Of a stretch of 64,000 nucleotides of DNA, positions 1 through 64,000 are shown in pieces. The notes under the pieces were generated by a model. The model saw nothing but the letters and a program-made list of their open reading frames with translations. It was not told where the DNA came from and ran no database searches. This DNA is from Bifidobacteriaceae bacterium (GTDB lineage: Bacteria > Actinomycetota > Actinomycetes > Actinomycetales > WQXJ01): the NCBI GenBank assembly GCA_031281585.1, contig JAITFE010000045.1, positions 1 through 64,000 of the forward strand, read 5' to 3'. Each line of letters opens with the position of its first letter. Within the stretch, counting starts at the first letter, position 1. A program made the translations under genes and the position numbers.

Positions 1-86
1 GTGCCGCCAGCGAGCAGCAACGCGGCACCGGCGGCGCCGGCGATCAGCCCTTTCACTCTGCGGGCTCGAGTTACTTCTGTTCTCAT
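1..86 (-). CDS. SipW-type alternate signal peptide protein, N-terminal fragment
   Basis: This is the first 28 codons of a minus-strand gene that runs off the left edge. It starts with ATG at 86, preceded by AAAGGA at a good ribosome-binding distance. The visible protein has a basic N-terminus (MRTEVTRARRVKG) followed by a short alanine/glycine/leucine hydrophobic stretch, which matches the alternate signal sequences that actinobacterial SipW-like peptidases cleave. It lies about 220 nt downstream of two genes with similar leaders on the same strand, so it is probably another exported surface subunit of that cluster. The mature part is outside the window, so the product cannot be named further. 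Confidence 0.6.
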   Translation of the reverse strand, partial: MRTEVTRARRVKGLIAGAAGAALLLAGG

Positions 87-303
87 TGGTTTTCCTTTCG
101 GGGGGCGCGCGGCTCAAGAGCCGCGCTGTGGAACCACGACTGGGCTAGTCGCGGCTGGAAAAAGCGGTTGGGAACCACCGCCGGGGTTGGCCCGGCCTGG
201 CGGCCGAGTCGGGGGACCCTGGCCACCGGCGGGGCGGCGGGTTCCCGGGAGCGGCCGGCCCCAAGGCCTCCGCTCCCACGTCTTTGGGCCGTCAGCTGCG
301 TCA

Positions 304-1266
304 TCATGGTTTGTCCCACCTCGAAACCTGGGGATGGAAACTGACGATTAGCTGATCGACGGCATCGGTGCTGTAAAGCAGGTCAACCGACCACGTGTCG
401 TTTAGCTGGTCTGGCCCGCGCGGACCCACCGGCGTGTCGACGGTGGTTGAGGCTAGGTTTTCGTAGCTGCCGGACGTGCCCGGGTAGGTCAGCTTGAGGC
501 ACCACTCTTGCTCCACCGCGACCTGGTCCCCGTAATCAGCCCCGTTGGCTGTTTTGCTGACGGGGATGGTGGCGGTGGGGTCGGCGGGGTCATACACCGC
601 CCTGACCGGGTTGTCGCTGAGGTCGGGGGCGTTGGCGGCAGTGCACTCTTCGCTGCCTGTCAACAGCGCCAACACGGCGGTCGCGCCGCTGGTCACCCCG
701 CTCAGGGAATTGCCGTCAGAATCGGTCCAGTCCAGTTGTCCCACGTAATACAGCCTCGAGTTGCCGCGCGCCAGCGATGTCACCGTGTACGGGATGTACA
801 AAGTGTTCGGGCTGCTCAAGGTCGGGTTGTTCGACTGCAGCGCGACCGCGTCAGCCTCCAGCAGTTGCGCGCTGACCCCCCTGCCGTTCGCGGTGCTCTT
901 GGCCAGTTTGGCGTCACCCGACCAGGCCGGGTCCCACTCGGTGTATCCGTCTGTGCAGGAGGCCCTCCTGTTCAGGTCGCAGGTGCTCTTCAGCGCCCTG
1001 GCGGTGGGATCCGTCAAATCCATCCGGTCTGCAGCGAACCCAACCACGCCGTAATTCACCGTGATTTGCGCTTCGACCTGCTGCGACCAGAGCGCGTTGG
1101 CCGCCGGCAGTCCAAGGGCCAGGCCCGCAGCCGCGGCCGCCAGGACCAAGACTTGCCGCCTGCCTGGCCGCCTGCGTCGAATCCCGGCGCCGTGTCTAGC
1201 GGGCGCCCCCGGAGCCGGGCGCTCGCCGCGCGAAGAGGTCGGCGGCCGCCGCCACAGGATCGTCAT
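304..1266 (-). CDS. Secreted surface protein with SipW-type signal
   Basis: The 320-aa product has an Arg/Pro-rich N-terminus, one hydrophobic segment near residues 40-58 and then an ANALWSQQ motif, as in alternate (SipW-cognate) signal peptides where an alanine precedes a short aromatic-containing start of the mature chain. The rest is polar, has four cysteines (two near residues 95-105, two nearer the C-terminus), and shows no recognisable enzyme motif; a beta-sandwich fibre subunit is an inference. The start ATG overlaps the stop of the upstream gene in an ATGA, which indicates translational coupling in one operon with the two larger genes upstream. No LPXTG-type anchor is visible, so attachment may depend on a partner or on assembly. 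Confidence 0.6.
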   Translation of the reverse strand: MTILWRRPPTSSRGERPAPGAPARHGAGIRRRRPGRRQVLVLAAAAAGLALGLPAANALWSQQVEAQITVNYGVVGFAADRMDLTDPTARALKSTCDLNRRASCTDGYTEWDPAWSGDAKLAKSTANGRGVSAQLLEADAVALQSNNPTLSSPNTLYIPYTVTSLARGNSRLYYVGQLDWTDSDGNSLSGVTSGATAVLALLTGSEECTAANAPDLSDNPVRAVYDPADPTATIPVSKTANGADYGDQVAVEQEWCLKLTYPGTSGSYENLASTTVDTPVGPRGPDQLNDTWSVDLLYSTDAVDQLIVSFHPQVSRWDKP

Positions 1267-2279
1267 GGCGCGCTCACCCCGAACTTTTCGCCCGCGCGGA
1301 TCTGGTCCAGCGTGATGGTGAGGTCGGGAAACACGTAATTGCCGCCCGGAGAGTCAATGACCGGGGAGACGCGCGGGTCGACACCCACATACGGGTAAGG
1401 CGCCGTGGCGTCCGAACTGTCTTTGGCTTCCAAAGTCAGCCCAATCTGGAAATCGAGTTGGCCGTCAGTGTGAATGCCGGGATTGAGCACCACGCCGTTC
1501 GGTCCTCCCCACAGGCTGAGTTGGGTGGCGTTCGTCGCGGTCACGATTTCTGCGTCGGTGCCCACGGGTATGGGTGTCGAACCGCCCAGCAGCACTTTCC
1601 ACGCTGGCGGGGAGGCACCCGCCTCAAAGCCGGAGACCGTATAGGTGCCAATGCCCCAGCCTGAGGCGTTGGTTCCCCACCCGATCTGGAGCCTCGCGGC
1701 AATGTTGTCCCCTTCAAGCCTGGTGCTGAACGCGCCAGTGATTTTGATCACATCGCCGGGCATCGCCACAAACTTGCTCAGCGGCAGCGATCCATCGGAG
1801 CATGTGGTCCCGCTTGCGGGCTCTGGGGTCAAGCACTTGCCATGCTGGCCGCTGGGAATGGTTCCCCCGGGGAGCGGCTCTCCCACCGAGTTCACCTGCT
1901 GCCATTCCCAGGCGGAGGAGGTGATTTCGAGGTCTCCGGCAATGATCTTCTGCCCGGTCACGCTGTCCGAATCGTGCCACAGCGCGTAAGTCCCAGCGCC
2001 GCCGCTGAGCAAACCCCAGAGCGGCAGCGACACCGCCAGGGTTAGGGCACCAGCCCCCGCCGCCCAAATGGTGTTGCGTCCGCCGGGGAGCCGCTCCATC
2101 CGCCCGTGCGCCCGCGCCGCGTGCCGAGGCGGTTCAATCGCACGATGCCGTGGCGCCAGCCTCCCCACCACGCCCGCCCGCGCAAGGCGGCCAGCCCGCC
2201 GCGCCCACGCCCGGCTCAGCTTGGCCGAGACGGTGTCCCGCGCTGGGGACCCGTGAGCGTACCGCCGCAGAAGCCCCAT
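1263..2279 (-). CDS. Alternate signal-mediated exported protein
   Basis: The 338-aa product has a leader ending in a GTYALWHDSDS motif, typical of the actinobacterial alternate-signal exported proteins processed by SipW-type signal peptidases. The mature region (from about residue 110) resembles these families in starting with an SVTG.KI.AGDLEI-like strand. Start choice is uncertain: GTG at 2282 gives a GTGA overlap with the upstream gene, ATG at 2279 a one-base overlap, and an internal ATG at 2099 would remove an unusually long, Arg-rich 60-residue extension. It is sandwiched between another exported protein and a large surface protein, so it is probably a subunit of the same surface structure. 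Function is inferred from the leader and context only. Confidence 0.65.
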   Translation of the reverse strand: MGLLRRYAHGSPARDTVSAKLSRAWARRAGRLARAGVVGRLAPRHRAIEPPRHAARAHGRMERLPGGRNTIWAAGAGALTLAVSLPLWGLLSGGAGTYALWHDSDSVTGQKIIAGDLEITSSAWEWQQVNSVGEPLPGGTIPSGQHGKCLTPEPASGTTCSDGSLPLSKFVAMPGDVIKITGAFSTRLEGDNIAARLQIGWGTNASGWGIGTYTVSGFEAGASPPAWKVLLGGSTPIPVGTDAEIVTATNATQLSLWGGPNGVVLNPGIHTDGQLDFQIGLTLEAKDSSDATAPYPYVGVDPRVSPVIDSPGGNYVFPDLTITLDQIRAGEKFGVSAP

Positions 2280-4159
2280 CACTGCACCGTCCCCGACATG
2301 ACGCAGTGAAGCTGGTGCTGGTTCTGGATCACGGACCCCGTTGGTTCTTCGGGGTAAATCTTGTAGTCGGTCGTCACCGCCGCGGTACGGCCGCTTGGGG
2401 CGAGTTGGTTCTCAGCCGGCAGGATCCGGACCTTGGCGGCACACGTGTCGTTGAGTTCCGCGTCAAAGACCTCGATTGGCTGAGCACCGGTAGGCCCGTT
2501 TCGCAAAGTGCCGAAATACGCAACATTGGTGACCGTGTAGATCCAGTACACCGTTGTGCCCGCGTCGAGCTGCGCCACGGGATTCGGCTTTGGCGGCACT
2601 TCCCAACAACTTTGGTCGTCCGGATCCTCGGCGCGGTTGAGCAAATCCGCTGGATCGGTCGACCCGTCGCTCAAGGTGGCGGGGACGGTCCCGTCCTCGC
2701 ACGCAAAGGCGCGTTTCGAGAACTCGGCCATCGGCTGCTCAATATCCGACTGGTCCAACTCGTCTTTCTCGAAAGGTTGCGGCGGATAATTCCACCCGTC
2801 CGGCACACCATTGCTGGCTCCGTATCCGTTTTGCACTGGGTGGCTCATGGCGTCCGCGCTCCACCAGTATGCTTCGCAATAGGCTGCGGCCACGCGAGCC
2901 CACCGTCCAGCGTTGGTGCTGCGTCCGTCCGTAATCACCCATCTGTCATACTCGCCGCGGAGTTGGAATTGTTGAAAGTAGGGGGCTGTGGCGAGGGCAT
3001 CCGTGTACCACAAGGCCACTGTGTTCGTGTCGTAATACAGAATCCGCCGCCAAAGGGTTGACACAGACGCCTGCTGCGCGACGGGTGTGCAGCTTTCCCA
3101 TCCGATGCCCGCGGCCGCGCCGCCCGTGGCCCCCACGCCAAGCCAAACAGCGCCTTCCACCAGGCTGGCGGCAGCCAGTGAGACATGCCCGTCTTCCCGA
3201 TAGACCTCGTCAATTGAGAACGTTATCTCCAAATCCACGCCCTCCGGGATGATCACGGTGAAAAGCAGGAAGAGAGGGTTCGCAGGGTCCTGCTCAACCA
3301 TGCTGCCGTTCGAGTAGGCGGTGGGGTAGAAGGGCACTGGCAAGCCTGCGCTGGTTTGAATAGTGACGCTTGCTTTGGCCGCGTAAACGCCGGCTTGGAA
3401 CCGCAACGTGCGGTCACCCCCACCTATGGGAGCTCCGTTGGCGGTCAGTTTGAATCCCCCGGGATCGCTCCCGGTGATTGGCGCCGAACCTGCGGGAGGT
3501 ATGCCCTGCTGAAACGATGCGGGCAGATAGAAGGCACCGGCTGCGTACGTCTCCTTGCCGACGGTGTCCCACGCAACGGTCTCGGTAGACGTGGGCTCGG
3601 AATGGCCGGGCGGGGTCCTGTTGCCGTCCCCGGTGATCCAGTCTCCGACGGCCGTGTCAGGCCACTCGAAGTTCAAGGGTCCGTTCGGCACCAAGTAGAC
3701 GCCTGTGTAATCACGGTAGTTGCCAGAGCCGTCGTAGCCCTTCACCGTGGCGAGGTTTTCCCAATCCAATTGCCGCGTCAACAGGTTGGCGACCGATTCA
3801 CGTGTCTCGACAATGCCACCAACGTAATCCTGCAAGCCAGGGCAGAAATCGAACACTGTGGACGAGGCCTTCTCTACGGCGTCGATGGGGAAGCGCGGAT
3901 TCGCGCACGGACGACCGGTGATATGGAACCAATCGACACCAAACAGCGCCTGTCCATCCAGCGCCTCGGCCCCCGCCGCCCCTTTCTGCGCTGCCGGAAC
4001 CTCTTGCGCATTGACGACTATTCCCAGGTAGGGGTTTGTGCCAATGCCAACGTCTGGGGCCGGCGTGTTGGCCTGCGAAATGCCTGGAGGCGTCGCAAGG
4101 ACAGCCAGCAGTGCCAGGCCTGCTAATGCAGCCAGCGCGGCGGTGGTTCTAGACCTCAC
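2279..4159 (-). CDS. Large secreted surface protein, first gene of the SipW-type cluster
   Basis: The 626-aa product starts at GTG 4159, chosen because GGAGG lies 10 nt upstream and the N-terminus then reads as a clean Sec signal (VRSRTTAALAALAGLALLAVLATPP). Upstream in-frame codons only add a Pro/Ser-rich tail. The mature protein is rich in Gly, Asn, aromatic and acidic residues, carries several cysteines in CANPRFP, FDFCPGLQ and near the C-terminus, and has stretches resembling the beta-sandwich DUF11 or adhesin repeats of actinobacterial surface proteins. No catalytic motif or sortase signal is seen. It heads a minus-strand operon whose following genes overlap it and each other, so all are likely co-expressed. 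A role as adhesin or structural surface protein is an inference. Confidence 0.6.
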   Translation of the reverse strand: MRSRTTAALAALAGLALLAVLATPPGISQANTPAPDVGIGTNPYLGIVVNAQEVPAAQKGAAGAEALDGQALFGVDWFHITGRPCANPRFPIDAVEKASSTVFDFCPGLQDYVGGIVETRESVANLLTRQLDWENLATVKGYDGSGNYRDYTGVYLVPNGPLNFEWPDTAVGDWITGDGNRTPPGHSEPTSTETVAWDTVGKETYAAGAFYLPASFQQGIPPAGSAPITGSDPGGFKLTANGAPIGGGDRTLRFQAGVYAAKASVTIQTSAGLPVPFYPTAYSNGSMVEQDPANPLFLLFTVIIPEGVDLEITFSIDEVYREDGHVSLAAASLVEGAVWLGVGATGGAAAGIGWESCTPVAQQASVSTLWRRILYYDTNTVALWYTDALATAPYFQQFQLRGEYDRWVITDGRSTNAGRWARVAAAYCEAYWWSADAMSHPVQNGYGASNGVPDGWNYPPQPFEKDELDQSDIEQPMAEFSKRAFACEDGTVPATLSDGSTDPADLLNRAEDPDDQSCWEVPPKPNPVAQLDAGTTVYWIYTVTNVAYFGTLRNGPTGAQPIEVFDAELNDTCAAKVRILPAENQLAPSGRTAAVTTDYKIYPEEPTGSVIQNQHQLHCVMSGTVQ

Positions 4160-4897
4160 AGTTAGTTTGCCTCCAATCTGTGGGGATCTTGGGGAAGAGG
4201 CTTCGGCGCGGGGCGGGCACCTCGCGCTGTCGGATTCAGTTGGGGCGACGAGTCCGCAGGCGGGCGAACCGCTGCCGGGCCCAGATCCTGTGGGGCCGGG
4301 TAACAAACTCCCGACCGGCCACAGCCCACGGTTCTTCGCTTTGAGCGAGCCAATCTGTGTTTGAGACTATCGCACCCGATCCTTACGATTCGCCCGATTA
4401 GGGAAGAATACTAGCCAAAATACTCAACGCTGGAAATCATTGCGCCGAACCCGAGGCTTCGCCTGGCAGAAAACCTCCCGCGTTGCGCCGGCCGTCACGC
4501 CACAGGCGGCGCACCGCCCGCCTCGTCAACGTGGTGCCGACTGATCGACCGCCCATGGTCTTCTGCGCCGAGCCGCCACCCCCGCCTCCTCCTGGCGAAC
4601 GGCCGGCCGCTCGGACTGGCAGTCCGTCGGCGTTTCGCCCAGCCCTCCGATGCCGTGCCCTCACCCTACGCTGTCAGACCCGTTTGGCAGACTTGCTTTT
4701 GGCCGCCAGTCGGGCGGCGGCCCGGCCCCGGTGCCGGCCGCCTCCAGGCGAACCGGCGGATGATCCGCAGTCTCCCGAACCTGGTTCGGCCCGCAGCGAG
4801 AGACGGCGCGCCTGGTACCGGTCCCAACTCCGGAATCTTCGCAATTTGTTGCAAACAAATGTTTGCCATAACAGACTGTACTGAGTACACTTGAAGT
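4160..4897. other. Intergenic region, no convincing gene
   Basis: This 738-nt stretch separates the divergent surface operon and the DUF222 gene. Open frames exist, but their translations are Arg/Pro-rich shadows without a ribosome-binding site or family signal. A locally AT-rich patch near 4380-4440 is where I would expect the surface-operon promoter, but no hexamer pair stands out. A near copy of the dispersed GACGGCATCGG motif is at 4648-4658 on the minus strand, and a palindrome is at 4851-4866. Confidence 0.5.
4851..4866. promoter_or_regulatory. Palindrome upstream of the DUF222/HNH gene, possible LexA-like operator
   Basis: GCAAACAAATGTTTGC is a perfect 6-bp inverted repeat with a 4-nt spacer, 31 nt before the ATG of the DUF222 gene. 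Its CAAAC-N4-GTTTG core has the spacing and symmetry of Gram-positive SOS boxes (CGAAC-N4-GTTCG), but each half-site differs at one base. Some mycobacterial 13E12-family genes are LexA-controlled, which makes the comparison worth recording. The assignment is inference. Confidence 0.35.
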
Positions 4898-6898
4898 ATG
4901 AGGAACGTCCCCAATCCGGTCGGCCGCGACGACGCGTCGGGTGGGTTTGGCGCGAACCCAGAGGGCTTTCCCGCCGGGGGCGCGCCGGGCGATTGGGCCG
5001 CACCTGGCGTGGATATGCCCGGTGTTGGCGCCACGGGATCCGCTGCGGACGACGCGGCCGAGAACGGCGGCACGGCATCGGGGCGCGCCGCCACGGAGGC
5101 GGGTGGCTGGGCCGCGCCGGGCGTGAACATGCCCGGCCTTGGTGCTCCCATATCTGACGCGGGGGATTGCGTCGGTGACGGAGGCACGGCATCGAGCGGC
5201 TCGGTCCCAGAGGCGGGTGGCTGGGCCGCGCCGGGCGTGGGTATGCCCAGCGCCGGCGACCAAGGATCGACACCGGGCGTTGCTGTCGGGGACGGGGGCA
5301 CGGCATCGGGTGACGCCATTCCGGACACTGGTGGTTGGGCGGCTCCCGGCTTGGGCGCGCCGATCGGCGAACCGGTTGAACGTTTGTTAAGCCCGCGGGT
5401 GCGGCAACTGGCTGGCTTGGTGGACGGGTTGAGCGTGGACGAACTGGTGGCTGTCCAAGGCTGGGTGTTAGACCGGCTGGCCGAGCGGATCACCGATCAG
5501 GGAGTGATGGGGTCGTTCGGCCGGATGGAACTGCTGGAGTTCGCCTCGGCGCTGTTGACCGCTGCGGGTCGGTCGGAGATCATGACGGGCCGGTTGGCTC
5601 ACCTGGCCGACCGGCATCGAAAACTGTCCGGCGGGGTGGGTTCAACCACTTGGTTGTCCAGGAAGAACCGGTTGACCCAAGGCCAAGCCGCGAAGATCGT
5701 CTTGCGGGCCAAAGACACCACCCAGATGCCTCTGCTGGACCAGGCAGGTTTGACTGGCGACGCCAATCCCCACCAAGTGTCCGCGGCGGCACAGGCGCTG
5801 AAGCAGCTGCCCCAGGATGTGCTGACCAGCGCTCAGGTCTCACAAGCGGAGGAGTTGCTGGTTTCGTTTGCCAAGACAATCGACTCCGCCGGGCTGGCCA
5901 AAGCCGGGCGGGTGTTGCTGGAGCACGTCGCCCCCGAATTGGCGCAACAACGTGACGAAGAACGCGCGGAACGCGAATACCGCCAAGCCCACCGCAACCG
6001 GGCGTTATGGTGGGTCGACCGGGCCGACGGTTCAACCCTCCTGCAAGCCACCATGCCCACCATTGACGCCGAACCCCTCAAACGGCTGATCGACGCCTAC
6101 GCCGAACAACAACGCCGCACCACCCAGCACAACCGCAAAGCCGACCACGCCACCGACCACAAAGCCGACCGCAAGACCGAGGCGCTGGCAGCGGCCGTGC
6201 GGCGGATGGACGGGTTGCTGGCGGTCTTCGCGGAAGCCAACCGCCACGGGGTGGCCCCGAAACTGGGTGGCGACAGGCCCCGCGTGCAAGTCGTCATCAC
6301 CTACCAGCAACTCTTGGACAAAGCCCGCTCCGCCAAGCTGTTCGGACCGCGCGGACCAGGCCAGTCCATACCAGCCGGGAAGCTCAGGACCATGCTGTGT
6401 GACGCCGACCTGATCCCAACCGTTCTCGGTTCCAAATCCGAAATCCTTGAGGTGGGCCGGGAACACCGCTTGGTCACCGGGCCGATCCGGGCAGCCCTGG
6501 AACTCAGAGACCAAGGCTGCACCTTCCCATCCTGCGACCGCCCCGTCGGATCGACCGAAGCCCACCACATCAAACCGTGGTACGACGGCGGACCCACCGA
6601 CCTGGGAAACCTCACCCTCTTATGCCCCCACCATCACGCGCTGGTCGAACCGCCCAGGAACGGACCCCCGGACTGGGAAGTCCGCATCCGGCCCGAAGAC
6701 CAGATCCCCGAGTACACGCCACCCGCAACCCTGGACCCCCGACAACGCCCCATCCTCCACCAGCGCTTCACCCTCCAGGGAGCCAAACCCAGTCCAGTCG
6801 AACCCACCGCGGTCAAACCGGCTGCGGGCAAACCCAGCCCGCTCAACGGCGAAGCTCCGGCACCCAACGATGGCGACAACCGCCCCGACTCGTGCTGA
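4898..6898 (+). CDS. DUF222 domain / HNH endonuclease (13E12 repeat family)
   Basis: The 666-aa protein has three parts. Residues 1-155 are a Gly/Ala/Pro-rich tract with 3.5 imperfect repeats of about 38 residues (core GGWAAPG.NMPG...GDGGTASG). Residues about 160-470 are a helical DUF222 region. Residues about 530-585 form the HNH nuclease: CTFPSCDRP, then EAHHIKPW, GG.TDL.NL and LCPHHH, with the Cys and His ligands intact. Families of this kind are multicopy in actinobacteria and mycobacteria (13E12) and are often linked to mobile DNA; the cellular role is not settled. ATG 4898 has only a weak purine stretch before it. The repeat tract is not part of the conserved family as I know it and looks lineage-specific. 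The C-terminal 40 residues are a Pro-rich tail. Confidence 0.85.
   Translation: MRNVPNPVGRDDASGGFGANPEGFPAGGAPGDWAAPGVDMPGVGATGSAADDAAENGGTASGRAATEAGGWAAPGVNMPGLGAPISDAGDCVGDGGTASSGSVPEAGGWAAPGVGMPSAGDQGSTPGVAVGDGGTASGDAIPDTGGWAAPGLGAPIGEPVERLLSPRVRQLAGLVDGLSVDELVAVQGWVLDRLAERITDQGVMGSFGRMELLEFASALLTAAGRSEIMTGRLAHLADRHRKLSGGVGSTTWLSRKNRLTQGQAAKIVLRAKDTTQMPLLDQAGLTGDANPHQVSAAAQALKQLPQDVLTSAQVSQAEELLVSFAKTIDSAGLAKAGRVLLEHVAPELAQQRDEERAEREYRQAHRNRALWWVDRADGSTLLQATMPTIDAEPLKRLIDAYAEQQRRTTQHNRKADHATDHKADRKTEALAAAVRRMDGLLAVFAEANRHGVAPKLGGDRPRVQVVITYQQLLDKARSAKLFGPRGPGQSIPAGKLRTMLCDADLIPTVLGSKSEILEVGREHRLVTGPIRAALELRDQGCTFPSCDRPVGSTEAHHIKPWYDGGPTDLGNLTLLCPHHHALVEPPRNGPPDWEVRIRPEDQIPEYTPPATLDPRQRPILHQRFTLQGAKPSPVEPTAVKPAAGKPSPLNGEAPAPNDGDNRPDSC
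4977..5360 (+). repeat. Imperfect tandem repeats in the DUF222 N-terminus
   Basis: Units of about 114 bp encode GGWAAPG-type blocks beginning near 4987, 5104, 5215 and 5332. Three units carry CACGGCATCGG or CACGGCATCGA (5071, 5185, 5299), one base away from the dispersed 11-mer. The copies remain in frame, so the tract can expand or contract without breaking the gene. Confidence 0.75.
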
Positions 6899-6936
6899 GC
6901 CGACAAGCGGCGACAGGGGCGACAGCGGCGACAATG
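6899..6936. repeat. Short GGCGACA-type tandem repeat after the DUF222 stop
   Basis: The sequence after the stop codon repeats GCGACA/GGCGACA four times in about 35 nt. The surrounding stretch 6899-7124 contains no gene that I can support and no clear hairpin terminator between the convergent DUF222 and hpf genes. Confidence 0.5.
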
Positions 6937-7124
6937 GCATTCTCCTGACCTTCACAGCTAGTCGCCAGCGGCGGCAACAGGGCGACAAGAGGGGAGACTC
7001 CAACGACCGACGCAGGCGCACGAACTGCGCCGATCCCCTGGATCTCGGTCCTCAGGCGAAGCCCGGCGGCTCACAGCAGGAGGACGTGAGAAGCCACCAG
7101 GAGGATGACTTCGGGAGAAACGCT

Positions 7125-7817
7125 TCAGGAGGAGGAACTGGTCTCCAAACGCAGGACGCCGTAGGTCCAGCCGTGGCGGTGATAGAGGACCGACGGCAAG
7201 CCGGATTCAGAGTCGACGAACAAGAAGAACGGGTGGCCCACCAGCTCCATCTCGTAGATCGCCTCCTCCACGTTCATGGGCTTGGCCTGATGGACTTTCT
7301 CGCGGATGACCACCGGGGAGTCCGCCAAGGTCGACTCCTTGACCGGCGGGGTGGCGGGCTTCTTGGCGGGCTGATCGTCCTCGTCAACCACCTCGGCCAC
7401 AGCCACCGGCGCCGGCTTGGGCGGCGCCAAATCGGCCGGGGCGTCGGTCGGCCCCGGATCGCGGGCGAAAAGCGACTGGTCAAAGCTCTGCGCCTGACGG
7501 CGCGTCATCTTGTGCTTCGACTTGCGGCGGTCCTTGGCCCGGCGCTCCTGCTGCATCAACTTGCCCATGGCCACGTCAAAAGCGGAGAACATGTCCGCCG
7601 CCGAGGCCTCCGCCCGGATCACCGGGCCCTTGCCGCGGACGGTGATCTCCACCGTCTCAGCGGTCTCAGCCTGGCGCGGATTGTTCTCGTGGACAACTTC
7701 GACCTGCACCAACTGCGCCTGGGAATCGTACTGGGCGACTTTGGTCAGCTTTCCAGTGGCGAACTCGCGGAAACGATCGGGTATTTCAACATGACGGCCG
7801 GCTACGACAATCTCCAT
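7125..7817 (-). CDS. hpf: Ribosome hibernation promoting factor, long form
   Basis: The 230-aa protein starts with the S30AE signature (MEIVVAGRHVEIPDRFREFATGKL), which binds the 30S decoding centre. A charged linker follows (residues about 105-160, Ala/Pro/Lys-rich), then the C-terminal dimerisation domain of long HPF (REKVHQAKPMNVEEAIYEMELVGHPFFLFVD..SGLPSVLYHRHG). Both domains are complete, so it should form 100S ribosome dimers in stationary phase. ATG 7817 is preferred because family members begin at this residue and AAGGA sits just before it; an upstream in-frame start would add 14 residues. It is the last gene of the mtrA-mtrB-lpqB-comF-hpf order common in actinobacteria but is separated from comF by a 569-nt gap, so it likely has its own promoter. 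Confidence 0.92.
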   Translation of the reverse strand: MEIVVAGRHVEIPDRFREFATGKLTKVAQYDSQAQLVQVEVVHENNPRQAETAETVEITVRGKGPVIRAEASAADMFSAFDVAMGKLMQQERRAKDRRKSKHKMTRRQAQSFDQSLFARDPGPTDAPADLAPPKPAPVAVAEVVDEDDQPAKKPATPPVKESTLADSPVVIREKVHQAKPMNVEEAIYEMELVGHPFFLFVDSESGLPSVLYHRHGWTYGVLRLETSSSS

Positions 7818-8386
7818 TTTCCTTGGCCTTCCAATTGGTGTGCGGGGTGGCGGAACCACCCTCGGGTGATGGGCTGAACAGCGTTTGAATGCTGCCGGGG
7901 AAGAAACGACCTCCTTAGCGGTTCGGGTTCAGGCCCGCCACTGGGAACACCCCGAGGTAGACCGGAACGGCCACTGCGGCCCAGTTGGGACCGCTTGTTC
8001 TTCTACCTACGTTAGCTCATTCGCCTGGGGTCTTAGCGGTACGCCACGGGGTTGCCTGCCACCCGGTCGGTTCTTTCGGACTGACCCGGCAAACCCGACC
8101 CATCAGCCGAGACGCGCGGGCTCCGCCACTGCCGCCGCGCCGGGCGGTGGTACCTCCGGGCGGCGGTACCGCCGGGCAGTGCCGCGCCGGGCGGATGCCG
8201 CGCCGATTCGGGGTCGCGTCCGCCGAGGGGTGGCCCGGGCCGGGTCGCGCCGGGCGAGGGCCGCGTCCAACGCACCCATCTGAACGGGGCCCACGACCGG
8301 CGGTCTGCGCAGCCTTGAACCCGCGCCGACCTTCCAGAAATAGGTACCGTCCCCATTTCCGTCCGAACCGGGCCCGCGACCGGCGG
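7818..8386. other. hpf-comF intergenic region with repeats
   Basis: No gene is supported here. The stretch holds GC-rich direct repeats around 8145-8215 (GCCGGGCGG units), a 46-nt near-duplicate of the comF 3' end (8282-8327), and a REP-like motif (8334-8358) between the two copies. The part nearest hpf should contain its promoter, but I see no confident hexamers. Confidence 0.6.
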
Positions 8387-8410
8387 TCAGCGCAGCCTCG
8401 AACGCGCGCC
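8282..8410. repeat. Duplicated comF 3' end (two 46-bp copies)
   Basis: Positions 8282-8327 and 8365-8410 match at 41 of 46 bases by eye. The right copy contains the last seven comF codons and stop plus 22 nt downstream; the left copy is the duplicate, 83 bp further on in the direction of transcription. Confidence 0.75.
8334..8358 (-). repeat. REP-like GGGGACGGTACC element, copy 1
   Basis: Read on the minus strand this is AAATGGGGACGGTACC followed by TATTTCTG. A second copy with the same core lies at 53416-53442 in the opposite orientation. Both are intergenic. Confidence 0.5.
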
Positions 8411-9103
8411 CCGTGAATCGGCCGGGCTGACCGCGAGCACCACGGCGCCCAGGGTTTGGCCGCCCGCACGGGCAAGCGCCCGCTCGGCGTCAAGCAGCGT
8501 GGCCCCGGTGGTGAGCACGTCGTCAACCAAGAGACACGGCGCCGCCGGCACCCGCTTGACCAGGGTGGTTCCTTCCCGGCCGGAGGCGCGCTCGCGCAAA
8601 GACCGGCCAGCCTGCTCGCGGCTGAGGGTCCGCCGCCGCAGCACGTCAGCGCAGCCGGCCTCAAGGCCCGCCCCCGCCAAGGCCTCTGCCGCCGCGAGCG
8701 CCAGTTGGGCGGTCCCGCCGGACGGCCGCGCGAGGCGGCGCACCACCCTGGAGGGCACCGGCACCACCGTCACCGCCGGGGCGACCCGTGCCAGAACCCG
8801 AGCTGCGGCCTCGGCGGTGCGGGCGATCGCCCGCCGCAGCTCCAGCTCCAGTTCTCCCCTGCCATGGCGTTTCCAGGCGACGATGGCGTGCCGCACCTCG
8901 CCGGAGTACCAGGCCGCCGACCACACGGGCAGCGCCGGGCCGCCGTTCGCCGGGACCAGGCGGGGCGCCCCCGCCTCCCGACGTTCGACTGGGCCCAACA
9001 GGGCGAGGCGGCAACGCGGGCAAAGCGGGCCCGCCAACTCCCGCCCGCAGCCGGCGCAAGCGGCGGGCCAGACCAGGTCCGCCGCCGCTTTGAGGGCCTT
9101 CAC
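8387..9103 (-). CDS. comF: ComF family phosphoribosyltransferase-like protein
   Basis: The 238-aa product has an N-terminal four-Cys zinc finger (CAGCGRE...CPRC, residues about 16-32) and a C-terminal type I PRTase fold with the PRPP-loop signature LLVDDVLTTGATLLD (residues about 190-205). The length is normal for ComF/GntX proteins. In competent bacteria ComF helps move incoming single-stranded DNA; most actinobacterial copies have no tested function. It starts at GTG 9103, overlapping the lpqB stop as GTGA, so it is translationally coupled to mtrA-mtrB-lpqB. The last codons and downstream bases are duplicated 83 bp downstream. Confidence 0.88.
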   Translation of the reverse strand: MKALKAAADLVWPAACAGCGRELAGPLCPRCRLALLGPVERREAGAPRLVPANGGPALPVWSAAWYSGEVRHAIVAWKRHGRGELELELRRAIARTAEAAARVLARVAPAVTVVPVPSRVVRRLARPSGGTAQLALAAAEALAGAGLEAGCADVLRRRTLSREQAGRSLRERASGREGTTLVKRVPAAPCLLVDDVLTTGATLLDAERALARAGGQTLGAVVLAVSPADSRGARSRLR

Positions 9104-10812
9104 GGCGCCAGCGCCACCGCGCTGGCCCCAGAAGCCAGGGGCTCCCAGATCCGGCGCTGCGGCGAATACGCGAACAACCCGCCCGAACGCCCCGAGACGT
9201 ACAGCTCAGTCGGCCCGCGCCCCGCCGCCAGGGCGACCGGCGGATCGGTCGAAGACTTCAGATAGGTGATGTCTCCCCCCACGGTGAATACCGCCGGCAC
9301 CAGTTCCTCCGGAACCACCGGAGCGGTCAAGAAGGCCAGCGACACGTCGTCAGCCCAGGTCAAAGACTGCACGCCGGTGGCGAACGAGGCCACCGTCAAC
9401 GGCCCGGTCAAACGCCAAGGCACCGCCCGCTCCTGCCGGACAATGCCGCTGATCCGCACTTCGATCCGGTCCCCTACCGCCACGGCCAGCGCCAACCGGG
9501 CGCCGTCGCGCGCCGGCGCCAAAGCCACCACCCGAAGGCCGTCCAGCCAAGGCGCCCCCAAGCGGAACGGTTCCCCCTCGGCGCTAAAGGCCACCACAGC
9601 ATCGGCGGCGGCGGCCCAAATCCAGCCCAAACGGTCGAACACGGGCGGGGCGGTGAACTGCCCCACGCTCTCAGGCGGGGCCAAAGCGCGCGGCGGCTCG
9701 CCGATCCTGTCGATCAGGTCTATCCGCCCCTCGACCAGGCCGGCCATCCGGCCGAGCGAGTGATCGACGGTCAGCGACTCCCACCCGGCCGCCGCCTCGG
9801 TTCCCTCGATCAGGTTCGCCTGTCGGTCGTGGTACCGCCAAACGCCCGCCTCGCCCAGGTAGAACGGGCCCTCCACGCCGACCGGGTTGATCTCCAGGCC
9901 GGCCGCCTGACCCACGTCCAAACGCACCGACTCGACCTGCAGTTCGACCGAATCGACCGTCGGGAGGGCCGTCAACGAAGATTTGAGACAAGCCAACACC
10001 GTGGCGCGGGCCGTTTCCGAAGCCCGCGAAATGGCGCTCGACAGGTTCACCACCGCCACCCGGTTGGTCACTTTGACCGTCTCCGTCATCAAGCGCGTGC
10101 CGGACGGCACCACCGCGCTGACCGCGCCCGTCAAATACGGCGGCGGCCCGTTCAGGAACTCCTTGACCGCCGCCGTGGCCGCCCTGGCGCGGGTGAACAT
10201 GCGCTGGTCAGGCACCAAAAACTGGCCATCGGCCGAAGGGAAGTAGATCCTGGTCGCCACATAGTCGCCCCAGAACACGTCCGCCGGGATGACAATCCCG
10301 TCCGGCAGGTCCGAAATCCGCCACTGCGAATCCTCGTCCTGGCTCAACGACAGGGTTTCGCTCCACGCCTCCGGTTCCCGCATGGTGTAGCGGCCCGACT
10401 CGTCGACCACGCCCACCTCCTTGACGGTCAAAGCCACCCGCCCCAACTGGGTGCCCGTCTCCGCCAGCACCGGCTCGGCGCCCGACTGGTAGACCCGCAC
10501 CGAGGCGAACGGGTTCCACACCGCCGCCGCCTCAGCCGTCAGATAGGAGCGGGCGACCTTGAAATCGTCCGAGCTCCCCGCCAGCATCGCCTGCAGAAAA
10601 CCCTGGACAATCTGGTCGAGGTTCGCGTCCTTCACAGGCGGCGCCGCCAACCCCTGGACGTACAGCTCTTCCCGCCCCTCGTCCGGCTGGCCCTGCTGGA
10701 CCGGCCCCGACTGGGGCAGCGTGGCGCAGCCCGCCGCCATCGCGGTGACAACCAGGAGCACGATGCCGACCGGCCGCCTCCCAGCCTTCCCCGACCGCCG
10801 CTCTGGGTTCAT
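9100..10812 (-). CDS. lpqB: LpqB lipoprotein, MtrB accessory protein
   Basis: The 570-aa lipoprotein has a signal peptide with lipobox MAAGC (Cys29), then a GerMN-like region (about residues 60-290; FLNGPPPYL, LTALPTVDSVELQVE) and a C-terminal beta-propeller-like region. In mycobacteria LpqB interacts with the extracellular part of MtrB and tunes MtrA phosphorylation and cell-envelope homeostasis. ATG 10812 overlaps the mtrB stop in an ATGA; longer frames upstream read into mtrB and are rejected. comF follows with a GTGA overlap, so expression follows the mtrAB operon. Length and domain order are as expected for the family. Confidence 0.93.
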   Translation of the reverse strand: MNPERRSGKAGRRPVGIVLLVVTAMAAGCATLPQSGPVQQGQPDEGREELYVQGLAAPPVKDANLDQIVQGFLQAMLAGSSDDFKVARSYLTAEAAAVWNPFASVRVYQSGAEPVLAETGTQLGRVALTVKEVGVVDESGRYTMREPEAWSETLSLSQDEDSQWRISDLPDGIVIPADVFWGDYVATRIYFPSADGQFLVPDQRMFTRARAATAAVKEFLNGPPPYLTGAVSAVVPSGTRLMTETVKVTNRVAVVNLSSAISRASETARATVLACLKSSLTALPTVDSVELQVESVRLDVGQAAGLEINPVGVEGPFYLGEAGVWRYHDRQANLIEGTEAAAGWESLTVDHSLGRMAGLVEGRIDLIDRIGEPPRALAPPESVGQFTAPPVFDRLGWIWAAAADAVVAFSAEGEPFRLGAPWLDGLRVVALAPARDGARLALAVAVGDRIEVRISGIVRQERAVPWRLTGPLTVASFATGVQSLTWADDVSLAFLTAPVVPEELVPAVFTVGGDITYLKSSTDPPVALAAGRGPTELYVSGRSGGLFAYSPQRRIWEPLASGASAVALAP

Positions 10813-12383
10813 TGGGCAACCTCCTGGATTGACGGCGCCGGACCCAACTCCAGCGGCGGTTCGCCGACCTGGCCCCCCGCCCTGCGCGGGACCACCAGCC
10901 GGAAGACCGCGCCGACCCCCTGCCTGCCCCACACGTCCAAGTTGCCGCCGTGCAGGTTGGTGTCCTCCAACGCGATCGCCAGGCCGAGCCCCGTTCCCCC
11001 GGTGGTGCGGGCGCGCGCCGGGTCGGCCCGCCAAAACCGGTCGAAGACCCGCTCCAACTGCTCTTCGCTGAGACCCACCCCGTCGTCCGCCACGACAATG
11101 GCGATCGCCTGGTCGCTCATGGCGAGCTCCACCAAGACCCGGCTCGAGGCGTGCTCAATCGCGTTGACCACCAAGTTCCTGATGATCCGGGAGATCCGTT
11201 TCGAGTCCACTTCGGCCTGGGCCGGGCTGTTCGGCATGCGGCTGGTGACGGCGATGCGGTGGTCCGCCGCGAGCGGCGCCACCGCGTCCAGCTCCCAGCC
11301 GACCAGCGCTCTGAGATCCACCCGTTCCGTGTCAAGCTGCGCGGCGCCCGCGTCGAAGCGGGAAATCTCCAGCAAATCGGACAGCAGCGCGTCAAAACGG
11401 TCCAGTTGGTTGGCCAGCAACTCCGCCGACCGCGCCACGTCCGGCGGGAACCGGTCCCGCGCCGCGTAGATCAGGTCGCCCGCCATGCGGATCGTCGCCA
11501 GCGGGGTGCGCAACTCGTGCGAGACATCAGACACGAAGCGCCGCTGCAGCTTGGACAGATCCTCCAGTTGGCCGATGTGCCGTTGGATGGCCGCCGCCAT
11601 CTCGTTGAAGGATGCCGCCAGAGTCGCCATCTCGTTGTGGCCTTTGACCGGAATGCGCTCCCCCAGCGCCCCGTCCGCGAGTTTCGCCGCCACCTGCGCC
11701 GCTTGGCGCACCGGGCGGACCGCCTGAAGGGTGGCGATCCAAGTCACCAGGACCACGATCACGACCACCGCGACCGCCGAACCCGCCAGGACCTGCGCGA
11801 TCAAGCTCATCGTGGCTTGCTCCGGCCCCAAGTCGTAGACCATTACCAGCACGTAGGTGGTCGCCATCAACGTGACCGCCTGGGCCACCGCCACCCCCGG
11901 ATTGGTCGGCTGGCCGGGCTCTGTCGGCAACGGGACCGACTGCCAGACCTGCTGCCCGCCGGACCGGGCGGCATCGCGCAACGCGTCCGAGGCGACGTCC
12001 CAAAGCTGGGGGTCCGTGAAGATGGCTGAAATGGCGCCGGCGCCGGGGTCATCCGGCGGCAGAAGCGAAACGGCCCGGGCCGAGGAGCCGACCGAGGAAA
12101 TCTGGCCGATCGTGTCGCGGGCCATGGTCTCCGCCGTGATGGGCGAGGCGGCGGTCGAGGCGTCAAAGATGTCTTGGGCGGTCGCGGCCAGGCGCTGCGC
12201 CTCCCGCAGCACGTCGTTCACTCTGGCGTTGAAGATGCCGGACCTGACCTGCCCGGTCAGCGCGATCCCGACCGCCGTCAACGCGACCGAGGACACCACG
12301 ATGACCGTCACCATGACCCTGGCCTGGAGCGAACGCCGCACCAGCCCGATCAGGCCCCGCTTAGCCCTGTCGGGCTGGGTCAT
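10809..12383 (-). CDS. mtrB: Sensor histidine kinase MtrB
   Basis: The 524-aa protein has two membrane segments (residues about 21-44 and 195-220) around an extracytoplasmic sensor region, followed by a HAMP linker, a HisKA domain with phospho-accepting His in FVSDVSHELRTPL, and a HATPase_c domain with N-box NLVVNAIEH and G-box GTGLGLAIA. All catalytic boxes are intact. It phosphorylates MtrA and in actinobacteria controls division, peptidoglycan turnover and osmotic response. The start ATG overlaps the mtrA stop (ATGA) and the stop overlaps lpqB, so the three form a coupled operon. Confidence 0.95.
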   Translation of the reverse strand: MTQPDRAKRGLIGLVRRSLQARVMVTVIVVSSVALTAVGIALTGQVRSGIFNARVNDVLREAQRLAATAQDIFDASTAASPITAETMARDTIGQISSVGSSARAVSLLPPDDPGAGAISAIFTDPQLWDVASDALRDAARSGGQQVWQSVPLPTEPGQPTNPGVAVAQAVTLMATTYVLVMVYDLGPEQATMSLIAQVLAGSAVAVVVIVVLVTWIATLQAVRPVRQAAQVAAKLADGALGERIPVKGHNEMATLAASFNEMAAAIQRHIGQLEDLSKLQRRFVSDVSHELRTPLATIRMAGDLIYAARDRFPPDVARSAELLANQLDRFDALLSDLLEISRFDAGAAQLDTERVDLRALVGWELDAVAPLAADHRIAVTSRMPNSPAQAEVDSKRISRIIRNLVVNAIEHASSRVLVELAMSDQAIAIVVADDGVGLSEEQLERVFDRFWRADPARARTTGGTGLGLAIALEDTNLHGGNLDVWGRQGVGAVFRLVVPRRAGGQVGEPPLELGPAPSIQEVAQ

Positions 12384-13069
12384 TGCGGGCTGCCCGCCCT
12401 GTAGCCCACGCCGCGAACCGTCAACACCACTTTGGGGTTCTCCGGGTCGCTCTCAACCTTGGTCCGCAAACGCTGGACGTGGACGTTGACCAGTCGCGTG
12501 TCGGCGGCCTCTTTGTAACCCCAAACGCGCTCCAGCAGCATTTCGCGGGTGAAGACCTGCCACGGCTTTGAGGCGAGAGTCTCCAGGATGTCGAATTCGA
12601 GCGGCGTTAGCGAGATCAGTCGGCCCGCCTTGCGGACCTCGTGCCCCGGCACGTTGATCTCAATGTCGCCGACCCGCAGGCGCTCCCCGTCCTCCGGCTC
12701 GCGGGTCGGACTGCGTCTGAGCCTCGCTTTGACTCGGGCGACCAGCTCGGCCGGCTTGAACGGTTTGAGGATGTAGTCGTCAGCCCCGACCTCCAGGCCC
12801 TCGACAATGTCCTTGGTGTCCGATTTCGCCGTCACCATGATGACCGGCACGCCCGATTCTTTGCGCAGTTCCCGGCAGACTTCGATCCCGTCCATCCCCG
12901 GCAGCATCAAGTCCAGCAGCACCAGGTCCGGCCTGGTTTGCCTGATCAGCGTCAACGCCTGGGTGCCATCAGTGCAGTAATCGGGGAGATAACCCTCCGA
13001 CGTGAGCACAATTCCGATCATCTCCGCCAACGCGACATCGTCGTCCACAACCATGATTCGGCCCGTCAT
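12380..13069 (-). CDS. mtrA: Response regulator MtrA
   Basis: The 229-aa OmpR/PhoB-type regulator has a receiver domain (acidic pocket in VVDDD, phospho-acceptor Asp in LVLLDLMLPGMDG, conserved Lys in ILKPFKP) and a winged-helix DNA-binding domain (SLTPLEFDILETLA...RLVNVHVQRLR.KVE..PENP). The C-terminal VVLTVRGVGYRAG is near-identical to mycobacterial MtrA. ATG 13069 (MTGRIMVVDDD) is chosen; AGGAAG lies directly before it. It is the first gene of mtrA-mtrB-lpqB-comF. The likely promoter lies in the 13070-13200 region, beside a 15-bp tandem repeat array. Confidence 0.95.
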   Translation of the reverse strand: MTGRIMVVDDDVALAEMIGIVLTSEGYLPDYCTDGTQALTLIRQTRPDLVLLDLMLPGMDGIEVCRELRKESGVPVIMVTAKSDTKDIVEGLEVGADDYILKPFKPAELVARVKARLRRSPTREPEDGERLRVGDIEINVPGHEVRKAGRLISLTPLEFDILETLASKPWQVFTREMLLERVWGYKEAADTRLVNVHVQRLRTKVESDPENPKVVLTVRGVGYRAGSPQ

Positions 13070-13205
13070 CTTCCTATCGTGCCAGAGCCTGGCCACGCGA
13101 GCACGCTTTCCATGCTATGACGGCCCGCACTATCCGTGCCGAGGCCCGTCCGGGCGCCGACGGGCAGAGTTGCCCAGGACGCGGGCACCCCAAACGCCGC
13201 GTCCC

Positions 13206-13295
13206 CAAACGTTGCGGCCGTGAACGCTGCGGCCGTGAACGTTGCGGCCATGAGCCTTGCGGCCGTGAACCCTGCGGCCGTGAACGTTGCGGCTC
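13206..13295. repeat. 15-bp tandem repeat array
   Basis: Six units of about 15 bp with consensus AACGYTGCGGCCGTG lie between mtrA and the transglutaminase-like gene. Because the period is five codons, every frame encodes a five-residue repeat; one minus-strand frame reads A-x-(F/L)-T-A repeatedly, which resembles pentapeptide repeats, but there is no convincing start or ribosome-binding site. The remaining intergenic bases (13070-13373) show nothing else. Confidence 0.75.
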
Positions 13296-13373
13296 GACCG
13301 GTCCCCGTGGCGTGATGTGCCGCCTCGGCCCGCTTCGCGGCGGCGAATCGCCAGGCCGCCCGGAAACGGCCCT

Positions 13374-16055
13374 TCAAGTCGACCGAACGCTTCTTGGGCG
13401 GTGAACGGCCAAGTGGGCGCGCAGGCGCCGCCACCGCGTGAGGCCGTGTTTGGCGCGGTCTTCGACTGCGGCCACATCCCGCCAATAGGACCTGGCGGAT
13501 CGCCCTGGGGCGAGCCCGGCGCCGAAGGCGGCGCCATCGGCCTCCCGTGCGAGTTGAATGATCAATGGGCGCATCCGGGCCGGCGCTTTGCCGGCCACCT
13601 CCAAGCGGGTGGCGGCGCGGTCGGGCGGCGGCAGCAAGCGCAGGTCCCGCAACCGATCAGTCAGTTCCGCCCAGCCCGCCACGATCCGCTGCGGCGGCGG
13701 ACCCCGCCTCTCGCGGCGGCGCCGCCGCCGCGCCCTGGCGAAGCCGAGGGCGGCAACGATCATCGCGAGCAGCAAGACGACACCCGTCAGGCCTGCGCCG
13801 ATCAGGGCCAGCGCACTTGGCGGGGCGGCTGGCAGCTGCGGGGCCACCGGCCTGGCGGACCCGATCGGCACCGGCTGCAGGTCTTCCTCGGGCGGATTCG
13901 AGGGCTTCGCCTCCGGCGGCGGCGGTTGGGCGACCTGCGGCTTGGGCTGGGGTTTGGGTTCCTGGGCAGCCTGCTCGGGCGAGTCCTGGCGGTTCGGCGT
14001 GGGAAAGAAGCCAACCCAACCAAGCCCGTCCAGGTTGATCTCCACCCAGGCCGTCATGTCCAAACCTGTGAACGCCTGGACGGACCCCCGGCCATCCGCG
14101 TCCGCTGCGGCGGCGGCGGCGGTGGCGGTGGCGTCCGGAGGGTTCGCTTCCTCTCCGCTCAGGCCGCCCGGCGGAACCTCAACTTGGCCCGGACCCGGCG
14201 GCTCACCGTAACCGGGGGCAAAGCCCATCACGACTCTGGCCGGCATGCCCAAGGAACTCGCCATCAAGGCCATCGCGGCCGCGTATTGCTCCGCGTTCCC
14301 CACCATGAGATCGGCCGTCAGAAGCTCAGCTATGCGTTCCCCGCCATGCCCGGCGAGCGCCTCCACGCGGTCCGCTCCCTCGCCCGGCCCAATCTGGCCG
14401 TCCGAGTAGTAGCCGCCCTGAAGGAACCGCTCCAAGGCCAGGGCCTTGGCACCGGCGGTGGTGGCCCGCCCAGTCGCGGCTGCCGCCGCCAAGTCGGCTG
14501 CCGGAACCCGTGCAGAGGCGGGCCCGACAGTCGGTGCCGCTTGGGCGGCGGCGATCACCGCGTCTGCGGGCCGGTAGGGCCGGCAGTCCGTTTCCAGGGC
14601 GTACACCACCGGGCCTGAGGGTGAGGACGCGGGTGCGGAGGCGGCCGGGAGTGCGGAGGCACCCGACGCGGCCGAGGCGGCCGGAAGCGCCAAAGCGCCG
14701 GTGGCCGGAGCGAACCGGACCAACTCCTGCCTCATTGCCGCCTGGTCGCCCGCAAAAGTGATCGCTCTGGGATTCCCGACCGAATACAGCCAGACCGAGT
14801 CGATGTCGTGGTCCTCGAACTCGATTGCGCAGCTTGTGAGGCGGATCGCAACCGCCGCCGCGCCTGAAGATGGCCCCGCGCTTCGCGCAGGCGCGCGCGC
14901 TTCGGCGAACCCCGCGCCCTCAGCGCGCCCTGCGCCTTGGCCAGTCCCTGCGCCTTGGCCAGTCCCCGCGCCTTGGCCAGTCCCTCCGCCTTGGCCAGTC
15001 CCCGCGTTTTGGGCAGGCTCTGCGCTTTGGGCAGGCCCAAGCTCCTCAGCGAACCCTGTCGCCTGGGGAACCGCCGCCCCTTGCGGAAGCCGTGTGAAGT
15101 TGCCCGAGGCCTCACCTCGCCCGCCACCCGTGACGTTCCAGACCACGCCGTCAAAGCGGTCCATGACCGCCAGTTTGACCACGCCGCCGGCCGGCAGGCC
15201 GCGCACCTTCAAGATCACTTGGGACCGGAGGTCGCCTCTGAGGTACCGCCGGTAGGCGCTGAGCGGACTGGGATAGTCGCCCGGGTCGAACGGCGGTTCG
15301 ACATGCTCCCGGATCACCAACCGGTCGCGGTGGTGGGCGAGTTCCCCGCCGCCAGCCCCGCCGACCACCGCCACCGCCACTGTGACCAGGATGGCGAGGA
15401 TCCGCCGCGACGCCAGGCATTGCCTGCGCCAAGCCCCCCATGCGAGCACCCCCAAGCCTGTGACCAGTCCCAGTGGAAGGGCCGCCGCGCTGGCGCTCGT
15501 CCCCAAGGCGACCGCCGCGCCCGCCACCACGAGCGGGGCGAGACCCGCCCAGACGGCTCGTCCCCGGCTCAGCCTGGTGGCGACCGACACCCCGGCCGCC
15601 GCGCCCGCCAAAGCCAACGCGAACGGCGCCAGGCCAAAGCCGCCTCCCCCGCCGACCGGCACAGGGACCGTCAGCAATCGCCGCCAGACCCCCGTCACGC
15701 CCGTCGCCAACCACCGTTCGGCGGCCCAGGATGGCCATAACCCGCCTGCGGCCCACTCCGGCACGGCCAGACTAGGCCCGACCAAGAAGTACGCGCCCAG
15801 CAGGGCGGCCACCGTTTCCAAGGGCGGCCATCGCCGCCAGGCCCCCACCCCGGCCACCGCCGCGCCCAGCAACAGGCCCCCCAGCGCCGGCCGGGTGAAG
15901 GCGGACCCAAGCGACAGCCCCGCCGCCGAGTCCAACTCGCAAAACACCGGTACCAGCGGCGCGAGCGCCAGACCAACCAGCCCGGCGATGATTCCCCCAT
16001 CCGCCCAGCGGCGCGCGGCCACGCCCGGCGCCGATTCAGGCGGGGCGCTCTTCAC
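13374..16055 (-). CDS. TgpA-like membrane protein with degenerate transglutaminase domain
   Basis: The 893-aa protein has an N-terminal block of membrane helices (residues about 20-270), an extracellular transglutaminase-core region (about 500-690), a Pro-rich linker, one more helix (near 760-785) and a cytoplasmic DUF4129-like tail. The transglutaminase motifs are recognisable but the triad is missing: the usual G-x-C-E-Q-F-A reads GNAEQYA (Ala588 for Cys), the His before A-W-V-E is Thr668, and the Asp of F-D-P-T-P is Phe684. It should therefore be non-catalytic. GTG 16055 is chosen because it overlaps the mini-ORF stop as GTGA. A GTGQGAG-type repeat tract (14930-15040) sits in the extracellular part. 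It belongs to the MoxR-DUF58 envelope operon. Confidence 0.85.
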   Translation of the reverse strand: MKSAPPESAPGVAARRWADGGIIAGLVGLALAPLVPVFCELDSAAGLSLGSAFTRPALGGLLLGAAVAGVGAWRRWPPLETVAALLGAYFLVGPSLAVPEWAAGGLWPSWAAERWLATGVTGVWRRLLTVPVPVGGGGGFGLAPFALALAGAAAGVSVATRLSRGRAVWAGLAPLVVAGAAVALGTSASAAALPLGLVTGLGVLAWGAWRRQCLASRRILAILVTVAVAVVGGAGGGELAHHRDRLVIREHVEPPFDPGDYPSPLSAYRRYLRGDLRSQVILKVRGLPAGGVVKLAVMDRFDGVVWNVTGGGRGEASGNFTRLPQGAAVPQATGFAEELGPAQSAEPAQNAGTGQGGGTGQGAGTGQGAGTGQGAGRAEGAGFAEARAPARSAGPSSGAAAVAIRLTSCAIEFEDHDIDSVWLYSVGNPRAITFAGDQAAMRQELVRFAPATGALALPAASAASGASALPAASAPASSPSGPVVYALETDCRPYRPADAVIAAAQAAPTVGPASARVPAADLAAAAATGRATTAGAKALALERFLQGGYYSDGQIGPGEGADRVEALAGHGGERIAELLTADLMVGNAEQYAAAMALMASSLGMPARVVMGFAPGYGEPPGPGQVEVPPGGLSGEEANPPDATATAAAAAADADGRGSVQAFTGLDMTAWVEINLDGLGWVGFFPTPNRQDSPEQAAQEPKPQPKPQVAQPPPPEAKPSNPPEEDLQPVPIGSARPVAPQLPAAPPSALALIGAGLTGVVLLLAMIVAALGFARARRRRRRERRGPPPQRIVAGWAELTDRLRDLRLLPPPDRAATRLEVAGKAPARMRPLIIQLAREADGAAFGAGLAPGRSARSYWRDVAAVEDRAKHGLTRWRRLRAHLAVHRPRSVRST
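14930..15040. repeat. 18-bp tandem repeats inside the transglutaminase-like gene
   Basis: About five units based on GCCTTGGCCAGTCCCYGC encode GTGQGAG repeats in the extracellular region. The units stay in frame and probably vary in number between strains. Confidence 0.75.
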
Positions 16056-16228
16056 ACCCGGTCCCAACGCCGCACCAGTTCCGCCAAACGCGCCAACCCG
16101 CCGATGCCGCCAGCCCACGCCATGCGCCGCAGGCGTTCCCAAGGCCGCACCAGTTCCGCCGAACGCCCCAATCCGCCGATGCCGCCCCGCGCCACGGCCG
16201 ATGCCACAGCCCGCGCCGCCTCACTCAC
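16052..16228 (-). CDS. 58-codon mini-ORF derived from the DUF58 C-terminus
   Basis: A small frame starts at GTG 16228, overlapping the DUF58 stop in a GTGA, and ends at 16052, overlapping the next gene's GTG in another GTGA. Its protein begins VSEAARAVASAVA and then contains two copies of a block, GGIGGL-x5-ELVR-x-W-x-R, that is also the last 19 residues of DUF58 (GIGELGQLPELVRRWERV). It therefore looks like a tandem duplication of the DUF58 3' end that kept the coupled stop/start. It may be translated only to hand ribosomes to the transglutaminase-like gene. No family is recognised, and expression is unproven. Confidence 0.5.
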   Translation of the reverse strand: MSEAARAVASAVARGGIGGLGRSAELVRPWERLRRMAWAGGIGGLARLAELVRRWDRV

Positions 16229-16282
16229 ACCCGTTCCCAACGCCGCACCAGTTCCGGCAACTGCCCGAGTTCGCCAATTCCG
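16060..16282. repeat. Three copies of the DUF58 3'-end segment
   Basis: A unit of about 52 bp containing GCCGCACCAGTTCCGSC occurs near 16060-16111, 16133-16186 and 16231-16282. The last copy is the true DUF58 C-terminus. Spacing is 73 and 98 bp, both compatible with an intact reading frame across the mini-ORF. Confidence 0.85.
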
Positions 16283-17481
16283 ACCAGGCGCAGCCGGCCC
16301 ACCCGGCCAACCGTCGCCCGGCCGCCAACCCCGGACCGCACCGCGACCACGCTCGCATGGCGCGGCAGCAGGCCGGCGGCCCGGCTCAGCTCGCCGGCGG
16401 TCAGGCCGGCCCCGGCTACCAAGACCGCCAGCGTGGTTCGTGGCGCCGTTCCCCTGATCCGGGCGACTGCGGCCGCCAGACGGCCGCCGCCTCGCTCGTC
16501 GAGGGTCATTGCGGCGGCGGCGTCCAGTAACCGGCCGCGATCAGGCTGGCCAAAGCGCCGAACCTCCTGGCCCGCCACAATGGTCACGTCTCCCGCCTGC
16601 GCCAAGGCGGCCAGGCCGATGGAAGCGCAGACTGCGACCGCCAGTTCGAAATCCTCAGGCGTCCCGTACTCGGCCGGGTTGGTCGAGATCGCCGCGGCCA
16701 CTTGGGCGCGGCGCGTGTCCTCGGACTGCCGCACCATCGCCCGGCCCAGCCGGGCCGACGACCGCCAATGAATGGCCCGCACGTCGTCGCCCGCCTGGTA
16801 CGGCCGCAGGGCGTGGAATGACGCGTCCGGCTCGGCGGCCTGGCCCGTCGGCCTGCCCTCAAGGTCCTTGATCATCCCCGCAGGCCCAAACCGCAGGGTT
16901 GCGATTGGCGGACAAACTGCGATCTCGAGCGGCCGGCCAACCGCGAAACCTCGGGCCACCAGGCCAAACGGATCGCCCCGGACCGCCCGCACCGGCCCAA
17001 TTAGAAAGAGGCCTCGGCGTTTGGTCGGGGCGGCGGCACAGACCACCAACGACTGCCCCGGCGCCAAGCCGGACGACCGGGCGGGCCGCCCGAGCGGCCG
17101 AGCGCGCGCCGCGAGACGGGGCCAGCGGATGGCGAGCAGACGTTCGGGGCCGGCCGCTGCGGGGCCCCGAGGCGTTTGCGGGCGGACCGGCACCGCCAGG
17201 TTTCCCGGCCACACCCGCCGCCGACCCGTGTTCACAAGGGTCAACGTCAGGCCCGGGTCGCCGCCAACCGGCACTCGGCGGTGTTCCGCCGCGAGGGTCA
17301 CGCCCAGACCGGGCCGGCCCAGCGACGCCGCCAGGCCCGCGAGGAAAACCCCCGTCGCCACTCCGCCGGGCACCGCCAGTTCCGGCCAGCCGAGCCACCA
17401 GCCAACCGCCAGGCTGACCAAGCCCGCCGCCAACGCCGCCGCCCCCCAAGGCTGGGTCCGCAGGTCGCTTCGCTCTGACAT
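16225..17481 (-). CDS. DUF58 domain protein
   Basis: The 418-aa protein has two N-terminal membrane helices (residues about 12-55) and a DUF58 region with the family signature FHALRPYQAGDDVRAIHWRSSARLGRAMVRQSED (given here by its hallmarks R-x-Y-x-x-G-D-D and I-H-W). The C-terminal part resembles a von Willebrand A-like fold. DUF58 proteins are almost always paired with MoxR AAA+ ATPases, which are thought to remodel or mature partner proteins. The start ATG 17481 lies 15 nt after the MoxR stop. The last 19 residues are the source of the duplicated block downstream. Confidence 0.88.
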   Translation of the reverse strand: MSERSDLRTQPWGAAALAAGLVSLAVGWWLGWPELAVPGGVATGVFLAGLAASLGRPGLGVTLAAEHRRVPVGGDPGLTLTLVNTGRRRVWPGNLAVPVRPQTPRGPAAAGPERLLAIRWPRLAARARPLGRPARSSGLAPGQSLVVCAAAPTKRRGLFLIGPVRAVRGDPFGLVARGFAVGRPLEIAVCPPIATLRFGPAGMIKDLEGRPTGQAAEPDASFHALRPYQAGDDVRAIHWRSSARLGRAMVRQSEDTRRAQVAAAISTNPAEYGTPEDFELAVAVCASIGLAALAQAGDVTIVAGQEVRRFGQPDRGRLLDAAAAMTLDERGGGRLAAAVARIRGTAPRTTLAVLVAGAGLTAGELSRAAGLLPRHASVVAVRSGVGGRATVGRVGRLRLVGIGELGQLPELVRRWERV

Positions 17482-17496
17482 GACCGGCGCGCCAAT

Positions 17497-18480
17497 CTAC
17501 GCCAGCGCCCGGGCCAGTTCGGCACCGCCGACCGCCGGGGCAGGCACCCGGCCAAGCACGTCCGCGACCACGCCATCCGCCTTGACGCCCTCCATCTGGG
17601 CGTCCGGCTCGATGATCAGCCGATGCGCCAGGACCGCGGGGGCCAAGGCCTTGATGTCATCTGGCGTGACGTATGGACGGCCCTGGGCCAGCGCGTAGAC
17701 CTTGGCGCACCGGGCCAACGCCAGGCCGCCCCGCATCGACGCGCCCAACTCGCACCGCTGGTCGGCGCGCGTCGCCTCAACCAACGCCACAATGTAGTCA
17801 GCGACCAGGGGCGCAAGGTGCGCCTGCGCGGCCAGTTGACCAAGCCCCGCGATCTGACCGGCCGACGCGACCGGCCTGACCCCGGCCGTGCGGTCCACCC
17901 GCGCACTCTCCGTCACGAGCCTGACCGCTGTCGCATGATCGGGATAACCGAGCCTGGTCCGGACCAGGAAGCGGTCCAACTGTGCTTCCGGCAGCGGGTA
18001 GGTGCCCAACTGCTCGACCGGATTCTGGGTGGCGATGACCACGAACGGGCGGGGAACGCAATGGCTGGTCCCGTCGAGCGTGACCTGCCGCTCCTCCATC
18101 ACCTCGAGCAACGCCGATTGGGTCTTGGGGCTGGCCCGGTTGACCTCGTCCGCGAGCAGCACCGAGCAAAAGACCGGTCCCGGACGGAACTCAAAACGGC
18201 CGCTGGCCTGGTCGTAGATCGACGCCCCGATCAAGTCGGAAGGCAGCAAGTCCGGCGTGAACTGAACCCGGCCGTGACTTCCCGCGACGGCCGCCGCCAG
18301 CGCCTTGGCGAGCGAGGTCTTGCCCGTGCCCGGCACGTCTTCGATGAGCACATGTCCGCCCGCCAGCATGGCTGTCAACACCAGGTCGACAACCCCGGCC
18401 TTGCCGACTATCGCGTCCGCCACCGCCGCCCTGATGGCGGCGAACGCGCGCGCGAACCCCTCAGCCACCTGCCTGTCCAT
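17497..18480 (-). CDS. MoxR family AAA+ ATPase
   Basis: The 327-aa protein has Walker A in EDVPGTGKTSLAKAL, Walker B in SVLLADEVNRASPKTQ, sensor 1 in ATQNPVEQLGTYPLPEAQLDRF and a helical lid, all intact, at the normal length for MoxR. It has no membrane segment and should act in the cytoplasm as a chaperone-like remodeller of the DUF58 and transglutaminase-like partners. ATG 18480 is preceded by GGGAGAG at optimal distance, and only nine bases separate it from the giant gene upstream. It is the only gene of the envelope operon whose catalytic residues all appear intact. Confidence 0.93.
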   Translation of the reverse strand: MDRQVAEGFARAFAAIRAAVADAIVGKAGVVDLVLTAMLAGGHVLIEDVPGTGKTSLAKALAAAVAGSHGRVQFTPDLLPSDLIGASIYDQASGRFEFRPGPVFCSVLLADEVNRASPKTQSALLEVMEERQVTLDGTSHCVPRPFVVIATQNPVEQLGTYPLPEAQLDRFLVRTRLGYPDHATAVRLVTESARVDRTAGVRPVASAGQIAGLGQLAAQAHLAPLVADYIVALVEATRADQRCELGASMRGGLALARCAKVYALAQGRPYVTPDDIKALAPAVLAHRLIIEPDAQMEGVKADGVVADVLGRVPAPAVGGAELARALA

Positions 18481-18489
18481 TGCTCTCCC

Positions 18490-21400
18490 TCAAGTCCGTC
18501 GGTTGACGTTGACAGTCCGGCTGGCCCCCGCGTCCCGCCCGACGCTCGTCTCCGGGCCGGCGCCCATCTCTGGGCCGGCGATGGCGTCCGGGCCGGCGAC
18601 GGCGTCCTCGCTGGAACCGGGGGAAGGACCGCCCTGCCAGGCCGGGTAGTCGATTGCGATCCTGGGCGAGCGCCCCAGGTCGTTGACCAGCCACACTTCG
18701 ACCTGGCCGCCGGCCGCCGCGCCGCCGGGCGCGTCCACCTCAAACATCCCCGAACCCTGCGCCCGAGCCGCGCCGCCGTTCACCGACGCTCGCCAACTCG
18801 CCGGCAGGCCGCCCAGGTCGGACGGGTTGGCGCACCAAACGGCCACGGTCCAGCGGTCGACCCGCTGGGACGAACAGTCGCGCGGCGGCCCCGGCAGGGT
18901 CGCGACCTCGACGCGGGCCTCCAACGACTCGGCGCAGAGGCCGTCAGCCGGCGAGCCCGGCACCAGCGGCACGCCTCCCCCAGAACTGAGGCAGTAAACG
19001 GCCCGCGCGGTGTGGACGCCGGCGGTCAGCCCTTCGAAGCGCCCATTCGGCGCGGAGATCCGGCCGCCGTCGAACCACCATGAGCCGACGGCCTCGAACC
19101 CCGCCTGAACCGGCGCGGCCGGCCAGGCGACCTCCACCCAGGCCGCCCCCGCCGGGCTGGCCACGGACGGCGTCAGAACCGGTACCGGCAACGTCTCCAC
19201 GCTCGCGGGGCTTTGACGCAGGGGCCCGGTGGGCTCCGACGTCTTCCACCCCGCGTCCGCCCGCTCGCTGACGGCCTTGACCTGAAAAGTCGCCGCGTCT
19301 CCGGGGTTCAAGCCGACCATGCAGTCGAAGGCCCCGCAGCCAGCCTGGGGACGGCCGTCCACCAGAAGCTCATAGTGAACGTCCGCCCCGGTCTGAGGCA
19401 CCGGATCCCAGGCGACGCTGACAGCGGCGGCGCCCGCCCAAACCACCCGCGGCGCCCCCGGCGCCTCCGGCTCGCCGTATGGGGTGACCGGTCCGAACCC
19501 GGCTGCGACGCTTGCCCCCTTGCGACCCACCGCTGCGACCGAGCAAATGTGGACGGCACCCGCCCGCAGGCCGCCCACGGTCACACTGGTGGACCTGACG
19601 TCCACGTCCACAGCCGTCCCGTTGCACGCGACCGCGTAATGGTCGACCGTTCCGCCGCTGGCCGGCGGCGGAGACCAACTCAAGTCGATCCGGTTCTTGC
19701 CCGCCAGCGCCTGGCCCGCCACCGGCGGATCGGGCGCCAGGTCGTAGTCGAGCAACCCGATCCCCGGCCGGTCCGACTCGCCGACGGCGTTGCGCGCCCG
19801 GACCTCGACCCGGTACTGGGCGCCAAGGGCCAGGTCATTCATCAAGCAGCGGGAAGACGTGGCGCCACGCGACGCGTCGTCGCACAAGGCCCCGGCCAAC
19901 GTGACCCGGTAGGACTCGACCGGCTCGCCCCCGGCCGCCGCGCCGACCACCGGCGCCCAACTGACCTGGGCCTCGCCCCGACCGCTGGTCACCGCCGTCA
20001 CCACGGCCGGAGGGTCGGGCCGGTCGCGAACTATCACCGTGAAACTGCCCGACTGGCGCCTCCCGACGGCATCGACCACCGCAAAGCTCACGGCGACCGC
20101 GCCGCGCCCGGACGGCCCTCCGGCCGAATGGGGCGTCACCGTGATCGACTGGCCCGCCGCGCCGGCGCTGGCATCCCCCACCACCGCCACCGCCTCCAGA
20201 CGCGCTGGCCTCTCCTTCGCCCACGGGTCGAAGACGCCCGCCAGCACCGGGACCGTCACGGGTTCGCCGCGCACGGCCTTGACCTCGCCTGGGACGTTGG
20301 GCTTGACCGCCGGTTGCCTCGTCTCGACCACCGTGACCGTCAACGCGAAGCCCGCCTGAGCCGGTCCGTCGGCATAAGCCAAGGTCAACGGGACGGTGGC
20401 GCGATCGCCGACCGCCGCCTCCGGCCCCACTTCAATGGTGAGCACGGTTTCCGCGCGGCGAACCCGCACACCCTGGAGCGACACCGGCCCGACTTCTGCC
20501 GCCACCTTGGACCGATTTGGCGGCGCCTGCCCGTCCACGCGGAGGAAATCCGCCAGGTCGACGGTGCGCGAACCGCCGCCCCGCTCCACTTGGGGCGCGG
20601 GATCCTGGAAAGTCAACTGGCTTCGTCCGGGCGCGCCGACTGAGACGTCCAACCAGAGCCTCGACGTTTTCAGCCCCGGTTCGGACGCGGCGTCGCCGTC
20701 CAGGGTTCCGCCCGCGTCCGGAGCCCCATTCGCATCCGCGGTCTTGGAGGGGCCGGGGCCGTCAGCCACCCAGAACTCGATCCGGTCCGGCCCGGCGTGG
20801 TCGCGGTCCGGTGTGTAGGCGATCGCCCGGCCGCCCTTGGCGGGCACCGCCCGGCCGTGGGCCGCCGTCAATCCCGCCCCGGCCGGGCCGTCCCCCACGC
20901 CACCAGCCGCCGGGCTTCCGGCCGGGTCGAACAAGAACGCGCCCTCCCGGCCTCGCGCCACCGCCACGAATTCGTCCAGATTGACAATGGTCTCCCGCCC
21001 CGCCTCCGCGCGGATCGGGGCTATCCCGGGGCGAAGGTACGGCGGCCGCGCGATGGGCGGCACCGTGATCGAGCCGTACGCGGTGGCGCCGTCTGCCTCG
21101 GCCGCCCCATTCCGCAACCCGTAGAAGACGATCGTGGGCAGGTCCTGCTGCAGGTTGACCGTGATCTCCTGGGCGCTCTTCAGGGCCGCGTGGGTCCCCG
21201 ATCCGTCCGGCAGAAACAACTCCAAGTCGCTGGTGGGGCCGGACGGGTTGTAGGCGGTGCGCAGGACGTCGATGTCGACCGAGACCTTGTCGATGGTCTC
21301 CTGCGGCGGCGACACGATGTCTTTCGCCCTGGGCGGCGCAGGCGGCGCGGCCGGGTCGACCGTCAAGTTGACGGCGGCCGAGTCCCGGTTGCCGCCAGCC

Positions 21401-24400
21401 CCGCAGGCGTGGTAAACCACCTGGTATTGGCCCGGTTCTTCCGGCAGGGCCACCTCGATCCGGCCCGTCGACAAGTCCGCCCGTGCCTGTACCAGGGCGC
21501 TGGACAGTCCCAATTCCTGTCCGTCGCAGAACTTCAGCGGGTCTTGGCTCGCCAGGTCCACGTCGTTGACCAGGACCGGGATTTCAAGCACCTTGCCGGG
21601 GCGGGCGGCGGCCTTGTCGTCCCGCGCGACCACTCCGGTCGCGCCCGCGCCCGGCGCCGCCACGCCAACCGTGACCGATGCCGTCGCCCGGTTGGCCGCC
21701 CAATCCTCCACCGCGTAGGTGAAGGTGTCCGTCCCCGGCGGTTGATCCGCGCCCGCCCGGTACTTGATGTAGTCGGGGCCGATCTCCGTGACCGAACCTG
21801 ATCGCGGGTAGACGTCGAGGCCCTGCTGGAGAGCCACGCCATCGCCGTCCACGTCAATCCCCGTGAGCGGCACCGGAATGGTGACCTCTTGGCCTTGCAG
21901 CACGCGAGCGGTCAAGTCAAGCGGCGTGGGCGGCGGTTTCGAACCTCCGCGCGATTCATGCACCTCGACTGTGAACAGGCCCAGCGCCGAGCCGCCCGAA
22001 TCGTCCACCACCGGCACCGCCACCGCCACGGGCTTCGGGCAGGGTTCCTCCGGAGCCTGGTAGCGAACCGAGCGCGCGGAGACGTACACGGTGCCGCAGC
22101 TCGGACTCGGTTCGATCGGCCGCCCGGCGGCGACCGAGAGCGCGTCCCCGTCCGGGTCGAAGGCCTGCTCCAACGCGGGAATGGTGACGACTCCCCCGGC
22201 TCGCACCGTGACCGTTTTCGGGGTGACGATGGGGTCTTGGCCCGCGCCCGCCTCGGCGTGGACCACTCGGATGACCCCGCTGGCGGTCGCCCCGCCCGCC
22301 GCCACCGTGTAGACGACGTCTTCCGCGCCGCCGCCACCGCTGTCCGAGACCTCCAGGTACTGGTGCCCCAGCGGGACGGCCGCGACGCGGGCCCCGTCCG
22401 GCAACTCGAAGTCTTGCAGCACGGGAACCGCCGCCTCTGGGATCAAATCGTTCGCCAGCGGGTCGACCAACGCCGGGCGGCCGGGCCGAACGTAGACGGT
22501 GTCTTGCACCGCCACCAGCGCGGACGTCCCCGCTTCGCGGACGTCGATCCTGACCGACAGGCGCCCGGTGTTGGCGCCCGCCGCCACCCTCACATCGAGC
22601 AGGTAGGTGTTCGCCGCTTGGGCGCTGAATGACAGTTGGCCGGTGGCGGAGTCGAGCCCGACCTGGGTCAGCGGATCGGACTGGACGTCCAAGGCGAAAA
22701 CGGGCGCCACGGCGTGATGCGTTCGCAAGAAGTCGCGCAGAGGGAGCGAAACGGTCTGGCCGACTGCCGTGTCGGCCTTGACGGCATCGGCGGCCGGGGC
22801 CAGGGTCCCCGCCGACCGGAGGTCAACGCGCAACTCGGCCGGGCTGGCGACCGCGCCTCGGCTGTCCGCCACCGTCAAGGTGATAACCGCCCGGCGTGGC
22901 GACCCGCCAACGGCCTTGATCGTCAGCATCCCGTCGGGCCGGTGGGAAACCCCCAGGTCGGGGTCATTGGAGGTGGCCGCGAGCAACGCGAGCGGGTCGC
23001 CATCCGGGTCGGTGAAGCCGGCCAAGGCGCGGTGGGTCGCGGTCGCGCCGAGTTCCATGGCCAACTCGGGCGGCTGATCCGGGGCGCGCGGGGGCGCGTT
23101 CGCAGTGTCTGACACGGTGATGGCCACGTTTGCCGAATCGGTCTGGCCGCCGGCGTCTGAGACCGTGTACGTGAAGCGGGCGGCCGTCACGCCCGCGGCC
23201 GGGGTGAACTGGACCGCCCGTCCGGACAACACCGGTTCCGCGTGCCCGCTCGCCGGATCCAGCCCGTCAATCCGGTCGATCGCCAACGCTCCGCAGCCCG
23301 TGGCCGCGTCATTGCCGAGCACCATCAAGACCGTGCTCGTGGCCGGGCGCGCGCCCAATTCGTCGTCCTGAGCCTGGGGCTTGGCCGCTTGATCATCGCA
23401 GTCGACTTGGGCCGCCCCGGTGGCGCCCGCCGTTGACCCAGCCGCGTCCGCCGGCTTGGGGTCAATCTGATCCCAGTTCAGGGCGTCGCGGACGCGACTG
23501 TCTTGGGCGGGCATCCAAATGCGCCCGTCTTGCACGTCGTTCAGAATGATTGTCTGGCGGTTGACCCGGAAGACGATGCGCGAGCCCTCGGTCAGCGCCT
23601 CGAGCGCCCGACTGGCGGTTTTTCGGCCGCCGCAGCTCACCGCGTAATTGTCGCCCCGTTCGGGACTCGCGGCCCAAGCGGCGTGGACGCAGTCGCCCAC
23701 GCTTGCGGGCACAGCCGGTTCGCCCCGATTGCCGGTCCTCCATTCGTCCACCTGTCCGTTGGTGCCGATCAACAGGAGGCCCTGGGGCGCCGCCACTGCG
23801 ACCTTGGTGCCGGACGCGGCCGGCGCCTGGAGTTTGAGTTCTTCCGCCGCGCCGAACGCCCCCAGGTCGACCTCGCCGCCGTCCCAGGCCAAGGTGGTGC
23901 CGACCAGCGCGTAAACCCGGTCCCCGACCGCTGTGACAGCGCTGATCCGCGTCTCACCCAATTGACCGCCATTCGGCGCCGCCGCGCCGCCTGCGGCCAG
24001 CCCGATGCGGCCAAGCTCCCGGGTGCGGACCCGCCCGGCCGAGCCGGCCGGGCCCAGCCACACCCTGGCCACCCGGCCGTCGCCCGCCACTGCGAAGACG
24101 CTGCCGTCGGGGGCCATCACTATGCTCCCCGGACACCCCTGCCCCTTGCCGCCGCCCTCAGAGCCGCCGCTCACGCAGCCTTTCGCGGCGCCGGGAGACG
24201 CGCCCGCGCCTTCAGCGGCGCCGTCCGCGAGATCAATGTCGGGTTGGCCCGCGGCTTTGTCGATCCCGCCAAGGCTTTCGAATGGTCTGAGCCAGGCCCG
24301 TTGGCCGTCGGCGCTCACCACCAGCGCGGCCGCGCCGCCCACGGCGACACGCCCCCGGCCGGGCGCTCCCTCAGAGGCCGCCTCGCCATCCTGTTGCGGG

Positions 24401-24780
24401 TATTCCTGTTGCGGGTATTGGGTCGGCTCCCCCAGTTTGAGCGCCGCCGGGTCGATCACTCTGAAGTCGGTTGCCTCGGCGATCACCACATTCCGACCGG
24501 TCTGGACCACGTCGAACTGCCCGGACTCCTCCGAGAGGGCAAAACCGCCGGTCAGCTCCTCGATCGGCGCGTTATAGCGGGCCACCTTGCGCTGGCCGGC
24601 CGCGAGGTTGGTGACCCAGACAGAAGAATCGTTCAAGTCGACCGCTTCTGTCGGGTAACCAGGTCGCGTCACCGCCAGGCCCACCACCATTGTTGGCAGC
24701 GCCGCCCACACGATCCGTTTCAACCACCTGCGGGGGCTGGAACCGCCCGTCGGCCTAGCGTTCCGCAGTCCGGCGTTCAT
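18490..24780 (-). CDS. Giant membrane-anchored Ig-like / fibronectin III protein
   Basis: The 2096-aa protein starts at ATG 24780 (ATGA overlap with the kinase-like gene). A single membrane segment at about residues 22-40 anchors it with the bulk outside. Residues 45-460 look like a beta-propeller with repeated W/V-G-x-x-D-G strands. Residues 465-1580 hold tandem Ig/cadherin-like domains with calcium-type DPDGDPL, DPDGDAL and DVDGDGV loops. Residues 1585-1865 hold three fibronectin III domains. A C-terminal tail has GPD/GPE repeats. No LPXTG or catalytic motif is seen. Giant Ig proteins of this type recur next to MoxR-DUF58-transglutaminase genes in actinobacteria, so a role as an extracellular scaffold or sensor of that complex is likely but inferred. 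Confidence 0.88.
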   Translation of the reverse strand: MNAGLRNARPTGGSSPRRWLKRIVWAALPTMVVGLAVTRPGYPTEAVDLNDSSVWVTNLAAGQRKVARYNAPIEELTGGFALSEESGQFDVVQTGRNVVIAEATDFRVIDPAALKLGEPTQYPQQEYPQQDGEAASEGAPGRGRVAVGGAAALVVSADGQRAWLRPFESLGGIDKAAGQPDIDLADGAAEGAGASPGAAKGCVSGGSEGGGKGQGCPGSIVMAPDGSVFAVAGDGRVARVWLGPAGSAGRVRTRELGRIGLAAGGAAAPNGGQLGETRISAVTAVGDRVYALVGTTLAWDGGEVDLGAFGAAEELKLQAPAASGTKVAVAAPQGLLLIGTNGQVDEWRTGNRGEPAVPASVGDCVHAAWAASPERGDNYAVSCGGRKTASRALEALTEGSRIVFRVNRQTIILNDVQDGRIWMPAQDSRVRDALNWDQIDPKPADAAGSTAGATGAAQVDCDDQAAKPQAQDDELGARPATSTVLMVLGNDAATGCGALAIDRIDGLDPASGHAEPVLSGRAVQFTPAAGVTAARFTYTVSDAGGQTDSANVAITVSDTANAPPRAPDQPPELAMELGATATHRALAGFTDPDGDPLALLAATSNDPDLGVSHRPDGMLTIKAVGGSPRRAVITLTVADSRGAVASPAELRVDLRSAGTLAPAADAVKADTAVGQTVSLPLRDFLRTHHAVAPVFALDVQSDPLTQVGLDSATGQLSFSAQAANTYLLDVRVAAGANTGRLSVRIDVREAGTSALVAVQDTVYVRPGRPALVDPLANDLIPEAAVPVLQDFELPDGARVAAVPLGHQYLEVSDSGGGGAEDVVYTVAAGGATASGVIRVVHAEAGAGQDPIVTPKTVTVRAGGVVTIPALEQAFDPDGDALSVAAGRPIEPSPSCGTVYVSARSVRYQAPEEPCPKPVAVAVPVVDDSGGSALGLFTVEVHESRGGSKPPPTPLDLTARVLQGQEVTIPVPLTGIDVDGDGVALQQGLDVYPRSGSVTEIGPDYIKYRAGADQPPGTDTFTYAVEDWAANRATASVTVGVAAPGAGATGVVARDDKAAARPGKVLEIPVLVNDVDLASQDPLKFCDGQELGLSSALVQARADLSTGRIEVALPEEPGQYQVVYHACGAGGNRDSAAVNLTVDPAAPPAPPRAKDIVSPPQETIDKVSVDIDVLRTAYNPSGPTSDLELFLPDGSGTHAALKSAQEITVNLQQDLPTIVFYGLRNGAAEADGATAYGSITVPPIARPPYLRPGIAPIRAEAGRETIVNLDEFVAVARGREGAFLFDPAGSPAAGGVGDGPAGAGLTAAHGRAVPAKGGRAIAYTPDRDHAGPDRIEFWVADGPGPSKTADANGAPDAGGTLDGDAASEPGLKTSRLWLDVSVGAPGRSQLTFQDPAPQVERGGGSRTVDLADFLRVDGQAPPNRSKVAAEVGPVSLQGVRVRRAETVLTIEVGPEAAVGDRATVPLTLAYADGPAQAGFALTVTVVETRQPAVKPNVPGEVKAVRGEPVTVPVLAGVFDPWAKERPARLEAVAVVGDASAGAAGQSITVTPHSAGGPSGRGAVAVSFAVVDAVGRRQSGSFTVIVRDRPDPPAVVTAVTSGRGEAQVSWAPVVGAAAGGEPVESYRVTLAGALCDDASRGATSSRCLMNDLALGAQYRVEVRARNAVGESDRPGIGLLDYDLAPDPPVAGQALAGKNRIDLSWSPPPASGGTVDHYAVACNGTAVDVDVRSTSVTVGGLRAGAVHICSVAAVGRKGASVAAGFGPVTPYGEPEAPGAPRVVWAGAAAVSVAWDPVPQTGADVHYELLVDGRPQAGCGAFDCMVGLNPGDAATFQVKAVSERADAGWKTSEPTGPLRQSPASVETLPVPVLTPSVASPAGAAWVEVAWPAAPVQAGFEAVGSWWFDGGRISAPNGRFEGLTAGVHTARAVYCLSSGGGVPLVPGSPADGLCAESLEARVEVATLPGPPRDCSSQRVDRWTVAVWCANPSDLGGLPASWRASVNGGAARAQGSGMFEVDAPGGAAAGGQVEVWLVNDLGRSPRIAIDYPAWQGGPSPGSSEDAVAGPDAIAGPEMGAGPETSVGRDAGASRTVNVNRRT

Positions 24781-26876
24781 TGGCCCTCGCAGATGCGAAG
24801 CGGCTGGCGACTGGTCTTGTCGCCGCGAATCAAACGGACCTCGATGCAGACCGGGCCGCCGTCGAACTCCGCTCGGGGCACCGCCACCTGAACCTGGCCC
24901 GTCAGCCGGGTCTGGTCCGGCGACGCCAGAAGCCACCAGCGGTACTGGTCGCCTTGTTTGGGCGAGGGATTGGTCCAGGCGAAGAACGGGTCTTGCTGCG
25001 CGTCGACCGTGACCGTTCCACTTTCCAGCACCGGCAGCGGCGGGTCGGGTTCGACCACCAGGCTGGCCGATCCGACCGCGTCCGCCGCCGCCCCCGCTGG
25101 CGGAATGTCCGACCGCCCGAACCACCACACGGCCATCGTCACCACGGTCACCAACACGGCTGCCGCTCCGACGGTCATGCGACTGGCCTTCCGCGTTCGG
25201 CGGCCTCCCGCCCTGCCCGGGCCGGGGACGCGCCGCCCAACCGTTTTCGGCTTCGCCCGAACCGCCCCCTTGGCCCGTTCTGACCGGCTAGGCACCCGCT
25301 TGTCCGGGATCGGCACCCGTCTGCCCGTGGTCGGCGCCGACTTGCCCGGGACCGGCACCGCCTCCCGGCCGGACGGCCTGACTGGTCGCGCACGGACAGC
25401 CGGTCGCGGAAGAACAGTTCCGCCAACCGGTGGAGCCGCCAGCCGTGGCGGCGGCCGCGACCCGCTCACGGCCGCCGCCCGCCCGGCTGCCGGGGGCAAA
25501 GCGCCTGCTGGCGGTCTTGGAACTGCCGGGAAAGAAACAATTGACGGACCAGCCGACGACACGGTCTCTGGACGGCCTTCCGAGGGCGGCACGGCCCCAG
25601 GGAGGCCTTCCGAGGGCGGCAGCGCCAAGGGACCAACGGACGGCGGAACCGCCGCGCGCCCGGCGGCCGGGAGAACCCCGGCGGCCGGCAAAGGCAAAGA
25701 GCTAACAGGCGGCGGAACCGCCGGAAGAACAACCTGGGGCGGAACAATCGACGGACCAGCCGGCGGCGAAGCCAAAGGCGGCAGGACGGCAGCCAGCGGC
25801 GAAGACAAAGGCGGGAGAACCACCGCAAGCGCGGCCGGTTTGCTCGGCGAAGACGCAACAGGGCGCGGCCTGTCCGTAGGTGGCGATCCCAACGCCGATC
25901 TACCCGTGTCCCCGGCAGACTGCGGGCGGGCGGCCTGCGACCCAGTATCCGGTCCCCCGGCCATCACCGCCGCGAGCGCGGCCGAGAACTCGGACATGGT
26001 TCGGTAACGTTCCTCGGGCCGCGGCGAAAACGCTGCCGCGATCGCCTCTGCCAAAGCCCTGGGCACGCCGGTGGGCAACGATTCGCAAAGCGCTACCGGC
26101 GCTCTGGCCGAACCGGCATCCCGCCCCGTGAGCATGGCCACGGCCACGCCAGCAAGGCCCCACACGTCGCATCCCGGAGTGGCGGCGGCCCCCTGCGGGG
26201 CCCATTCTGGCGGCACCCATTTCGCCTGGCGATCAGTTGGGCGCCAGTCTTCGCCGCACTTAGCCGCCTCGCCAAAGCCGATCACCGCCGGCCCCTGGTA
26301 GCCAAGCACAAGATGTGCGGGGCGCACGCCGCCGTGGACAACTCCCCGGGCGTGGACCGCTCCCAGGATTTTGGCCAGCGCGAGCATGGTCCGAAGCGTT
26401 GGGTCCCAAGCGTTCGGCCCCGCCTGGACGACTTGCTCAAGCGTCGGCCCTTCAATGAACTCGGCCACGACGGCGGCCCACCCGTCCCCGGCATCCCGCC
26501 GCTCCACCATTTGCGCAATCCCGGCAATTCCGCCCAGCTTCCCGCGGATCCCCGCCTCGCGGTCGATCACCCCCGCCGGGCCCACTCTGACCAAGCGCGC
26601 TGCTCCGGTCACCGAATCGACACACCGAAATGACTGGACGCGGCCGACCGCGCCGCCCAGGTGTTCCCAGCCGACCAAACCCGGCAACGGCGGCACACCG
26701 CCGGGCGGCCACGCCTCAGCGCGCGACACGGCGGCGGGCGGCTCAACCACATGGGCAACCGGCATGGGCGGCGCCGTTTCAGCAGCACCATCAGGCGAAA
26801 CGCATGGCGCGGCGGCAACCGGCACCACGGGTGGCACGGCAAGCCTTGAAACCCCCAATGCCACAGCCACCGTCAT
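24777..26876 (-). CDS. Membrane serine/threonine pseudokinase
   Basis: The roughly 699-aa protein has a kinase-fold region (residues about 65-330), a long Pro-rich linker (about 335-590), one membrane helix near 600-625 and a short extracellular C-terminal domain. The fold is clear (HARGVVHGGVRPAHLVL, PPEWAPQG, CDVWGLAGVAVAMLTGRD) but the key residues are gone: the HRD catalytic loop reads HGG (181-183), the DFG Asp is Gly200, and the ATP lysine position is Arg. It is therefore most likely a pseudokinase that signals by binding. The start is uncertain between ATG 26876 and nearby GTG codons; SD-like AAAGG abuts the ATG. It is the first gene of the MoxR-DUF58 envelope operon. Confidence 0.85.
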   Translation of the reverse strand: MTVAVALGVSRLAVPPVVPVAAAPCVSPDGAAETAPPMPVAHVVEPPAAVSRAEAWPPGGVPPLPGLVGWEHLGGAVGRVQSFRCVDSVTGAARLVRVGPAGVIDREAGIRGKLGGIAGIAQMVERRDAGDGWAAVVAEFIEGPTLEQVVQAGPNAWDPTLRTMLALAKILGAVHARGVVHGGVRPAHLVLGYQGPAVIGFGEAAKCGEDWRPTDRQAKWVPPEWAPQGAAATPGCDVWGLAGVAVAMLTGRDAGSARAPVALCESLPTGVPRALAEAIAAAFSPRPEERYRTMSEFSAALAAVMAGGPDTGSQAARPQSAGDTGRSALGSPPTDRPRPVASSPSKPAALAVVLPPLSSPLAAVLPPLASPPAGPSIVPPQVVLPAVPPPVSSLPLPAAGVLPAAGRAAVPPSVGPLALPPSEGLPGAVPPSEGRPETVSSAGPSIVSFPAVPRPPAGALPPAAGRAAAVSGSRPPPRLAAPPVGGTVLPRPAVRARPVRPSGREAVPVPGKSAPTTGRRVPIPDKRVPSRSERAKGAVRAKPKTVGRRVPGPGRAGGRRTRKASRMTVGAAAVLVTVVTMAVWWFGRSDIPPAGAAADAVGSASLVVEPDPPLPVLESGTVTVDAQQDPFFAWTNPSPKQGDQYRWWLLASPDQTRLTGQVQVAVPRAEFDGGPVCIEVRLIRGDKTSRQPLRICEGQ

Positions 26877-27094
26877 CCTTTCGCCGCGAGGCCCGCCGCC
26901 GAGCCCTCGTAAGGCAACCCAGGCTAGGCGCGGGCGGCCGCCCGCCAAGCCAGAAAACAAAAGGCCTGTGGACAACCGCGGCCACCCGCCGACCAATTGT
27001 CTGCTCCAAGCAGACCCCCGCCGGCGAACGCCCCAATAGCGTTCTGCCCACAGGGCACGCCTATAACAGCACAACTACGAAAGGGAGCGAAAAG
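26877..27094. promoter_or_regulatory. Divergent promoter region between the pseudokinase and zinc-ribbon genes
   Basis: This 218-nt region must drive two divergent units. A TATAAC at 27062-27067 is a plausible -10 for the plus-strand gene; no good -35 is paired with it. Nothing else stands out. Confidence 0.3.
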
Positions 27095-27424
27095 ATGCTT
27101 ATCTCCGACCCTGACGGATTCGCCGAAATGATGATCAGGCAGAGGACAGCCTGCCTCAGGTGCGGCACGGTCTTCTCCTTCCAGCAGGGGGCCGACAAAT
27201 CCCGAGAGGAGGGTTTCAAAGGCACCGTCGTGACATGTCCCGGTTGCGGTTCGGTCTACAAGACGTACTTCGCCCCGGGTCGCTTCGAACTGACGGAAGA
27301 CGTGACCGCCGAATACCGGGGCACCACCGAAGACCGGGGCACCCCGCCCAAGAAGTCTCCTTGGTCCCGGTGGCTGCAGGCCCACGGCTGGAAGGGCTCC
27401 GGAGGCGACAAGCCGACCACCTGA
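27095..27424 (+). CDS. Small zinc-ribbon protein
   Basis: This 109-aa protein has two zinc-knuckle pairs, CLRCG (residues about 17-21) and CPGCG (about 48-52), the arrangement of a zinc ribbon. The rest is polar, ending in a Trp/Lys-rich tail, and no membrane segment is seen. ATG 27095 is preferred because AAAGGGAG lies eight bases before it; an earlier in-frame start would be Arg/Pro-rich and lacks a ribosome site. It stands alone between a divergent envelope operon and a convergent ahcY gene. I do not recognise a named family; a nucleic-acid or protein-binding role is inferred from the fold only. Confidence 0.7.
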   Translation: MLISDPDGFAEMMIRQRTACLRCGTVFSFQQGADKSREEGFKGTVVTCPGCGSVYKTYFAPGRFELTEDVTAEYRGTTEDRGTPPKKSPWSRWLQAHGWKGSGGDKPTT

Positions 27425-27678
27425 GGGCCCCAAGTGCCGACCGCTTCCCCGCGACGCCCCGTCCCTTCCTCCCCCGTCGGCGGGAGTTCCGGACAAGCGG
27501 CGCCGATGCCGTCGCCCCACCGCACGGCATTGTCCCAAGGCGGGGCGCGGCGCGCGGACGGGCCGGTTCGCTACACGGACGCGACGGCCGTCAGACCGGA
27601 TTGCCGGACTGGGCAGCCTAGACCACCCATTCTGGGGCGTCGGCGCGACCTGCGGTTTCGGCGCCGTGGCGCAGGCGG
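27425..27678. other. Intergenic region between convergent genes
   Basis: No gene or clear terminator is seen. A perfect copy of the dispersed 11-mer GACGGCATCGG lies at 27503-27513 on the minus strand. Confidence 0.4.
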
Positions 27679-29232
27679 TCAGTAGCGGTAGAAGTCCGGC
27701 TTGTACGGGCCCTCGACCGGGACGCCCAGGTAAGCCGCCTGGGTTTCCGTCAAGGTGGTCAAGTCGACCCCCAGGGCGGGCAGGTGCAGGCGCGCGACCT
27801 TTTCATCCAGGGCCTTCGGCAGGCGGTACACGTCCGGCGGGTATTGTCCGGCCTCCGCCCGCCACAGTTCTAGCTGCGCCAAGACCTGGTTGGCGAAGGA
27901 GCAGGACATCACGAAGCTCGGATGCCCGGTGGCGTTGCCCAGGTTCAGGAGGCGGCCCTCGGACAGCATCAGGATCGAGTGGCCGTCAGGGAACACCCAT
28001 TCGTCCACCTGGTCCTTGACGCGCCGCCGCTCCACGCCCGGGTGGGCGGCCAGCCCGGCCATGTCGATCTCGTTGTCGAAGTGCCCTATGTTCCCCACGA
28101 CGGCCTTGTCCTTCATCGCCGCCATGTGCTCCACGGTGACCACCCCGCAGTCCCCGGTAGCGGTGATGAAGAAGTCGCCCAGCGCCGCCACGTCCTCCAT
28201 CCGCGCCACCTGGAACCCGTCCATGGCGGCCTGAAGTGCGCAGATCGGGTCGATCTCCGTGACGATCACCCGCGCGCCCTGGCCCCTCAGGGCCTGCGCC
28301 GCCCCCTTGCCCACGTCCCCGTAGCCGGCCACCACCGCGACCTTCCCACCGATCAGCACGTCGGTGGCCCGGTCCAGCCCGTCCGGGAGCGAGTGCCGAA
28401 TGCCGTAGATGTTGTCGAACTTCGACTTGGTGACCGAATCGTTGACGTCGATCACGGGGAAACCCAGCCGGCCGGCATGGTGCAAGGCGGTCAGCCGGTG
28501 CACCCCGGTGGTGGTCTCCTCGCTGACGCCTTTGAGGCCGCCGGCCATCCGCGTCCACGCGCCGGGCCGTTCCCCGGCCACGCGTCGGATCAGCCCCTGC
28601 ACCAGGCGCCCCTCCGCCGTACCGCCAAGAGCCTCATAGGACGGCGAGCCCTCCCCCGCCGCCTCGTAGTCGCGCCCGGCCGCCACCAGGGTCGAGGCGT
28701 CCGCGCCGTCGTCCACAATCAGGTCGGGTCCGCCAACACCGCCGGTTCCGCCAACGCCGCCACCGCCAGGCCCGCCGGAACCGCCAACGCCGCCGATGCC
28801 GTCGCCCCCGTCCGGCCACGCCAGCGCCTGCCGGGTGCACCACCAGTAGGCGTCCAGCGACTCGCCCTTCCAGGCGAACACCGGCGGCCCCTGCGGATTG
28901 GCCGGCGTGCCGGCCGGGCCCACCACCACGGCGGCGGCCGCCTCGTCCTGGGTCGAATAGATGTTGCAGGAAGCCCAACGAACCCGCGCCCCCAGGGCCA
29001 CCAGCGTTTCGATCAGAACCGCCGTCTGCACGGTCATGTGCAGCGAACCGGTGATCTTGGCGCCCGCCAGCGGGCGCGCGGCGCCGAACTCCGCGCGCAG
29101 CGCCATCAGGCCCGGCATCTGCTGTTCCGCCAGCCGAATCTGGTCCCGCCCGGACGCGGCCAGGCCCAAGTCGCGGACGGCGTGGCGGCCGGGCAGGTGG
29201 TCGATCTCGGGTGGGACCGGCGCCGCCGTCAC
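27679..29232 (-). CDS. ahcY: S-adenosylhomocysteine hydrolase
   Basis: The 517-aa enzyme hydrolyses S-adenosylhomocysteine to adenosine and homocysteine. Recognisable hallmarks are [16 protein letters not shown], the YSTQDEAAA substrate region, [13 protein letters not shown], the NAD loop [15 protein letters not shown] and [12 protein letters not shown], with the C-terminal PYKPDFYRY typical of bacterial SAHH. A Gly-rich insertion of about 30 residues (about 141-170) between WPDGG and [10 protein letters not shown] is not normal for the family and contains the dispersed 11-mer. GTG 29232 overlaps the Trm112-like stop in a GTGA, with GGGGGA upstream, so translation is coupled. It is the last gene of the manB-trm112-ahcY operon. 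Confidence 0.95.
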
Positions 29233-29396
29233 GGCAGTTCCCCCAGGTCGACGGCCCGGCCGGCCAGCATTGAGGGGATGCCGTCGCGGACGGGGTAGGC
29301 GAGCCGACAGGCCCCGCAGACCAGATGCCCCGACTGATCGGTCAACTCGCCCTTGCAACCCGGGCAGCGCAGGGCTTGGCGCACCCACTCCTCCAT
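29229..29396 (-). CDS. Trm112-like zinc protein (UPF0434/DUF343), 55 aa
   Basis: This short gene encodes 55 residues beginning [16 protein letters not shown] and containing [19 protein letters not shown], the signature of bacterial Trm112-like proteins; Cys11, Cys14, Cys27 and Cys30 form the zinc site. Such proteins may activate methyltransferases, which suits the neighbouring SAH hydrolase. A strong AGGAGG lies upstream of ATG 29396. Its stop overlaps the ahcY GTG start, and manB is 60 nt upstream, the order known from other actinobacteria (PMM, Trm112-like, then ManA or SAHH). It is easily missed by length cut-offs. Confidence 0.9.
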
Positions 29397-29456
29397 CGGT
29401 TTTCCTCCTTCACCCTTGGTTGGCCGCCGCCGGCCGCGCCCTCAGGGCGCCTTCGG

Positions 29457-30878
29457 TCAGTGCGGCTCCGACACCAGCCCGGCCAAGCCGTCGCGGACCT
29501 TGGTCATTACGTCCCGGTCTTCCGCCTCGACGTTCAGGCGCAGCAGCGCCTCCGTGTTGGACGGGCGGACGTTCGCCCACCAGCGGGGCAGGGCGCCCCA
29601 GTGGTTGACGGTCAGGCCGTCCAGCGAGTCGAGCGTCACCGTGCCCCTGGCGGCGTCCCCCGCGTAGGCGGCCTGGACCTTTTGGATCGAATGGACCGGA
29701 TCATCCACGCGGAAGTTGACCTCGCCGGAGGCGACGTACGGGCTGTACATGTCCGCCAACTGGCTGAGCGGCAGGTTCTGGGCGCCGAGCGCGGCCAGGA
29801 CGTGCATCGCGGAGAGAATCCCGGAGTCGGCGTAAAAGAAGTCGCGAAAGTAGAAGTGGCCGGAATGCTCGGCGCCGAACACGGCATCGCGCTCCGCCAT
29901 GGCCGGCTTGATCACGCTGTGGCCCACCCGGGTGCGGACCGGTTCCGCGCCGGACGCCCGCACCAACTCGGGGAGCACCTGGGATGTGATCGCGTTGTGG
30001 ATGATCACCGCGTTGCGGCCCTGGGACTGTTCGCGGGCGACTTCGCGCAAGGCGATGATCACGCCGATGACCGACGGGGTGACCACCTCGCCGGTCTCGT
30101 CGACCACGAAGCAGCGGTCGGCATCGCCGTCGAAGGCCAAACCCAAGTCGGCGTGGGAATCCAGCACGGCCCGGCGCAGATCGACCAGGTTCTTCGGGTC
30201 GAGGGGGTTGGCGACGTGGTTGGGGAAGGTGCCGTCCGGCTCGAAGAAGAGCGGAACCAGGCGAATCGGGAGGGCGGGGAGTCCCGCGGCCGTTCCCAGG
30301 GCCGCGTCCGTCACCACGCCGCCCATGCCGTTGCCCGCGTCCACCCCCACGGTCAGCGGACGGATCCCGCTCAAGTCGACGGCGCGGCGCAGGAAGCGGG
30401 CGAAGTCCGGCAGCGCGTCGGCCAATTCGAGGGCGCCCGGCTGGTCGGCCGGCGGCGGGTCGGGATGGGCGTCCGCCCAGGCCACGATCTCTTTCAGGCC
30501 GGTCTCCAGCCCGATCGGCTTGGCGCCGGGACGCATCAGCTTGAGCCCGTTGTCACCACCCGGGTTGTGCGATGCCGTCAACATGGCCCCCGGCAGCGAC
30601 CTGGCGCCGCTCGCGTAGTACATGGTGTCGGTCGAAATCTGGCCCAGGCTGACCACGTTCAGCCCCGCCCGCGTGGCGCCCTGCGTCAACGCCTCCGCCA
30701 ACTCGGGGCCGCTGACCCGCATGTCGTGGCCAACCAACAAGGCGGGCGCGTCGGCGAACGCGTGGGCGATCGCCGCGCCCAGAACCCTGGCCTCTTCCGA
30801 CCCCCATTGCTCTGGCACGGCGCCGCGCAAGTCGTTGGCTTTGAGGATCGTTGAGAGGGGTCGCATTTGATCAAGCAT
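29457..30878 (-). CDS. manB: Phosphomannomutase / phosphoglucomutase
   Basis: The 473-aa alpha-D-phosphohexomutase has the phosphoserine loop TASHNPGGDNGLK, the magnesium loop DGDADRCF and the sugar-binding GEHSGHFYFRD motif, plus the C-terminal phosphate-binding R-x-SNTE-x-LLR. It should convert mannose-6-phosphate to mannose-1-phosphate for GDP-mannose, feeding mannosylated envelope glycans together with manA at 40.4 kb. Start is either ATG 30878 (MLDQMRPL) or ATG 30866; neither has a strong ribosome site. It leads the manB-trm112-ahcY operon and follows DUF3499, a common actinobacterial neighbourhood. Confidence 0.92.
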   Translation of the reverse strand: MLDQMRPLSTILKANDLRGAVPEQWGSEEARVLGAAIAHAFADAPALLVGHDMRVSGPELAEALTQGATRAGLNVVSLGQISTDTMYYASGARSLPGAMLTASHNPGGDNGLKLMRPGAKPIGLETGLKEIVAWADAHPDPPPADQPGALELADALPDFARFLRRAVDLSGIRPLTVGVDAGNGMGGVVTDAALGTAAGLPALPIRLVPLFFEPDGTFPNHVANPLDPKNLVDLRRAVLDSHADLGLAFDGDADRCFVVDETGEVVTPSVIGVIIALREVAREQSQGRNAVIIHNAITSQVLPELVRASGAEPVRTRVGHSVIKPAMAERDAVFGAEHSGHFYFRDFFYADSGILSAMHVLAALGAQNLPLSQLADMYSPYVASGEVNFRVDDPVHSIQKVQAAYAGDAARGTVTLDSLDGLTVNHWGALPRWWANVRPSNTEALLRLNVEAEDRDVMTKVRDGLAGLVSEPH

Positions 30879-30965
30879 ATGTGGTCGCCAGCCAAAGACC
30901 AGGCCAGGACGTGCCGAATGTGGCAAAGATCATGCTCCCGGACCCGCCGGGCGCCGACCTCTGCG

Positions 30966-31007
30966 AGCCGGGGATCGCCAGCCGGGGATCAGGAGCCGGG
31001 GATCAGC
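30966..31007. repeat. 14-bp tandem repeat at the DUF3499 3' end
   Basis: Three units of AGCCGGGGATC plus three variable bases lie at 30966, 30980 and 30994. The stop codon of the DUF3499 gene is inside the middle unit, so at least one unit was added downstream of the coding end. Confidence 0.8.
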
Positions 31008-31345
31008 CGGAGGTGGCCGTGCCGCGATCCGCTGACCGCGACTGCGGTGGGATAGCCACCGCCTTGGGGCTGGCGGCCCCGTTCGCGGACTGATTCGGCC
31101 AGAGCGGCCAGTTCGTCTTGAGTTCGCCCGGCTGGCTGCATCTGCGGGGCCAGACGAATGACTTCCCAGCCGCGCGGCGGCACGACTTGCTCCGCGTGCC
31201 GCGAGCACAGGTCGTAGCCGTGCGGGTCGGCCACTGCCGACAGGGGTCCGAGCACCGCTGTCGCGTCCCGGTAGGCGTAGGTCATAGTTGCCACGGGCTC
31301 GTCGGGACAACCGACGTGCTTGCAACGGCGCCGAATCTCAACCAC
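30989..31345 (-). CDS. DUF3499 family protein
   Basis: The 118-aa product matches the actinobacterial DUF3499 pattern: an N-terminal basic segment with Cys (RRRCKHVGC), then TMTYAYRDATAVLGPLS, PHGYDLCSRHAEQVVPPRGWEVIRL. The spaced Cys and His residues suggest a small metal-binding protein, but the role is unknown. GTG 31345 is chosen because the conserved domain begins there; there is no good ribosome site, so a leaderless transcript is possible. It is conserved between the zincin-like gene and manB near WhiB genes in actinobacteria, as in this window. The C-terminus ends in a tandem repeat. Confidence 0.82.
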   Translation of the reverse strand: MVEIRRRCKHVGCPDEPVATMTYAYRDATAVLGPLSAVADPHGYDLCSRHAEQVVPPRGWEVIRLAPQMQPAGRTQDELAALAESVRERGRQPQGGGYPTAVAVSGSRHGHLRLIPGS

Positions 31346-31426
31346 GTTGGCAGGGTAACGCGCCCAGGGGGCCTTGCGGCGGTGCCACGCCGGGCCGCGA
31401 CCAGGCAGAACCGGTAATCTGGGAAC

Positions 31427-31909
31427 GTGTCCCGCCGCCAGCGCCAACCCAGCACGGAATTGACGGCGCCCGCCAAGCTGCCGCCGCGGGACCAGGGGCG
31501 CCGGCGAGACCGTCGCGGCCGGGGTCTGCGGGGGCCGCTCCTGCCGCCGGGGCTGCCGGGGGCGCTGACCCGCTCCGACCGGTTTGACGAGCACACCCGC
31601 GCCGCCCTCCATCGCCTTCAACACCGCTGGGAAAGGCGCCTCGCCCGGCTCCAAGTCGCCGTCGAACCCGTGCCCCCGTCCGACGGGCCCTCTTGGGAGA
31701 GCGGTGTCCCGCTGGCCCGCTCGTTTCCGGCGGCCGAGGGCCTGCCGGACCGCGTTGTCCTTTACCGCCGCCCCATCGAGGCCCGTGCGGCCGACTCCCG
31801 CGATTTGGGCTTGCTGATCCTGGACGTGCTGGTGGAGCAGTTGGCCCACCTGTGGCGCATGCCGCCCGAAGATGTCGACCCGGGTTTCGGCGACCCTCCC
31901 TGGGCATAG
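31427..31909 (+). CDS. Zincin-like (DUF1025) family protein without HExxH
   Basis: The 160-aa protein has the family start (RRDRRGRGLRGPLLPPGLPG), a central segment with RFDEHTRAAL..LQHRWERRL and VVLYRRPIE, and the helical region LILDVLVEQLAHLWRMPPEDVDPG. In metal-binding relatives this helix carries H-E-x-x-H; here the place reads VEQLAH, so the two metal ligands at the front are missing. Actinobacterial members next to DUF3499 appear to lack the motif generally (recollection, not checked). GTG 31427 follows GGGAA. It is divergent from DUF3499 with an 81-nt gap that probably holds both promoters. A structural rather than proteolytic role is the safer guess. Confidence 0.75.
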   Translation: MSRRQRQPSTELTAPAKLPPRDQGRRRDRRGRGLRGPLLPPGLPGALTRSDRFDEHTRAALHRLQHRWERRLARLQVAVEPVPPSDGPSWESGVPLARSFPAAEGLPDRVVLYRRPIEARAADSRDLGLLILDVLVEQLAHLWRMPPEDVDPGFGDPPWA

Positions 31910-32074
31910 CGCCGACGCGTGTCCCCGCTGCCAGAACAGATCGCCGTCCCCGGTTTGAGCGTCGGGGACAGGCCTGAACTGACTTGTTGACGGGCTGACG
32001 GTTACCTTTTGGGCGGCCCGGCGGAGTTATTGAGCAGGATGGGGATTAATCGGGGCCGAGCAAAGGAGGGCGCA

Positions 32075-32770
32075 GTGCGACCAAGTGAGCAATTCGCGGC
32101 GGGTTCGTTTGGCGGGCCGCCGGGCCCGGCGCCAGCCTGGCCCGCCTTCCAGCCTGGCGGGGCGCCGGCCACGCCGCCGATCCCGTCCGGCGCGGCCCCA
32201 GCCTGGCCCGCCTTCCAGCCGAGGCCGGACCCGGCCGGGCCGGTCGGGACCGCTGCGCCGCCTCCACCGGAAGCTCTCGCCCGCACCGAAGCGGTGATCG
32301 GACGCTACGGCGCCATGGTCCACGGCGTGGCCGTGACCCACACCGCCTGCCGGGGGGACGCCGAGGACGTGTTCCAGGAGGTGTTCCTGGCGTACCACCG
32401 CGCGCAGCCGCGCTGCCGCGACGAGGAGCACCGCAAGGCCTGGCTCCTCAGGACCGCCTTGAACATATCCCGGCGCGTCGCCGCCTCGTCCTGGCGGACC
32501 CGCGTGGTCCCTTTGACCGTGGACGACCCGCCCGCGCCCGCCGCCGCCAGTTTCACCTTCGCCACCGAGCGCCAAGACGCCATCTTCAGGGCGTTGGCGC
32601 AGTTGCCGGAGGGCAACCGCACGGCCCTTTACCTGTTCTACTTCGAGGACCTGCCAATCAACGAAATCGCCGTCTTGCTCGACTTGGAGCCGGCGGCGGT
32701 CAAGATGCGCCTGAGCCGAGGCCGGGCGCAAATGCGAGACCAACTTCGGGAGGAGCTTTTCAATGAATGA
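32075..32770 (+). CDS. ECF-type RNA polymerase sigma factor
   Basis: The 231-aa protein has a Pro/Ala-rich N-terminal extension (residues 1-65) with two APAWPAFQP blocks, a sigma-70 region 2 (about 72-145; RGDAEDVFQEVFLAYHRA) and a region 4 helix-turn-helix (about 170-228; LPEGNRTALYLFYFEDLPINEIAVLLDLEPAAVKMRLSRGR, given in part as the hallmark). AAAGGAGG sits six bases before GTG 32075. The last eight bases overlap the next gene, a membrane protein with a cytoplasmic head, which is the usual arrangement of a sigma factor and its anti-sigma. The N-terminal extension is unusual for ECF factors. Target promoters are unknown. Confidence 0.9.
   Translation: MRPSEQFAAGSFGGPPGPAPAWPAFQPGGAPATPPIPSGAAPAWPAFQPRPDPAGPVGTAAPPPPEALARTEAVIGRYGAMVHGVAVTHTACRGDAEDVFQEVFLAYHRAQPRCRDEEHRKAWLLRTALNISRRVAASSWRTRVVPLTVDDPPAPAAASFTFATERQDAIFRALAQLPEGNRTALYLFYFEDLPINEIAVLLDLEPAAVKMRLSRGRAQMRDQLREELFNE
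32131..32220 (+). repeat. 23-bp direct repeat in the sigma factor N-terminus
   Basis: Two copies of a 23-bp segment beginning CCAGCCTGGCCCGCC lie at about 32132-32154 and 32198-32220, encoding the twin PAWPAFQP blocks. Confidence 0.8.
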
Positions 32771-35009
32771 CCCGATCTTCCGCGCGATGCGCGACCAAAT
32801 GCGCCCAAGCCCAGAGCTGCTCGGGCGCTTGAGCTACCGCCTTGAGGCGGAACCGGGGGCTGGTGCGGGCGCGACGGCATCGGCCAATGCGGCTGAGCCG
32901 GCGACGCCCGGAGCGGGCCACACGCCGTCGGCGCAAACGCGGCGAGGGGCTGCGCCCAATGGCAATAGCGGCGGTGGCGGCGCGGGCAGTCGCGGTCCCG
33001 GGCGGGGCGGCGACGCGCACCGGCGCCGACGGCCCAGCGTGCCGCTGCTGGCCACCGCGGCCGTCGCGGCCGTCGCCCTGGTCGGGACCGTGGTGTACGC
33101 CACGGCTCGGGGGCCCAAGCTGACGGCGGAGCCGCGCGCCGGCGAACCCGTGCCCGCCGTGGTGGCGAGCCCCGCCGACTACGACGCGGTCTACGCGGCC
33201 CTGGAGAAGGGCTGGCGGGCGCAAGAGGGCGGCCGACTGGGCTGGGGCGCGGCCCAGGGTGACGATGCCGTCTCGCTGGAAAGCGCCGGGGACAGGTCGC
33301 TCGCGGCGGAGGACTCGGCCCCCGTGCCGGCCATGACCGGACCGGGCGAATACACCGGCACGAACGTCCAAGTCGAGGGGATCGACGAGGGCGACATCGT
33401 CAAGACTGACGGGCGGACCATCTTCATCGGATCAAACAACGAGGTCCGGTTGGTCAAGGCCGCGGGCTCTGACACGGCCGAGGTGGCCCGGATCGACATC
33501 GCCGCCAAGGCCGCCGAAGTGGCGGACGCGGCGGAAGACGCCGCGACCGTTGGGGCCGTGCCCACCGTCGGGGACCTGCTGCTCGACGGGGACGTGTTGG
33601 CCGTGGTGACGCACTGGTTCACGCAGGTGGCGCTGCCGGAGGCGACCAGCGAGGAAGACATTTACTACGGGGGCTGGACCGAGAACGTCTCGGCCGTGGC
33701 CCTGCTCTACGACGTGTCCAACCCGGCCAAGCCGCAGTTCCTGACCAGCCTGGGCCAGGACGGCTCATACCGGACGTCGCGGCTGGCGGACGGCAAGCTT
33801 TATCTGGTGTCGGACTACTGGGTGCCCGGCCAGGACCAGGTGGACCCGGCCGATCCGGCCACCTTCACGCCCTGCGTCACCCGCGACGGCCGCGCCGCCG
33901 TGATGGAGCCGGCAGACCTCACCGTCTGGAAGGAGCCGACCGGAACCCAGTACGTGGTGCTCTCCGTGATCGACCTGGCCAGCGCCGAGCGGGTGGGCCA
34001 GCGCGCTGTCTTGGGCGGAGGCGACACGGTCTACATGAGCCACGGCAACCTGTACCTGGCCGCCAGCCAGTGGCGTCCCGAGGGGCTGGGCGCGTTCTTG
34101 TCCCAGTTCGGGATTGGCGTCGGCTCGACGGCGCCCGTCACGCAGGTGGTCCGGGTCTCCCTGGACACCGACGAGTTGACCGTGGCCGCCGAGGGCACGG
34201 TGCCGGGCGTGGTGGTTGACCAGTTCGCGCTCGACGAATACGAGTCGAACCTGCGGATCGCGACCACCATCGCCTCGGTCGACGGCGTGGAGCCGGTTCG
34301 CGCGGCCCTGTTCGTGCTGTCCCCCGACCTGACGGTGATCGGGAAAATCCCGGAGCTGATGCGCGACGAGACGATCCAGTCGGTGCGTTTCACCGGCCCC
34401 ACGGGCTACGTGGTGACGTTCCGCCAAACCGACCCGCTGTTCGCCCTCGACCTGGCGGACCCGGCGAGCCCCAAGGTCATGAGCGCGCTGAAGATCACCG
34501 GGTTCAGCGCCTACCTGCATCCGTGGGGCGAGGACGAGTTGATCGGTCTGGGCTACGCCGGGAACGAGCAGGGTCTGACCGGAGGGCTCCAACTGGTCCT
34601 GTTCGACACCTCGGATCCGTTCGACGTCAGCGTCCGCTCCGCCCTGGACGTGAACCCCCCGGCTGACTCCGGCCTCAGCAGCGGGGAGTCCTACCTCGAT
34701 TCGGACGCGCTGTGGGACCACCGCGCCGTCATGGCGGACCCCGCCAAGGACACGATCGGCTTCCCGGCGCGTTCTTGGGACTACCAGAGCGGGATGCCCG
34801 CGCTGTACTACTTGCTCTACGCCCACTCCGAGGCTTCGGGCTTCGAACTGCGCGCCTCCCTCACACTGCCCGAGCTTTGGTCCAACATGGGTTACCCGAT
34901 CCGTGGCCTGCGGATCGGCTCCGACCTCTATGTGGTGAGCGGAAGCGGGGTCGTGGTTTGGGACGGCACGTCGCTGAACCAGCTGCAGGAAGTGGCGTTC
35001 ACCGGCTGA
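32763..35009 (+). CDS. Membrane-tethered beta-propeller protein, putative anti-sigma factor
   Basis: The 748-aa protein has a cytoplasmic head of about 90 residues, one transmembrane helix (92-113), a short linker and a large extracellular beta-propeller domain of the PF09826 type. The hallmark YTGTNVQVEGIDEGDIVKTDG and repeated VVLSVIDL/VVTFRQTDPLFALDL strands mark the propeller. The head starts MNDPIFRAMRDQMRPSPELLGRL, which resembles the short alpha-helical sigma-binding segments of anti-sigma factors. It overlaps the sigma gene by 8 nt, so both are co-translated. An extracellular sensor that releases the sigma factor is the natural reading, but it is inferred. A GACGGCATCGG copy sits in the low-complexity part of the head (residue about 38). 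Confidence 0.82.
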   Translation: MNDPIFRAMRDQMRPSPELLGRLSYRLEAEPGAGAGATASANAAEPATPGAGHTPSAQTRRGAAPNGNSGGGGAGSRGPGRGGDAHRRRRPSVPLLATAAVAAVALVGTVVYATARGPKLTAEPRAGEPVPAVVASPADYDAVYAALEKGWRAQEGGRLGWGAAQGDDAVSLESAGDRSLAAEDSAPVPAMTGPGEYTGTNVQVEGIDEGDIVKTDGRTIFIGSNNEVRLVKAAGSDTAEVARIDIAAKAAEVADAAEDAATVGAVPTVGDLLLDGDVLAVVTHWFTQVALPEATSEEDIYYGGWTENVSAVALLYDVSNPAKPQFLTSLGQDGSYRTSRLADGKLYLVSDYWVPGQDQVDPADPATFTPCVTRDGRAAVMEPADLTVWKEPTGTQYVVLSVIDLASAERVGQRAVLGGGDTVYMSHGNLYLAASQWRPEGLGAFLSQFGIGVGSTAPVTQVVRVSLDTDELTVAAEGTVPGVVVDQFALDEYESNLRIATTIASVDGVEPVRAALFVLSPDLTVIGKIPELMRDETIQSVRFTGPTGYVVTFRQTDPLFALDLADPASPKVMSALKITGFSAYLHPWGEDELIGLGYAGNEQGLTGGLQLVLFDTSDPFDVSVRSALDVNPPADSGLSSGESYLDSDALWDHRAVMADPAKDTIGFPARSWDYQSGMPALYYLLYAHSEASGFELRASLTLPELWSNMGYPIRGLRIGSDLYVVSGSGVVVWDGTSLNQLQEVAFTG

Positions 35010-35053
35010 CGGCCGGGCCGCGGCGGGACAACCGGCCTTGGGCCGGGCGTGGG

Positions 35054-36571
35054 TTACAGCCGGTCCGGGTATACCCGGACCGGCTTGGCGTCCACGACCA
35101 GGGCCGTCGGCACCGCGGCGGAGATCATCTCACCCGTCGGATCGGCCGCCGTGACCACCAAGGCCAGGACGCCCTCGGGGCCCTCCCAATGGAACTGCAG
35201 CGCCGCCGAGTCGAGGTCGGCGCCAGACTCCGCCAGAGTCAACGCTTGGCTGGTCAGGGCCGCGACCTGGATGGTCTGCGGCGCTCCCGCGCCGCCCGCC
35301 TGGTCGATCGGCGTCAACTCCAAGGTCGTGTCGGCGGGCGCCGCGACCACCAGCAGCGCGTCCAGGTCCGCGCCCGGCAGGACCACGTAGCCTTGAGCCG
35401 ACGATGCCGCCGTGGGGGTCCACGCGAATTCCTCCGGCTGGTCTTCGGCCCCGGCCCGCAGCGACAGGCCCGCGGCCACGATCGGCTGGTCGGAACGGAT
35501 CAGGGCCGCATACGTCCCGGCGGGAAGGCCCCCGAGCGACAAGTCCGTCACCACGCCCGGGTTGACCAAGGCCTCCTCGAGTCCCGGCAAGGTGGTGGGG
35601 CCGTCCGGCCCCCACAGTTCGACGCTCACGGTGGCGGGTTGGTCGCCGGGGTTCAAGACCCTGATGGCGGAGGTCCTGGTGGAGTCGAAGGTCGACTCGG
35701 TGACGCTGAGCGCCGGCACGATCGCCTCTTGGGACGGCCCCGCGCCCGGCGTGGCCAGTTCCACGCCCCCTTGAATCAGACCTTGCAGGCGCGAGTGCTG
35801 CAAGAAAACGGCCAAGTCGCCGCCGGTGGCGGTGACCTTGACCGCCAATCGGCGCGCGTCGCCCACGTAGGCCTCCAGCAGCACCGCCCGCTGCGACAGC
35901 GGCGGCACCGTCAGCCCTGTCAGACCGACCGCCTGGACCAGTCCGGCACCGTCCCAAAGCGTCAGGTCCGCCCGGACGTTCGTCAGACCCCCGTTGGTCA
36001 GCAAGAGCCGAGCCGAGGACCCCGTCTCCGTCGACCCGGCCACGACCCAGGCCTCCGAGCTGGCTGGGATGCAAGGCGCGGCGGCCACGCCGCGCAGGTC
36101 GCCGTCGGCTAGGTGCTGGAAAACCGCCCCCGCCGCCGCCGGCGGGGCCGCGGCCGAGTCGTCTTGGCCCACGAAGGCCGTCAAACGGATCGGGGCGTCC
36201 CCCACCGGCTCGTTGGCGATGCGAACCCGGCCGGCCTGCGCCCCCAGCGGGATGGCGGCCGACTGCTCGTCCAGAACTTGGGATTCCCCGCCTCCCCGCC
36301 CGGCCACCAGCCCGCGGTTGATCGAGTCGACCCCGGTCGGGTTTGGGTCAAAGCGCTGGTCATAGGCGATCTCGCCCGCCCCGTCGCCGGGCAATTTGAG
36401 ACTGCCCGCGCAAACCACCTGGGCGTTTCCGGGAGGGACCTCGACCACGCCGGGCGACCCGGCGACGCCTGCCTCGGGCGGCCACGCGCGGTCCGCCGCG
36501 ACCATTCCGACCGCCCCGGCCACCACCAGCAAAGCCGCCAAGATGGCCGCGATTCGCCTGACCACGAACAT
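35054..36571 (-). CDS. DUF5719 family secreted protein
   Basis: The 505-aa protein has an N-terminal membrane segment (residues about 7-26) and then an all-beta region of repeated domains with motifs such as LLLTNGGLTNVRADLTLWDGAG, IRVLNPGDQPATVSVELWGPDG and VVLPGADLDALLVVAAPADT. This is the DUF5719 pattern of actinobacteria, always beside a giant GT2 glycosyltransferase and a WhiB gene, so it probably works in envelope glycan assembly. There are no catalytic residues that I can name. The ATG overlaps the stop of the glycosyltransferase by one base, which indicates coupled expression. The last codons and stop lie within a perfect 28-bp palindrome. Confidence 0.85.
   Translation of the reverse strand: MFVVRRIAAILAALLVVAGAVGMVAADRAWPPEAGVAGSPGVVEVPPGNAQVVCAGSLKLPGDGAGEIAYDQRFDPNPTGVDSINRGLVAGRGGGESQVLDEQSAAIPLGAQAGRVRIANEPVGDAPIRLTAFVGQDDSAAAPPAAAGAVFQHLADGDLRGVAAAPCIPASSEAWVVAGSTETGSSARLLLTNGGLTNVRADLTLWDGAGLVQAVGLTGLTVPPLSQRAVLLEAYVGDARRLAVKVTATGGDLAVFLQHSRLQGLIQGGVELATPGAGPSQEAIVPALSVTESTFDSTRTSAIRVLNPGDQPATVSVELWGPDGPTTLPGLEEALVNPGVVTDLSLGGLPAGTYAALIRSDQPIVAAGLSLRAGAEDQPEEFAWTPTAASSAQGYVVLPGADLDALLVVAAPADTTLELTPIDQAGGAGAPQTIQVAALTSQALTLAESGADLDSAALQFHWEGPEGVLALVVTAADPTGEMISAAVPTALVVDAKPVRVYPDRL
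35058..35085. terminator. Perfect 28-bp palindrome at the DUF5719 3' end
   Basis: Starting AGCCGGTCCGGGTA, the sequence is followed immediately by its exact reverse complement, so both strands form a 14-bp stem without loop bases. It lies between two convergent operons and just inside the DUF5719 coding end. No T-tract follows, so it is a candidate bidirectional hairpin terminator or RNA-processing site. Confidence 0.6.
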
Positions 36572-39500
36572 CAGTCGTCCTCCCGCGCGCTCGCCGTGCG
36601 GCGGATCGGCAGGGCCAAGAGCACGGCCAGGGCCGCCACGACCCCCTGGCCCACGGCGAACGCGGGCGGCGCCGCGTACCAGACGCGCAGCCGCCCTGTT
36701 CCGGCGGGCAACTCGAACGCCTGGTACCAGGCGTCTGACTCGCCGCTGCTCGAATCAGCAGCTCCCGAATCCGCGTCCTCGCCGCTGGCCGCAGGAGGGC
36801 CGGAGACGGCCGTGAGCGGCGCGCCGTCAAGGCTGGCCCGCCAGTTGGGGTCGGCCCGTTCGGCCAGGATCAGGCGCCGGCCGGCTGGGCCGTCCGGCAG
36901 GTCGACGCGCAGCTCGGTTCCGGGTCCGGCCCCCAAGGCCGTGGCCGCCCCATCCGGGCTGACCACATGCAGCCGCGCCGCCGCGTCCACGGTGGCGCCG
37001 CCAAAGTCAATCCCGGCGGGCGCGACCTGCCAAACCACCGAACCTTCGCCGCTTTCGCGGACGCGTGTCAGCCCGGGGGTGGCGTCCATGGCGCCCGCCA
37101 ACGCCGCCTCGCCCGAGTCGACCAGCACAAAACCGATCCCGTAGGTCGCCAAACGCGCGGCCGCGTCTCCGGGATTCCTCGCCGCGATTCCCGCCAACAC
37201 CTCGCTGACGGCGTCTTCGGCCGCGTCCGGCTCCAAGACCCGGCCCGGCAGGCCCTCCAGGCGGCGCGATCCGGCAATCCCCCATGATTCGGACGTCTGA
37301 TGACCCACCCCCCGCACAACGTCCCAGGTCAGGGTGGCTTCCGCGCCGGCGCCGACGGTGCCCACGGCCAGCGCGTAACTGGCCATCCGCCCGCCCGCCT
37401 CGGCCGCGACGATCGGCGGCATGGGGTTGCCCGCCGCGCGGCGCAGGTCGGAGTGATCCTGGCGTTGCCAGACGCCCAGCGCCGCTCCGGCGACGGGTCC
37501 GGCCAGCAACGCCGCCACGCCCACAGCGGCCAGGCCCGCTTTGAAGCTGTGGCGCCGGCCGTCCCGCTCCCCTACGGCGCCGCCAAAACCGGCCGCCACC
37601 GCCAACAGCCAGCCGCTGAGAATCAGTCCGCAGGCGCCGCCAGTCCAGGCCGGCACGGGCTCCAAGCCAGCCACCGTCACGGCTAGGCGATTGAGCCCCC
37701 AGACGGCCGCGCCTCCGCAAAGCGCCAGCAACCACCCAAACCGAACCGCCCGGCAACGCGGCCCCGTCCGCCACAAAGCCAGGGCCGCGGCCACCACAGC
37801 AACCCCGGTGACCAGCGCCGCCGCCACACCGGCCCAAGCGGTTGGCACCACTGCGGGCAGGACCGGGTCGCTGGGCCAACCCAGCAACTGGAGCCAAAAG
37901 GGCGCCGGATCGTAGTCCAGCGCGCGTCCCGGATCGGCCAGCACCGCCCGCCAGCCCCCGCCCGTGGCTGCTCTCCACACCAGGGGCGCGAACAACGCCA
38001 GCGCTGGCAGGGCGACCCAGACCAGGCGGGCCCGCCGTCTGCGCCCGGCCAGGATGAACACAACCAAGACCGCCGCGAGCCCGGGCGCCAGCAGGGACGG
38101 GCTGCCCGCCGCCACGACCGCGAAGGCCAGGCCGGCGAAGGCCGCGGCCGCCACCGAACCGGTCCGGGCCAAACCCGGCGCCGCCTGGTCGGCGCCAACT
38201 CCGCGCGAATCGCCGACCGGCCGTCCCGCCCGCGCGCCGCCCGTCTGAGGGTCCGCTCGGCCGCCGGTTCGCGCCGGAGCCGGCGCCGAATCCGCCACCG
38301 GCCCCTCCCCGGCCGCCCCGGGATTGGCGACCGCCGCGCTCTGGGCCGCGGCCGTCCCCGGCTCGCTTTCAGCTCCCGCGGCTCCCACCACCGCCGGGCG
38401 AACGTCCAGCCGGTTGACGCCGATCGCCCTGGCCACCCCCAGCATGGCCCAGGGCAGGGCGGCGTGGGCCGCCACCGCGCCGAGGCGGCCGTCTGACACG
38501 GCCGCCCAGAACGACGGCGCCCCCAAGTAGCACAACGCCACGCTGGCGCGCAGCCAAACCGACCGGGCGGCGGCGCCGGCGGCGAACCAGCCCCCCAGGC
38601 AGGCCACCAGCGGGGCCGCCAACAGCACGAGTTTGACGGCGGTGGCGCCGTCCCCCAGGCAGAGCAGGGTCATCAGGGCGATGACCGCGTTGAACGGATC
38701 GCCCGGACCGGACTCGCCCAAGCCCTGCGGCAGCCAGCCGCCAGCGGCCTGCCGCGCCAGATCGCCGAACGAGGCGTCCTGCGGTCCCAGGCCGCCACCG
38801 GTGATGAAACCGGGCCCAATCAGCCGGTACAACGCGGCGCCGGTCACGGCCGCCGCCACGAGCATCACAGCCGTCAGCATCCGCCGGCGCCGGGACGCCA
38901 GTTCGCGCTGCTCCGCCATCTCGATTTCGGTCGGCTCCAGCGCCTGGCGGCGCAGTTCGGCCTCGGTGATCCGCCGGTCGCGGCGGGCCTGGCGGGCCTC
39001 GGCCGCGCTGAGCTGCAGCGGCGCCAGCCGCCGCCTGGGCGACCGGCGGGTGCGGCGCGCCACATAGCGGGCCCGCGCCACAGCATCGAACCTGGTCAAG
39101 ACAGCGATGGGTGCCCAAACCTCGTCGGCGGCCAACCGGAAGTCCTTGGCGGCGATCCGCCAGAAGAAGCGGGCCATCCCGGCCACGACGGCCGCGACGG
39201 CCACCGGAATGGTGGCCCACAAGGGCGCGTCCACCAGCTGGGTGAAGATGAAGGCGCGCCGCCGCGCGCCGTAGGAGCGGGCGGTCGACGGCTCCGGGTG
39301 GCGCCGGTCGGCGTCCCTCAAGCCCCTATAGGCGGCCTGCTCGTGCTCCAGGACGGCGCTCGGCTCCACCACGACCCGGTGGCCGGCCAAACGCGCCCGG
39401 CGGCAAAACTCAAGGCCGTCCCGGAATGGCCCCAGGGCGGGGGCGAATCCGCCCAACGCCTGCCAAACCTCGCCGCGAACCAACATGCCCGCGCTGCCGA

Positions 39501-40065
39501 CCGCCAACACGTCTTCGAGCCGGTCGTATTGGCCCTGGTCCAGTTCGCCGTTGACCCCGTAGGGCACGCGGCGGCCCAGCGGCGTGGTGGTGACGCCGAC
39601 CTCCCCCAGGCGGGTCGGGGCCTCGGCTTGGACTTGCTTCGGCCCGGCCACCGCCACCGAGGGCGACATCTCGACGCGGGCGACCAGATTGGCCAGACAA
39701 TCCGGGGCGGGGTAGCAGTCGTCGTGGAGCAGCCACATGAGGGGCGCCGGCGGGCGTCCGAACAGCCCCGCCGCCACCGCCTGGCCGAAGTTCTTGGCTC
39801 GGACCGCGTGCACCACCGTCAGGGCCTCGCGCGGTATGCCGCACCGGATGGCCATCTCCGCGATTGCCGGATCGGAGCGCCCCCCCGCGTCCGCCACAAT
39901 CACGGCGGCGGGCGAGAGGGTCTGCGCCGCCAGAGCCACCAAAGCGCGCGGCAAATAGTCAGAGCGACCGCGGGTGACTACCACGGCCACCACTTCGGCG
40001 CCAAGACCCGCCATCGCGGCGGCCGCTGGCGCGCGGTCAGGCCCGAATCGGATCGGCGCCGTCAC
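36571..40065 (-). CDS. Giant family 2 glycosyltransferase, polytopic
   Basis: The 1164-aa protein has an N-terminal GT2 domain (residues about 18-260; VVTRGRSDYLPRALVALAAQTL, VIVADAGGRSDPA, LLHDDCYPAPDC, FCRRARLAG) and a large C-terminal region with a dozen or more membrane helices and one or two extracellular beta domains. This architecture, followed by DUF5719, recurs in actinobacteria, where the enzymes are thought to add sugars to envelope polymers. GTG 40065 overlaps the whiB stop as GTGA, and the N-terminus then has a short Pro-rich lead. An extended Ala/Gly/Pro-rich loop (38170-38380) has low sequence complexity. The donor and acceptor are unknown. Confidence 0.88.
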   Translation of the reverse strand: MTAPIRFGPDRAPAAAAMAGLGAEVVAVVVTRGRSDYLPRALVALAAQTLSPAAVIVADAGGRSDPAIAEMAIRCGIPREALTVVHAVRAKNFGQAVAAGLFGRPPAPLMWLLHDDCYPAPDCLANLVARVEMSPSVAVAGPKQVQAEAPTRLGEVGVTTTPLGRRVPYGVNGELDQGQYDRLEDVLAVGSAGMLVRGEVWQALGGFAPALGPFRDGLEFCRRARLAGHRVVVEPSAVLEHEQAAYRGLRDADRRHPEPSTARSYGARRRAFIFTQLVDAPLWATIPVAVAAVVAGMARFFWRIAAKDFRLAADEVWAPIAVLTRFDAVARARYVARRTRRSPRRRLAPLQLSAAEARQARRDRRITEAELRRQALEPTEIEMAEQRELASRRRRMLTAVMLVAAAVTGAALYRLIGPGFITGGGLGPQDASFGDLARQAAGGWLPQGLGESGPGDPFNAVIALMTLLCLGDGATAVKLVLLAAPLVACLGGWFAAGAAARSVWLRASVALCYLGAPSFWAAVSDGRLGAVAAHAALPWAMLGVARAIGVNRLDVRPAVVGAAGAESEPGTAAAQSAAVANPGAAGEGPVADSAPAPARTGGRADPQTGGARAGRPVGDSRGVGADQAAPGLARTGSVAAAAFAGLAFAVVAAGSPSLLAPGLAAVLVVFILAGRRRRARLVWVALPALALFAPLVWRAATGGGWRAVLADPGRALDYDPAPFWLQLLGWPSDPVLPAVVPTAWAGVAAALVTGVAVVAAALALWRTGPRCRAVRFGWLLALCGGAAVWGLNRLAVTVAGLEPVPAWTGGACGLILSGWLLAVAAGFGGAVGERDGRRHSFKAGLAAVGVAALLAGPVAGAALGVWQRQDHSDLRRAAGNPMPPIVAAEAGGRMASYALAVGTVGAGAEATLTWDVVRGVGHQTSESWGIAGSRRLEGLPGRVLEPDAAEDAVSEVLAGIAARNPGDAAARLATYGIGFVLVDSGEAALAGAMDATPGLTRVRESGEGSVVWQVAPAGIDFGGATVDAAARLHVVSPDGAATALGAGPGTELRVDLPDGPAGRRLILAERADPNWRASLDGAPLTAVSGPPAASGEDADSGAADSSSGESDAWYQAFELPAGTGRLRVWYAAPPAFAVGQGVVAALAVLLALPIRRTASAREDD

Positions 40066-40385
40066 AAGGCTCGACGCTGTTTCAGGCGGCGCCGCTCGCG
40101 CTCTGAGTAGCCTCCCCAAATGCCGAACCGTTCGTCGTTGGCCAAGGCGTAGTCAAGGCATTCGGCCCGCACTTCGCAAGCCGCGCAGATCCGCTTGGCC
40201 TCCCTGGTTGAGCCGCCCTTTTCGGGGAAGAAAGCCTCCGGGTCGGTTTGGGGGCAGAGCGCGCGCTGCTGCCAGCCCAGCGGCCCCGAATCCTCGCGGC
40301 CGCCGAACAACTCCGGCACGTTCGACCGCGGATCGATCACGCCGGACTCAAGGGTGAGAGCGCCATCGCCCAGTACATTCCACAC
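40062..40385 (-). CDS. WhiB-family iron-sulfur regulator
   Basis: The 107-aa protein has the four WhiB cysteines (Cys44, Cys67, Cys70, Cys76) that hold a 4Fe-4S cluster, the GIWGG turn at 88-92 and a basic C-terminus (RERRRLKQRR) for DNA contact. WhiB proteins act as small partners of the housekeeping sigma factor. Its context (manA upstream, GT2 and DUF5719 downstream, DUF3499 and manB nearby) suggests the WhiB2/WhmD type linked to cell division, but that is an inference. GAGGAGA lies six bases before GTG 40385. The gene is coupled to the GT2 gene by a GTGA overlap. Confidence 0.92.
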   Translation of the reverse strand: MWNVLGDGALTLESGVIDPRSNVPELFGGREDSGPLGWQQRALCPQTDPEAFFPEKGGSTREAKRICAACEVRAECLDYALANDERFGIWGGYSERERRRLKQRRAL

Positions 40386-40438
40386 GTGTCGTCTCCTCGC
40401 AGCCAGCTGCCCAATCAAGAAAGGTTGCACCAATGAAA

Positions 40439-41656
40439 TTACAGGTTTGTCATCTTCGCAAGTCCCCAGGTCGCAGGTCCCATTCCGGGAGCCGCCAAAA
40501 TGACCCGGCTCTTGCCCCGCAAAGTCATGGTCCCCTCTGAGGCCATGGCGAACAGGGACTGTCCGCGCGCCAAGTGCAGCGAGCCCAAGTCGGTGAACGC
40601 CGTCACATCCCCCTCCAGGGCCAGGGCGATCCGGGGCCCGGCAAGCGGCACCTCCGTGGCGCCGGACACCCGGATGTCCGCCAGTTGGAACAACCGCAGC
40701 GGCGGCCGCAGCAGCCGGACCGCGCCTTGGCGGGTGACGGCCGGCCGGGTCGGCCCGGCCGAATCCCAGTCGATGGTGGTCGCCACTCGCGCCGGGTCGG
40801 CGTACTTGGTCGTCAATCCGGCCCGCAGCACGTTGTCCGAGGGCCCCATGATCTCCACCGCCACGCCCCGCAGGTAGGCGTGCAGGGTTCCGGGGGGCAC
40901 GTACAGCGCCTCGCCGGGGGCCAGCGAGACATGGGTCATCATCATGACCACCGCCAGCCCGCGGTCGCCGGGGTAACCCTTGGACAGCGCGACCGGCAAA
41001 GCGTAGGGGCCCGGGTCGTCCCCCGGCGCCGCGAGTTGGCGCCGGCACGCGGCGGTGAACTCCTCAACCGCCTCGGGTCCCGCGTCTTCGCCGGTCAACG
41101 CGATTTCGACGGCCCGGCGCAATCCGCCCGTGCGACCCGGCGCCAGGGCCTGGGCCAACGCCCGCGCCAACGCCGAGGTCGCGGCCAGCGGCTCAAGCGA
41201 GGCCCGGATGTCCTCCGGCCGGCGAAAGCCGGCCAGCAGCTCGAAAGACGCCAGCGCGTAAACCATCTCCGGCTTGGGGTTCGGATCCTTGTAGGTGCGG
41301 TTCGGCGCGCCGATGGGGATGCCGGCGGCCTCCTCGCGGGCGAACCCGGCCCGCGCCTGCTCCCCGCCGGGATGAACCTGCAGGGACAGCGCCTGGGCCA
41401 CCCCCAGGATCTTGAGCAGAAATGGCAATTCGCCGCCGTCTGGCCCCACGCACGCCTTGGGGTTGCGGGCGATCACGTCCCGCAGGGCCACGCCCGCGTC
41501 GTCCTCCCCGCGCCCCACCAGAGCGGAGGCGGTTGCGTGCGCCCCGAGCCAAACTTCCGCCACCGGTTTGCCGGACGGCGCGAACCCCAACAGGCGCGGC
41601 ACTTGGTCCACCGAACCCCAGGCGTAGTCGCGCACAACGTGGTCCAATCGCAACAC
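40439..41656 (-). CDS. manA: Mannose-6-phosphate isomerase, class I
   Basis: The 405-aa zinc enzyme interconverts fructose-6-phosphate and mannose-6-phosphate. Hallmarks are DYAWGS, the zinc ligands in LSLQVHP, the ..KPEMVYAL Glu, and the TLHAYLRGVAVEIMGPSDNVLRAG segment with catalytic residues. It supplies mannose-6-phosphate for the phosphomannomutase at 29.5 kb. GTG 41656 is preferred because family members begin at LDHVVRDYAWG; a TTG at 41677 would add seven residues. whiB follows 53 nt downstream, and the ABC exporter is divergent on the other strand with a 55-nt gap. Confidence 0.93.
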   Translation of the reverse strand: MLRLDHVVRDYAWGSVDQVPRLLGFAPSGKPVAEVWLGAHATASALVGRGEDDAGVALRDVIARNPKACVGPDGGELPFLLKILGVAQALSLQVHPGGEQARAGFAREEAAGIPIGAPNRTYKDPNPKPEMVYALASFELLAGFRRPEDIRASLEPLAATSALARALAQALAPGRTGGLRRAVEIALTGEDAGPEAVEEFTAACRRQLAAPGDDPGPYALPVALSKGYPGDRGLAVVMMMTHVSLAPGEALYVPPGTLHAYLRGVAVEIMGPSDNVLRAGLTTKYADPARVATTIDWDSAGPTRPAVTRQGAVRLLRPPLRLFQLADIRVSGATEVPLAGPRIALALEGDVTAFTDLGSLHLARGQSLFAMASEGTMTLRGKSRVILAAPGMGPATWGLAKMTNL

Positions 41657-41711
41657 GGTAGACAAGCGTAAGCGCAAATCGCCGCACGGAGCGGCGCGAT
41701 AACCTGGTGGC

Positions 41712-42599
41712 GTGGACTCACCTTCGCGGCCGGCGCCGTTGTCTACCGCCGATGCCGCCGCGCTGGCCTCGCGTTACGGCTTGCGCAAGTTGGGCGCCCG
41801 GCCGCGTTTGGGCGCGTACACCGCGTCCATCTGGCGGCGCCGCGACTTCACCTGGGAGTTGGCCCGGTCGGACGCCTACGGCAAGAACCAGGGCTCCTAC
41901 CTGGGGCAGTTGTGGGGCGTGCTGAAGCCGCTTCTGCAGGTCGGCGTTTTCTACGTTGTTTTCGGGATGATGATCCCCGAGGCGTCCCGCGGCGTGGAGG
42001 ACTTCCTCTCCTACCTGGTGATAGGCACCTTCCTGTTCGAGTTCATGGCATCCGGGCTGAACAACGGCGGGCGGGCAATCGCCTCCAAGGTCAAGCTGGT
42101 CCGGGCGCTGGAGTTCCCGCGCGCGGTCCTGCCCATCTCGGTGACCCTGACCGAGATGATCATGATGTGGCCGGCCCTCGCCATCATGCTGGTCATAGTG
42201 ACGGCCAAAGGCCACGCGCCGGCCTGGTCGTGGCTCATGCTGGCGCCCGCGGTGGCCCTGATCTACATGTTCGTGTTGGGTTGCGGCTTCTTCCTGGCCC
42301 GGGTCGTCTCGGCGACTCCGGACCTCGGCAACCTGGTGCCGATCCTCACCCAATTGGCCCGCTACGTGGCGGGCGTGTTCTTCTCCTTGGAGGTCTTGGC
42401 GGCCGGTTTCGGCGTGCTCGGCCTGATCGCCGTCTACGAGCCGTTCGCCCTCTACCTGCGGTTGGCCCGTTCGGCGATCCTCCCGGACGTGACGGCCGGG
42501 CCGCTCGACTGGGGACTGGGCCTGGCCTATTCGGCCGCGGCCCTGATCTCCGGATACGTCTTCTTCTGGTTGGCGGAGGCGCGCTATGGCCGGGACTGA
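41712..42599 (+). CDS. Polysaccharide ABC exporter, permease
   Basis: The 295-aa protein is an ABC-2 type permease of the Wzm family. After a cytoplasmic lead there are six membrane helices; the family-specific segment is DFTWELARSDAYGKNQGSYLGQLWGVLKP. With the ATPase encoded next it should export lipid-linked polysaccharide, here probably a galactofuranose-containing glycan, because glf is the third gene. It starts at GTG 41712 and overlaps the ATPase start by 14 nt. The manA gene is divergent. Confidence 0.9.
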   Translation: MDSPSRPAPLSTADAAALASRYGLRKLGARPRLGAYTASIWRRRDFTWELARSDAYGKNQGSYLGQLWGVLKPLLQVGVFYVVFGMMIPEASRGVEDFLSYLVIGTFLFEFMASGLNNGGRAIASKVKLVRALEFPRAVLPISVTLTEMIMMWPALAIMLVIVTAKGHAPAWSWLMLAPAVALIYMFVLGCGFFLARVVSATPDLGNLVPILTQLARYVAGVFFSLEVLAAGFGVLGLIAVYEPFALYLRLARSAILPDVTAGPLDWGLGLAYSAAALISGYVFFWLAEARYGRD

Positions 42600-43563
42600 C
42601 GACATTGACTTCTCGCTGGACCAGGACGCCTTCGCGGGCGGCTTGCCGGCGGGAAGCGGGCGGGCGGGCGCGCGGCGGGGGCACCGGCCTGGCTCTGGCG
42701 GTACCGGCGCGGACGGTGGCGGCGAGTACGGCGCTGGGGCGGACGGCATCGGCGTCCCCACCATGGTGGTGGACCGGGTCCATGTGCGCTACCGGGTCTT
42801 CGGCGGCCGCAAACTGGGCGCCTCGACCGGCTACAAGCCCTCGTTGTACCGGCGGCTGTTCAACCGCGCGGCGGGCGCCGTCGGCTCGGTCAGCGAGATC
42901 CACGCCGTGAGGGGCGTCTCGTTTGTGGCCCACGAGGGCGAGTCGATCGGCATTGTGGGCCGCAACGGCGCCGGCAAAACCACGCTGCTGCGGGCGATCG
43001 CGGGGCTCATGCCCTACTCGGACGGCGCGGTCTACGCCGGCGGCCAATGCGCCCTGTTGGGCGTCAACGCGGCCCTGCTGACCGCCCTGACCGGGGAGAG
43101 GAACATCATGCTGGGCGGGCTGGCGTTGGGGTTGACCAGGGCCCAGGTGCGCGAGCGCTTCGACTCGATTGTCGAGTTCGCCGGCATTGGGGAATTCGTT
43201 CATCTGCCCATGAACGCTTATTCTTCCGGCATGGCTTCCCGGCTGCGCTTTGCGATCTCGACCTCGAAGGTGCCGGACATCTTGATGATCGACGAGGCCC
43301 TGTCCACCGGCGACGCCGAGTTCCAGCGCCGCTCCCGCGACAAGATCTTGGAGGTCAAGGACCAAGCGGGCACCGTGTTCCTGGTGTCGCACTCCGCGAA
43401 AGCGGTCGAGGCGATGTGCGAGCGGGCGCTCTGGCTGGAGAAGGGGGAACTCGTCATGGATGGACCGGTGGGCGAGGTGTTGGACGCCTACAAGGCCGGC
43501 CGGCCGCCGGCGGCGGAGGCTGCGGAAGACGTCACGGCAAACGAGGAGGCTGGCAATGAGTGA
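42586..43563 (+). CDS. Polysaccharide ABC exporter, ATPase
   Basis: The 325-aa ATPase of the Wzt type has Walker A (GRNGAGKTTLL), signature motif YSSGMASRL, Walker B (DILMIDEALSTGD) and the H-loop (FLVSHSAKAVE). Compared with the family, its N-terminus carries an extra Gly-rich stretch (residues about 18-55, ending GADGIGVPT) that contains the dispersed 11-mer. There is no C-terminal carbohydrate-binding domain, so export likely uses a constitutive, capping-independent route as in teichoic acid or galactan exporters. It overlaps both neighbours (14 nt with the permease, 8 nt with glf), so the three genes are one operon. Confidence 0.92.
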   Translation: MAGTDDIDFSLDQDAFAGGLPAGSGRAGARRGHRPGSGGTGADGGGEYGAGADGIGVPTMVVDRVHVRYRVFGGRKLGASTGYKPSLYRRLFNRAAGAVGSVSEIHAVRGVSFVAHEGESIGIVGRNGAGKTTLLRAIAGLMPYSDGAVYAGGQCALLGVNAALLTALTGERNIMLGGLALGLTRAQVRERFDSIVEFAGIGEFVHLPMNAYSSGMASRLRFAISTSKVPDILMIDEALSTGDAEFQRRSRDKILEVKDQAGTVFLVSHSAKAVEAMCERALWLEKGELVMDGPVGEVLDAYKAGRPPAAEAAEDVTANEEAGNE

Positions 43564-44761
43564 CCTGGTGGTGGTTGGCGCCGGACCGTTCGGGCTGACG
43601 GTCGCCCGGCTGATGGCGGAACGCGGCCGCCACGTCGCGGTGGTGGACCGCCGCGACCACATTGGCGGCAACGCCTATTCCTCGCCGGACCCGAACACCG
43701 GCATTGAGATCCACAACTACGGGGCCCACATCTTCCACACCGCCAACGAGCGCGTCTGGGAGTTCCTGGGCCGCTTCACCGCCTGGACCGGCTACGAACA
43801 CCGGGTCTTCACCCGCCACCGGGGCGAGGTCTACCCGCTGCCGATCAACTTGGGGACCATCAACCAGTTCTTCAGGTCCGCACTCACCCCGGACGAGGCG
43901 CGCCAACTGATCGCCGAGCAGGCGGGCGCGGGGGGCGCGGACGGCGGGACCGGCGGCGACCCGGCCGGCGGCGGGGGTGCGGAGGGTGCTGGGGGCGAGC
44001 GGACGGCATCGGGCAAATCGCTTCGGGACAAAGGCATCTCGCTGATCGGGCGGCCGCTCTACGAGGCCTTCATCCAGGACTACACCGCCAAACAGTGGCA
44101 GACGCCGGCGGAGCAGTTGCCGGCCTCGGTCATCAACCGGCTGCCGGTGCGGTACAACTACGACTCGCGCTACTTCTCCGACCCGCACCAAGGCCTGCCC
44201 GTGGACGGCTACACGGCGCTGTGGGAGCGCCTCGCGGACCACCCGGCGATCGACGTGGTGCTGGGGCGGGACTTCCTAGACCCCGCCGCCGATCCCGTGC
44301 CGGGCCTCAGCCGCGCCGCTTGCGTTGGCCAGGTGCCCGTCGTGTTCACCGGGCCGATCGACCGCTACTTCGACTACGCGGCCGGGCCGCTGGGCTGGCG
44401 GACTCTGGACTTCGACTGGCGCCACCCCGCGACGGGCGACTTCCAAGGCTGCTCCGTGATGAACTACGCGGACCTGGGCGACCCTTGGACGCGGATCATC
44501 GAGTTCCGGCATTTCCACCCCGAACGGGACTACCCGGCGGACAAGACGGTCATCGCGCGCGAGTATTCGCGCCTGGCCCAGGCGGGCGACGAACCGTATT
44601 ACCCGATCAACACGCCCCAGGACCGCTCCCGCCTGGAGCGCTACCGCGCGCTGGCGGACCAGACGCCGGGAGTCTGGTTCGGAGGCCGGCTGGGCCGTTA
44701 CCAATACCTGGACATGGACATGGCGGTGGCCGCGGCCATCACGCTGACCGCGAAACTCTAG
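43556..44761 (+). CDS. glf: UDP-galactopyranose mutase
   Basis: The 401-aa flavoprotein converts UDP-galactopyranose to UDP-galactofuranose. Hallmarks are the FAD motif VVGAGPFGLTVARL, DRRDHIGGNAY, the NYGAHIFHT substrate motif, YTAKQWQT, RYNYDSRYF and FTGPIDRYFDY. A Gly/Ala-rich insertion of about 30 residues (about 122-152) is not normal for the enzyme; it carries a GACGGCATCGG copy and sits where the family has a surface loop. ATG 43556 follows GAGGAGG. Its place in an exporter operon suggests a galactofuranose-containing cell-wall polymer. Confidence 0.94.
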   Translation: MSDLVVVGAGPFGLTVARLMAERGRHVAVVDRRDHIGGNAYSSPDPNTGIEIHNYGAHIFHTANERVWEFLGRFTAWTGYEHRVFTRHRGEVYPLPINLGTINQFFRSALTPDEARQLIAEQAGAGGADGGTGGDPAGGGGAEGAGGERTASGKSLRDKGISLIGRPLYEAFIQDYTAKQWQTPAEQLPASVINRLPVRYNYDSRYFSDPHQGLPVDGYTALWERLADHPAIDVVLGRDFLDPAADPVPGLSRAACVGQVPVVFTGPIDRYFDYAAGPLGWRTLDFDWRHPATGDFQGCSVMNYADLGDPWTRIIEFRHFHPERDYPADKTVIAREYSRLAQAGDEPYYPINTPQDRSRLERYRALADQTPGVWFGGRLGRYQYLDMDMAVAAAITLTAKL

Positions 44762-44878
44762 CCACCAGGGCCCGCCCCGCCGTGCTTGTCCCGCCGGGGC
44801 GCACCCGGCCAGCGTGGCGCGTGCAGGGGCTTGACCAGCGCCGGTAGGCTTGGACTACCCGCGGAAAGGAAATAGCGC

Positions 44879-45118
44879 ATGATTCGGTTAACGGTGGAAG
44901 CACCCGGCTGGCCCGAAGTCTACGAAGGCGCTGGCGCCAAAGAGGTCGGCGAGCAGATCATCTCGAAGCACGGCCCCACCCCGGGCCCGGTCCCGTGGGA
45001 GGACCAAATGGACGACGGGTGGGTGTTCCCCCGGTTCGTCATCACCGAAGAGCTTCAGGCCTGGGCGGCCCAAGCCGCCGGGGTGGCCCCGGAACAGATC
45101 CGGATCGAAGACATTTGA
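44879..45118 (+). CDS. Small acidic hypothetical protein
   Basis: The 79-aa protein (MIRLTVEAPGWPEVYEGAGAKEV...) starts at ATG 44879 behind GGAAAGGA. It has alternating beta-alpha character, many acidic residues, four Trp and no membrane segment. I recognise no family. It is 117 nt downstream of glf with no hairpin between, so it could be the tail of that operon. The separate ribosome site makes a genuine gene likely. Confidence 0.6.
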   Translation: MIRLTVEAPGWPEVYEGAGAKEVGEQIISKHGPTPGPVPWEDQMDDGWVFPRFVITEELQAWAAQAAGVAPEQIRIEDI

Positions 45119-45610
45119 GAACGCCTTGCGGGCCTGGGCGCCGTCACGGCGTCCGGGCTTGCCCTTTGCCGCCCGCCCTCTTCGCCCGGCCTTGCGGCCT
45201 GCCGCTGTGGCCTGCCCTCATGGCGCAGGCCACAGGTTTGCCGAACTGGCCAACCAACCTGAGCACGACGGCCGTTAAAAATAAAAAGTCCTGAGTGGGA
45301 ATACCTAGGTCGTGGGTAGCGTTGACAATGACGCCAGCCCGGTGGCGGGCTAACCTGGCTGGCACGGTCGGTCCTGCCGGGGCGGGCGGGGCCGACCTTC
45401 TCTAGGGAGTTGCCGAGTCTTGCCGCCTTTGTGGCGTTGCGACTTGCGCAGCCCTGGAGAGGCGGCCCCCGCCGGGGCGGGCGGGGGCCGCTGTTCTTTT
45501 TTCCGTGTCCCGTTCCCCGGCTCGCGCCGATCCCGGCCACCTGGCCGGCCGGTCCGCGCTCGCCGGGACGCCTCGCCGGGGCCTTCCCGTCATTAGGCTG
45601 GTAGACCACC
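45119..45610. other. Intergenic region with hairpins, candidate small RNA or leader
   Basis: This 492-nt region has no supported protein gene. It holds an AT-rich patch at 45274-45290, a TTGACA at 45322 that lacks a well-spaced -10, an imperfect GC hairpin at 45366-45397 and a strong terminator at 45462-45502. A transcript from near 45355 to 45500 would be a structured RNA of about 145 nt. Confidence 0.4.
45462..45502 (+). terminator. Strong intrinsic terminator
   Basis: A perfect 12-bp stem starting GCGGCCCCCGCC with a six-base loop is followed by TGTTCTTTTTT on the plus strand. It is the clearest Rho-independent terminator in the window, 109 nt before mpg, so it must end a transcript that begins upstream. 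Confidence 0.8.
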
Positions 45611-46156
45611 ATGGCGGATCAGTTCTTGAGCACCGACTTCTTCACCCGCGACGTCTTGGACGTCGCGCCGGGTCTGCTCGGGGCGAAACTCTGCCGGCGC
45701 AGGCCGGACGGCCGGGTCGAACGGCGCCGCATCACCGAGGTCGAGGCCTACCGGGGCGAGGAGGACACCGCCTGCCACGCCCGGGCCGGGCGGACCAAGC
45801 GGACGGCGGTCATGTACGGACCGGGCGGGCACGCGTACGTTTACCTTTGCTACGGCATCCACCATCTGCTGAACGTTGTCACCGGCGGGGTCGGCGAGCC
45901 GCAGGCCGCCCTTGTCCGGGGCTTGGAGGGCGCTTCAGGGCCCGGCAGGGCCACCGGGGCCATGGGCATAGACCTGACGCTAAACGGGCTGCTCCTGGAG
46001 CCGGAGAGCGGCCTCTGGCTGGAGCCCGGAGCGCCGCCTCCCCGCTTTGAGGCGCTGCCCCGTGTCGGGATTGGCTACGCCTCCCCCGCCGACCAGGCCC
46101 GCCCCTGGCGTTTTCTGGCCGCGAGCCTAAGCCGGGCCGGGGAACCGCGGCCGTAG
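45611..46156 (+). CDS. mpg: 3-methyladenine DNA glycosylase (AAG/MPG type)
   Basis: The 181-aa base-excision enzyme has the family core TEVEAYRGEEDTACHARAGRTKRTAVMYGPGGHAYVYLCYGIHH (hallmarks: catalytic Glu in the EVEAY segment, MYGPGG, YVYLCYG). It removes alkylated purines from DNA. The length is a little short but all core strands are present. ATG 45611 has only a weak ribosome site, and the strong terminator upstream suggests that it has its own promoter in the last 100 nt. The YibE/F gene follows 10 nt downstream and may be co-transcribed. Confidence 0.9.
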   Translation: MADQFLSTDFFTRDVLDVAPGLLGAKLCRRRPDGRVERRRITEVEAYRGEEDTACHARAGRTKRTAVMYGPGGHAYVYLCYGIHHLLNVVTGGVGEPQAALVRGLEGASGPGRATGAMGIDLTLNGLLLEPESGLWLEPGAPPPRFEALPRVGIGYASPADQARPWRFLAASLSRAGEPRP

Positions 46157-46166
46157 CATTCACTTC

Positions 46167-47480
46167 ATGCACGTGCACAGCCCGACCAGCCTTTCAGTCC
46201 GTTCGCCCCGGTCGGTGCGGATCGCGCTCGGGGTGGTCATGGGCGTGCTGGTGGCGGCCACCGGAGCCGGGCTCGCCTGGCTGTGGCCGGACCGGGGCGC
46301 CCTGCCGGAGCGGATAGCGTATTTGTACGAGACGGCATCGTGGGCCTATGGAACCGTGGTGAAAGTGGATCCGGACCCGGCGCCGATGGTCGAGGACGGG
46401 GAGCCGGCGGCCGTCTTCGTCGAGCTGCCGGGCGAGCCCGAGCCGCAGCCGATCCACCTCAACCCCGAGGTGCCCCCGGAGGACTTCTCCCCCGGCGACC
46501 GCGTCAAGCTGATGCGCCTGCCCGCCGCAGAGCAAAACGGCTCCCCGTACGTCTTCGCGGACTTTGTGCGAAACTGGCCGATGGCCATCCTGGCCGGCGT
46601 GTTCGCCCTGTTGGTGTTCGCGGTGGCGCGCTGGAAGGGGCTGGCCGCCATTGCCGGCCTGGTGTTGTCGCTGCTGGTGATCTGGCAGTTCCTCTTGCCC
46701 GCCCTGATCGTGGGGAAAAACCCGCTGCTCGCGGGCCTGGTGACCGCGAGCGCCGTGATGTTCATCGTGGTGTACCTGGCGCACGGGATCTCCGTTAAGA
46801 CGACCACGGCCCTGCTGGGCACCTTCGCGGGGATCGCCGTGGTGGCGACCCTCGCCTGGTGGGCCATCCCGGCCGCGCACCTGACACCCCGCACGCATGA
46901 GGGCATGAGCCAGATGGCGTCCATCGCCCCGGCGGTGGACCTGCGCGGCGTGCTCCTGTGCGGCATGGTGCTCGCCGGGGTCGGGGTCCTCAACGACGTC
47001 ACGATCACGCAGGCCTCGGCGGTGTGGGAGCTCCGCGCGGCCGAACCCGCGGCCAGTCGCCGCCGCGTCTTTGCGCGCGGCATGAGGATTGGGCGTGACC
47101 ACATCGCCTCCACGGTCTACACAATCGCCTTCGCGTATGTCGGCACGGCCTTGGCGCTGTTGGTGCTGGTCAACCTCTACGACCACACGCCCGGCGACGT
47201 GCTGACCTTCGAGGAGGTCGCGGAGGAGTTGGTCCGCACGCTGGTCGCCTCGATCGGGCTGGTCCTGGCCATCCCTTTGACGACGGCGATCGGGGCGGCG
47301 TTGGCCTCGCCGCCTTCGCAGACGCCATCGGCTGACGGCGGGCCGCCGAATGACGGGCCGCTAGATGGGGCGCCGCCCGATGACGCCCCGCTTGACGGCG
47401 AAGATGTCGAGGCCGGGCCGGCGGGGCGAGAGGAACCGGGTCGGGGTTCCGCGACACCCAACGCACGGCCAACTCGCTGA
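46167..47480 (+). CDS. YibE/F-like multispanning membrane protein
   Basis: The 437-aa protein has an N-terminal helix (about 17-42), an extracellular loop, then about seven further helices (residues about 130-375) with the YibE/F family motifs FADFVRNWPMAILAGVFALLVFAVARWKGL and GVLNDVTITQASAVWEL. The function of the family is unknown; a transporter role is suspected. The C-terminal 60 residues are a Pro/Asp/Gly-rich cytoplasmic tail (ADGGPPNDGPLDGAPPDDA) that looks lineage-specific and contains GACGCCATCGG, one mismatch from the dispersed 11-mer. ATG 46167 lies 10 nt after mpg. Confidence 0.87.
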   Translation: MHVHSPTSLSVRSPRSVRIALGVVMGVLVAATGAGLAWLWPDRGALPERIAYLYETASWAYGTVVKVDPDPAPMVEDGEPAAVFVELPGEPEPQPIHLNPEVPPEDFSPGDRVKLMRLPAAEQNGSPYVFADFVRNWPMAILAGVFALLVFAVARWKGLAAIAGLVLSLLVIWQFLLPALIVGKNPLLAGLVTASAVMFIVVYLAHGISVKTTTALLGTFAGIAVVATLAWWAIPAAHLTPRTHEGMSQMASIAPAVDLRGVLLCGMVLAGVGVLNDVTITQASAVWELRAAEPAASRRRVFARGMRIGRDHIASTVYTIAFAYVGTALALLVLVNLYDHTPGDVLTFEEVAEELVRTLVASIGLVLAIPLTTAIGAALASPPSQTPSADGGPPNDGPLDGAPPDDAPLDGEDVEAGPAGREEPGRGSATPNARPTR

Positions 47481-47591
47481 AGCGCCTCGGCGGCCTGTGG
47501 CACGCGCCAATCCCCACCGGAGACCCAGGCCACCTGCGCCCGCCCGCCCAAGCGAGACCCGTCAAAGCCATCCCATCGTGAAAGCGGCGCC

Positions 47592-47832
47592 GAATGTCAT
47601 TTCTTGTCTGCGGCGCGCGCCCAGTGTTGTTTCTTATCTTGCTCTCGGCGGCGAGTGTAACCTCATATCTGCCCCGGACCGCCCAGTGTAGGTCTATATC
47701 TTTGAGTGTTTCCCGTCTTGCCTGGTCACAGGCTCGCAGGTGAATTCGGGCTAGATGAAATCTGACATTCGGACGCCGAACCCAGATAAAATCTCACATT
47801 CGGCGGAAAAGCCCAGACAGAATTCTGCATTC
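47592..47832. repeat. Array of seven 18-bp motifs, four direct then three inverted, 31-bp period
   Basis: The motif is SARTGY-N8-RTCT. Plus-strand copies start at 47592, 47622, 47653 and 47684; minus-strand copies occupy 47753-47770, 47784-47801 and 47815-47832. Spacing within each set is 30-31 bp, and all seven keep the 8-bp internal gap. The inversion point is about 47727. The organisation matches multiple transposase-binding repeats at the ends of IS21-type elements, here almost touching, but no transposase gene is present. Confidence 0.75.
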
Positions 47833-47984
47833 GCCTGCGGGACCCGCCCGCCGGCCCCGACCTGGAAATGGTCACGGCCCCTGTTTCCAGACCCCGCCCC
47901 CGTGATGATTTGGCCCCTGGCGGCGCTGGTTTTGCTTGCCGGCGCGGTCGGGGGTGTTCGCCGCGCCCGGCCGGGCCCCCGTCG

Positions 47985-48013
47985 CTCCAATGCCATCGCT
48001 GGTAGCATTGGAG
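47985..48013. promoter_or_regulatory. Inverted repeat overlapping the antitoxin ribosome site
   Basis: CTCCAATGC and GCATTGGAG are perfect 9-bp arms separated by 11 bp. The right arm contains the GGAG that precedes the antitoxin GTG at 48016. RHH antitoxins usually repress their own promoter at such sites, so this is a likely autoregulatory operator. Confidence 0.6.
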
Positions 48014-48015
48014 CC

Positions 48016-48261
48016 GTGGCCACCGCACCGCCGAACGCTCAACGCTTCACGCACAAGACCATCACCGTGCCGACCGACCTGCTGGAAGACGTGGACCAGA
48101 TTGTCGGCGGCGGGAATCTGTCCGCGTTCGTCTCGGACGCCTTGCGGCAGGCCGTCCAGTCGCATCACCGCCGCGAGATTCTGGCCGAATACGAGGCCGA
48201 ACACGGACTGGTCCCAGCCGAAGAGGTGGCGGCGTTGGCCCAGGAGCTGGCCTCCGCGTGA
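48016..48261 (+). CDS. Ribbon-helix-helix antitoxin
   Basis: The 81-aa protein has a ribbon-helix-helix start (RFTHKTITVPTDLLEDVDQIVG..NLSAFVSDALRQAV) and an acidic helical tail (EILAEYEAEHGLVPAEEVAALAQEL) of the kind that wraps the toxin. GTG 48016 is chosen for the GGAG at the right arm of the operator. Its stop overlaps the toxin start in a GTGA, the standard coupling of antitoxin before toxin. Its role is to bind and neutralise the PIN toxin and repress the operon. Confidence 0.82.
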   Translation: MATAPPNAQRFTHKTITVPTDLLEDVDQIVGGGNLSAFVSDALRQAVQSHHRREILAEYEAEHGLVPAEEVAALAQELASA

Positions 48262-48662
48262 CGCCGCCCGTCCTGGTCCTCGACTCGCACGGCTTCGCCG
48301 CCCTAGCGCGGCCCACCGACCGAGGTGCGCGCCTGCTGGCCGCCGCCGAATTGAATGGGCAAAGGATCGCGGTGCCGGCTGTCGTCTTGGCGGAGACGAT
48401 CAGCGGGCGGGCGGAAGACGCCGTTTACTGGCGGGCTCTCAAAGGCATGACCGTCTGCGACACCACCGCCCGCATTGCCGCCCGGGCCGGCGAGCTCAGA
48501 ACCGCCGCGGCCCGGGCGCGCCGCAAGAAGCGCGACTTGACCGTCGACGCCATCGTCGCCTCGACTGCCTACGACCTGGCGCCGGCCATAATCCTCACCG
48601 GAGACCCAGGCGACATGTGCCTGCTCACCCAAGCGCGACCCGCCAAGATCATCCCGGTGTGA
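48258..48662 (+). CDS. vapC: PIN-domain toxin (VapC-like)
   Basis: The 134-aa ribonuclease has the acidic PIN residues Asp9 (VLDSHGF), Glu46 (LAETI), Asp97 (VDAIVAST) and Asp116/Asp119 (TGDPGD), all needed to hold magnesium. PIN toxins usually cleave tRNA or rRNA and stop translation. GTG 48258 overlaps the antitoxin stop. Length and motifs are complete, so it is likely active. It lies beside a probable mobile-element remnant, consistent with horizontal transfer. It is convergent with nrdF, with 100 nt between and no clear terminator. Confidence 0.85.
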   Translation: MTPPVLVLDSHGFAALARPTDRGARLLAAAELNGQRIAVPAVVLAETISGRAEDAVYWRALKGMTVCDTTARIAARAGELRTAAARARRKKRDLTVDAIVASTAYDLAPAIILTGDPGDMCLLTQARPAKIIPV

Positions 48663-48762
48663 CCGCGGCGCCGAACGGGCGGCCCGCCGCAACTCGGATC
48701 GGCTAGCTCTCGGCCCCGAGGCGGTGAACGCCGTCCAGCCCGGCCCGCAAGGACCGAAGCGG

Positions 48763-49785
<1,023 letters not shown>

Positions 49786-51948
49786 TCACAGCGCGCAGGA
49801 CACGCAGCCTTCGACCTCGGTGCCCTCCAGCGCCTCCTGGCGCAGGCGGACGTAGTAGATGGTCTTGATTCCCTTGCTCCAGGCGTAGATTTGCGCCCTG
49901 TTGATATCCCTGGTGGTGGCGTCCGCCGGGAAGAACAACGTCAACGACAACCCCTGGTCGACGTGCCGCGAGGCGGCCGCGTACGTGTCGATGATCTTCT
50001 CCGGGCCGATCGCGTAGGCGTCCTCGAAGTACTCCAGGTTCGAGTGGTCCATGTGCGGCGCCGGATAGTAGACGCGCCCGATCTTCCCCTCCTTGCGGAT
50101 CTCGATCCGCGCCGCGACGGGGTGGATGGACGCGGTCGAGTTGTTGATGTAGGAGATCGACCCGGTTGGCGGCACGGCCTGGAGGTACGCGTTGAAAAGG
50201 CCGTGCCTCATCACCGATTCCCGCAGGTCCAGCCAGTCTTCCCGCGTGGGCGGCCGCCAGGACTTGACGGCCAGCAACTCCGCGACGCGAGGGGTGGCCG
50301 GGACGGCGGCGACGGGACCGTCCACGTATTGGTCGAAGAACCGCCCGGTCGCGTAGGAGGAGGAGGCGAAGTCCTCAAAGGCGGCGCCGCGCTCGATCGC
50401 CAGCCGGTTGGACGCCCGCAGGGCGTGGTACGCGACGGCGCCGAAGTACACGTCGGTGAAGTCGATCGCCTCCGGGGAGCCGTAGTGGATCCGCTCGCGG
50501 CCCAGGAAGCCGTGGAGGTTCATTTGCCCAAGCCCGATGCCGTGCGACGCCCGGTTGCCCCGCTCCACCGAGGGCACGGAGCCGATTTGGGCGCCTTCCG
50601 ACACGGCGGTCAGCGCCCGCACGGCGATTTCGACGGTCCGGCCCAAATCCGGCGAGTCGACCGCCGCCGCGATGTTCAACGAGCCCAGGTTGCAGCAAAT
50701 GTCTTTCCCGACCTCGCGGTAGGAAAGGTCCTCGTTGTAGCTGGACGGGGTCGAGATTTGGAGGATCTCCGAGCACAGGTTGGAATGCGTGATGCGGCCG
50801 GGCAGCGGATTCGCGCGGGTCGCGGTGTCCTCGAAAAGGAGGTACGGATAACCCGACTCGAATTGGATTTCGGCCAGGGTCTGGAAGAACCCGCGCGCGT
50901 CGATCTGGGTTTTCCGGATGCGCGGGTCGGCCGCCATTTCCTCATAGTGTTCGGTCACGCCGACGTCCGCGAACGGCCGCCCGTAGACCCGCTCCACGTC
51001 ATACGGCGAGAAGAGGAACATGGGCTGGTTCCGCTTGGCCAATTCGAAGGTGACGTCCGGGATGACCACGCCCAGGGAAAGGGTTTTGATGCGGATCTTC
51101 TCGTCCGCGTTTTCCCGCTTGGTGTCCAGGAAGCGCATGATGTCCGGGTGGTGCGCGGACAGGTAGACCGCGCCCGCCCCTTGGCGCGCGCCCAGTTGGT
51201 TGGCGTAGGAGAAGGAGTCCTCCAGCAGTTTCATCACCGGCACCACCCCGGACGACTGGTTCTCGATCTTCTTGATCGGAGCCCCGGCTTCCCGCAGGTT
51301 GGAGAGCAGCAGGGAGACTCCCCCGCCGCGTTTGGAGAGTTGGAGCGCGGCGTTGATGCCGCGCGCGATCGACTCCATGGTGTCTTCCAAGCGGATCAGG
51401 AAGCAGGAGACTGATTCGCCGCGCTGCCTCTTGCCCGCGTTCAGAAAGGTGGGCGTGGCGGGCTGGAAACGGCCGGTGATGATTTCCTCGACCAGGCCGG
51501 TCGCCAACGCCTCGTCGCCGCGCGCCAGGGTCAGCGCCACCATGCAGACCCGGTCCTCGAAGCCTTCCAGGTACCGTTTCCCGTCGAAGGTTTTCAGCGC
51601 GTAGGACTGGTAGAACTTGTACGCGCCCATGAAAGTGGGGAACCGGAACCGATAAGCCGCCGCCTGGGCGAACAGCCGCTCGACAAATTCGGTTGTGTAC
51701 GGTTCGAACGTCTCCGGCTCGTAGTAGTCGTTTTCCACCAGGTGGCGCAGTTTGACTCCGAGCGAGTCGAATTGGACCGTGTTCGGGACAACATGGCGGC
51801 GGAAGTATTCGCGCACCGCCGCGCGGTCCGCTTCGAATTGAATGCGTCCGTCAGGGCCGTAGATGTTCAGCATCGCGTTGAGCGAGCGGTAATCGTCGGC
51901 CGTTTGGGCGCCGCCCTCCGGCGCCGTTTGCAACAATTGTCCCGTCAT
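49786..51948 (-). CDS. nrdE: Ribonucleotide reductase class Ib, alpha subunit
   Basis: The 720-aa catalytic subunit reduces ribonucleoside diphosphates. Hallmarks are [20 protein letters not shown], the active-site NLCSEI segment, [13 protein letters not shown] and the C-terminal CVSC redox pair that receives electrons from NrdH. There is no N-terminal ATP cone, as expected for class Ib. ATG 51948 overlaps the nrdI stop (ATGA). Length and motifs are complete. Confidence 0.96.
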
Positions 51949-52700
51949 TGGTTCCCCCACCAATCTGTCAGCCCGTCGCGGATCCGCGCCAAGTCGGCCG
52001 GCGTCCCCATCAACTCGAATTTCGCCAGGCACGGCACTTGGCATTTCGCGGCGACGACGTCCCCCGCTATTCCGTACGCGGTCCCGAAGTTCGTGTTCCC
52101 CGCCGCGATCACGCCTCTGAGCCACGTCCGGTTGGCCGGCTCGTTCAGGAATCGGATCACCTGCGGCGGGACCGCCATGCGCTCTTGCCCGCCGCCGTAC
52201 GTGGGCACCACCAGCACAAACGGCCCGGACGCGACAAGCCCCGGGTCGTCTTTGGCCGCGCCCTGAGGCCGGTGCAGCGGAATCCGCTCGGCCGGCCAGC
52301 CCAGCTTTTCGACGAAGCGCGCGGTGTTGCCGGACGCGGATGAGAAGTAGACGATGCCGAGCGGCCGCCCCCCGCCGTCCACCGGCGCCGGGCGTTCGGC
52401 CTGTTCGCCCGCCGGGCCGAACCCGGCCAGCCGCAAGCCGGCCCGCGTCCCCCGCCACGCCGCCGAGGCCCGCGGCCTGTCCGGCGCGGCGGCCTGCGGC
52501 CGTTCCCGGTCCTGGCCCGGCGCCGACCCCATGGTCCGTCCGTCCGCCGCTCCGAGTCCGGCCAGGCGCGAATCGGCGGGCGCCTCCCGGCACGCCGCAG
52601 CCTGCGGCCGTTCTCGATCTTGGCTCGGCGCCGGGCGCCGGCCTGGCAAGACGGCGGGCACGTCAGGCGGCCCGGCGGACGGCGCTGAAGCGGACGGCAT
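51945..52700 (-). CDS. nrdI: Flavodoxin-like NrdI with a repeat-rich N-terminal extension
   Basis: The C-terminal 140 residues are a standard NrdI flavodoxin: [45 protein letters not shown]. NrdI supplies the oxidant for the manganese centre of NrdF. In front lies about 112 extra residues containing two copies of an [12 protein letters not shown] block (DNA copies 52491-52525 and 52599-52633). The annotated ATG 52700 overlaps nrdH by 38 nt, lacks a ribosome site and lies in a reverse copy of the dispersed 11-mer, so the true start may be downstream, for example GTG 52382. The extension is then partly an untranslated insertion between nrdH and nrdI. Confidence 0.88.
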
Positions 52701-52953
52701 CGGCGGCGTCGTGTTCGGCGGCGTGGGCCAAAGCCGCCACGGCGGCGATCCGGTCCGGGCGGTAGCCGGACCAGTGCTGTTCGCCCGCCACCACCACGGG
52801 GGCTTGGCGGTGGCCCATGGCGAGCACCTCGGCGAGGGCTTGGTCGTCCTGGCTGAGGTCCACCACCTGGTATTCGAGTTGGGCTCGGTCCAGGGCGCGC
52901 TGGGTGGCGCGGCACTGCGGGCAGGCGGGCTTGGAATAGACGGTGACGGTCAC
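52663..52953 (-). CDS. nrdH: NrdH-redoxin
   Basis: The 96-aa glutaredoxin-like protein has the redox pair CPQC (residues about 11-14), the GHRQAPVVV cis-Pro loop and the [12 protein letters not shown] segment that binds thioredoxin reductase. It provides electrons to NrdE. GTG 52953 follows GGAG at eight bases; a TTG further upstream is rejected. The C-terminal 20 residues ([18 protein letters not shown]) exceed the family length and coincide with the repeat insertion shared with nrdI. It is the first gene of the B12-riboswitch-controlled operon. Confidence 0.94.
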
Positions 52954-53044
52954 GGCGCTTGTCTCCAAAGGTCTGTCATGGGAAACGCCCGGACGCGGCG
53001 GACGGCCGTCCGCGAGGCGGGCCCCCTCGGGCCGGCGTCTCCCC

Positions 53045-53062
53045 CACGGGCCTTTGCCCGTG
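53045..53062 (-). promoter_or_regulatory. Hairpin after the riboswitch, candidate expression platform
   Basis: CACGGGC and GCCCGTG pair around AAAG immediately 3' of the cobalamin aptamer on the minus strand. It lies 90 nt before the nrdH start and has no T-tract, so it may be an anti-sequestering or translation-control helix rather than a terminator. Confidence 0.5.
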
Positions 53063-53065
53063 CAT

Positions 53066-53265
53066 GCCGGCAGGTCTTCGGACTCGCGGGCGTTCGGGGC
53101 GGGCCCCGGTTCCTACCTGGCGACTGCTTCCCGGGCCGTGCGGCCCAGTGCGTCAATGTCACCGTCGTTCCCACTCACCGCTGCGGGGCAGTCCCGGATT
53201 CGCACCGGGTTCCCGTGCGGGAGCGCCGCCCTGTGGCCACCGGCTGCGACCTTGGGACTGCCCTC
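53066..53265 (-). promoter_or_regulatory. Cobalamin (B12) riboswitch of the nrdHIEF operon
   Basis: On the minus strand the leader has the B12-aptamer core: GCCGGTGGCCACAG at the 5' side, then GGGAACCCGGTGCGAATCC, GGGACTGCCCCGCAGCGGTGA, and AGTCCGAAGACCTGCC at the 3' end, all in the canonical order. This is the class seen in front of B12 transport and B12-repressed genes. Here it precedes a B12-independent reductase, so expression should fall when cobalamin is available. The analogous arrangement is known for Streptomyces nrdABS, where a class II enzyme takes over. Confidence 0.93.
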
Positions 53266-53301
53266 CCGCCGCTCTTGCGAGCGACCAGCAATGCAGCCAC
53301 G

Positions 53302-53349
53302 TTACTACATCTTGTGGCGAATCTACGCCAAGCCACTACATAGCGTCTC
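53302..53349 (-). promoter_or_regulatory. Tandem NrdR-like boxes upstream of the riboswitch
   Basis: Two copies of ACTACAT, at 53304 and 53335, sit in 16-bp half-palindromes (TTACTACATCTTGTGG and CCACTACATAGCGTCT), 31 bp apart, three helical turns. Consensus and spacing match NrdR boxes found near actinobacterial nrd promoters. They lie about 40-80 nt before the aptamer, where the promoter should be. Confidence 0.6.
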
Positions 53350-53415
53350 AAATGGGACCAACGGCCGTGTGCTTGGGCACCGCCCAACGCCCCTCCCCGC
53401 ACACGCCTTCAGCGG

Positions 53416-53442
53416 CAAAAGCGGGGACGGTACCGTTTTCTG
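53416..53442 (+). repeat. REP-like GGGGACGGTACC element, copy 2
   Basis: AAAGCGGGGACGGTACC followed by GTTTTCTG repeats the element at 8334-8358 in inverted orientation. It is intergenic between the riboswitch and the flavin-fold gene. The rest of 53443-53600 shows nothing else that I can support. Confidence 0.5.
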
Positions 53443-53600
53443 CGGCGGCCGGGCTGTCCACGCAGTCGGCCGGAAGCTGATCCAGGCGTCCGTCCGCGAG
53501 CGCTGTGGAACCTCCGCGCGGAGGCCGGCGACCTGGTGGTCAAGGACCGTCCACTTCGCGCCTGGCCGGCCAGGCCCGCGCGGGGCGTTATGGTTGCCCA

Positions 53601-54149
53601 ATGAGCGAAACCGAGCGTGAGACGCCAGGCGGCGGCAATGGCCCGGCCCTCGACCAAGATCAGAGCCAGGGCATGCGCCGGCACGACCGCGAGATCGCCG
53701 ACCCGGCGGAGGTGGACGCGATCCTCGGTCGTTGCGAGATCGGCCGGCTGGGCTTGTATTCGCGGGGCGAGCCATATGTGCTGCCGCTGCACTTCGCCCA
53801 CCGGCGCGTCGAGGCCGGGCTGGAGGTCTACTTCCACGGCACCGGCGAGGGCCGCAAAATCGAGGCGATCGGCAACGGCGTGCGGGCTTGCTTCGAGGCC
53901 GACCGCCGGATCGCGCTGGTCGACAACGCGAAGGCGTGCCGGATCGGCGCGGCTTTCGAATCGGTCATCGGCTGGGGACGGCTCGCGGCCTGCGACGACC
54001 CGGGCCTGGCCCACGCCGGGCTGGTCGCGCTGCTGGACAAGTACGCGCCCGGGCGCTCGCACGAGTTGACGGAGCGCGACGTCAAACTGGTGACCGTGCT
54101 GCGCATGGTCCTGGACCAGGTCACCGCGAAGCAGCGATTGGCCCCCTGA
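53601..54149 (+). CDS. Pyridoxamine 5'-phosphate oxidase-like flavin-binding protein
   Basis: The 182-aa protein has a PNPOx-like split barrel of the NimA/Rv1155-related type: DPAEVDAILGRCEIGRLGLYSRGEPYVLPLHFAHR, then LEVYFHGTGEGRKIEAIG and VIGWGRLAACDD, with likely FMN- or F420-binding strands. Members often reduce nitro-compounds or bind cofactors; the substrate is not predictable. ATG 53601 (MSETERE) is preferred to earlier frames, but no strong ribosome site is visible. It stands alone, divergent from the nrd operon and convergent with the HTH/DUF2975 genes. Confidence 0.8.
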   Translation: MSETERETPGGGNGPALDQDQSQGMRRHDREIADPAEVDAILGRCEIGRLGLYSRGEPYVLPLHFAHRRVEAGLEVYFHGTGEGRKIEAIGNGVRACFEADRRIALVDNAKACRIGAAFESVIGWGRLAACDDPGLAHAGLVALLDKYAPGRSHELTERDVKLVTVLRMVLDQVTAKQRLAP

Positions 54150-54190
54150 CGCGTCTTCACCGGAGGGGCCGCCGGAGCGGTCACGCGCCG

Positions 54191-54403
54191 TCAGGCGCCG
54201 TCCGGCTCCCGCACCAGAAGGTCGCCGGGTTGGCAGTCAAGCGCCCGGCATAGGGCGTCCAGCGTCGAGAAGCGGACGGCCCTGGCGCGGCCGTTCTTCA
54301 GGATCGACAGGTTGGCGGGCGTGATGCCGATCCGCTCGGCCAATTCGGCCACGCCCACTTTGCGGCGCGCCATCATCACGTCCAGGTTGACGGCGATCGC
54401 CAT
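54191..54403 (-). CDS. Small Cro/C1-type HTH regulator
   Basis: The 70-aa protein is a single helix-turn-helix domain (MARRKVGVAELAERIGITPANLSILKNGRARAVRFSTLDALCRALDCQPGDLL, hallmark shown in part), the YozG/YoaS-type small regulator that travels with DUF2975 membrane proteins. The ATG overlaps the DUF2975 stop as TGATG, so both are co-translated. It probably binds the operator repeats in front of the operon and autoregulates; the signal sensed through DUF2975 is unknown. Confidence 0.87.
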   Translation of the reverse strand: MAIAVNLDVMMARRKVGVAELAERIGITPANLSILKNGRARAVRFSTLDALCRALDCQPGDLLVREPDGA

Positions 54404-54870
54404 CAGACGATCTCCGCCAGTTCGTCGGCTTGCTCGGTGGCCTGAACGAGCAGCGCTTTCATCACGCTGACGACCAGCGCGGCCGCGGTGCCGGCGATCA
54501 GGCCGACCACGCAGACCGCGCTCGCCCCGGGCGGCCCATGCGTGACCAGGCCCAGGACCGCCAGCCAGGGGATGATCGCGGCGGTCTCCACCCAGAGGCA
54601 GGCGATCAGTTGATTCACCCAAAAGGCGGCCCGCCTGGAGAAGACCACGCCGCGTCCCGCCATGGCCACCAGTCGTCCGAGCGCCAAGAGGAACAAGTCG
54701 GCGATTATCAGCATGAACTCGGCCAGCGCCAGCAAGGGCCAACGGAGCGCGGCGAACTCCGGGGCGGATTCGGCGACTACCGCGGCCATCCAGGGCAGAG
54801 CCAGAACCTGGATGGGCGCCAGAATCACCGCCAACAGGCCGATCAGAAATAGCAGCAGCCGCGTTCGCAT
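54403..54870 (-). CDS. DUF2975 membrane protein
   Basis: The 155-aa protein has four transmembrane helices (residues about 3-25, 45-68, 85-110 and 118-143) and matches DUF2975 in length, topology and the GRGVVFSRRAAFWVN loop. DUF2975 proteins are encoded directly before a small HTH regulator, as here. Function is unknown; a membrane sensor modulating the regulator is the usual guess. ATG 54870 follows GAGG at seven bases; the earlier ATG at 54912 would add Arg-rich residues without a ribosome site. Confidence 0.87.
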   Translation of the reverse strand: MRTRLLLFLIGLLAVILAPIQVLALPWMAAVVAESAPEFAALRWPLLALAEFMLIIADLFLLALGRLVAMAGRGVVFSRRAAFWVNQLIACLWVETAAIIPWLAVLGLVTHGPPGASAVCVVGLIAGTAAALVVSVMKALLVQATEQADELAEIV

Positions 54871-54891
54871 AGAGGTCCCTCGCTTCCGTAT

Positions 54892-54923
54892 CGTTTTTCG
54901 ACAGTTTACCACCGTTTATCGAT
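54892..54923. promoter_or_regulatory. Paired 11-bp direct repeats upstream of DUF2975, likely operator
   Basis: CGTTTTTCGAC (54892-54902) and CGTTTATCGAT (54913-54923) differ at three positions and are 21 bp apart, two helical turns. They lie in an AT-rich patch 20-55 nt before the DUF2975 ATG, where the promoter should be. Binding by the neighbouring HTH protein is inferred. Confidence 0.5.
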
Positions 54924-55022
54924 ATGTTAGCGTCCGCCGATGCCGCCCCCCACGCAATGGTTATCCACAGGTTTGGGGGGACGGGCGCTGGAATGACCTT
55001 GACCGGCGCCTATGTTGGCCCG

Positions 55023-55712
55023 ATGACTTCCTCAACCCCAACCGGCGCCAGATCATTGCGCCGCAGGTTCCTCGCCAGCGTCTCCGCCGCCGCCATGGCC
55101 GCCAGTCTGCTCGCCACCGCGTCATGCGCCCAGCGAACGGGCGTCGAAGACCAGGCCGAGCCGCGCCGTGACGTGGCCAGCCGAACCGCGGGCGGGCGGG
55201 TTGAAGCGGGAGGCGACCGGACGGCATCGGGCGCTGGGGCGGCCGAGACGTTAGGCGTCCCGATCGACGGCACCAAAGCCGAATCTGATGGCCGGACGGT
55301 GCGGTCCGAGTGCTTCGCGTACCGGTTGCCCAGCGGTTATGAGCTCGAGGAGAAATCGCGCAACTGCTTCACGGTGGTCAACTCCCCGTCTGGGGATTCT
55401 CTGACCGCCGTCACGATTGGCGTCTCCTCGTCTCCGGACACCGAAGAAGAGTGGATGGACTTGTTCACCAGCGGCGACGTCGGCGTTCTTGCAGCCAGCG
55501 AGCACACCAAGATCGACGGTTTCGACGCCATCACCGCCACCGTGGAGGTTCTCTACGGGCTGCCAATGCGCTTCTACGTGCTGTTCATTCCCGAAGGCCA
55601 GTTCTCATTGGAGGGCGAGCCGATCACAAGCATCGCCGTTTTCGGGTATTGGTCGGACGCGTTCAGCCCGGTCTATGAGACCATCCTCGACTCACTCAGA
55701 ATCAACGTCTGA
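55023..55712 (+). CDS. Secreted lipoprotein, unknown function
   Basis: The 229-aa protein has a basic N-terminus, a hydrophobic stretch and lipobox LLATASC (residues about 33-39), so it should be a lipid-anchored surface protein. The mature part begins with a low-complexity segment containing a GACGGCATCGG copy (encoding RTASGAG) and continues into a compact domain with Cys pairs (SECFAYRLPSGYELEEKSRNCFTVV) and alternating strands. I do not recognise the domain. Start is uncertain between ATG 55023 and ATG 54993. It opens a plus-strand block of four secreted-protein genes. Confidence 0.7.
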   Translation: MTSSTPTGARSLRRRFLASVSAAAMAASLLATASCAQRTGVEDQAEPRRDVASRTAGGRVEAGGDRTASGAGAAETLGVPIDGTKAESDGRTVRSECFAYRLPSGYELEEKSRNCFTVVNSPSGDSLTAVTIGVSSSPDTEEEWMDLFTSGDVGVLAASEHTKIDGFDAITATVEVLYGLPMRFYVLFIPEGQFSLEGEPITSIAVFGYWSDAFSPVYETILDSLRINV

Positions 55713-55794
55713 GGGTCCCGGTCCGGGGGCGCAAACCGCCGTCGCCCGAAAGGCGGCTGGCAACGCTTTCGCACAGGCAAGAGCCCAGTAGTTC

Positions 55795-55818
55795 CACCAC
55801 AAGGTAGAGTTTGTGGTG
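55795..55818. promoter_or_regulatory. Inverted repeat upstream of the protease gene
   Basis: CACCACAA and TTGTGGTG are perfect 8-bp arms with an 8-bp spacer, 47 nt before the protease ATG. There is no T-tract, so an operator or a weak hairpin terminator are both possible. Confidence 0.45.
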
Positions 55819-55864
55819 ACAGCCCGCTAACACGGGTGAACTGTTTCCGGCCCCGAAAGGCGAT

Positions 55865-56962
55865 ATGTCCGCACCACGCCGCCGAGGCTTTGCGGCAGTG
55901 GGGTTCGCGCTGGCCGCCACGGTCTCCCTGGCCGCTTGCGCGACAACTGTGAACGCCGAAGGAACGGCCAACACGGCAGCGCCGGTGCTCGTCCCCAGGC
56001 CGTCCCAGTCGCCCAGGGTGGACCTGATGGCGAAGTTCGAGTTGGACCCGGAGGCGGCCAACGACCATTGGCAGGAGCGAGGATCCTTGGAGGATCCTTG
56101 GGGCGGAGACATCAACCCCGGCTACGAGGCGCCCAACGACGCGGCCACAGGCGCGTTCGCTTTGCCCACCGACGGGCTGGGGCCCATCTTGGGCGAGGAC
56201 GGGGTTGGCCTGGGCGACGATGATTCCGGCGGACTGGCTCCGCAGACTGGCATGAACCACGGCACCACCGGGCGCCTCTACCTAAGTCACGACAACACCT
56301 GGCATCGCTACGGGGTGTGCTCAGCCACAGTTGTCTCCTCCGCCACCCACGACATCATCGCCACCGCCGGTCACTGCGTTTGGGACACAGAGAACGGGGG
56401 CCTGATGGAACACATGATTTTCATCCCCGGCGACGAGGGCAACGCCGAGGTCGCCCCGTACGGAACTTGGACCGCCGCAGAGGTGTTCTTGCGCACAGAA
56501 TTCTCCGACGGCGCGTTTTCGGGGGATGACGGCGTGTGGGGCGAAGGATGGGCTTACGACTACGCGTTCGTCCGCCTGGCCCCGAACAGCGAAGGCGCGA
56601 AAATCCAAGACGTTGTGGGCGCCCAGGGCATCGCATTCGGCGTGCCAACCGAAACCTTGGTGGTGATTGGCTATCCCACCGCCGCGCCATTCGACGGCCG
56701 GAGCGAGAGGTTCTGCGCCGCCTCCAGCTGGTTCCGCTACCAGATGGGCGGCTATTCCATCGACTGCACCATGACCCCAGGCTGCTCCGGCGGGGGATGG
56801 TTCACCAGGTGGGACCCGGACCGGGGTGCCGGCTACCTGGTGGGCGTCTCCTCCACCGGCGACAGTTGGTCTCTCAACGCCAACGCGTTGGGCTCCGCCG
56901 CTTTGGAGCTGTACGAGTACGCGGGCGCCGTCAACGACGGGCTGTTCGAGGGAGGCGGCTGA
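55865..56962 (+). CDS. Lipoprotein trypsin-like serine protease
   Basis: The 365-aa protein has a signal peptide with lipobox LAAC (Cys25) and a trypsin-like protease fold with the catalytic triad His170 (IATAGHC), Asp232 (YDYAFVRL) and Ser308 (PGCSGGGW), all intact, plus paired cysteines typical of secreted proteases of the V8/glutamyl type. It should act on the outer face of the membrane. AAAGG lies six bases before ATG 55865. Two bases separate its stop from the next gene's start, so the genes form one operon with the following lipoprotein and DUF4333 genes. Confidence 0.88.
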   Translation: MSAPRRRGFAAVGFALAATVSLAACATTVNAEGTANTAAPVLVPRPSQSPRVDLMAKFELDPEAANDHWQERGSLEDPWGGDINPGYEAPNDAATGAFALPTDGLGPILGEDGVGLGDDDSGGLAPQTGMNHGTTGRLYLSHDNTWHRYGVCSATVVSSATHDIIATAGHCVWDTENGGLMEHMIFIPGDEGNAEVAPYGTWTAAEVFLRTEFSDGAFSGDDGVWGEGWAYDYAFVRLAPNSEGAKIQDVVGAQGIAFGVPTETLVVIGYPTAAPFDGRSERFCAASSWFRYQMGGYSIDCTMTPGCSGGGWFTRWDPDRGAGYLVGVSSTGDSWSLNANALGSAALELYEYAGAVNDGLFEGGG

Positions 56963-56964
56963 CC

Positions 56965-58158
56965 ATGGGCTGGTTCCGGAGTTGGCTCAGGGGCCCCGCG
57001 CTAGGGACGCTGACCGGATCCGCGGCGAAGCGAGCGGGTGCCAAGTGCGGTGATTCGGGGGCTGCGGCGGCGGCATCGGGCGCTTGGAAGTGGCCCAAAG
57101 CGGTCGCCGGTCTGTTGGCCGTCGCCATGGCTGGCGGATGCGCGCTGACGGCCCAGGCGGACGGGTTCGCGGACGGCCAAGGCCAGCTCCGCGTGGAAGG
57201 TGAGCGCGTCCACGAGCGGCTGGCGGCGCTCGACGCGTTCATGGCGGACCACAACTGGATGCTGGGAGGCGAGTGGTCCGTCGCCTCAAACATGTACACG
57301 CTGGTGACCGTCAACGGCGAACCGGCCAGCGGGGTGATGGCGAAACTGGCGATGAGGGGCAACCCGGCCGAAGTGGCAATGCAACCGGACAACGGGATCG
57401 AAGGCTCCACACTGTTCACCTTCCATCCGGCGGGGTCTGATTTTGACTACAACCTTCTGGGCGAGCAGCTACGGGACCTCGCGCCGACGCCCTGGGTCGC
57501 CGAGCCCGCCCTCTACTACGACCTGCCGACCGATCAAGACGCCGACCGCGAACCGTATGGGATGCCATTCTGCGCGGCGTCCTCCTACGCCTTGCTGTGC
57601 GGCGTCCGCGGCACCATCTTCTGGGCGTTGCTGAACGCGAACTTGGAAGAGGCCGCGGGGGGCTCCGAGCAGTCCGGCCAATCTGAGGAGGCGGCAGCCC
57701 AGGGCTGCGACGATTCGAGCGACACGGCGACCGACTTTGGGTCTTCCCTGTGGCCCCGTGTGACGCAGCTACCCGACGGCACGACCGAGTTGAGCTTGAC
57801 GGTGCCGTTCAATTGCCTCGTCACCAGCAGGGTTTTTCCCAATTTCCCCGTGATGTACACGAATTCCGAGCTTGACGCGATCCTGCCGCAAGTCGGCGGG
57901 CAGCCGGTGTCGGTGTTGCTGTGGCAGACGGCCGAGGGCGAGCCACTCAAGGCCGAGATCAACGGCACCGTGACGGCCGGCGAAGACACGGTGCAGATCC
58001 AGGCGGGCTGGGAGAGCCTGGGCGAGGCGCGGGATGAGGACTTCCCGGAGCCACCCAACCCGCTGGACGTGACCTATTTCACGGCTGAGGAGATGGCGGC
58101 TTTCTCGGAAGCGGTCCAGGCCCGCAGACAAGAACTGAGGGAGAAGCAAAATGGCTGA
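56965..58158 (+). CDS. Secreted lipoprotein downstream of the protease
   Basis: The 397-aa protein starts at ATG 56965 behind GGAGG. A 60-residue lead with GAAAAASGAW low complexity precedes a hydrophobic stretch and lipobox MAGGC near residue 58. The mature part has Cys pairs, Asp/Glu-rich stretches and no recognised domain. It sits between the protease and the DUF4333 gene, overlapping the latter by 8 nt, so it may be a partner, chaperone or inhibitor of the protease; this is inference. Confidence 0.7.
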   Translation: MGWFRSWLRGPALGTLTGSAAKRAGAKCGDSGAAAAASGAWKWPKAVAGLLAVAMAGGCALTAQADGFADGQGQLRVEGERVHERLAALDAFMADHNWMLGGEWSVASNMYTLVTVNGEPASGVMAKLAMRGNPAEVAMQPDNGIEGSTLFTFHPAGSDFDYNLLGEQLRDLAPTPWVAEPALYYDLPTDQDADREPYGMPFCAASSYALLCGVRGTIFWALLNANLEEAAGGSEQSGQSEEAAAQGCDDSSDTATDFGSSLWPRVTQLPDGTTELSLTVPFNCLVTSRVFPNFPVMYTNSELDAILPQVGGQPVSVLLWQTAEGEPLKAEINGTVTAGEDTVQIQAGWESLGEARDEDFPEPPNPLDVTYFTAEEMAAFSEAVQARRQELREKQNG

Positions 58159-59446
58159 TGAGCAATCCGCGCCGGATCGCGGGCAGGCGCCGCCAGAGGG
58201 TCCTCACCCGCCCGGCGGAGACCAGACGCCGCCGCCTGCGGCCGATCCGCCGCCCGTGCCGGCTCACCCGGAGCCGCAGGGGGCGCCGCAGGCCCAGTAT
58301 CCGGTAGGCCAGGCGGCCGGGTCGGCGCCCGGTCCGGCTCACCCGGAGGCCCAGGGGGCGCCGCAGGCCCAGTATCCGGCAGGCCAGCCAGCCGGTCCCT
58401 CGCACCCGGCGCCTCCATACCCGGCTGCCCAGCCGGCGTCCTATCCCCCGTACCCAGCGAACCCGGCGGCGCCGGCGGCCGGGCCGGGCCCCTTCGCCTC
58501 GTACCCGCAGAGCCAAGCTGGCCAGGCGCGGCAAGGCACCTCGTACCCGGCTGGGCAGCCGGGCCAATCGCGTCAGCCGGCACCTGCGGGCGGCTACCCA
58601 CCGGGTCCGGGCTACCCGCCTCCGGGCGCCTACCCACCTGTCGGCGGCTATCCAGCAGGCCCGGGCTACCAACCCAGCCCAGGAGGCTATCCGCCAGGCC
58701 CAGGCTATCCGCCAGGCCCAGGCTATCCACCAGGCCCAGCAGGCTACCCACCACGCCCAAGCTACCCAGCAGGCCCGCCAAGCCCACCAGGCCCAGCAGG
58801 CTACCCACCACGCCCAAGCTACCCAGCAGGCCCGCCAAGCACGCCGAGCCCAGCAGCCCCAGGCCACCCACCTGCCGGAGCCCACCCGCAGAACAGGGCT
58901 TTCGACCCGCCAACGGCCCGAGCGCCTTCCAGCAGTCCTACGCCGCAGGCCTCGCCCCCAGGCGACCCAAAGCCGCCGGCCCCCGCGAACACCGGCCAGG
59001 CGGACGCGCCCCGGAAGGCCGCTCCCGGCAGGTCGCGGGGGGCAGTCGTCGCTGTGACAGCGCTGATCACAGCTCTGGTGGTGGGAGGGGCCGCGACCGC
59101 CTTCTACTTCATGGTGCTGAATCGCGCTCCCACCCTGGACAAGGCTGCCGTTGAGAAGCGCGTGGAGGAGATTCTGAGGAATGATTTCGGCATCTCGGTC
59201 GACTCGGGATCTGTGCTCTGCCCGCACCGCATGTCGGCCGAGGCCGGCGCGAAATACGTTTGCGACTACGCCACCACGGCCGGCCAGTCGGCGGACGCGC
59301 AGATCACGGTGGTCAACGAAGGCCAGTATCTGGTCGGAGCCGTGGGAGAGGGAGAACAGGGCGCGCTGGTAGATCCCCTGGCCGAAGGCTCGACCGGCGA
59401 GGCCGAAACCTTCTGGCAGGATTTAGGCGGCCTAACGGACCAGTGA
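58151..59446 (+). CDS. Pro-rich membrane protein with C-terminal DUF4333 domain
   Basis: The 431-aa protein has a long cytoplasmic N-terminus (residues 1-297) of Pro/Gly/Tyr-rich repeats (GYPPGPGYPPGPGYP, SYPAGPP, APQAQYPAGQ), one transmembrane helix (about 298-322), and an extracellular DUF4333 domain (about 325-415) with LDKAAVEKRVEEILRNDFG, VLCPHRMSAEAGAKYVCDY and two conserved Cys. DUF4333 proteins are common surface proteins of actinobacteria with no known role. ATG 58151 overlaps the upstream lipoprotein stop by 8 nt. The repeat tract (58260-58860) is prone to length variation. Confidence 0.85.
   Translation: MADEQSAPDRGQAPPEGPHPPGGDQTPPPAADPPPVPAHPEPQGAPQAQYPVGQAAGSAPGPAHPEAQGAPQAQYPAGQPAGPSHPAPPYPAAQPASYPPYPANPAAPAAGPGPFASYPQSQAGQARQGTSYPAGQPGQSRQPAPAGGYPPGPGYPPPGAYPPVGGYPAGPGYQPSPGGYPPGPGYPPGPGYPPGPAGYPPRPSYPAGPPSPPGPAGYPPRPSYPAGPPSTPSPAAPGHPPAGAHPQNRAFDPPTARAPSSSPTPQASPPGDPKPPAPANTGQADAPRKAAPGRSRGAVVAVTALITALVVGGAATAFYFMVLNRAPTLDKAAVEKRVEEILRNDFGISVDSGSVLCPHRMSAEAGAKYVCDYATTAGQSADAQITVVNEGQYLVGAVGEGEQGALVDPLAEGSTGEAETFWQDLGGLTDQ
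58260..58860 (+). repeat. Pro/Gly/Tyr repeat tract
   Basis: Short units such as CAGGCCCAGGCTATCCGC repeat from 58260 to 58860. They encode PGPGYPPGP and GAPQAQYP motifs in the cytoplasmic part of the DUF4333 protein. Confidence 0.8.
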
Positions 59447-59588
59447 ACGGGCCAGCCTCCTGGGCTGGGTTGACGGCCACCTCAGGGCGAGAAGCCGACG
59501 CGGGGTGACGGGACATTCAACGCCGGACCCACCGCGACGAGGAGCTTGAGGCGAAAGCCAAAGAGCACAAGGAAGCGCAGCTTTCCGA

Positions 59589-59685
59589 ACCGGAGCGGGC
59601 CGCGAACCCTCTAGCACGCGTTGACGGCCGCCGATGCCGTCGCCACCCTTACCGGAGCGGGCCACGACCCCTCCAGCACGCGTTG
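59589..59685. repeat. Two 35-bp direct repeats downstream of the Pr6Pr gene
   Basis: Positions 59589-59623 and 59651-59685 share ACCGGAGCGGGCC...AGCACGCGTTG with a few mismatches; the 11-mer GACGGCATCGG lies between them on the minus strand (59631-59641). Nothing else is supported in 59447-59711. Confidence 0.75.
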
Positions 59686-59711
59686 CCAAGTGGGCTGGGC
59701 GCCGATCGGGC

Positions 59712-60410
59712 TCAGGCCGCCGTCGCCTGGGCGGCGCGGCCGCGTGCCCGCCGGGCCAAGAGCTTGTCCGCCAGCACGTAGATGTAGCCAAATGCGACAA
59801 GCGTGACGGTCAGCACCAGAATCTGTAGGGCCACTCCGCCCAGGCCGTACTCCCCCACGTCCATGAACGAATACGGGTAGTGGCCGCCCACGCCGAAGGT
59901 GCCGCCCAAGGCGGACCAGGTGAAGGCGAACGCCAGGTAGATGTAGGGGATTATGGCCCAGAGCGGCGGGTCGTAGAGCCGCAGGCACCCCTTGGGCGCG
60001 AACAAGAACCAGTCGGCGATCGCGAGGCACGGGGTGACAATGTGGATCAGGTCGTCGGTCAAGGTGAAGGGCACGTAGTCGCTGCCGCTCTGCTTGAACG
60101 CGGCCGGGGCCAGCACAAACAGGTAGATCAGCATTGTGACGGTGATGGCCATCATCACGGCCGCGCCAAGCCTGGGCCAGGGCGCGGACACGCCGCGCGG
60201 GCCGTCGCGGGCGATGTCCTTTACCGTGATGGCCGCCATGACGGCCATCCAGACCAGCACCAGGACGTTGCTGAGGGTGGTGTAGTACAAGAACGCCGCG
60301 CCGGACAGCCCCGAGCCGAAGAGCCAGACCAGGCGCACCAATCCGGTCGTGATCGAAACCATCGCGGCGAGCCGGAACGCCAACGCCGCATAACGCCGGG
60401 TAACGACCAT
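59712..60410 (-). CDS. Pr6Pr family integral membrane protein
   Basis: The 232-aa protein has six or seven membrane helices and the family motifs FLYYTTLSNVLVLVWMAVM, DDLIHIVTPCLAIADWFLF, WAIIPYIYLAFAFTWSALGG and GHYPYSFMD. Its function is unknown. ATG 60410 is chosen because the first helix then starts after MVVTRRYAAL; the upstream extension is Arg/Pro-rich. It is monocistronic, convergent with the DUF4333 gene, and ends in a repeat-bearing region. The upstream 184 nt holds its promoter together with the divergent hypothetical gene. Confidence 0.85.
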   Translation of the reverse strand: MVVTRRYAALAFRLAAMVSITTGLVRLVWLFGSGLSGAAFLYYTTLSNVLVLVWMAVMAAITVKDIARDGPRGVSAPWPRLGAAVMMAITVTMLIYLFVLAPAAFKQSGSDYVPFTLTDDLIHIVTPCLAIADWFLFAPKGCLRLYDPPLWAIIPYIYLAFAFTWSALGGTFGVGGHYPYSFMDVGEYGLGGVALQILVLTVTLVAFGYIYVLADKLLARRARGRAAQATAA

Positions 60411-60594
60411 GAGCCCTAATTCTATTGAGGGCCCGCCGGGACTCCGTGCCGGAACCTGGCGCCTTCCGCCATCCGGATCGCCGCGTTGGAACCCGGCCGC
60501 GCCCGTTTCCCACGGGTCCCGCACGGGCCACCACACTGCGGGACCGCCCAGACGGGGTCGTGCGGGCGGCCGCCCGGAAGCCTAGGTTGGCGCC

Positions 60595-61323
60595 ATGACC
60601 ACACTTAGCGCAACACAAATCAACCGTTTCCTGGACGCCTGCCGGACCTTGCTGCCGGACCCGGCCGAATGGCCCAAGCTGAACAGCTACCCGGATTCCC
60701 TGGCGGAGAGCGTCATCGACGCCATCTGGTCCGAGCAAGTCCGCTATTCCAACGTGATCGAGATAGTCGGCCGCTACCGCGACTACCGCCGGGCCCAGGG
60801 GGCGGACGCGGACCATGACGGCGCCCGCGAGTTGGCCGCGACGTTCAGCATTGGCTTGGACGCGTGGATTGACCAGATCGGCAACCGCCAACGGGTGTTC
60901 TCCAGGGACAACGCCCCGTACAAGGCCCAGGTTGTCCAACAAGCCGCCGATGCCGCCGTCGCCAGCGGCGTACAGTCCGTCGCCGATTTGCAGACCGCCT
61001 GCGCGGGCGACACGGATCAGTACCAGGACTTTCACCGCCGGTGGCTCGCCCTCCCGGCCCAGAGTTCCGGCATGAGCTGGGAAAGGCTTGGGCTGGCGGC
61101 TGGGATTGAGACGGTTCCCCGCAACCTCTGGCTAGTCGAATTCGCCACCCACGCCACGGGCGCGCCCGTCAGCGGCGCGGACGCCGTCTCGTTGGTCGAC
61201 GCTGCCGCCAACACGATGTCCGTCACGCCGCTGCGCCTGCGCAACGCGATCTGGCTCTACCAGACCAAGGCGGACCGGGCGGCGCGGTCCGGCTCCGCAG
61301 GCCCGGAAAGCGGCGCCGCCTAA
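60595..61323 (+). CDS. Hypothetical helical protein
   Basis: The 242-aa protein (MTTLSATQINRFLDACRTLLPDPAEWPKL...) is predicted all-helical, without membrane segments or signal. Segments such as YSNVIEIVGRYRDYRR and SPYKAQ-type VVQQAADAAVASGVQSVADL recall the helix-hairpin-helix fold of base-excision glycosylases, but no catalytic motif is present. ATG 60595 is 150 nt before recQ's likely start region. A nucleic-acid-related role is suggested only by the fold hint and by RecQ next to it; confidence in function is low, in the gene itself good. Confidence 0.75.
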   Translation: MTTLSATQINRFLDACRTLLPDPAEWPKLNSYPDSLAESVIDAIWSEQVRYSNVIEIVGRYRDYRRAQGADADHDGARELAATFSIGLDAWIDQIGNRQRVFSRDNAPYKAQVVQQAADAAVASGVQSVADLQTACAGDTDQYQDFHRRWLALPAQSSGMSWERLGLAAGIETVPRNLWLVEFATHATGAPVSGADAVSLVDAAANTMSVTPLRLRNAIWLYQTKADRAARSGSAGPESGAA

Positions 61324-61471
61324 GCTGGCGTACCGCTCCCGTGCTGAGGCCGCCTGACGCCCCGCCCAAGGCCGAGGCACCAGCCGGGAGACGGGGAGCA
61401 CCGGCGGGACGGAGCGCCGGGCGCCGGCTGACCAAGCGCCGACTGACGGCGGGACGACTGGACGACTGACG

Positions 61472-63574
61472 GTGTCAGACCGCGGCGGTAGCCTCAAAGG
61501 CGTGAACATCGAGCCAGCGCCCACAGTTCCGGTCTCAGATTCCGCGCCGGGTCCGGAGGCCGTCCCGAACGACGATTCGGGGCCCACGCCCCTGCGAGTC
61601 CTTCGGCGCGTTTTCGGCTATTCGGACTTCCGGGGCCACCAGGCGGCCGCGATCGAGCACGTCACGGCCGGAGGCGACGCGGTTGTCCTGATGCCGACCG
61701 GCGGCGGCAAGTCGCTCTGCTACCAGATCCCGTCCCTGCTCAGGCCGGGCACCGGGGTGGTGGTGTCCCCGCTCATCGCCTTGATGGAAGACCAGGTCAC
61801 CGCCGTCAACGAACTGGGGATCCAAGCCGCTTACCTCAACTCTTCGCTCTCACCCGAGGCGCAGCGGCGCGTGGAGCGGCGCTACGCCGCCGGCGAGCTC
61901 GACCTGCTCTATGTGGCGCCCGAACGCTTGCTGACGCCCGCCACCATGACGCTGCTCCAGGAGGCTCCGATTGCGCTCTTCGCCATTGACGAGGCCCACT
62001 GCGTGTCCCAGTGGGGCCACGATTTCCGGCCCGACTACCTGGGACTGGGCGCGTTGGCGGAGCACTGGCCGGGGGTTCCCCGCCTCGCGCTGACGGCCAC
62101 GGCCACTCGCGCCACCCACCGCGAAATCACCGAGCGCCTGGCGCTGGCGGACGCCAGGCACTTCGTCTCCAGCTTCGACCGGCCCAACATCACCTACCGG
62201 ATAGAGCCCAAGGCCGCCGTCCGCGACCAATTGGTCCGCTTCGTCCGGGAGGAGCATGCCGGCCAGGCCGGGATTGTCTACGCCATGGCCCGCGCGACCA
62301 CCGAGGAGGTGGCCGCCCACCTGCGCGCCCACGGCATAGACGCCCTGGCCTACCACGCCGGGATGGACGCCGCCGCCCGGCGGGCCGTGCAGCGCCGCTT
62401 CTTGGCCGAGGACGCCCTCACGGTGGTCGCCACCATCGCCTTCGGCATGGGGATCGATAAGCCGGACGTGCGTTTTGTGGCGCACATCGACCTGCCCAAG
62501 TCCGTCGAGGGCTATTACCAGGAGACCGGCCGCGCGGGCCGCGACGGCGCTCCCGCCACCGCCTGGATGGCCTACGGCCTGGCGGACGTGGTCCTCCAGC
62601 GCCGTTTCATAATGGAGTCGACTGCGGAGGACGAGTTCAAACTCAACGCCCAAGCCCACCTGGATTCCCTGCTCGCACTGTGCGAGACGGTTGACTGCCG
62701 CCGCTCCAACCTGCTGGCGTACTTCGGCGAGGAGGCGGCGGCGTGCGGCAATTGCGACACCTGCCTGAGTCCGCCGGTGACGTGGGACGGCACCATCGCC
62801 GCCCAGAAGTTCCTGTCCACGGTGGTCCGCCTGGACCGCGAACGCCGGCAACGCTACGGTGCCGGGCACCTGATCGACATCTTGCGCGGGAAGCGCACGC
62901 CCAGAGTGGCCCAGCACGGCCACGACACGCTCTCGACATGGGGCATAGGAGCCGACTTGTCGGACGGGGAATGGCGGGCCGTGGTGCGCCAACTCCTGGC
63001 CCGCGGCGACTTGGCCGTAAGCACAGGGGGCCACGGCGTGCTGGTGGCGACCCCGCAGTCGCGGGAGATCCTCCGGGGCGATCGGACCGTGCCCCTCCGA
63101 AAGGACTTGCCGCAGACCCGCAGCCAGGCAGCCCAGAGCGGACGCCGCTCCGGCGGGTCGCCGGGAGGGGCCGGCCCGAGTGCGGACGGGGCCGGGGCCT
63201 CAGCCGAACCGGCGGCCCTCAGCTCCGAGGATCAGGCCCTGTTTGAGGAACTGCGCGCTTGGCGCGCGGCGACGGCAAAGGAGCGCGGGGTGCCCGCCTA
63301 CGTCGTCTTCCACGACTCGACGCTCCGCGCGCTGGCCGCCGCCCGTCCGGCTTCCCGCGAGGAGTTGATGCCCATCAGCGGGATCGGCCAGGCGAAACTC
63401 GAGGCGTACGCCGAAGGCCTCCTGGGCGTGCTCGCCCCGGCCGAGGCTCCCCCGCCTCCGCCGGACCACTCCCCAGTTGACCGCGCCCAGGGCGGCCAGG
63501 GACTGGGCTCCCAGCCCCCGCCGGGCCACTCCCCTCCAACCGGTGAGACCCGTGAAGACCCGCGCCCCGCCTGA
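61472..63574 (+). CDS. recQ: ATP-dependent DNA helicase RecQ
   Basis: The 700-aa helicase has Walker A (MPTGGGKSLCYQ), DEAH-box region (IDEAHCVSQWGHDFRPDY, hallmark IDEAHC), motifs V/VI (VATIAFGMGIDKPDVRFV and YYQETGRAGRDG), the zinc site (C-x-x-C pair in ACGNCDTC), an RQC domain and a C-terminal HRDC domain (DQALFEELRAWR). All parts are complete. It unwinds recombination and stalled-fork intermediates. GTG 61472 is taken as start; GTG 61502 is an alternative with a closer SD. The C-terminal 90 residues after HRDC are Pro/Gly/Ser-rich. Confidence 0.94.
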   Translation: MSDRGGSLKGVNIEPAPTVPVSDSAPGPEAVPNDDSGPTPLRVLRRVFGYSDFRGHQAAAIEHVTAGGDAVVLMPTGGGKSLCYQIPSLLRPGTGVVVSPLIALMEDQVTAVNELGIQAAYLNSSLSPEAQRRVERRYAAGELDLLYVAPERLLTPATMTLLQEAPIALFAIDEAHCVSQWGHDFRPDYLGLGALAEHWPGVPRLALTATATRATHREITERLALADARHFVSSFDRPNITYRIEPKAAVRDQLVRFVREEHAGQAGIVYAMARATTEEVAAHLRAHGIDALAYHAGMDAAARRAVQRRFLAEDALTVVATIAFGMGIDKPDVRFVAHIDLPKSVEGYYQETGRAGRDGAPATAWMAYGLADVVLQRRFIMESTAEDEFKLNAQAHLDSLLALCETVDCRRSNLLAYFGEEAAACGNCDTCLSPPVTWDGTIAAQKFLSTVVRLDRERRQRYGAGHLIDILRGKRTPRVAQHGHDTLSTWGIGADLSDGEWRAVVRQLLARGDLAVSTGGHGVLVATPQSREILRGDRTVPLRKDLPQTRSQAAQSGRRSGGSPGGAGPSADGAGASAEPAALSSEDQALFEELRAWRAATAKERGVPAYVVFHDSTLRALAAARPASREELMPISGIGQAKLEAYAEGLLGVLAPAEAPPPPPDHSPVDRAQGGQGLGSQPPPGHSPPTGETREDPRPA

Positions 63575-64000
63575 GCCAGGGTGTGCCGACTTCTTGGACT
63601 TGGCTCGTGCAAACCGGTGGTCTCTACGGCGAGACCGTCCAAATGCAGGGGCCGGGTGGCCGGTCTGCCCAGCCGCGCGGCGCTGGTGCGCACCGACCAG
63701 CGGCGGTTGCAAGAAATGTGCATTGGATGCGCCGTTTTTGGCACGTGAAGCGCAACGGATGTCAGTTTCGCGCAGAGCCCCGCCGCACGGCCAGAGACGG
63801 GTGGCCAACCCGCCCCGAACCCAACCCAGGCCGACGCGGGGCGCCAACCAGACGGCATCGTCCTCCTGGCAGTTGGGCAGAAAACTGGTCTCGGGTCTGG
63901 TCACTCCGACTGGAGGAACAGTCCGGGCTGGGTCAAAACGCTGAGCGGAAGCGCCCAAACGCCATCCATCAGGGGCTTCAAATCGGTGCCCAAGTACGCC
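63575..64000. other. Right-edge region without a supported gene
   Basis: This 426-nt end shows open frames on both strands, but their translations are Arg/Pro-rich, lack a ribosome site and resemble no family. A GACGGCATCGT variant of the dispersed motif lies at 63851-63861. The region may lead into a gene beyond the edge. Confidence 0.4.

Follow-up and report, generated by a model that had tools for sequence, protein, structure and literature searches.

The array of short repeats in the window (the whole 64-kb stretch of DNA analysed here) is probably, though we hold this with modest confidence, the relic of a non-autonomous, MITE-like mobile element carrying an array of predicted binding sites. 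It belongs to a family of arrays with a common geometry, which is dispersed over the genome of the window and has been gained locally, and in a related genome members of this family lie within TIRs with target duplications at both sides.

The array comprises seven 20-bp units spanning 47591-47833, which were located by a repeat finder and a PWM scan. Four units start at 47591, 47621, 47652 and 47683 on the + strand (spacings of 30, 31 and 31 bp) and three lie at 47752, 47783 and 47814 on the - strand (spacings of 31 and 31 bp), so that the four direct and three inverted copies of the preliminary description were recovered within one base by both methods. The units, the core between them and the neighbouring features are as follows.

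47509..47594, + strand: copy of the PIN gene 3' end (48590-48675) at 80% identity, adjoining the array
47591..47610, + strand: unit 1, outermost left, CGAATGTCATTTCTTGTCTG (PWM 27.5 bits, repeat finder)
47621..47640, + strand: unit 2, CCAGTGTTGTTTCTTATCTT (repeat finder, PWM)
47652..47671, + strand: unit 3, CGAGTGTAACCTCATATCTG (repeat finder, PWM)
47683..47702, + strand: unit 4, inner left, continuing into the core, CCAGTGTAGGTCTATATCTT (repeat finder, PWM)
47703..47751, + strand: asymmetric core of 49 bp, conserved half TTTCCCGTCTTGCCTGGTCACAGG
47752..47771, - strand: unit 5, inner right, CGAATGTCAGATTTCATCTA (repeat finder, PWM)
47783..47802, - strand: unit 6, CGAATGTGAGATTTTATCTG (repeat finder, PWM)
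47814..47833, - strand: unit 7, outermost right, CGAATGCAGAATTCTGTCTG (PWM)
48016..48261, + strand: small RHH-like ORF, an antitoxin-like neighbour (sub-threshold NCBIfam match YlcI/YnfO; no Pfam match)
48258..48662, + strand: PIN-domain toxin-like gene, a neighbour (Pfam PF01850)

Unit 4 is the inner end of an 89-nt conserved block (E 8.8e-21), the conserved core stretch at 47702-47731 is TTGAGTGTTTCCCGTCTTGCCTGGTCACAG, and the consensus of the three-unit arm is CGAATGTAGGTTCCTATCTG. The middle of the array, previously taken for a junction, proved instead to be a conserved 49-bp core with an invariant centre spacing of 69 bp. The units of the array were the sole PWM matches of at least 20 bits within the 64 kb and order-2 Markov simulations of the window (n = 10) gave zero such matches, figures that are descriptive only because the PWM was trained on the same array family. 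An independent control over the entire genome gave 93 matches for CGARTGTNNNNTTNNNTCTG with up to one mismatch vs 1 for the reversed control. The earlier impression that the array is too regular for chance is upheld, as is that of an AT-richer patch by the GC content of 53.7% in the array vs 69.7% over the window.

The genome of the window (G000) has at least 24 more arrays that had been overlooked, and altogether at least 25 core-centred arrays are dispersed over it. The first further sites came from a BLAST search of 47500-47880 against relatives. When 396 genomes sampled from the order were searched with a profile of the 89-nt centre that used sequence only (R1), G000 had 25 sites, G001 12, G009 4, G004 2 and the rest none; no array was found in ~380 other genomes of the order. 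With a wider core profile (R3), G003 joined the list, as did further sites in G004 and, in G001, a second subfamily. Its weaker matches in G006 were arrays on reading of the sequence, and many of its weaker matches elsewhere (E ~0.001-0.05) are probably fortuitous or reflect just the short core motif. The congeners with arrays are G001, G003, G004, G006 and G009, where G001 and G009 are the Bifidobacteriaceae MAGs Cd354_bin95 and Cd354_bin28, respectively. The Bifidobacteriaceae include termite-associated lineages (PMC11707648), which, together with general knowledge, suggests that the host genus consists of termite-gut organisms, and the array family is apparently confined to a single genus of Bifidobacteriaceae from termite guts and previously undescribed. 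Whole-array BLAST against plasmids and phages returned no match. Spread across phyla was also considered and rejected, the pattern matches in Thermincola and others lying in coding sequence, Rhs-like or other, that held no arrays.

The arrays sit in intergenic DNA and hold no genes, and those that were read have a common layout of direct units, core and inverted units, often with extra blocks back to back. At least eight unit families flank one common core. In family A (166 units), the same-strand step was exactly 31 bp in 96 of 107 cases and the direct-to-inverted step was 69 bp in 17 of 21, with two more at 68 and 70 bp. The short direct-to-inverted steps of this family (36 and 38) fell between blocks, so that 17 of the 19 usable centre gaps measured 69 bp, and its inverted-to-direct step was 24 bp in 17 of 17 cases. 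The unit period was 31 bp in families G004, G006, G001-2 and G000-B and 41 bp in families G001-1, G009 and G003, and the non-A families had a centre of 68–71 bp and outer steps of 24, 35 or 46 bp. Because the steps differ by ~10 bp (31 or 41), the units stay on one helical face. The units were rich in information and the spacers poor (0.2–0.6 bits per column), and the core aligned gap-free in nearly all copies from six unit families, its second half being fixed in length and variable in sequence. Free spacers together with a half-core of fixed length would be the mark of a protein complex formed over several sites. A CRISPR array was discarded as a candidate, given that the units are degenerate, the spacers are 11 bp long and the orientation switches.

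Local gain was seen in the gap between nuoN and a polyprenyl synthetase gene, where an array of ~600 bp was present in G000 only and the two genes adjoined each other in nine of nine relatives; their aligned ends were 13 bp apart in G004 vs 917 bp in G000. At the locus of the window array, the alignments of yibE/F and nrdF were 139 bp apart in G004, which had neither the array nor the RHH-PIN module there. Conservation of the array in place across relatives, named in the preliminary description as favouring an operator or origin-like function, was not observed, arrays having been gained locally as at the nuoN locus. The arrays C48 and C40 are near-copies of each other in reverse complement, spacers included, and their flanks are unrelated. 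In G001, the recently amplified copies of two unit families have imperfect TIRs in common (GGCTCTTCGGGATGATGTGTGGGTG on one side and GGCTTCGCCGGGATGTGTGGGTGG on the other), and complete elements were delimited as follows.

G001:C41, 435-1092: complete element of 658 bp, with GAAATCTGC (9 bp) duplicated at both sides, enclosing a core array
G001:C81, ~10204-10983: complete element of 780 bp, with CCCAAACCGA (10 bp) duplicated at both sides, enclosing a core array

At L198/L235 of the same genome, a right end and a left end were separated by 10 bp, resembling a back-to-back insertion. The TIRs and the target duplications of 9–10 bp around the arrays make the G001 elements MITE-like, and since two unit families occur in one shell, the units are probably not transposition ends and probably form an internal module of this mobile element. 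In G000, the TIR sequences of G001 were absent from all loci searched, a combined search for TIRs and TSDs around the arrays, window copy included, yielded nothing above mismatched-flank controls, and the array flanks had no common sequence beyond the arrays. The target-site duplication that had been proposed as a check around the window array was likewise not detected. In the light of these searches we infer, rather than demonstrate, mobility of the window copy, which would be an element of the same kind whose outer TIRs have decayed or are different.

The mobile-element ancestry proposed in the preliminary description is therefore supported by the G001 TIRs with their 9–10-bp duplications and by the gained array in G000, but the IS21 identity proposed along with it is not. 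Two juxtaposed IS21-type ends with the internal genes lost would have several inward direct repeats per end (4 + 3 units in the window), as do IS21 TIRs, which contain two or more repeats (PMC10122671), and TGT is found close to the outer edge of family A units. We nevertheless regard this origin as very unlikely. The units were absent from the istB-bearing contigs of G000 (located by Pfam; four checked, L027-L030), and a check with a two-unit profile and a one-unit pattern placed almost all unit matches inside core arrays, with ~4 of 93 outside the main arrays and no separated ends. Moreover, outward-flipped units lie beyond inward ones in the arrays, the true ends of the G001 element are a different TIR outside the array, and the core at the centre is conserved and keeps a constant spacing, unlike a random deletion junction. 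Intact elements with istA/istB between matching ends, which had been suggested as proof, were not found, nor was any other transposase between matching arrays, and the 49-bp centre is too short for a gene. The operator array that had been offered as the alternative fared no better when taken as the operator of the adjacent RHH-PIN toxin-antitoxin module: this module begins ~180 bp downstream of the array and PIN or PemK genes stand beside several arrays, but most arrays have no adjoining toxin-antitoxin module and 2 of the 37 PIN genes in G000 lie within 1 kb of the analysed arrays, which makes this role extremely improbable.

A host nucleoprotein scaffold for chromosome organisation, partition or regulation, in which the array would serve a host protein as a centromere-like site or multi-site operator and the mobile shell of G001 would be a mere carrier, would account for a centre that is fixed in length though half of the core sequence is free, for the helical phasing of 31/41, for the conservation of the core over diverging units and for the intergenic position of the arrays. 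It is rather unlikely in view of the loci, which are not conserved (the array at nuoN is missing from all nine relatives), of the whole-array copies with unrelated flanks and of the neighbours, which are housekeeping, transport, toxin-antitoxin and restriction genes and form no regulon. Less plausible still is a hairpin or cruciform element of the BIME/REPIN type whose inverted arms fold as single strands. The inverted overall layout, the intergenic and dispersed positions, as of BIMEs, and the IS3-family ends beside some arrays of G004, REPs being known targets of IS elements (PMC1525189), agree with such folding, but no excess pairing of same-level units or opposing spacers was found: left-right unit identity was 0.702 at the same level vs 0.697 at different levels, and opposing spacers matched at 0.33 vs 0.38 for spacers from different arrays. 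No Rfam family was found in the window region either. As neither the spacers nor hairpin pairing are conserved, protein-binding sites are favoured.

In the MITE-like element that we favour, the functional module would thus have the form (direct sites)n - 49-bp core - (inverted sites)n, with each 20-bp unit a putative protein-binding site. Successive sites would be separated by three (31 bp) or four (41 bp) turns of the helix and share one face of the DNA, with both arms directed toward the core, and with this one-face spacing and inward polarity a multimeric DNA-binding protein could span both arms and the core. A putative transposase acting in trans may have spread the elements to intergenic sites, and the unit sequence would have diverged by lineage and subfamily while the core and the geometry were kept; both protein binding by the units and transposition in trans are predictions from sequence. 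A further reading, less likely than not, is that the conserved core is the fixed hub of a nucleoprotein complex with MITE-borne phased sites diversifying by unit family within one genus, and that the core motif is common to actinobacterial phages and linear plasmids and serves the same putative factor, in which case the arrays would represent a new class of cis-acting element. The geometry is exact to 1 bp around one core despite at least eight unrelated-looking unit sequences. The arrays offer a natural series for the study of co-divergence between a DNA-binding protein and its sites, and through them one might learn what the motif that recurs in actinobacterial phages and plasmids does.

Bacterial interspersed repeats are mostly palindromes or short tandem repeats. 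The arrays resemble MITEs in being short, gene-less, dispersed, intergenic and multi-copy and, in G001, in being bounded by TIRs and target duplications of 9–10 bp, but most of the element body is taken up by ~20-bp sites that flank a conserved core in an ordered series with a period of 31/41 bp, and TIR and TSD were not found in the window genome. The ends of Tn7 and Mu carry several direct transposase-binding repeats each and are mutually inverted. The arrays share with IS21, Tn7 and Mu the several direct repeats per side and the mutual inversion of the sides, whereas their 'ends' are 49 bp apart around a conserved core, gene-less and, in G001, inside other TIRs. REP, BIME and REPIN sequences are dispersed extragenic repeats in both orientations that form species-specific classes and have IS insertions nearby (PMC3116915, PMC1525189), all of which applies to the arrays as well. 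However, the array units are not hairpin palindromes, the pairing of opposing units is not selected and a fixed 31/69/24 spacing about the core is kept. No RAYT (Y1) transposase was found among the flanking genes scanned beside the examined arrays. Streptococcus BOX elements are modular, their constant ends enclosing tandem boxB modules of varying number (PMC3049150), and the arrays are likewise modular interspersed repeats with tandem internal modules of variable number; in contrast to BOX, their constant part is central, with variable tandem parts in opposite orientation on either side, and the tandem unit sequence varies between array families.

The copy of the PIN 3' end at the window array loses its similarity within the first bases of unit 1, the outermost one, which suggests that the array and the toxin-antitoxin cassette were duplicated or inserted together. 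The neighbours of the arrays are mixed (transporters, CTP synthase, HSP70, nuoN, FtsY-like, toxin-antitoxin, methylase and AbiEi/DUF559-like genes), with no gene common to all array neighbourhoods among the flanks scanned. PIN genes adjoin the window array, C154, G001:C476 and, by eye in the sequence, G009:C391. AbiEi/DUF559-like genes with an array just upstream were observed at G000:C82 and G001:C199 (L037 5702-6589 and L081 921-1844), their proteins being 50% identical. Arrays were located within 1 kb of a contig end in 7 of 25 cases in G000 (expected 2.1), 11 of 18 in G001 (expected 4.5) and 4 of 7 in G004 (expected 0.3). The G004 arrays C67 (L094) and C4 (L191) adjoin the same IS3-family-like end and C35 (L192) a similar one, recalling the insertion of IS elements into REP elements (PMC1525189); the fragment next to C67 encodes an rve_3 integrase core. 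In both clear G004 cases, the 3' end of the IS was oriented toward the array.

Outside the genus, a motif resembling the core, CGTTTNCGCWGGTCAGAGGCTTG, is repeatedly present between genes close to the termini of actinobacterial phage genomes and Streptomyces linear plasmids (e.g. L215, L216, L217, L219-L224). The 30-nt core-derived query TTTGCGTTTGCGCTGGTCAGAGGCTTGCGG, which is biased to the G000-B/G004 form of the core, matched 293 phage records at E<=1, and a reversed-core query with altered flanks matched 0; the core query of family A gave no such phage or plasmid matches. Many of the phage matches fell between genes in Mycobacterium and Gordonia phages, 35–80 bp (or ~300 bp) away from the right genome end, some directly followed an HNH gene, and several plasmid matches were near the ends of Streptomyces linear plasmids. 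The phage matches are not independent because many of the phages are closely related, and the individual E-values are weak (~0.004–0.6). No arrays were found around the phage and plasmid matches, and a common origin or function of this motif and the array core is a lead only.

Other irregularities were observed near individual arrays. At G001:C23 (L197), the array is cut just after the core at ~917 and unrelated sequence continues to the contig end; a group II intron or other RNA was rejected at this junction, where Rfam gave no match. G004 and G000 also contain another short dispersed sequence, CACAATCACCGTCCCC..., which lies close to arrays and in gaps between genes (L093, L011, L102). The array at G001:C58 (L087) is interrupted, ~60 bp to the left of its core block, by ~315 bp of sequence with GTGGCCACCCACAGGG-like repeats that is extra in comparison with its near-copies.
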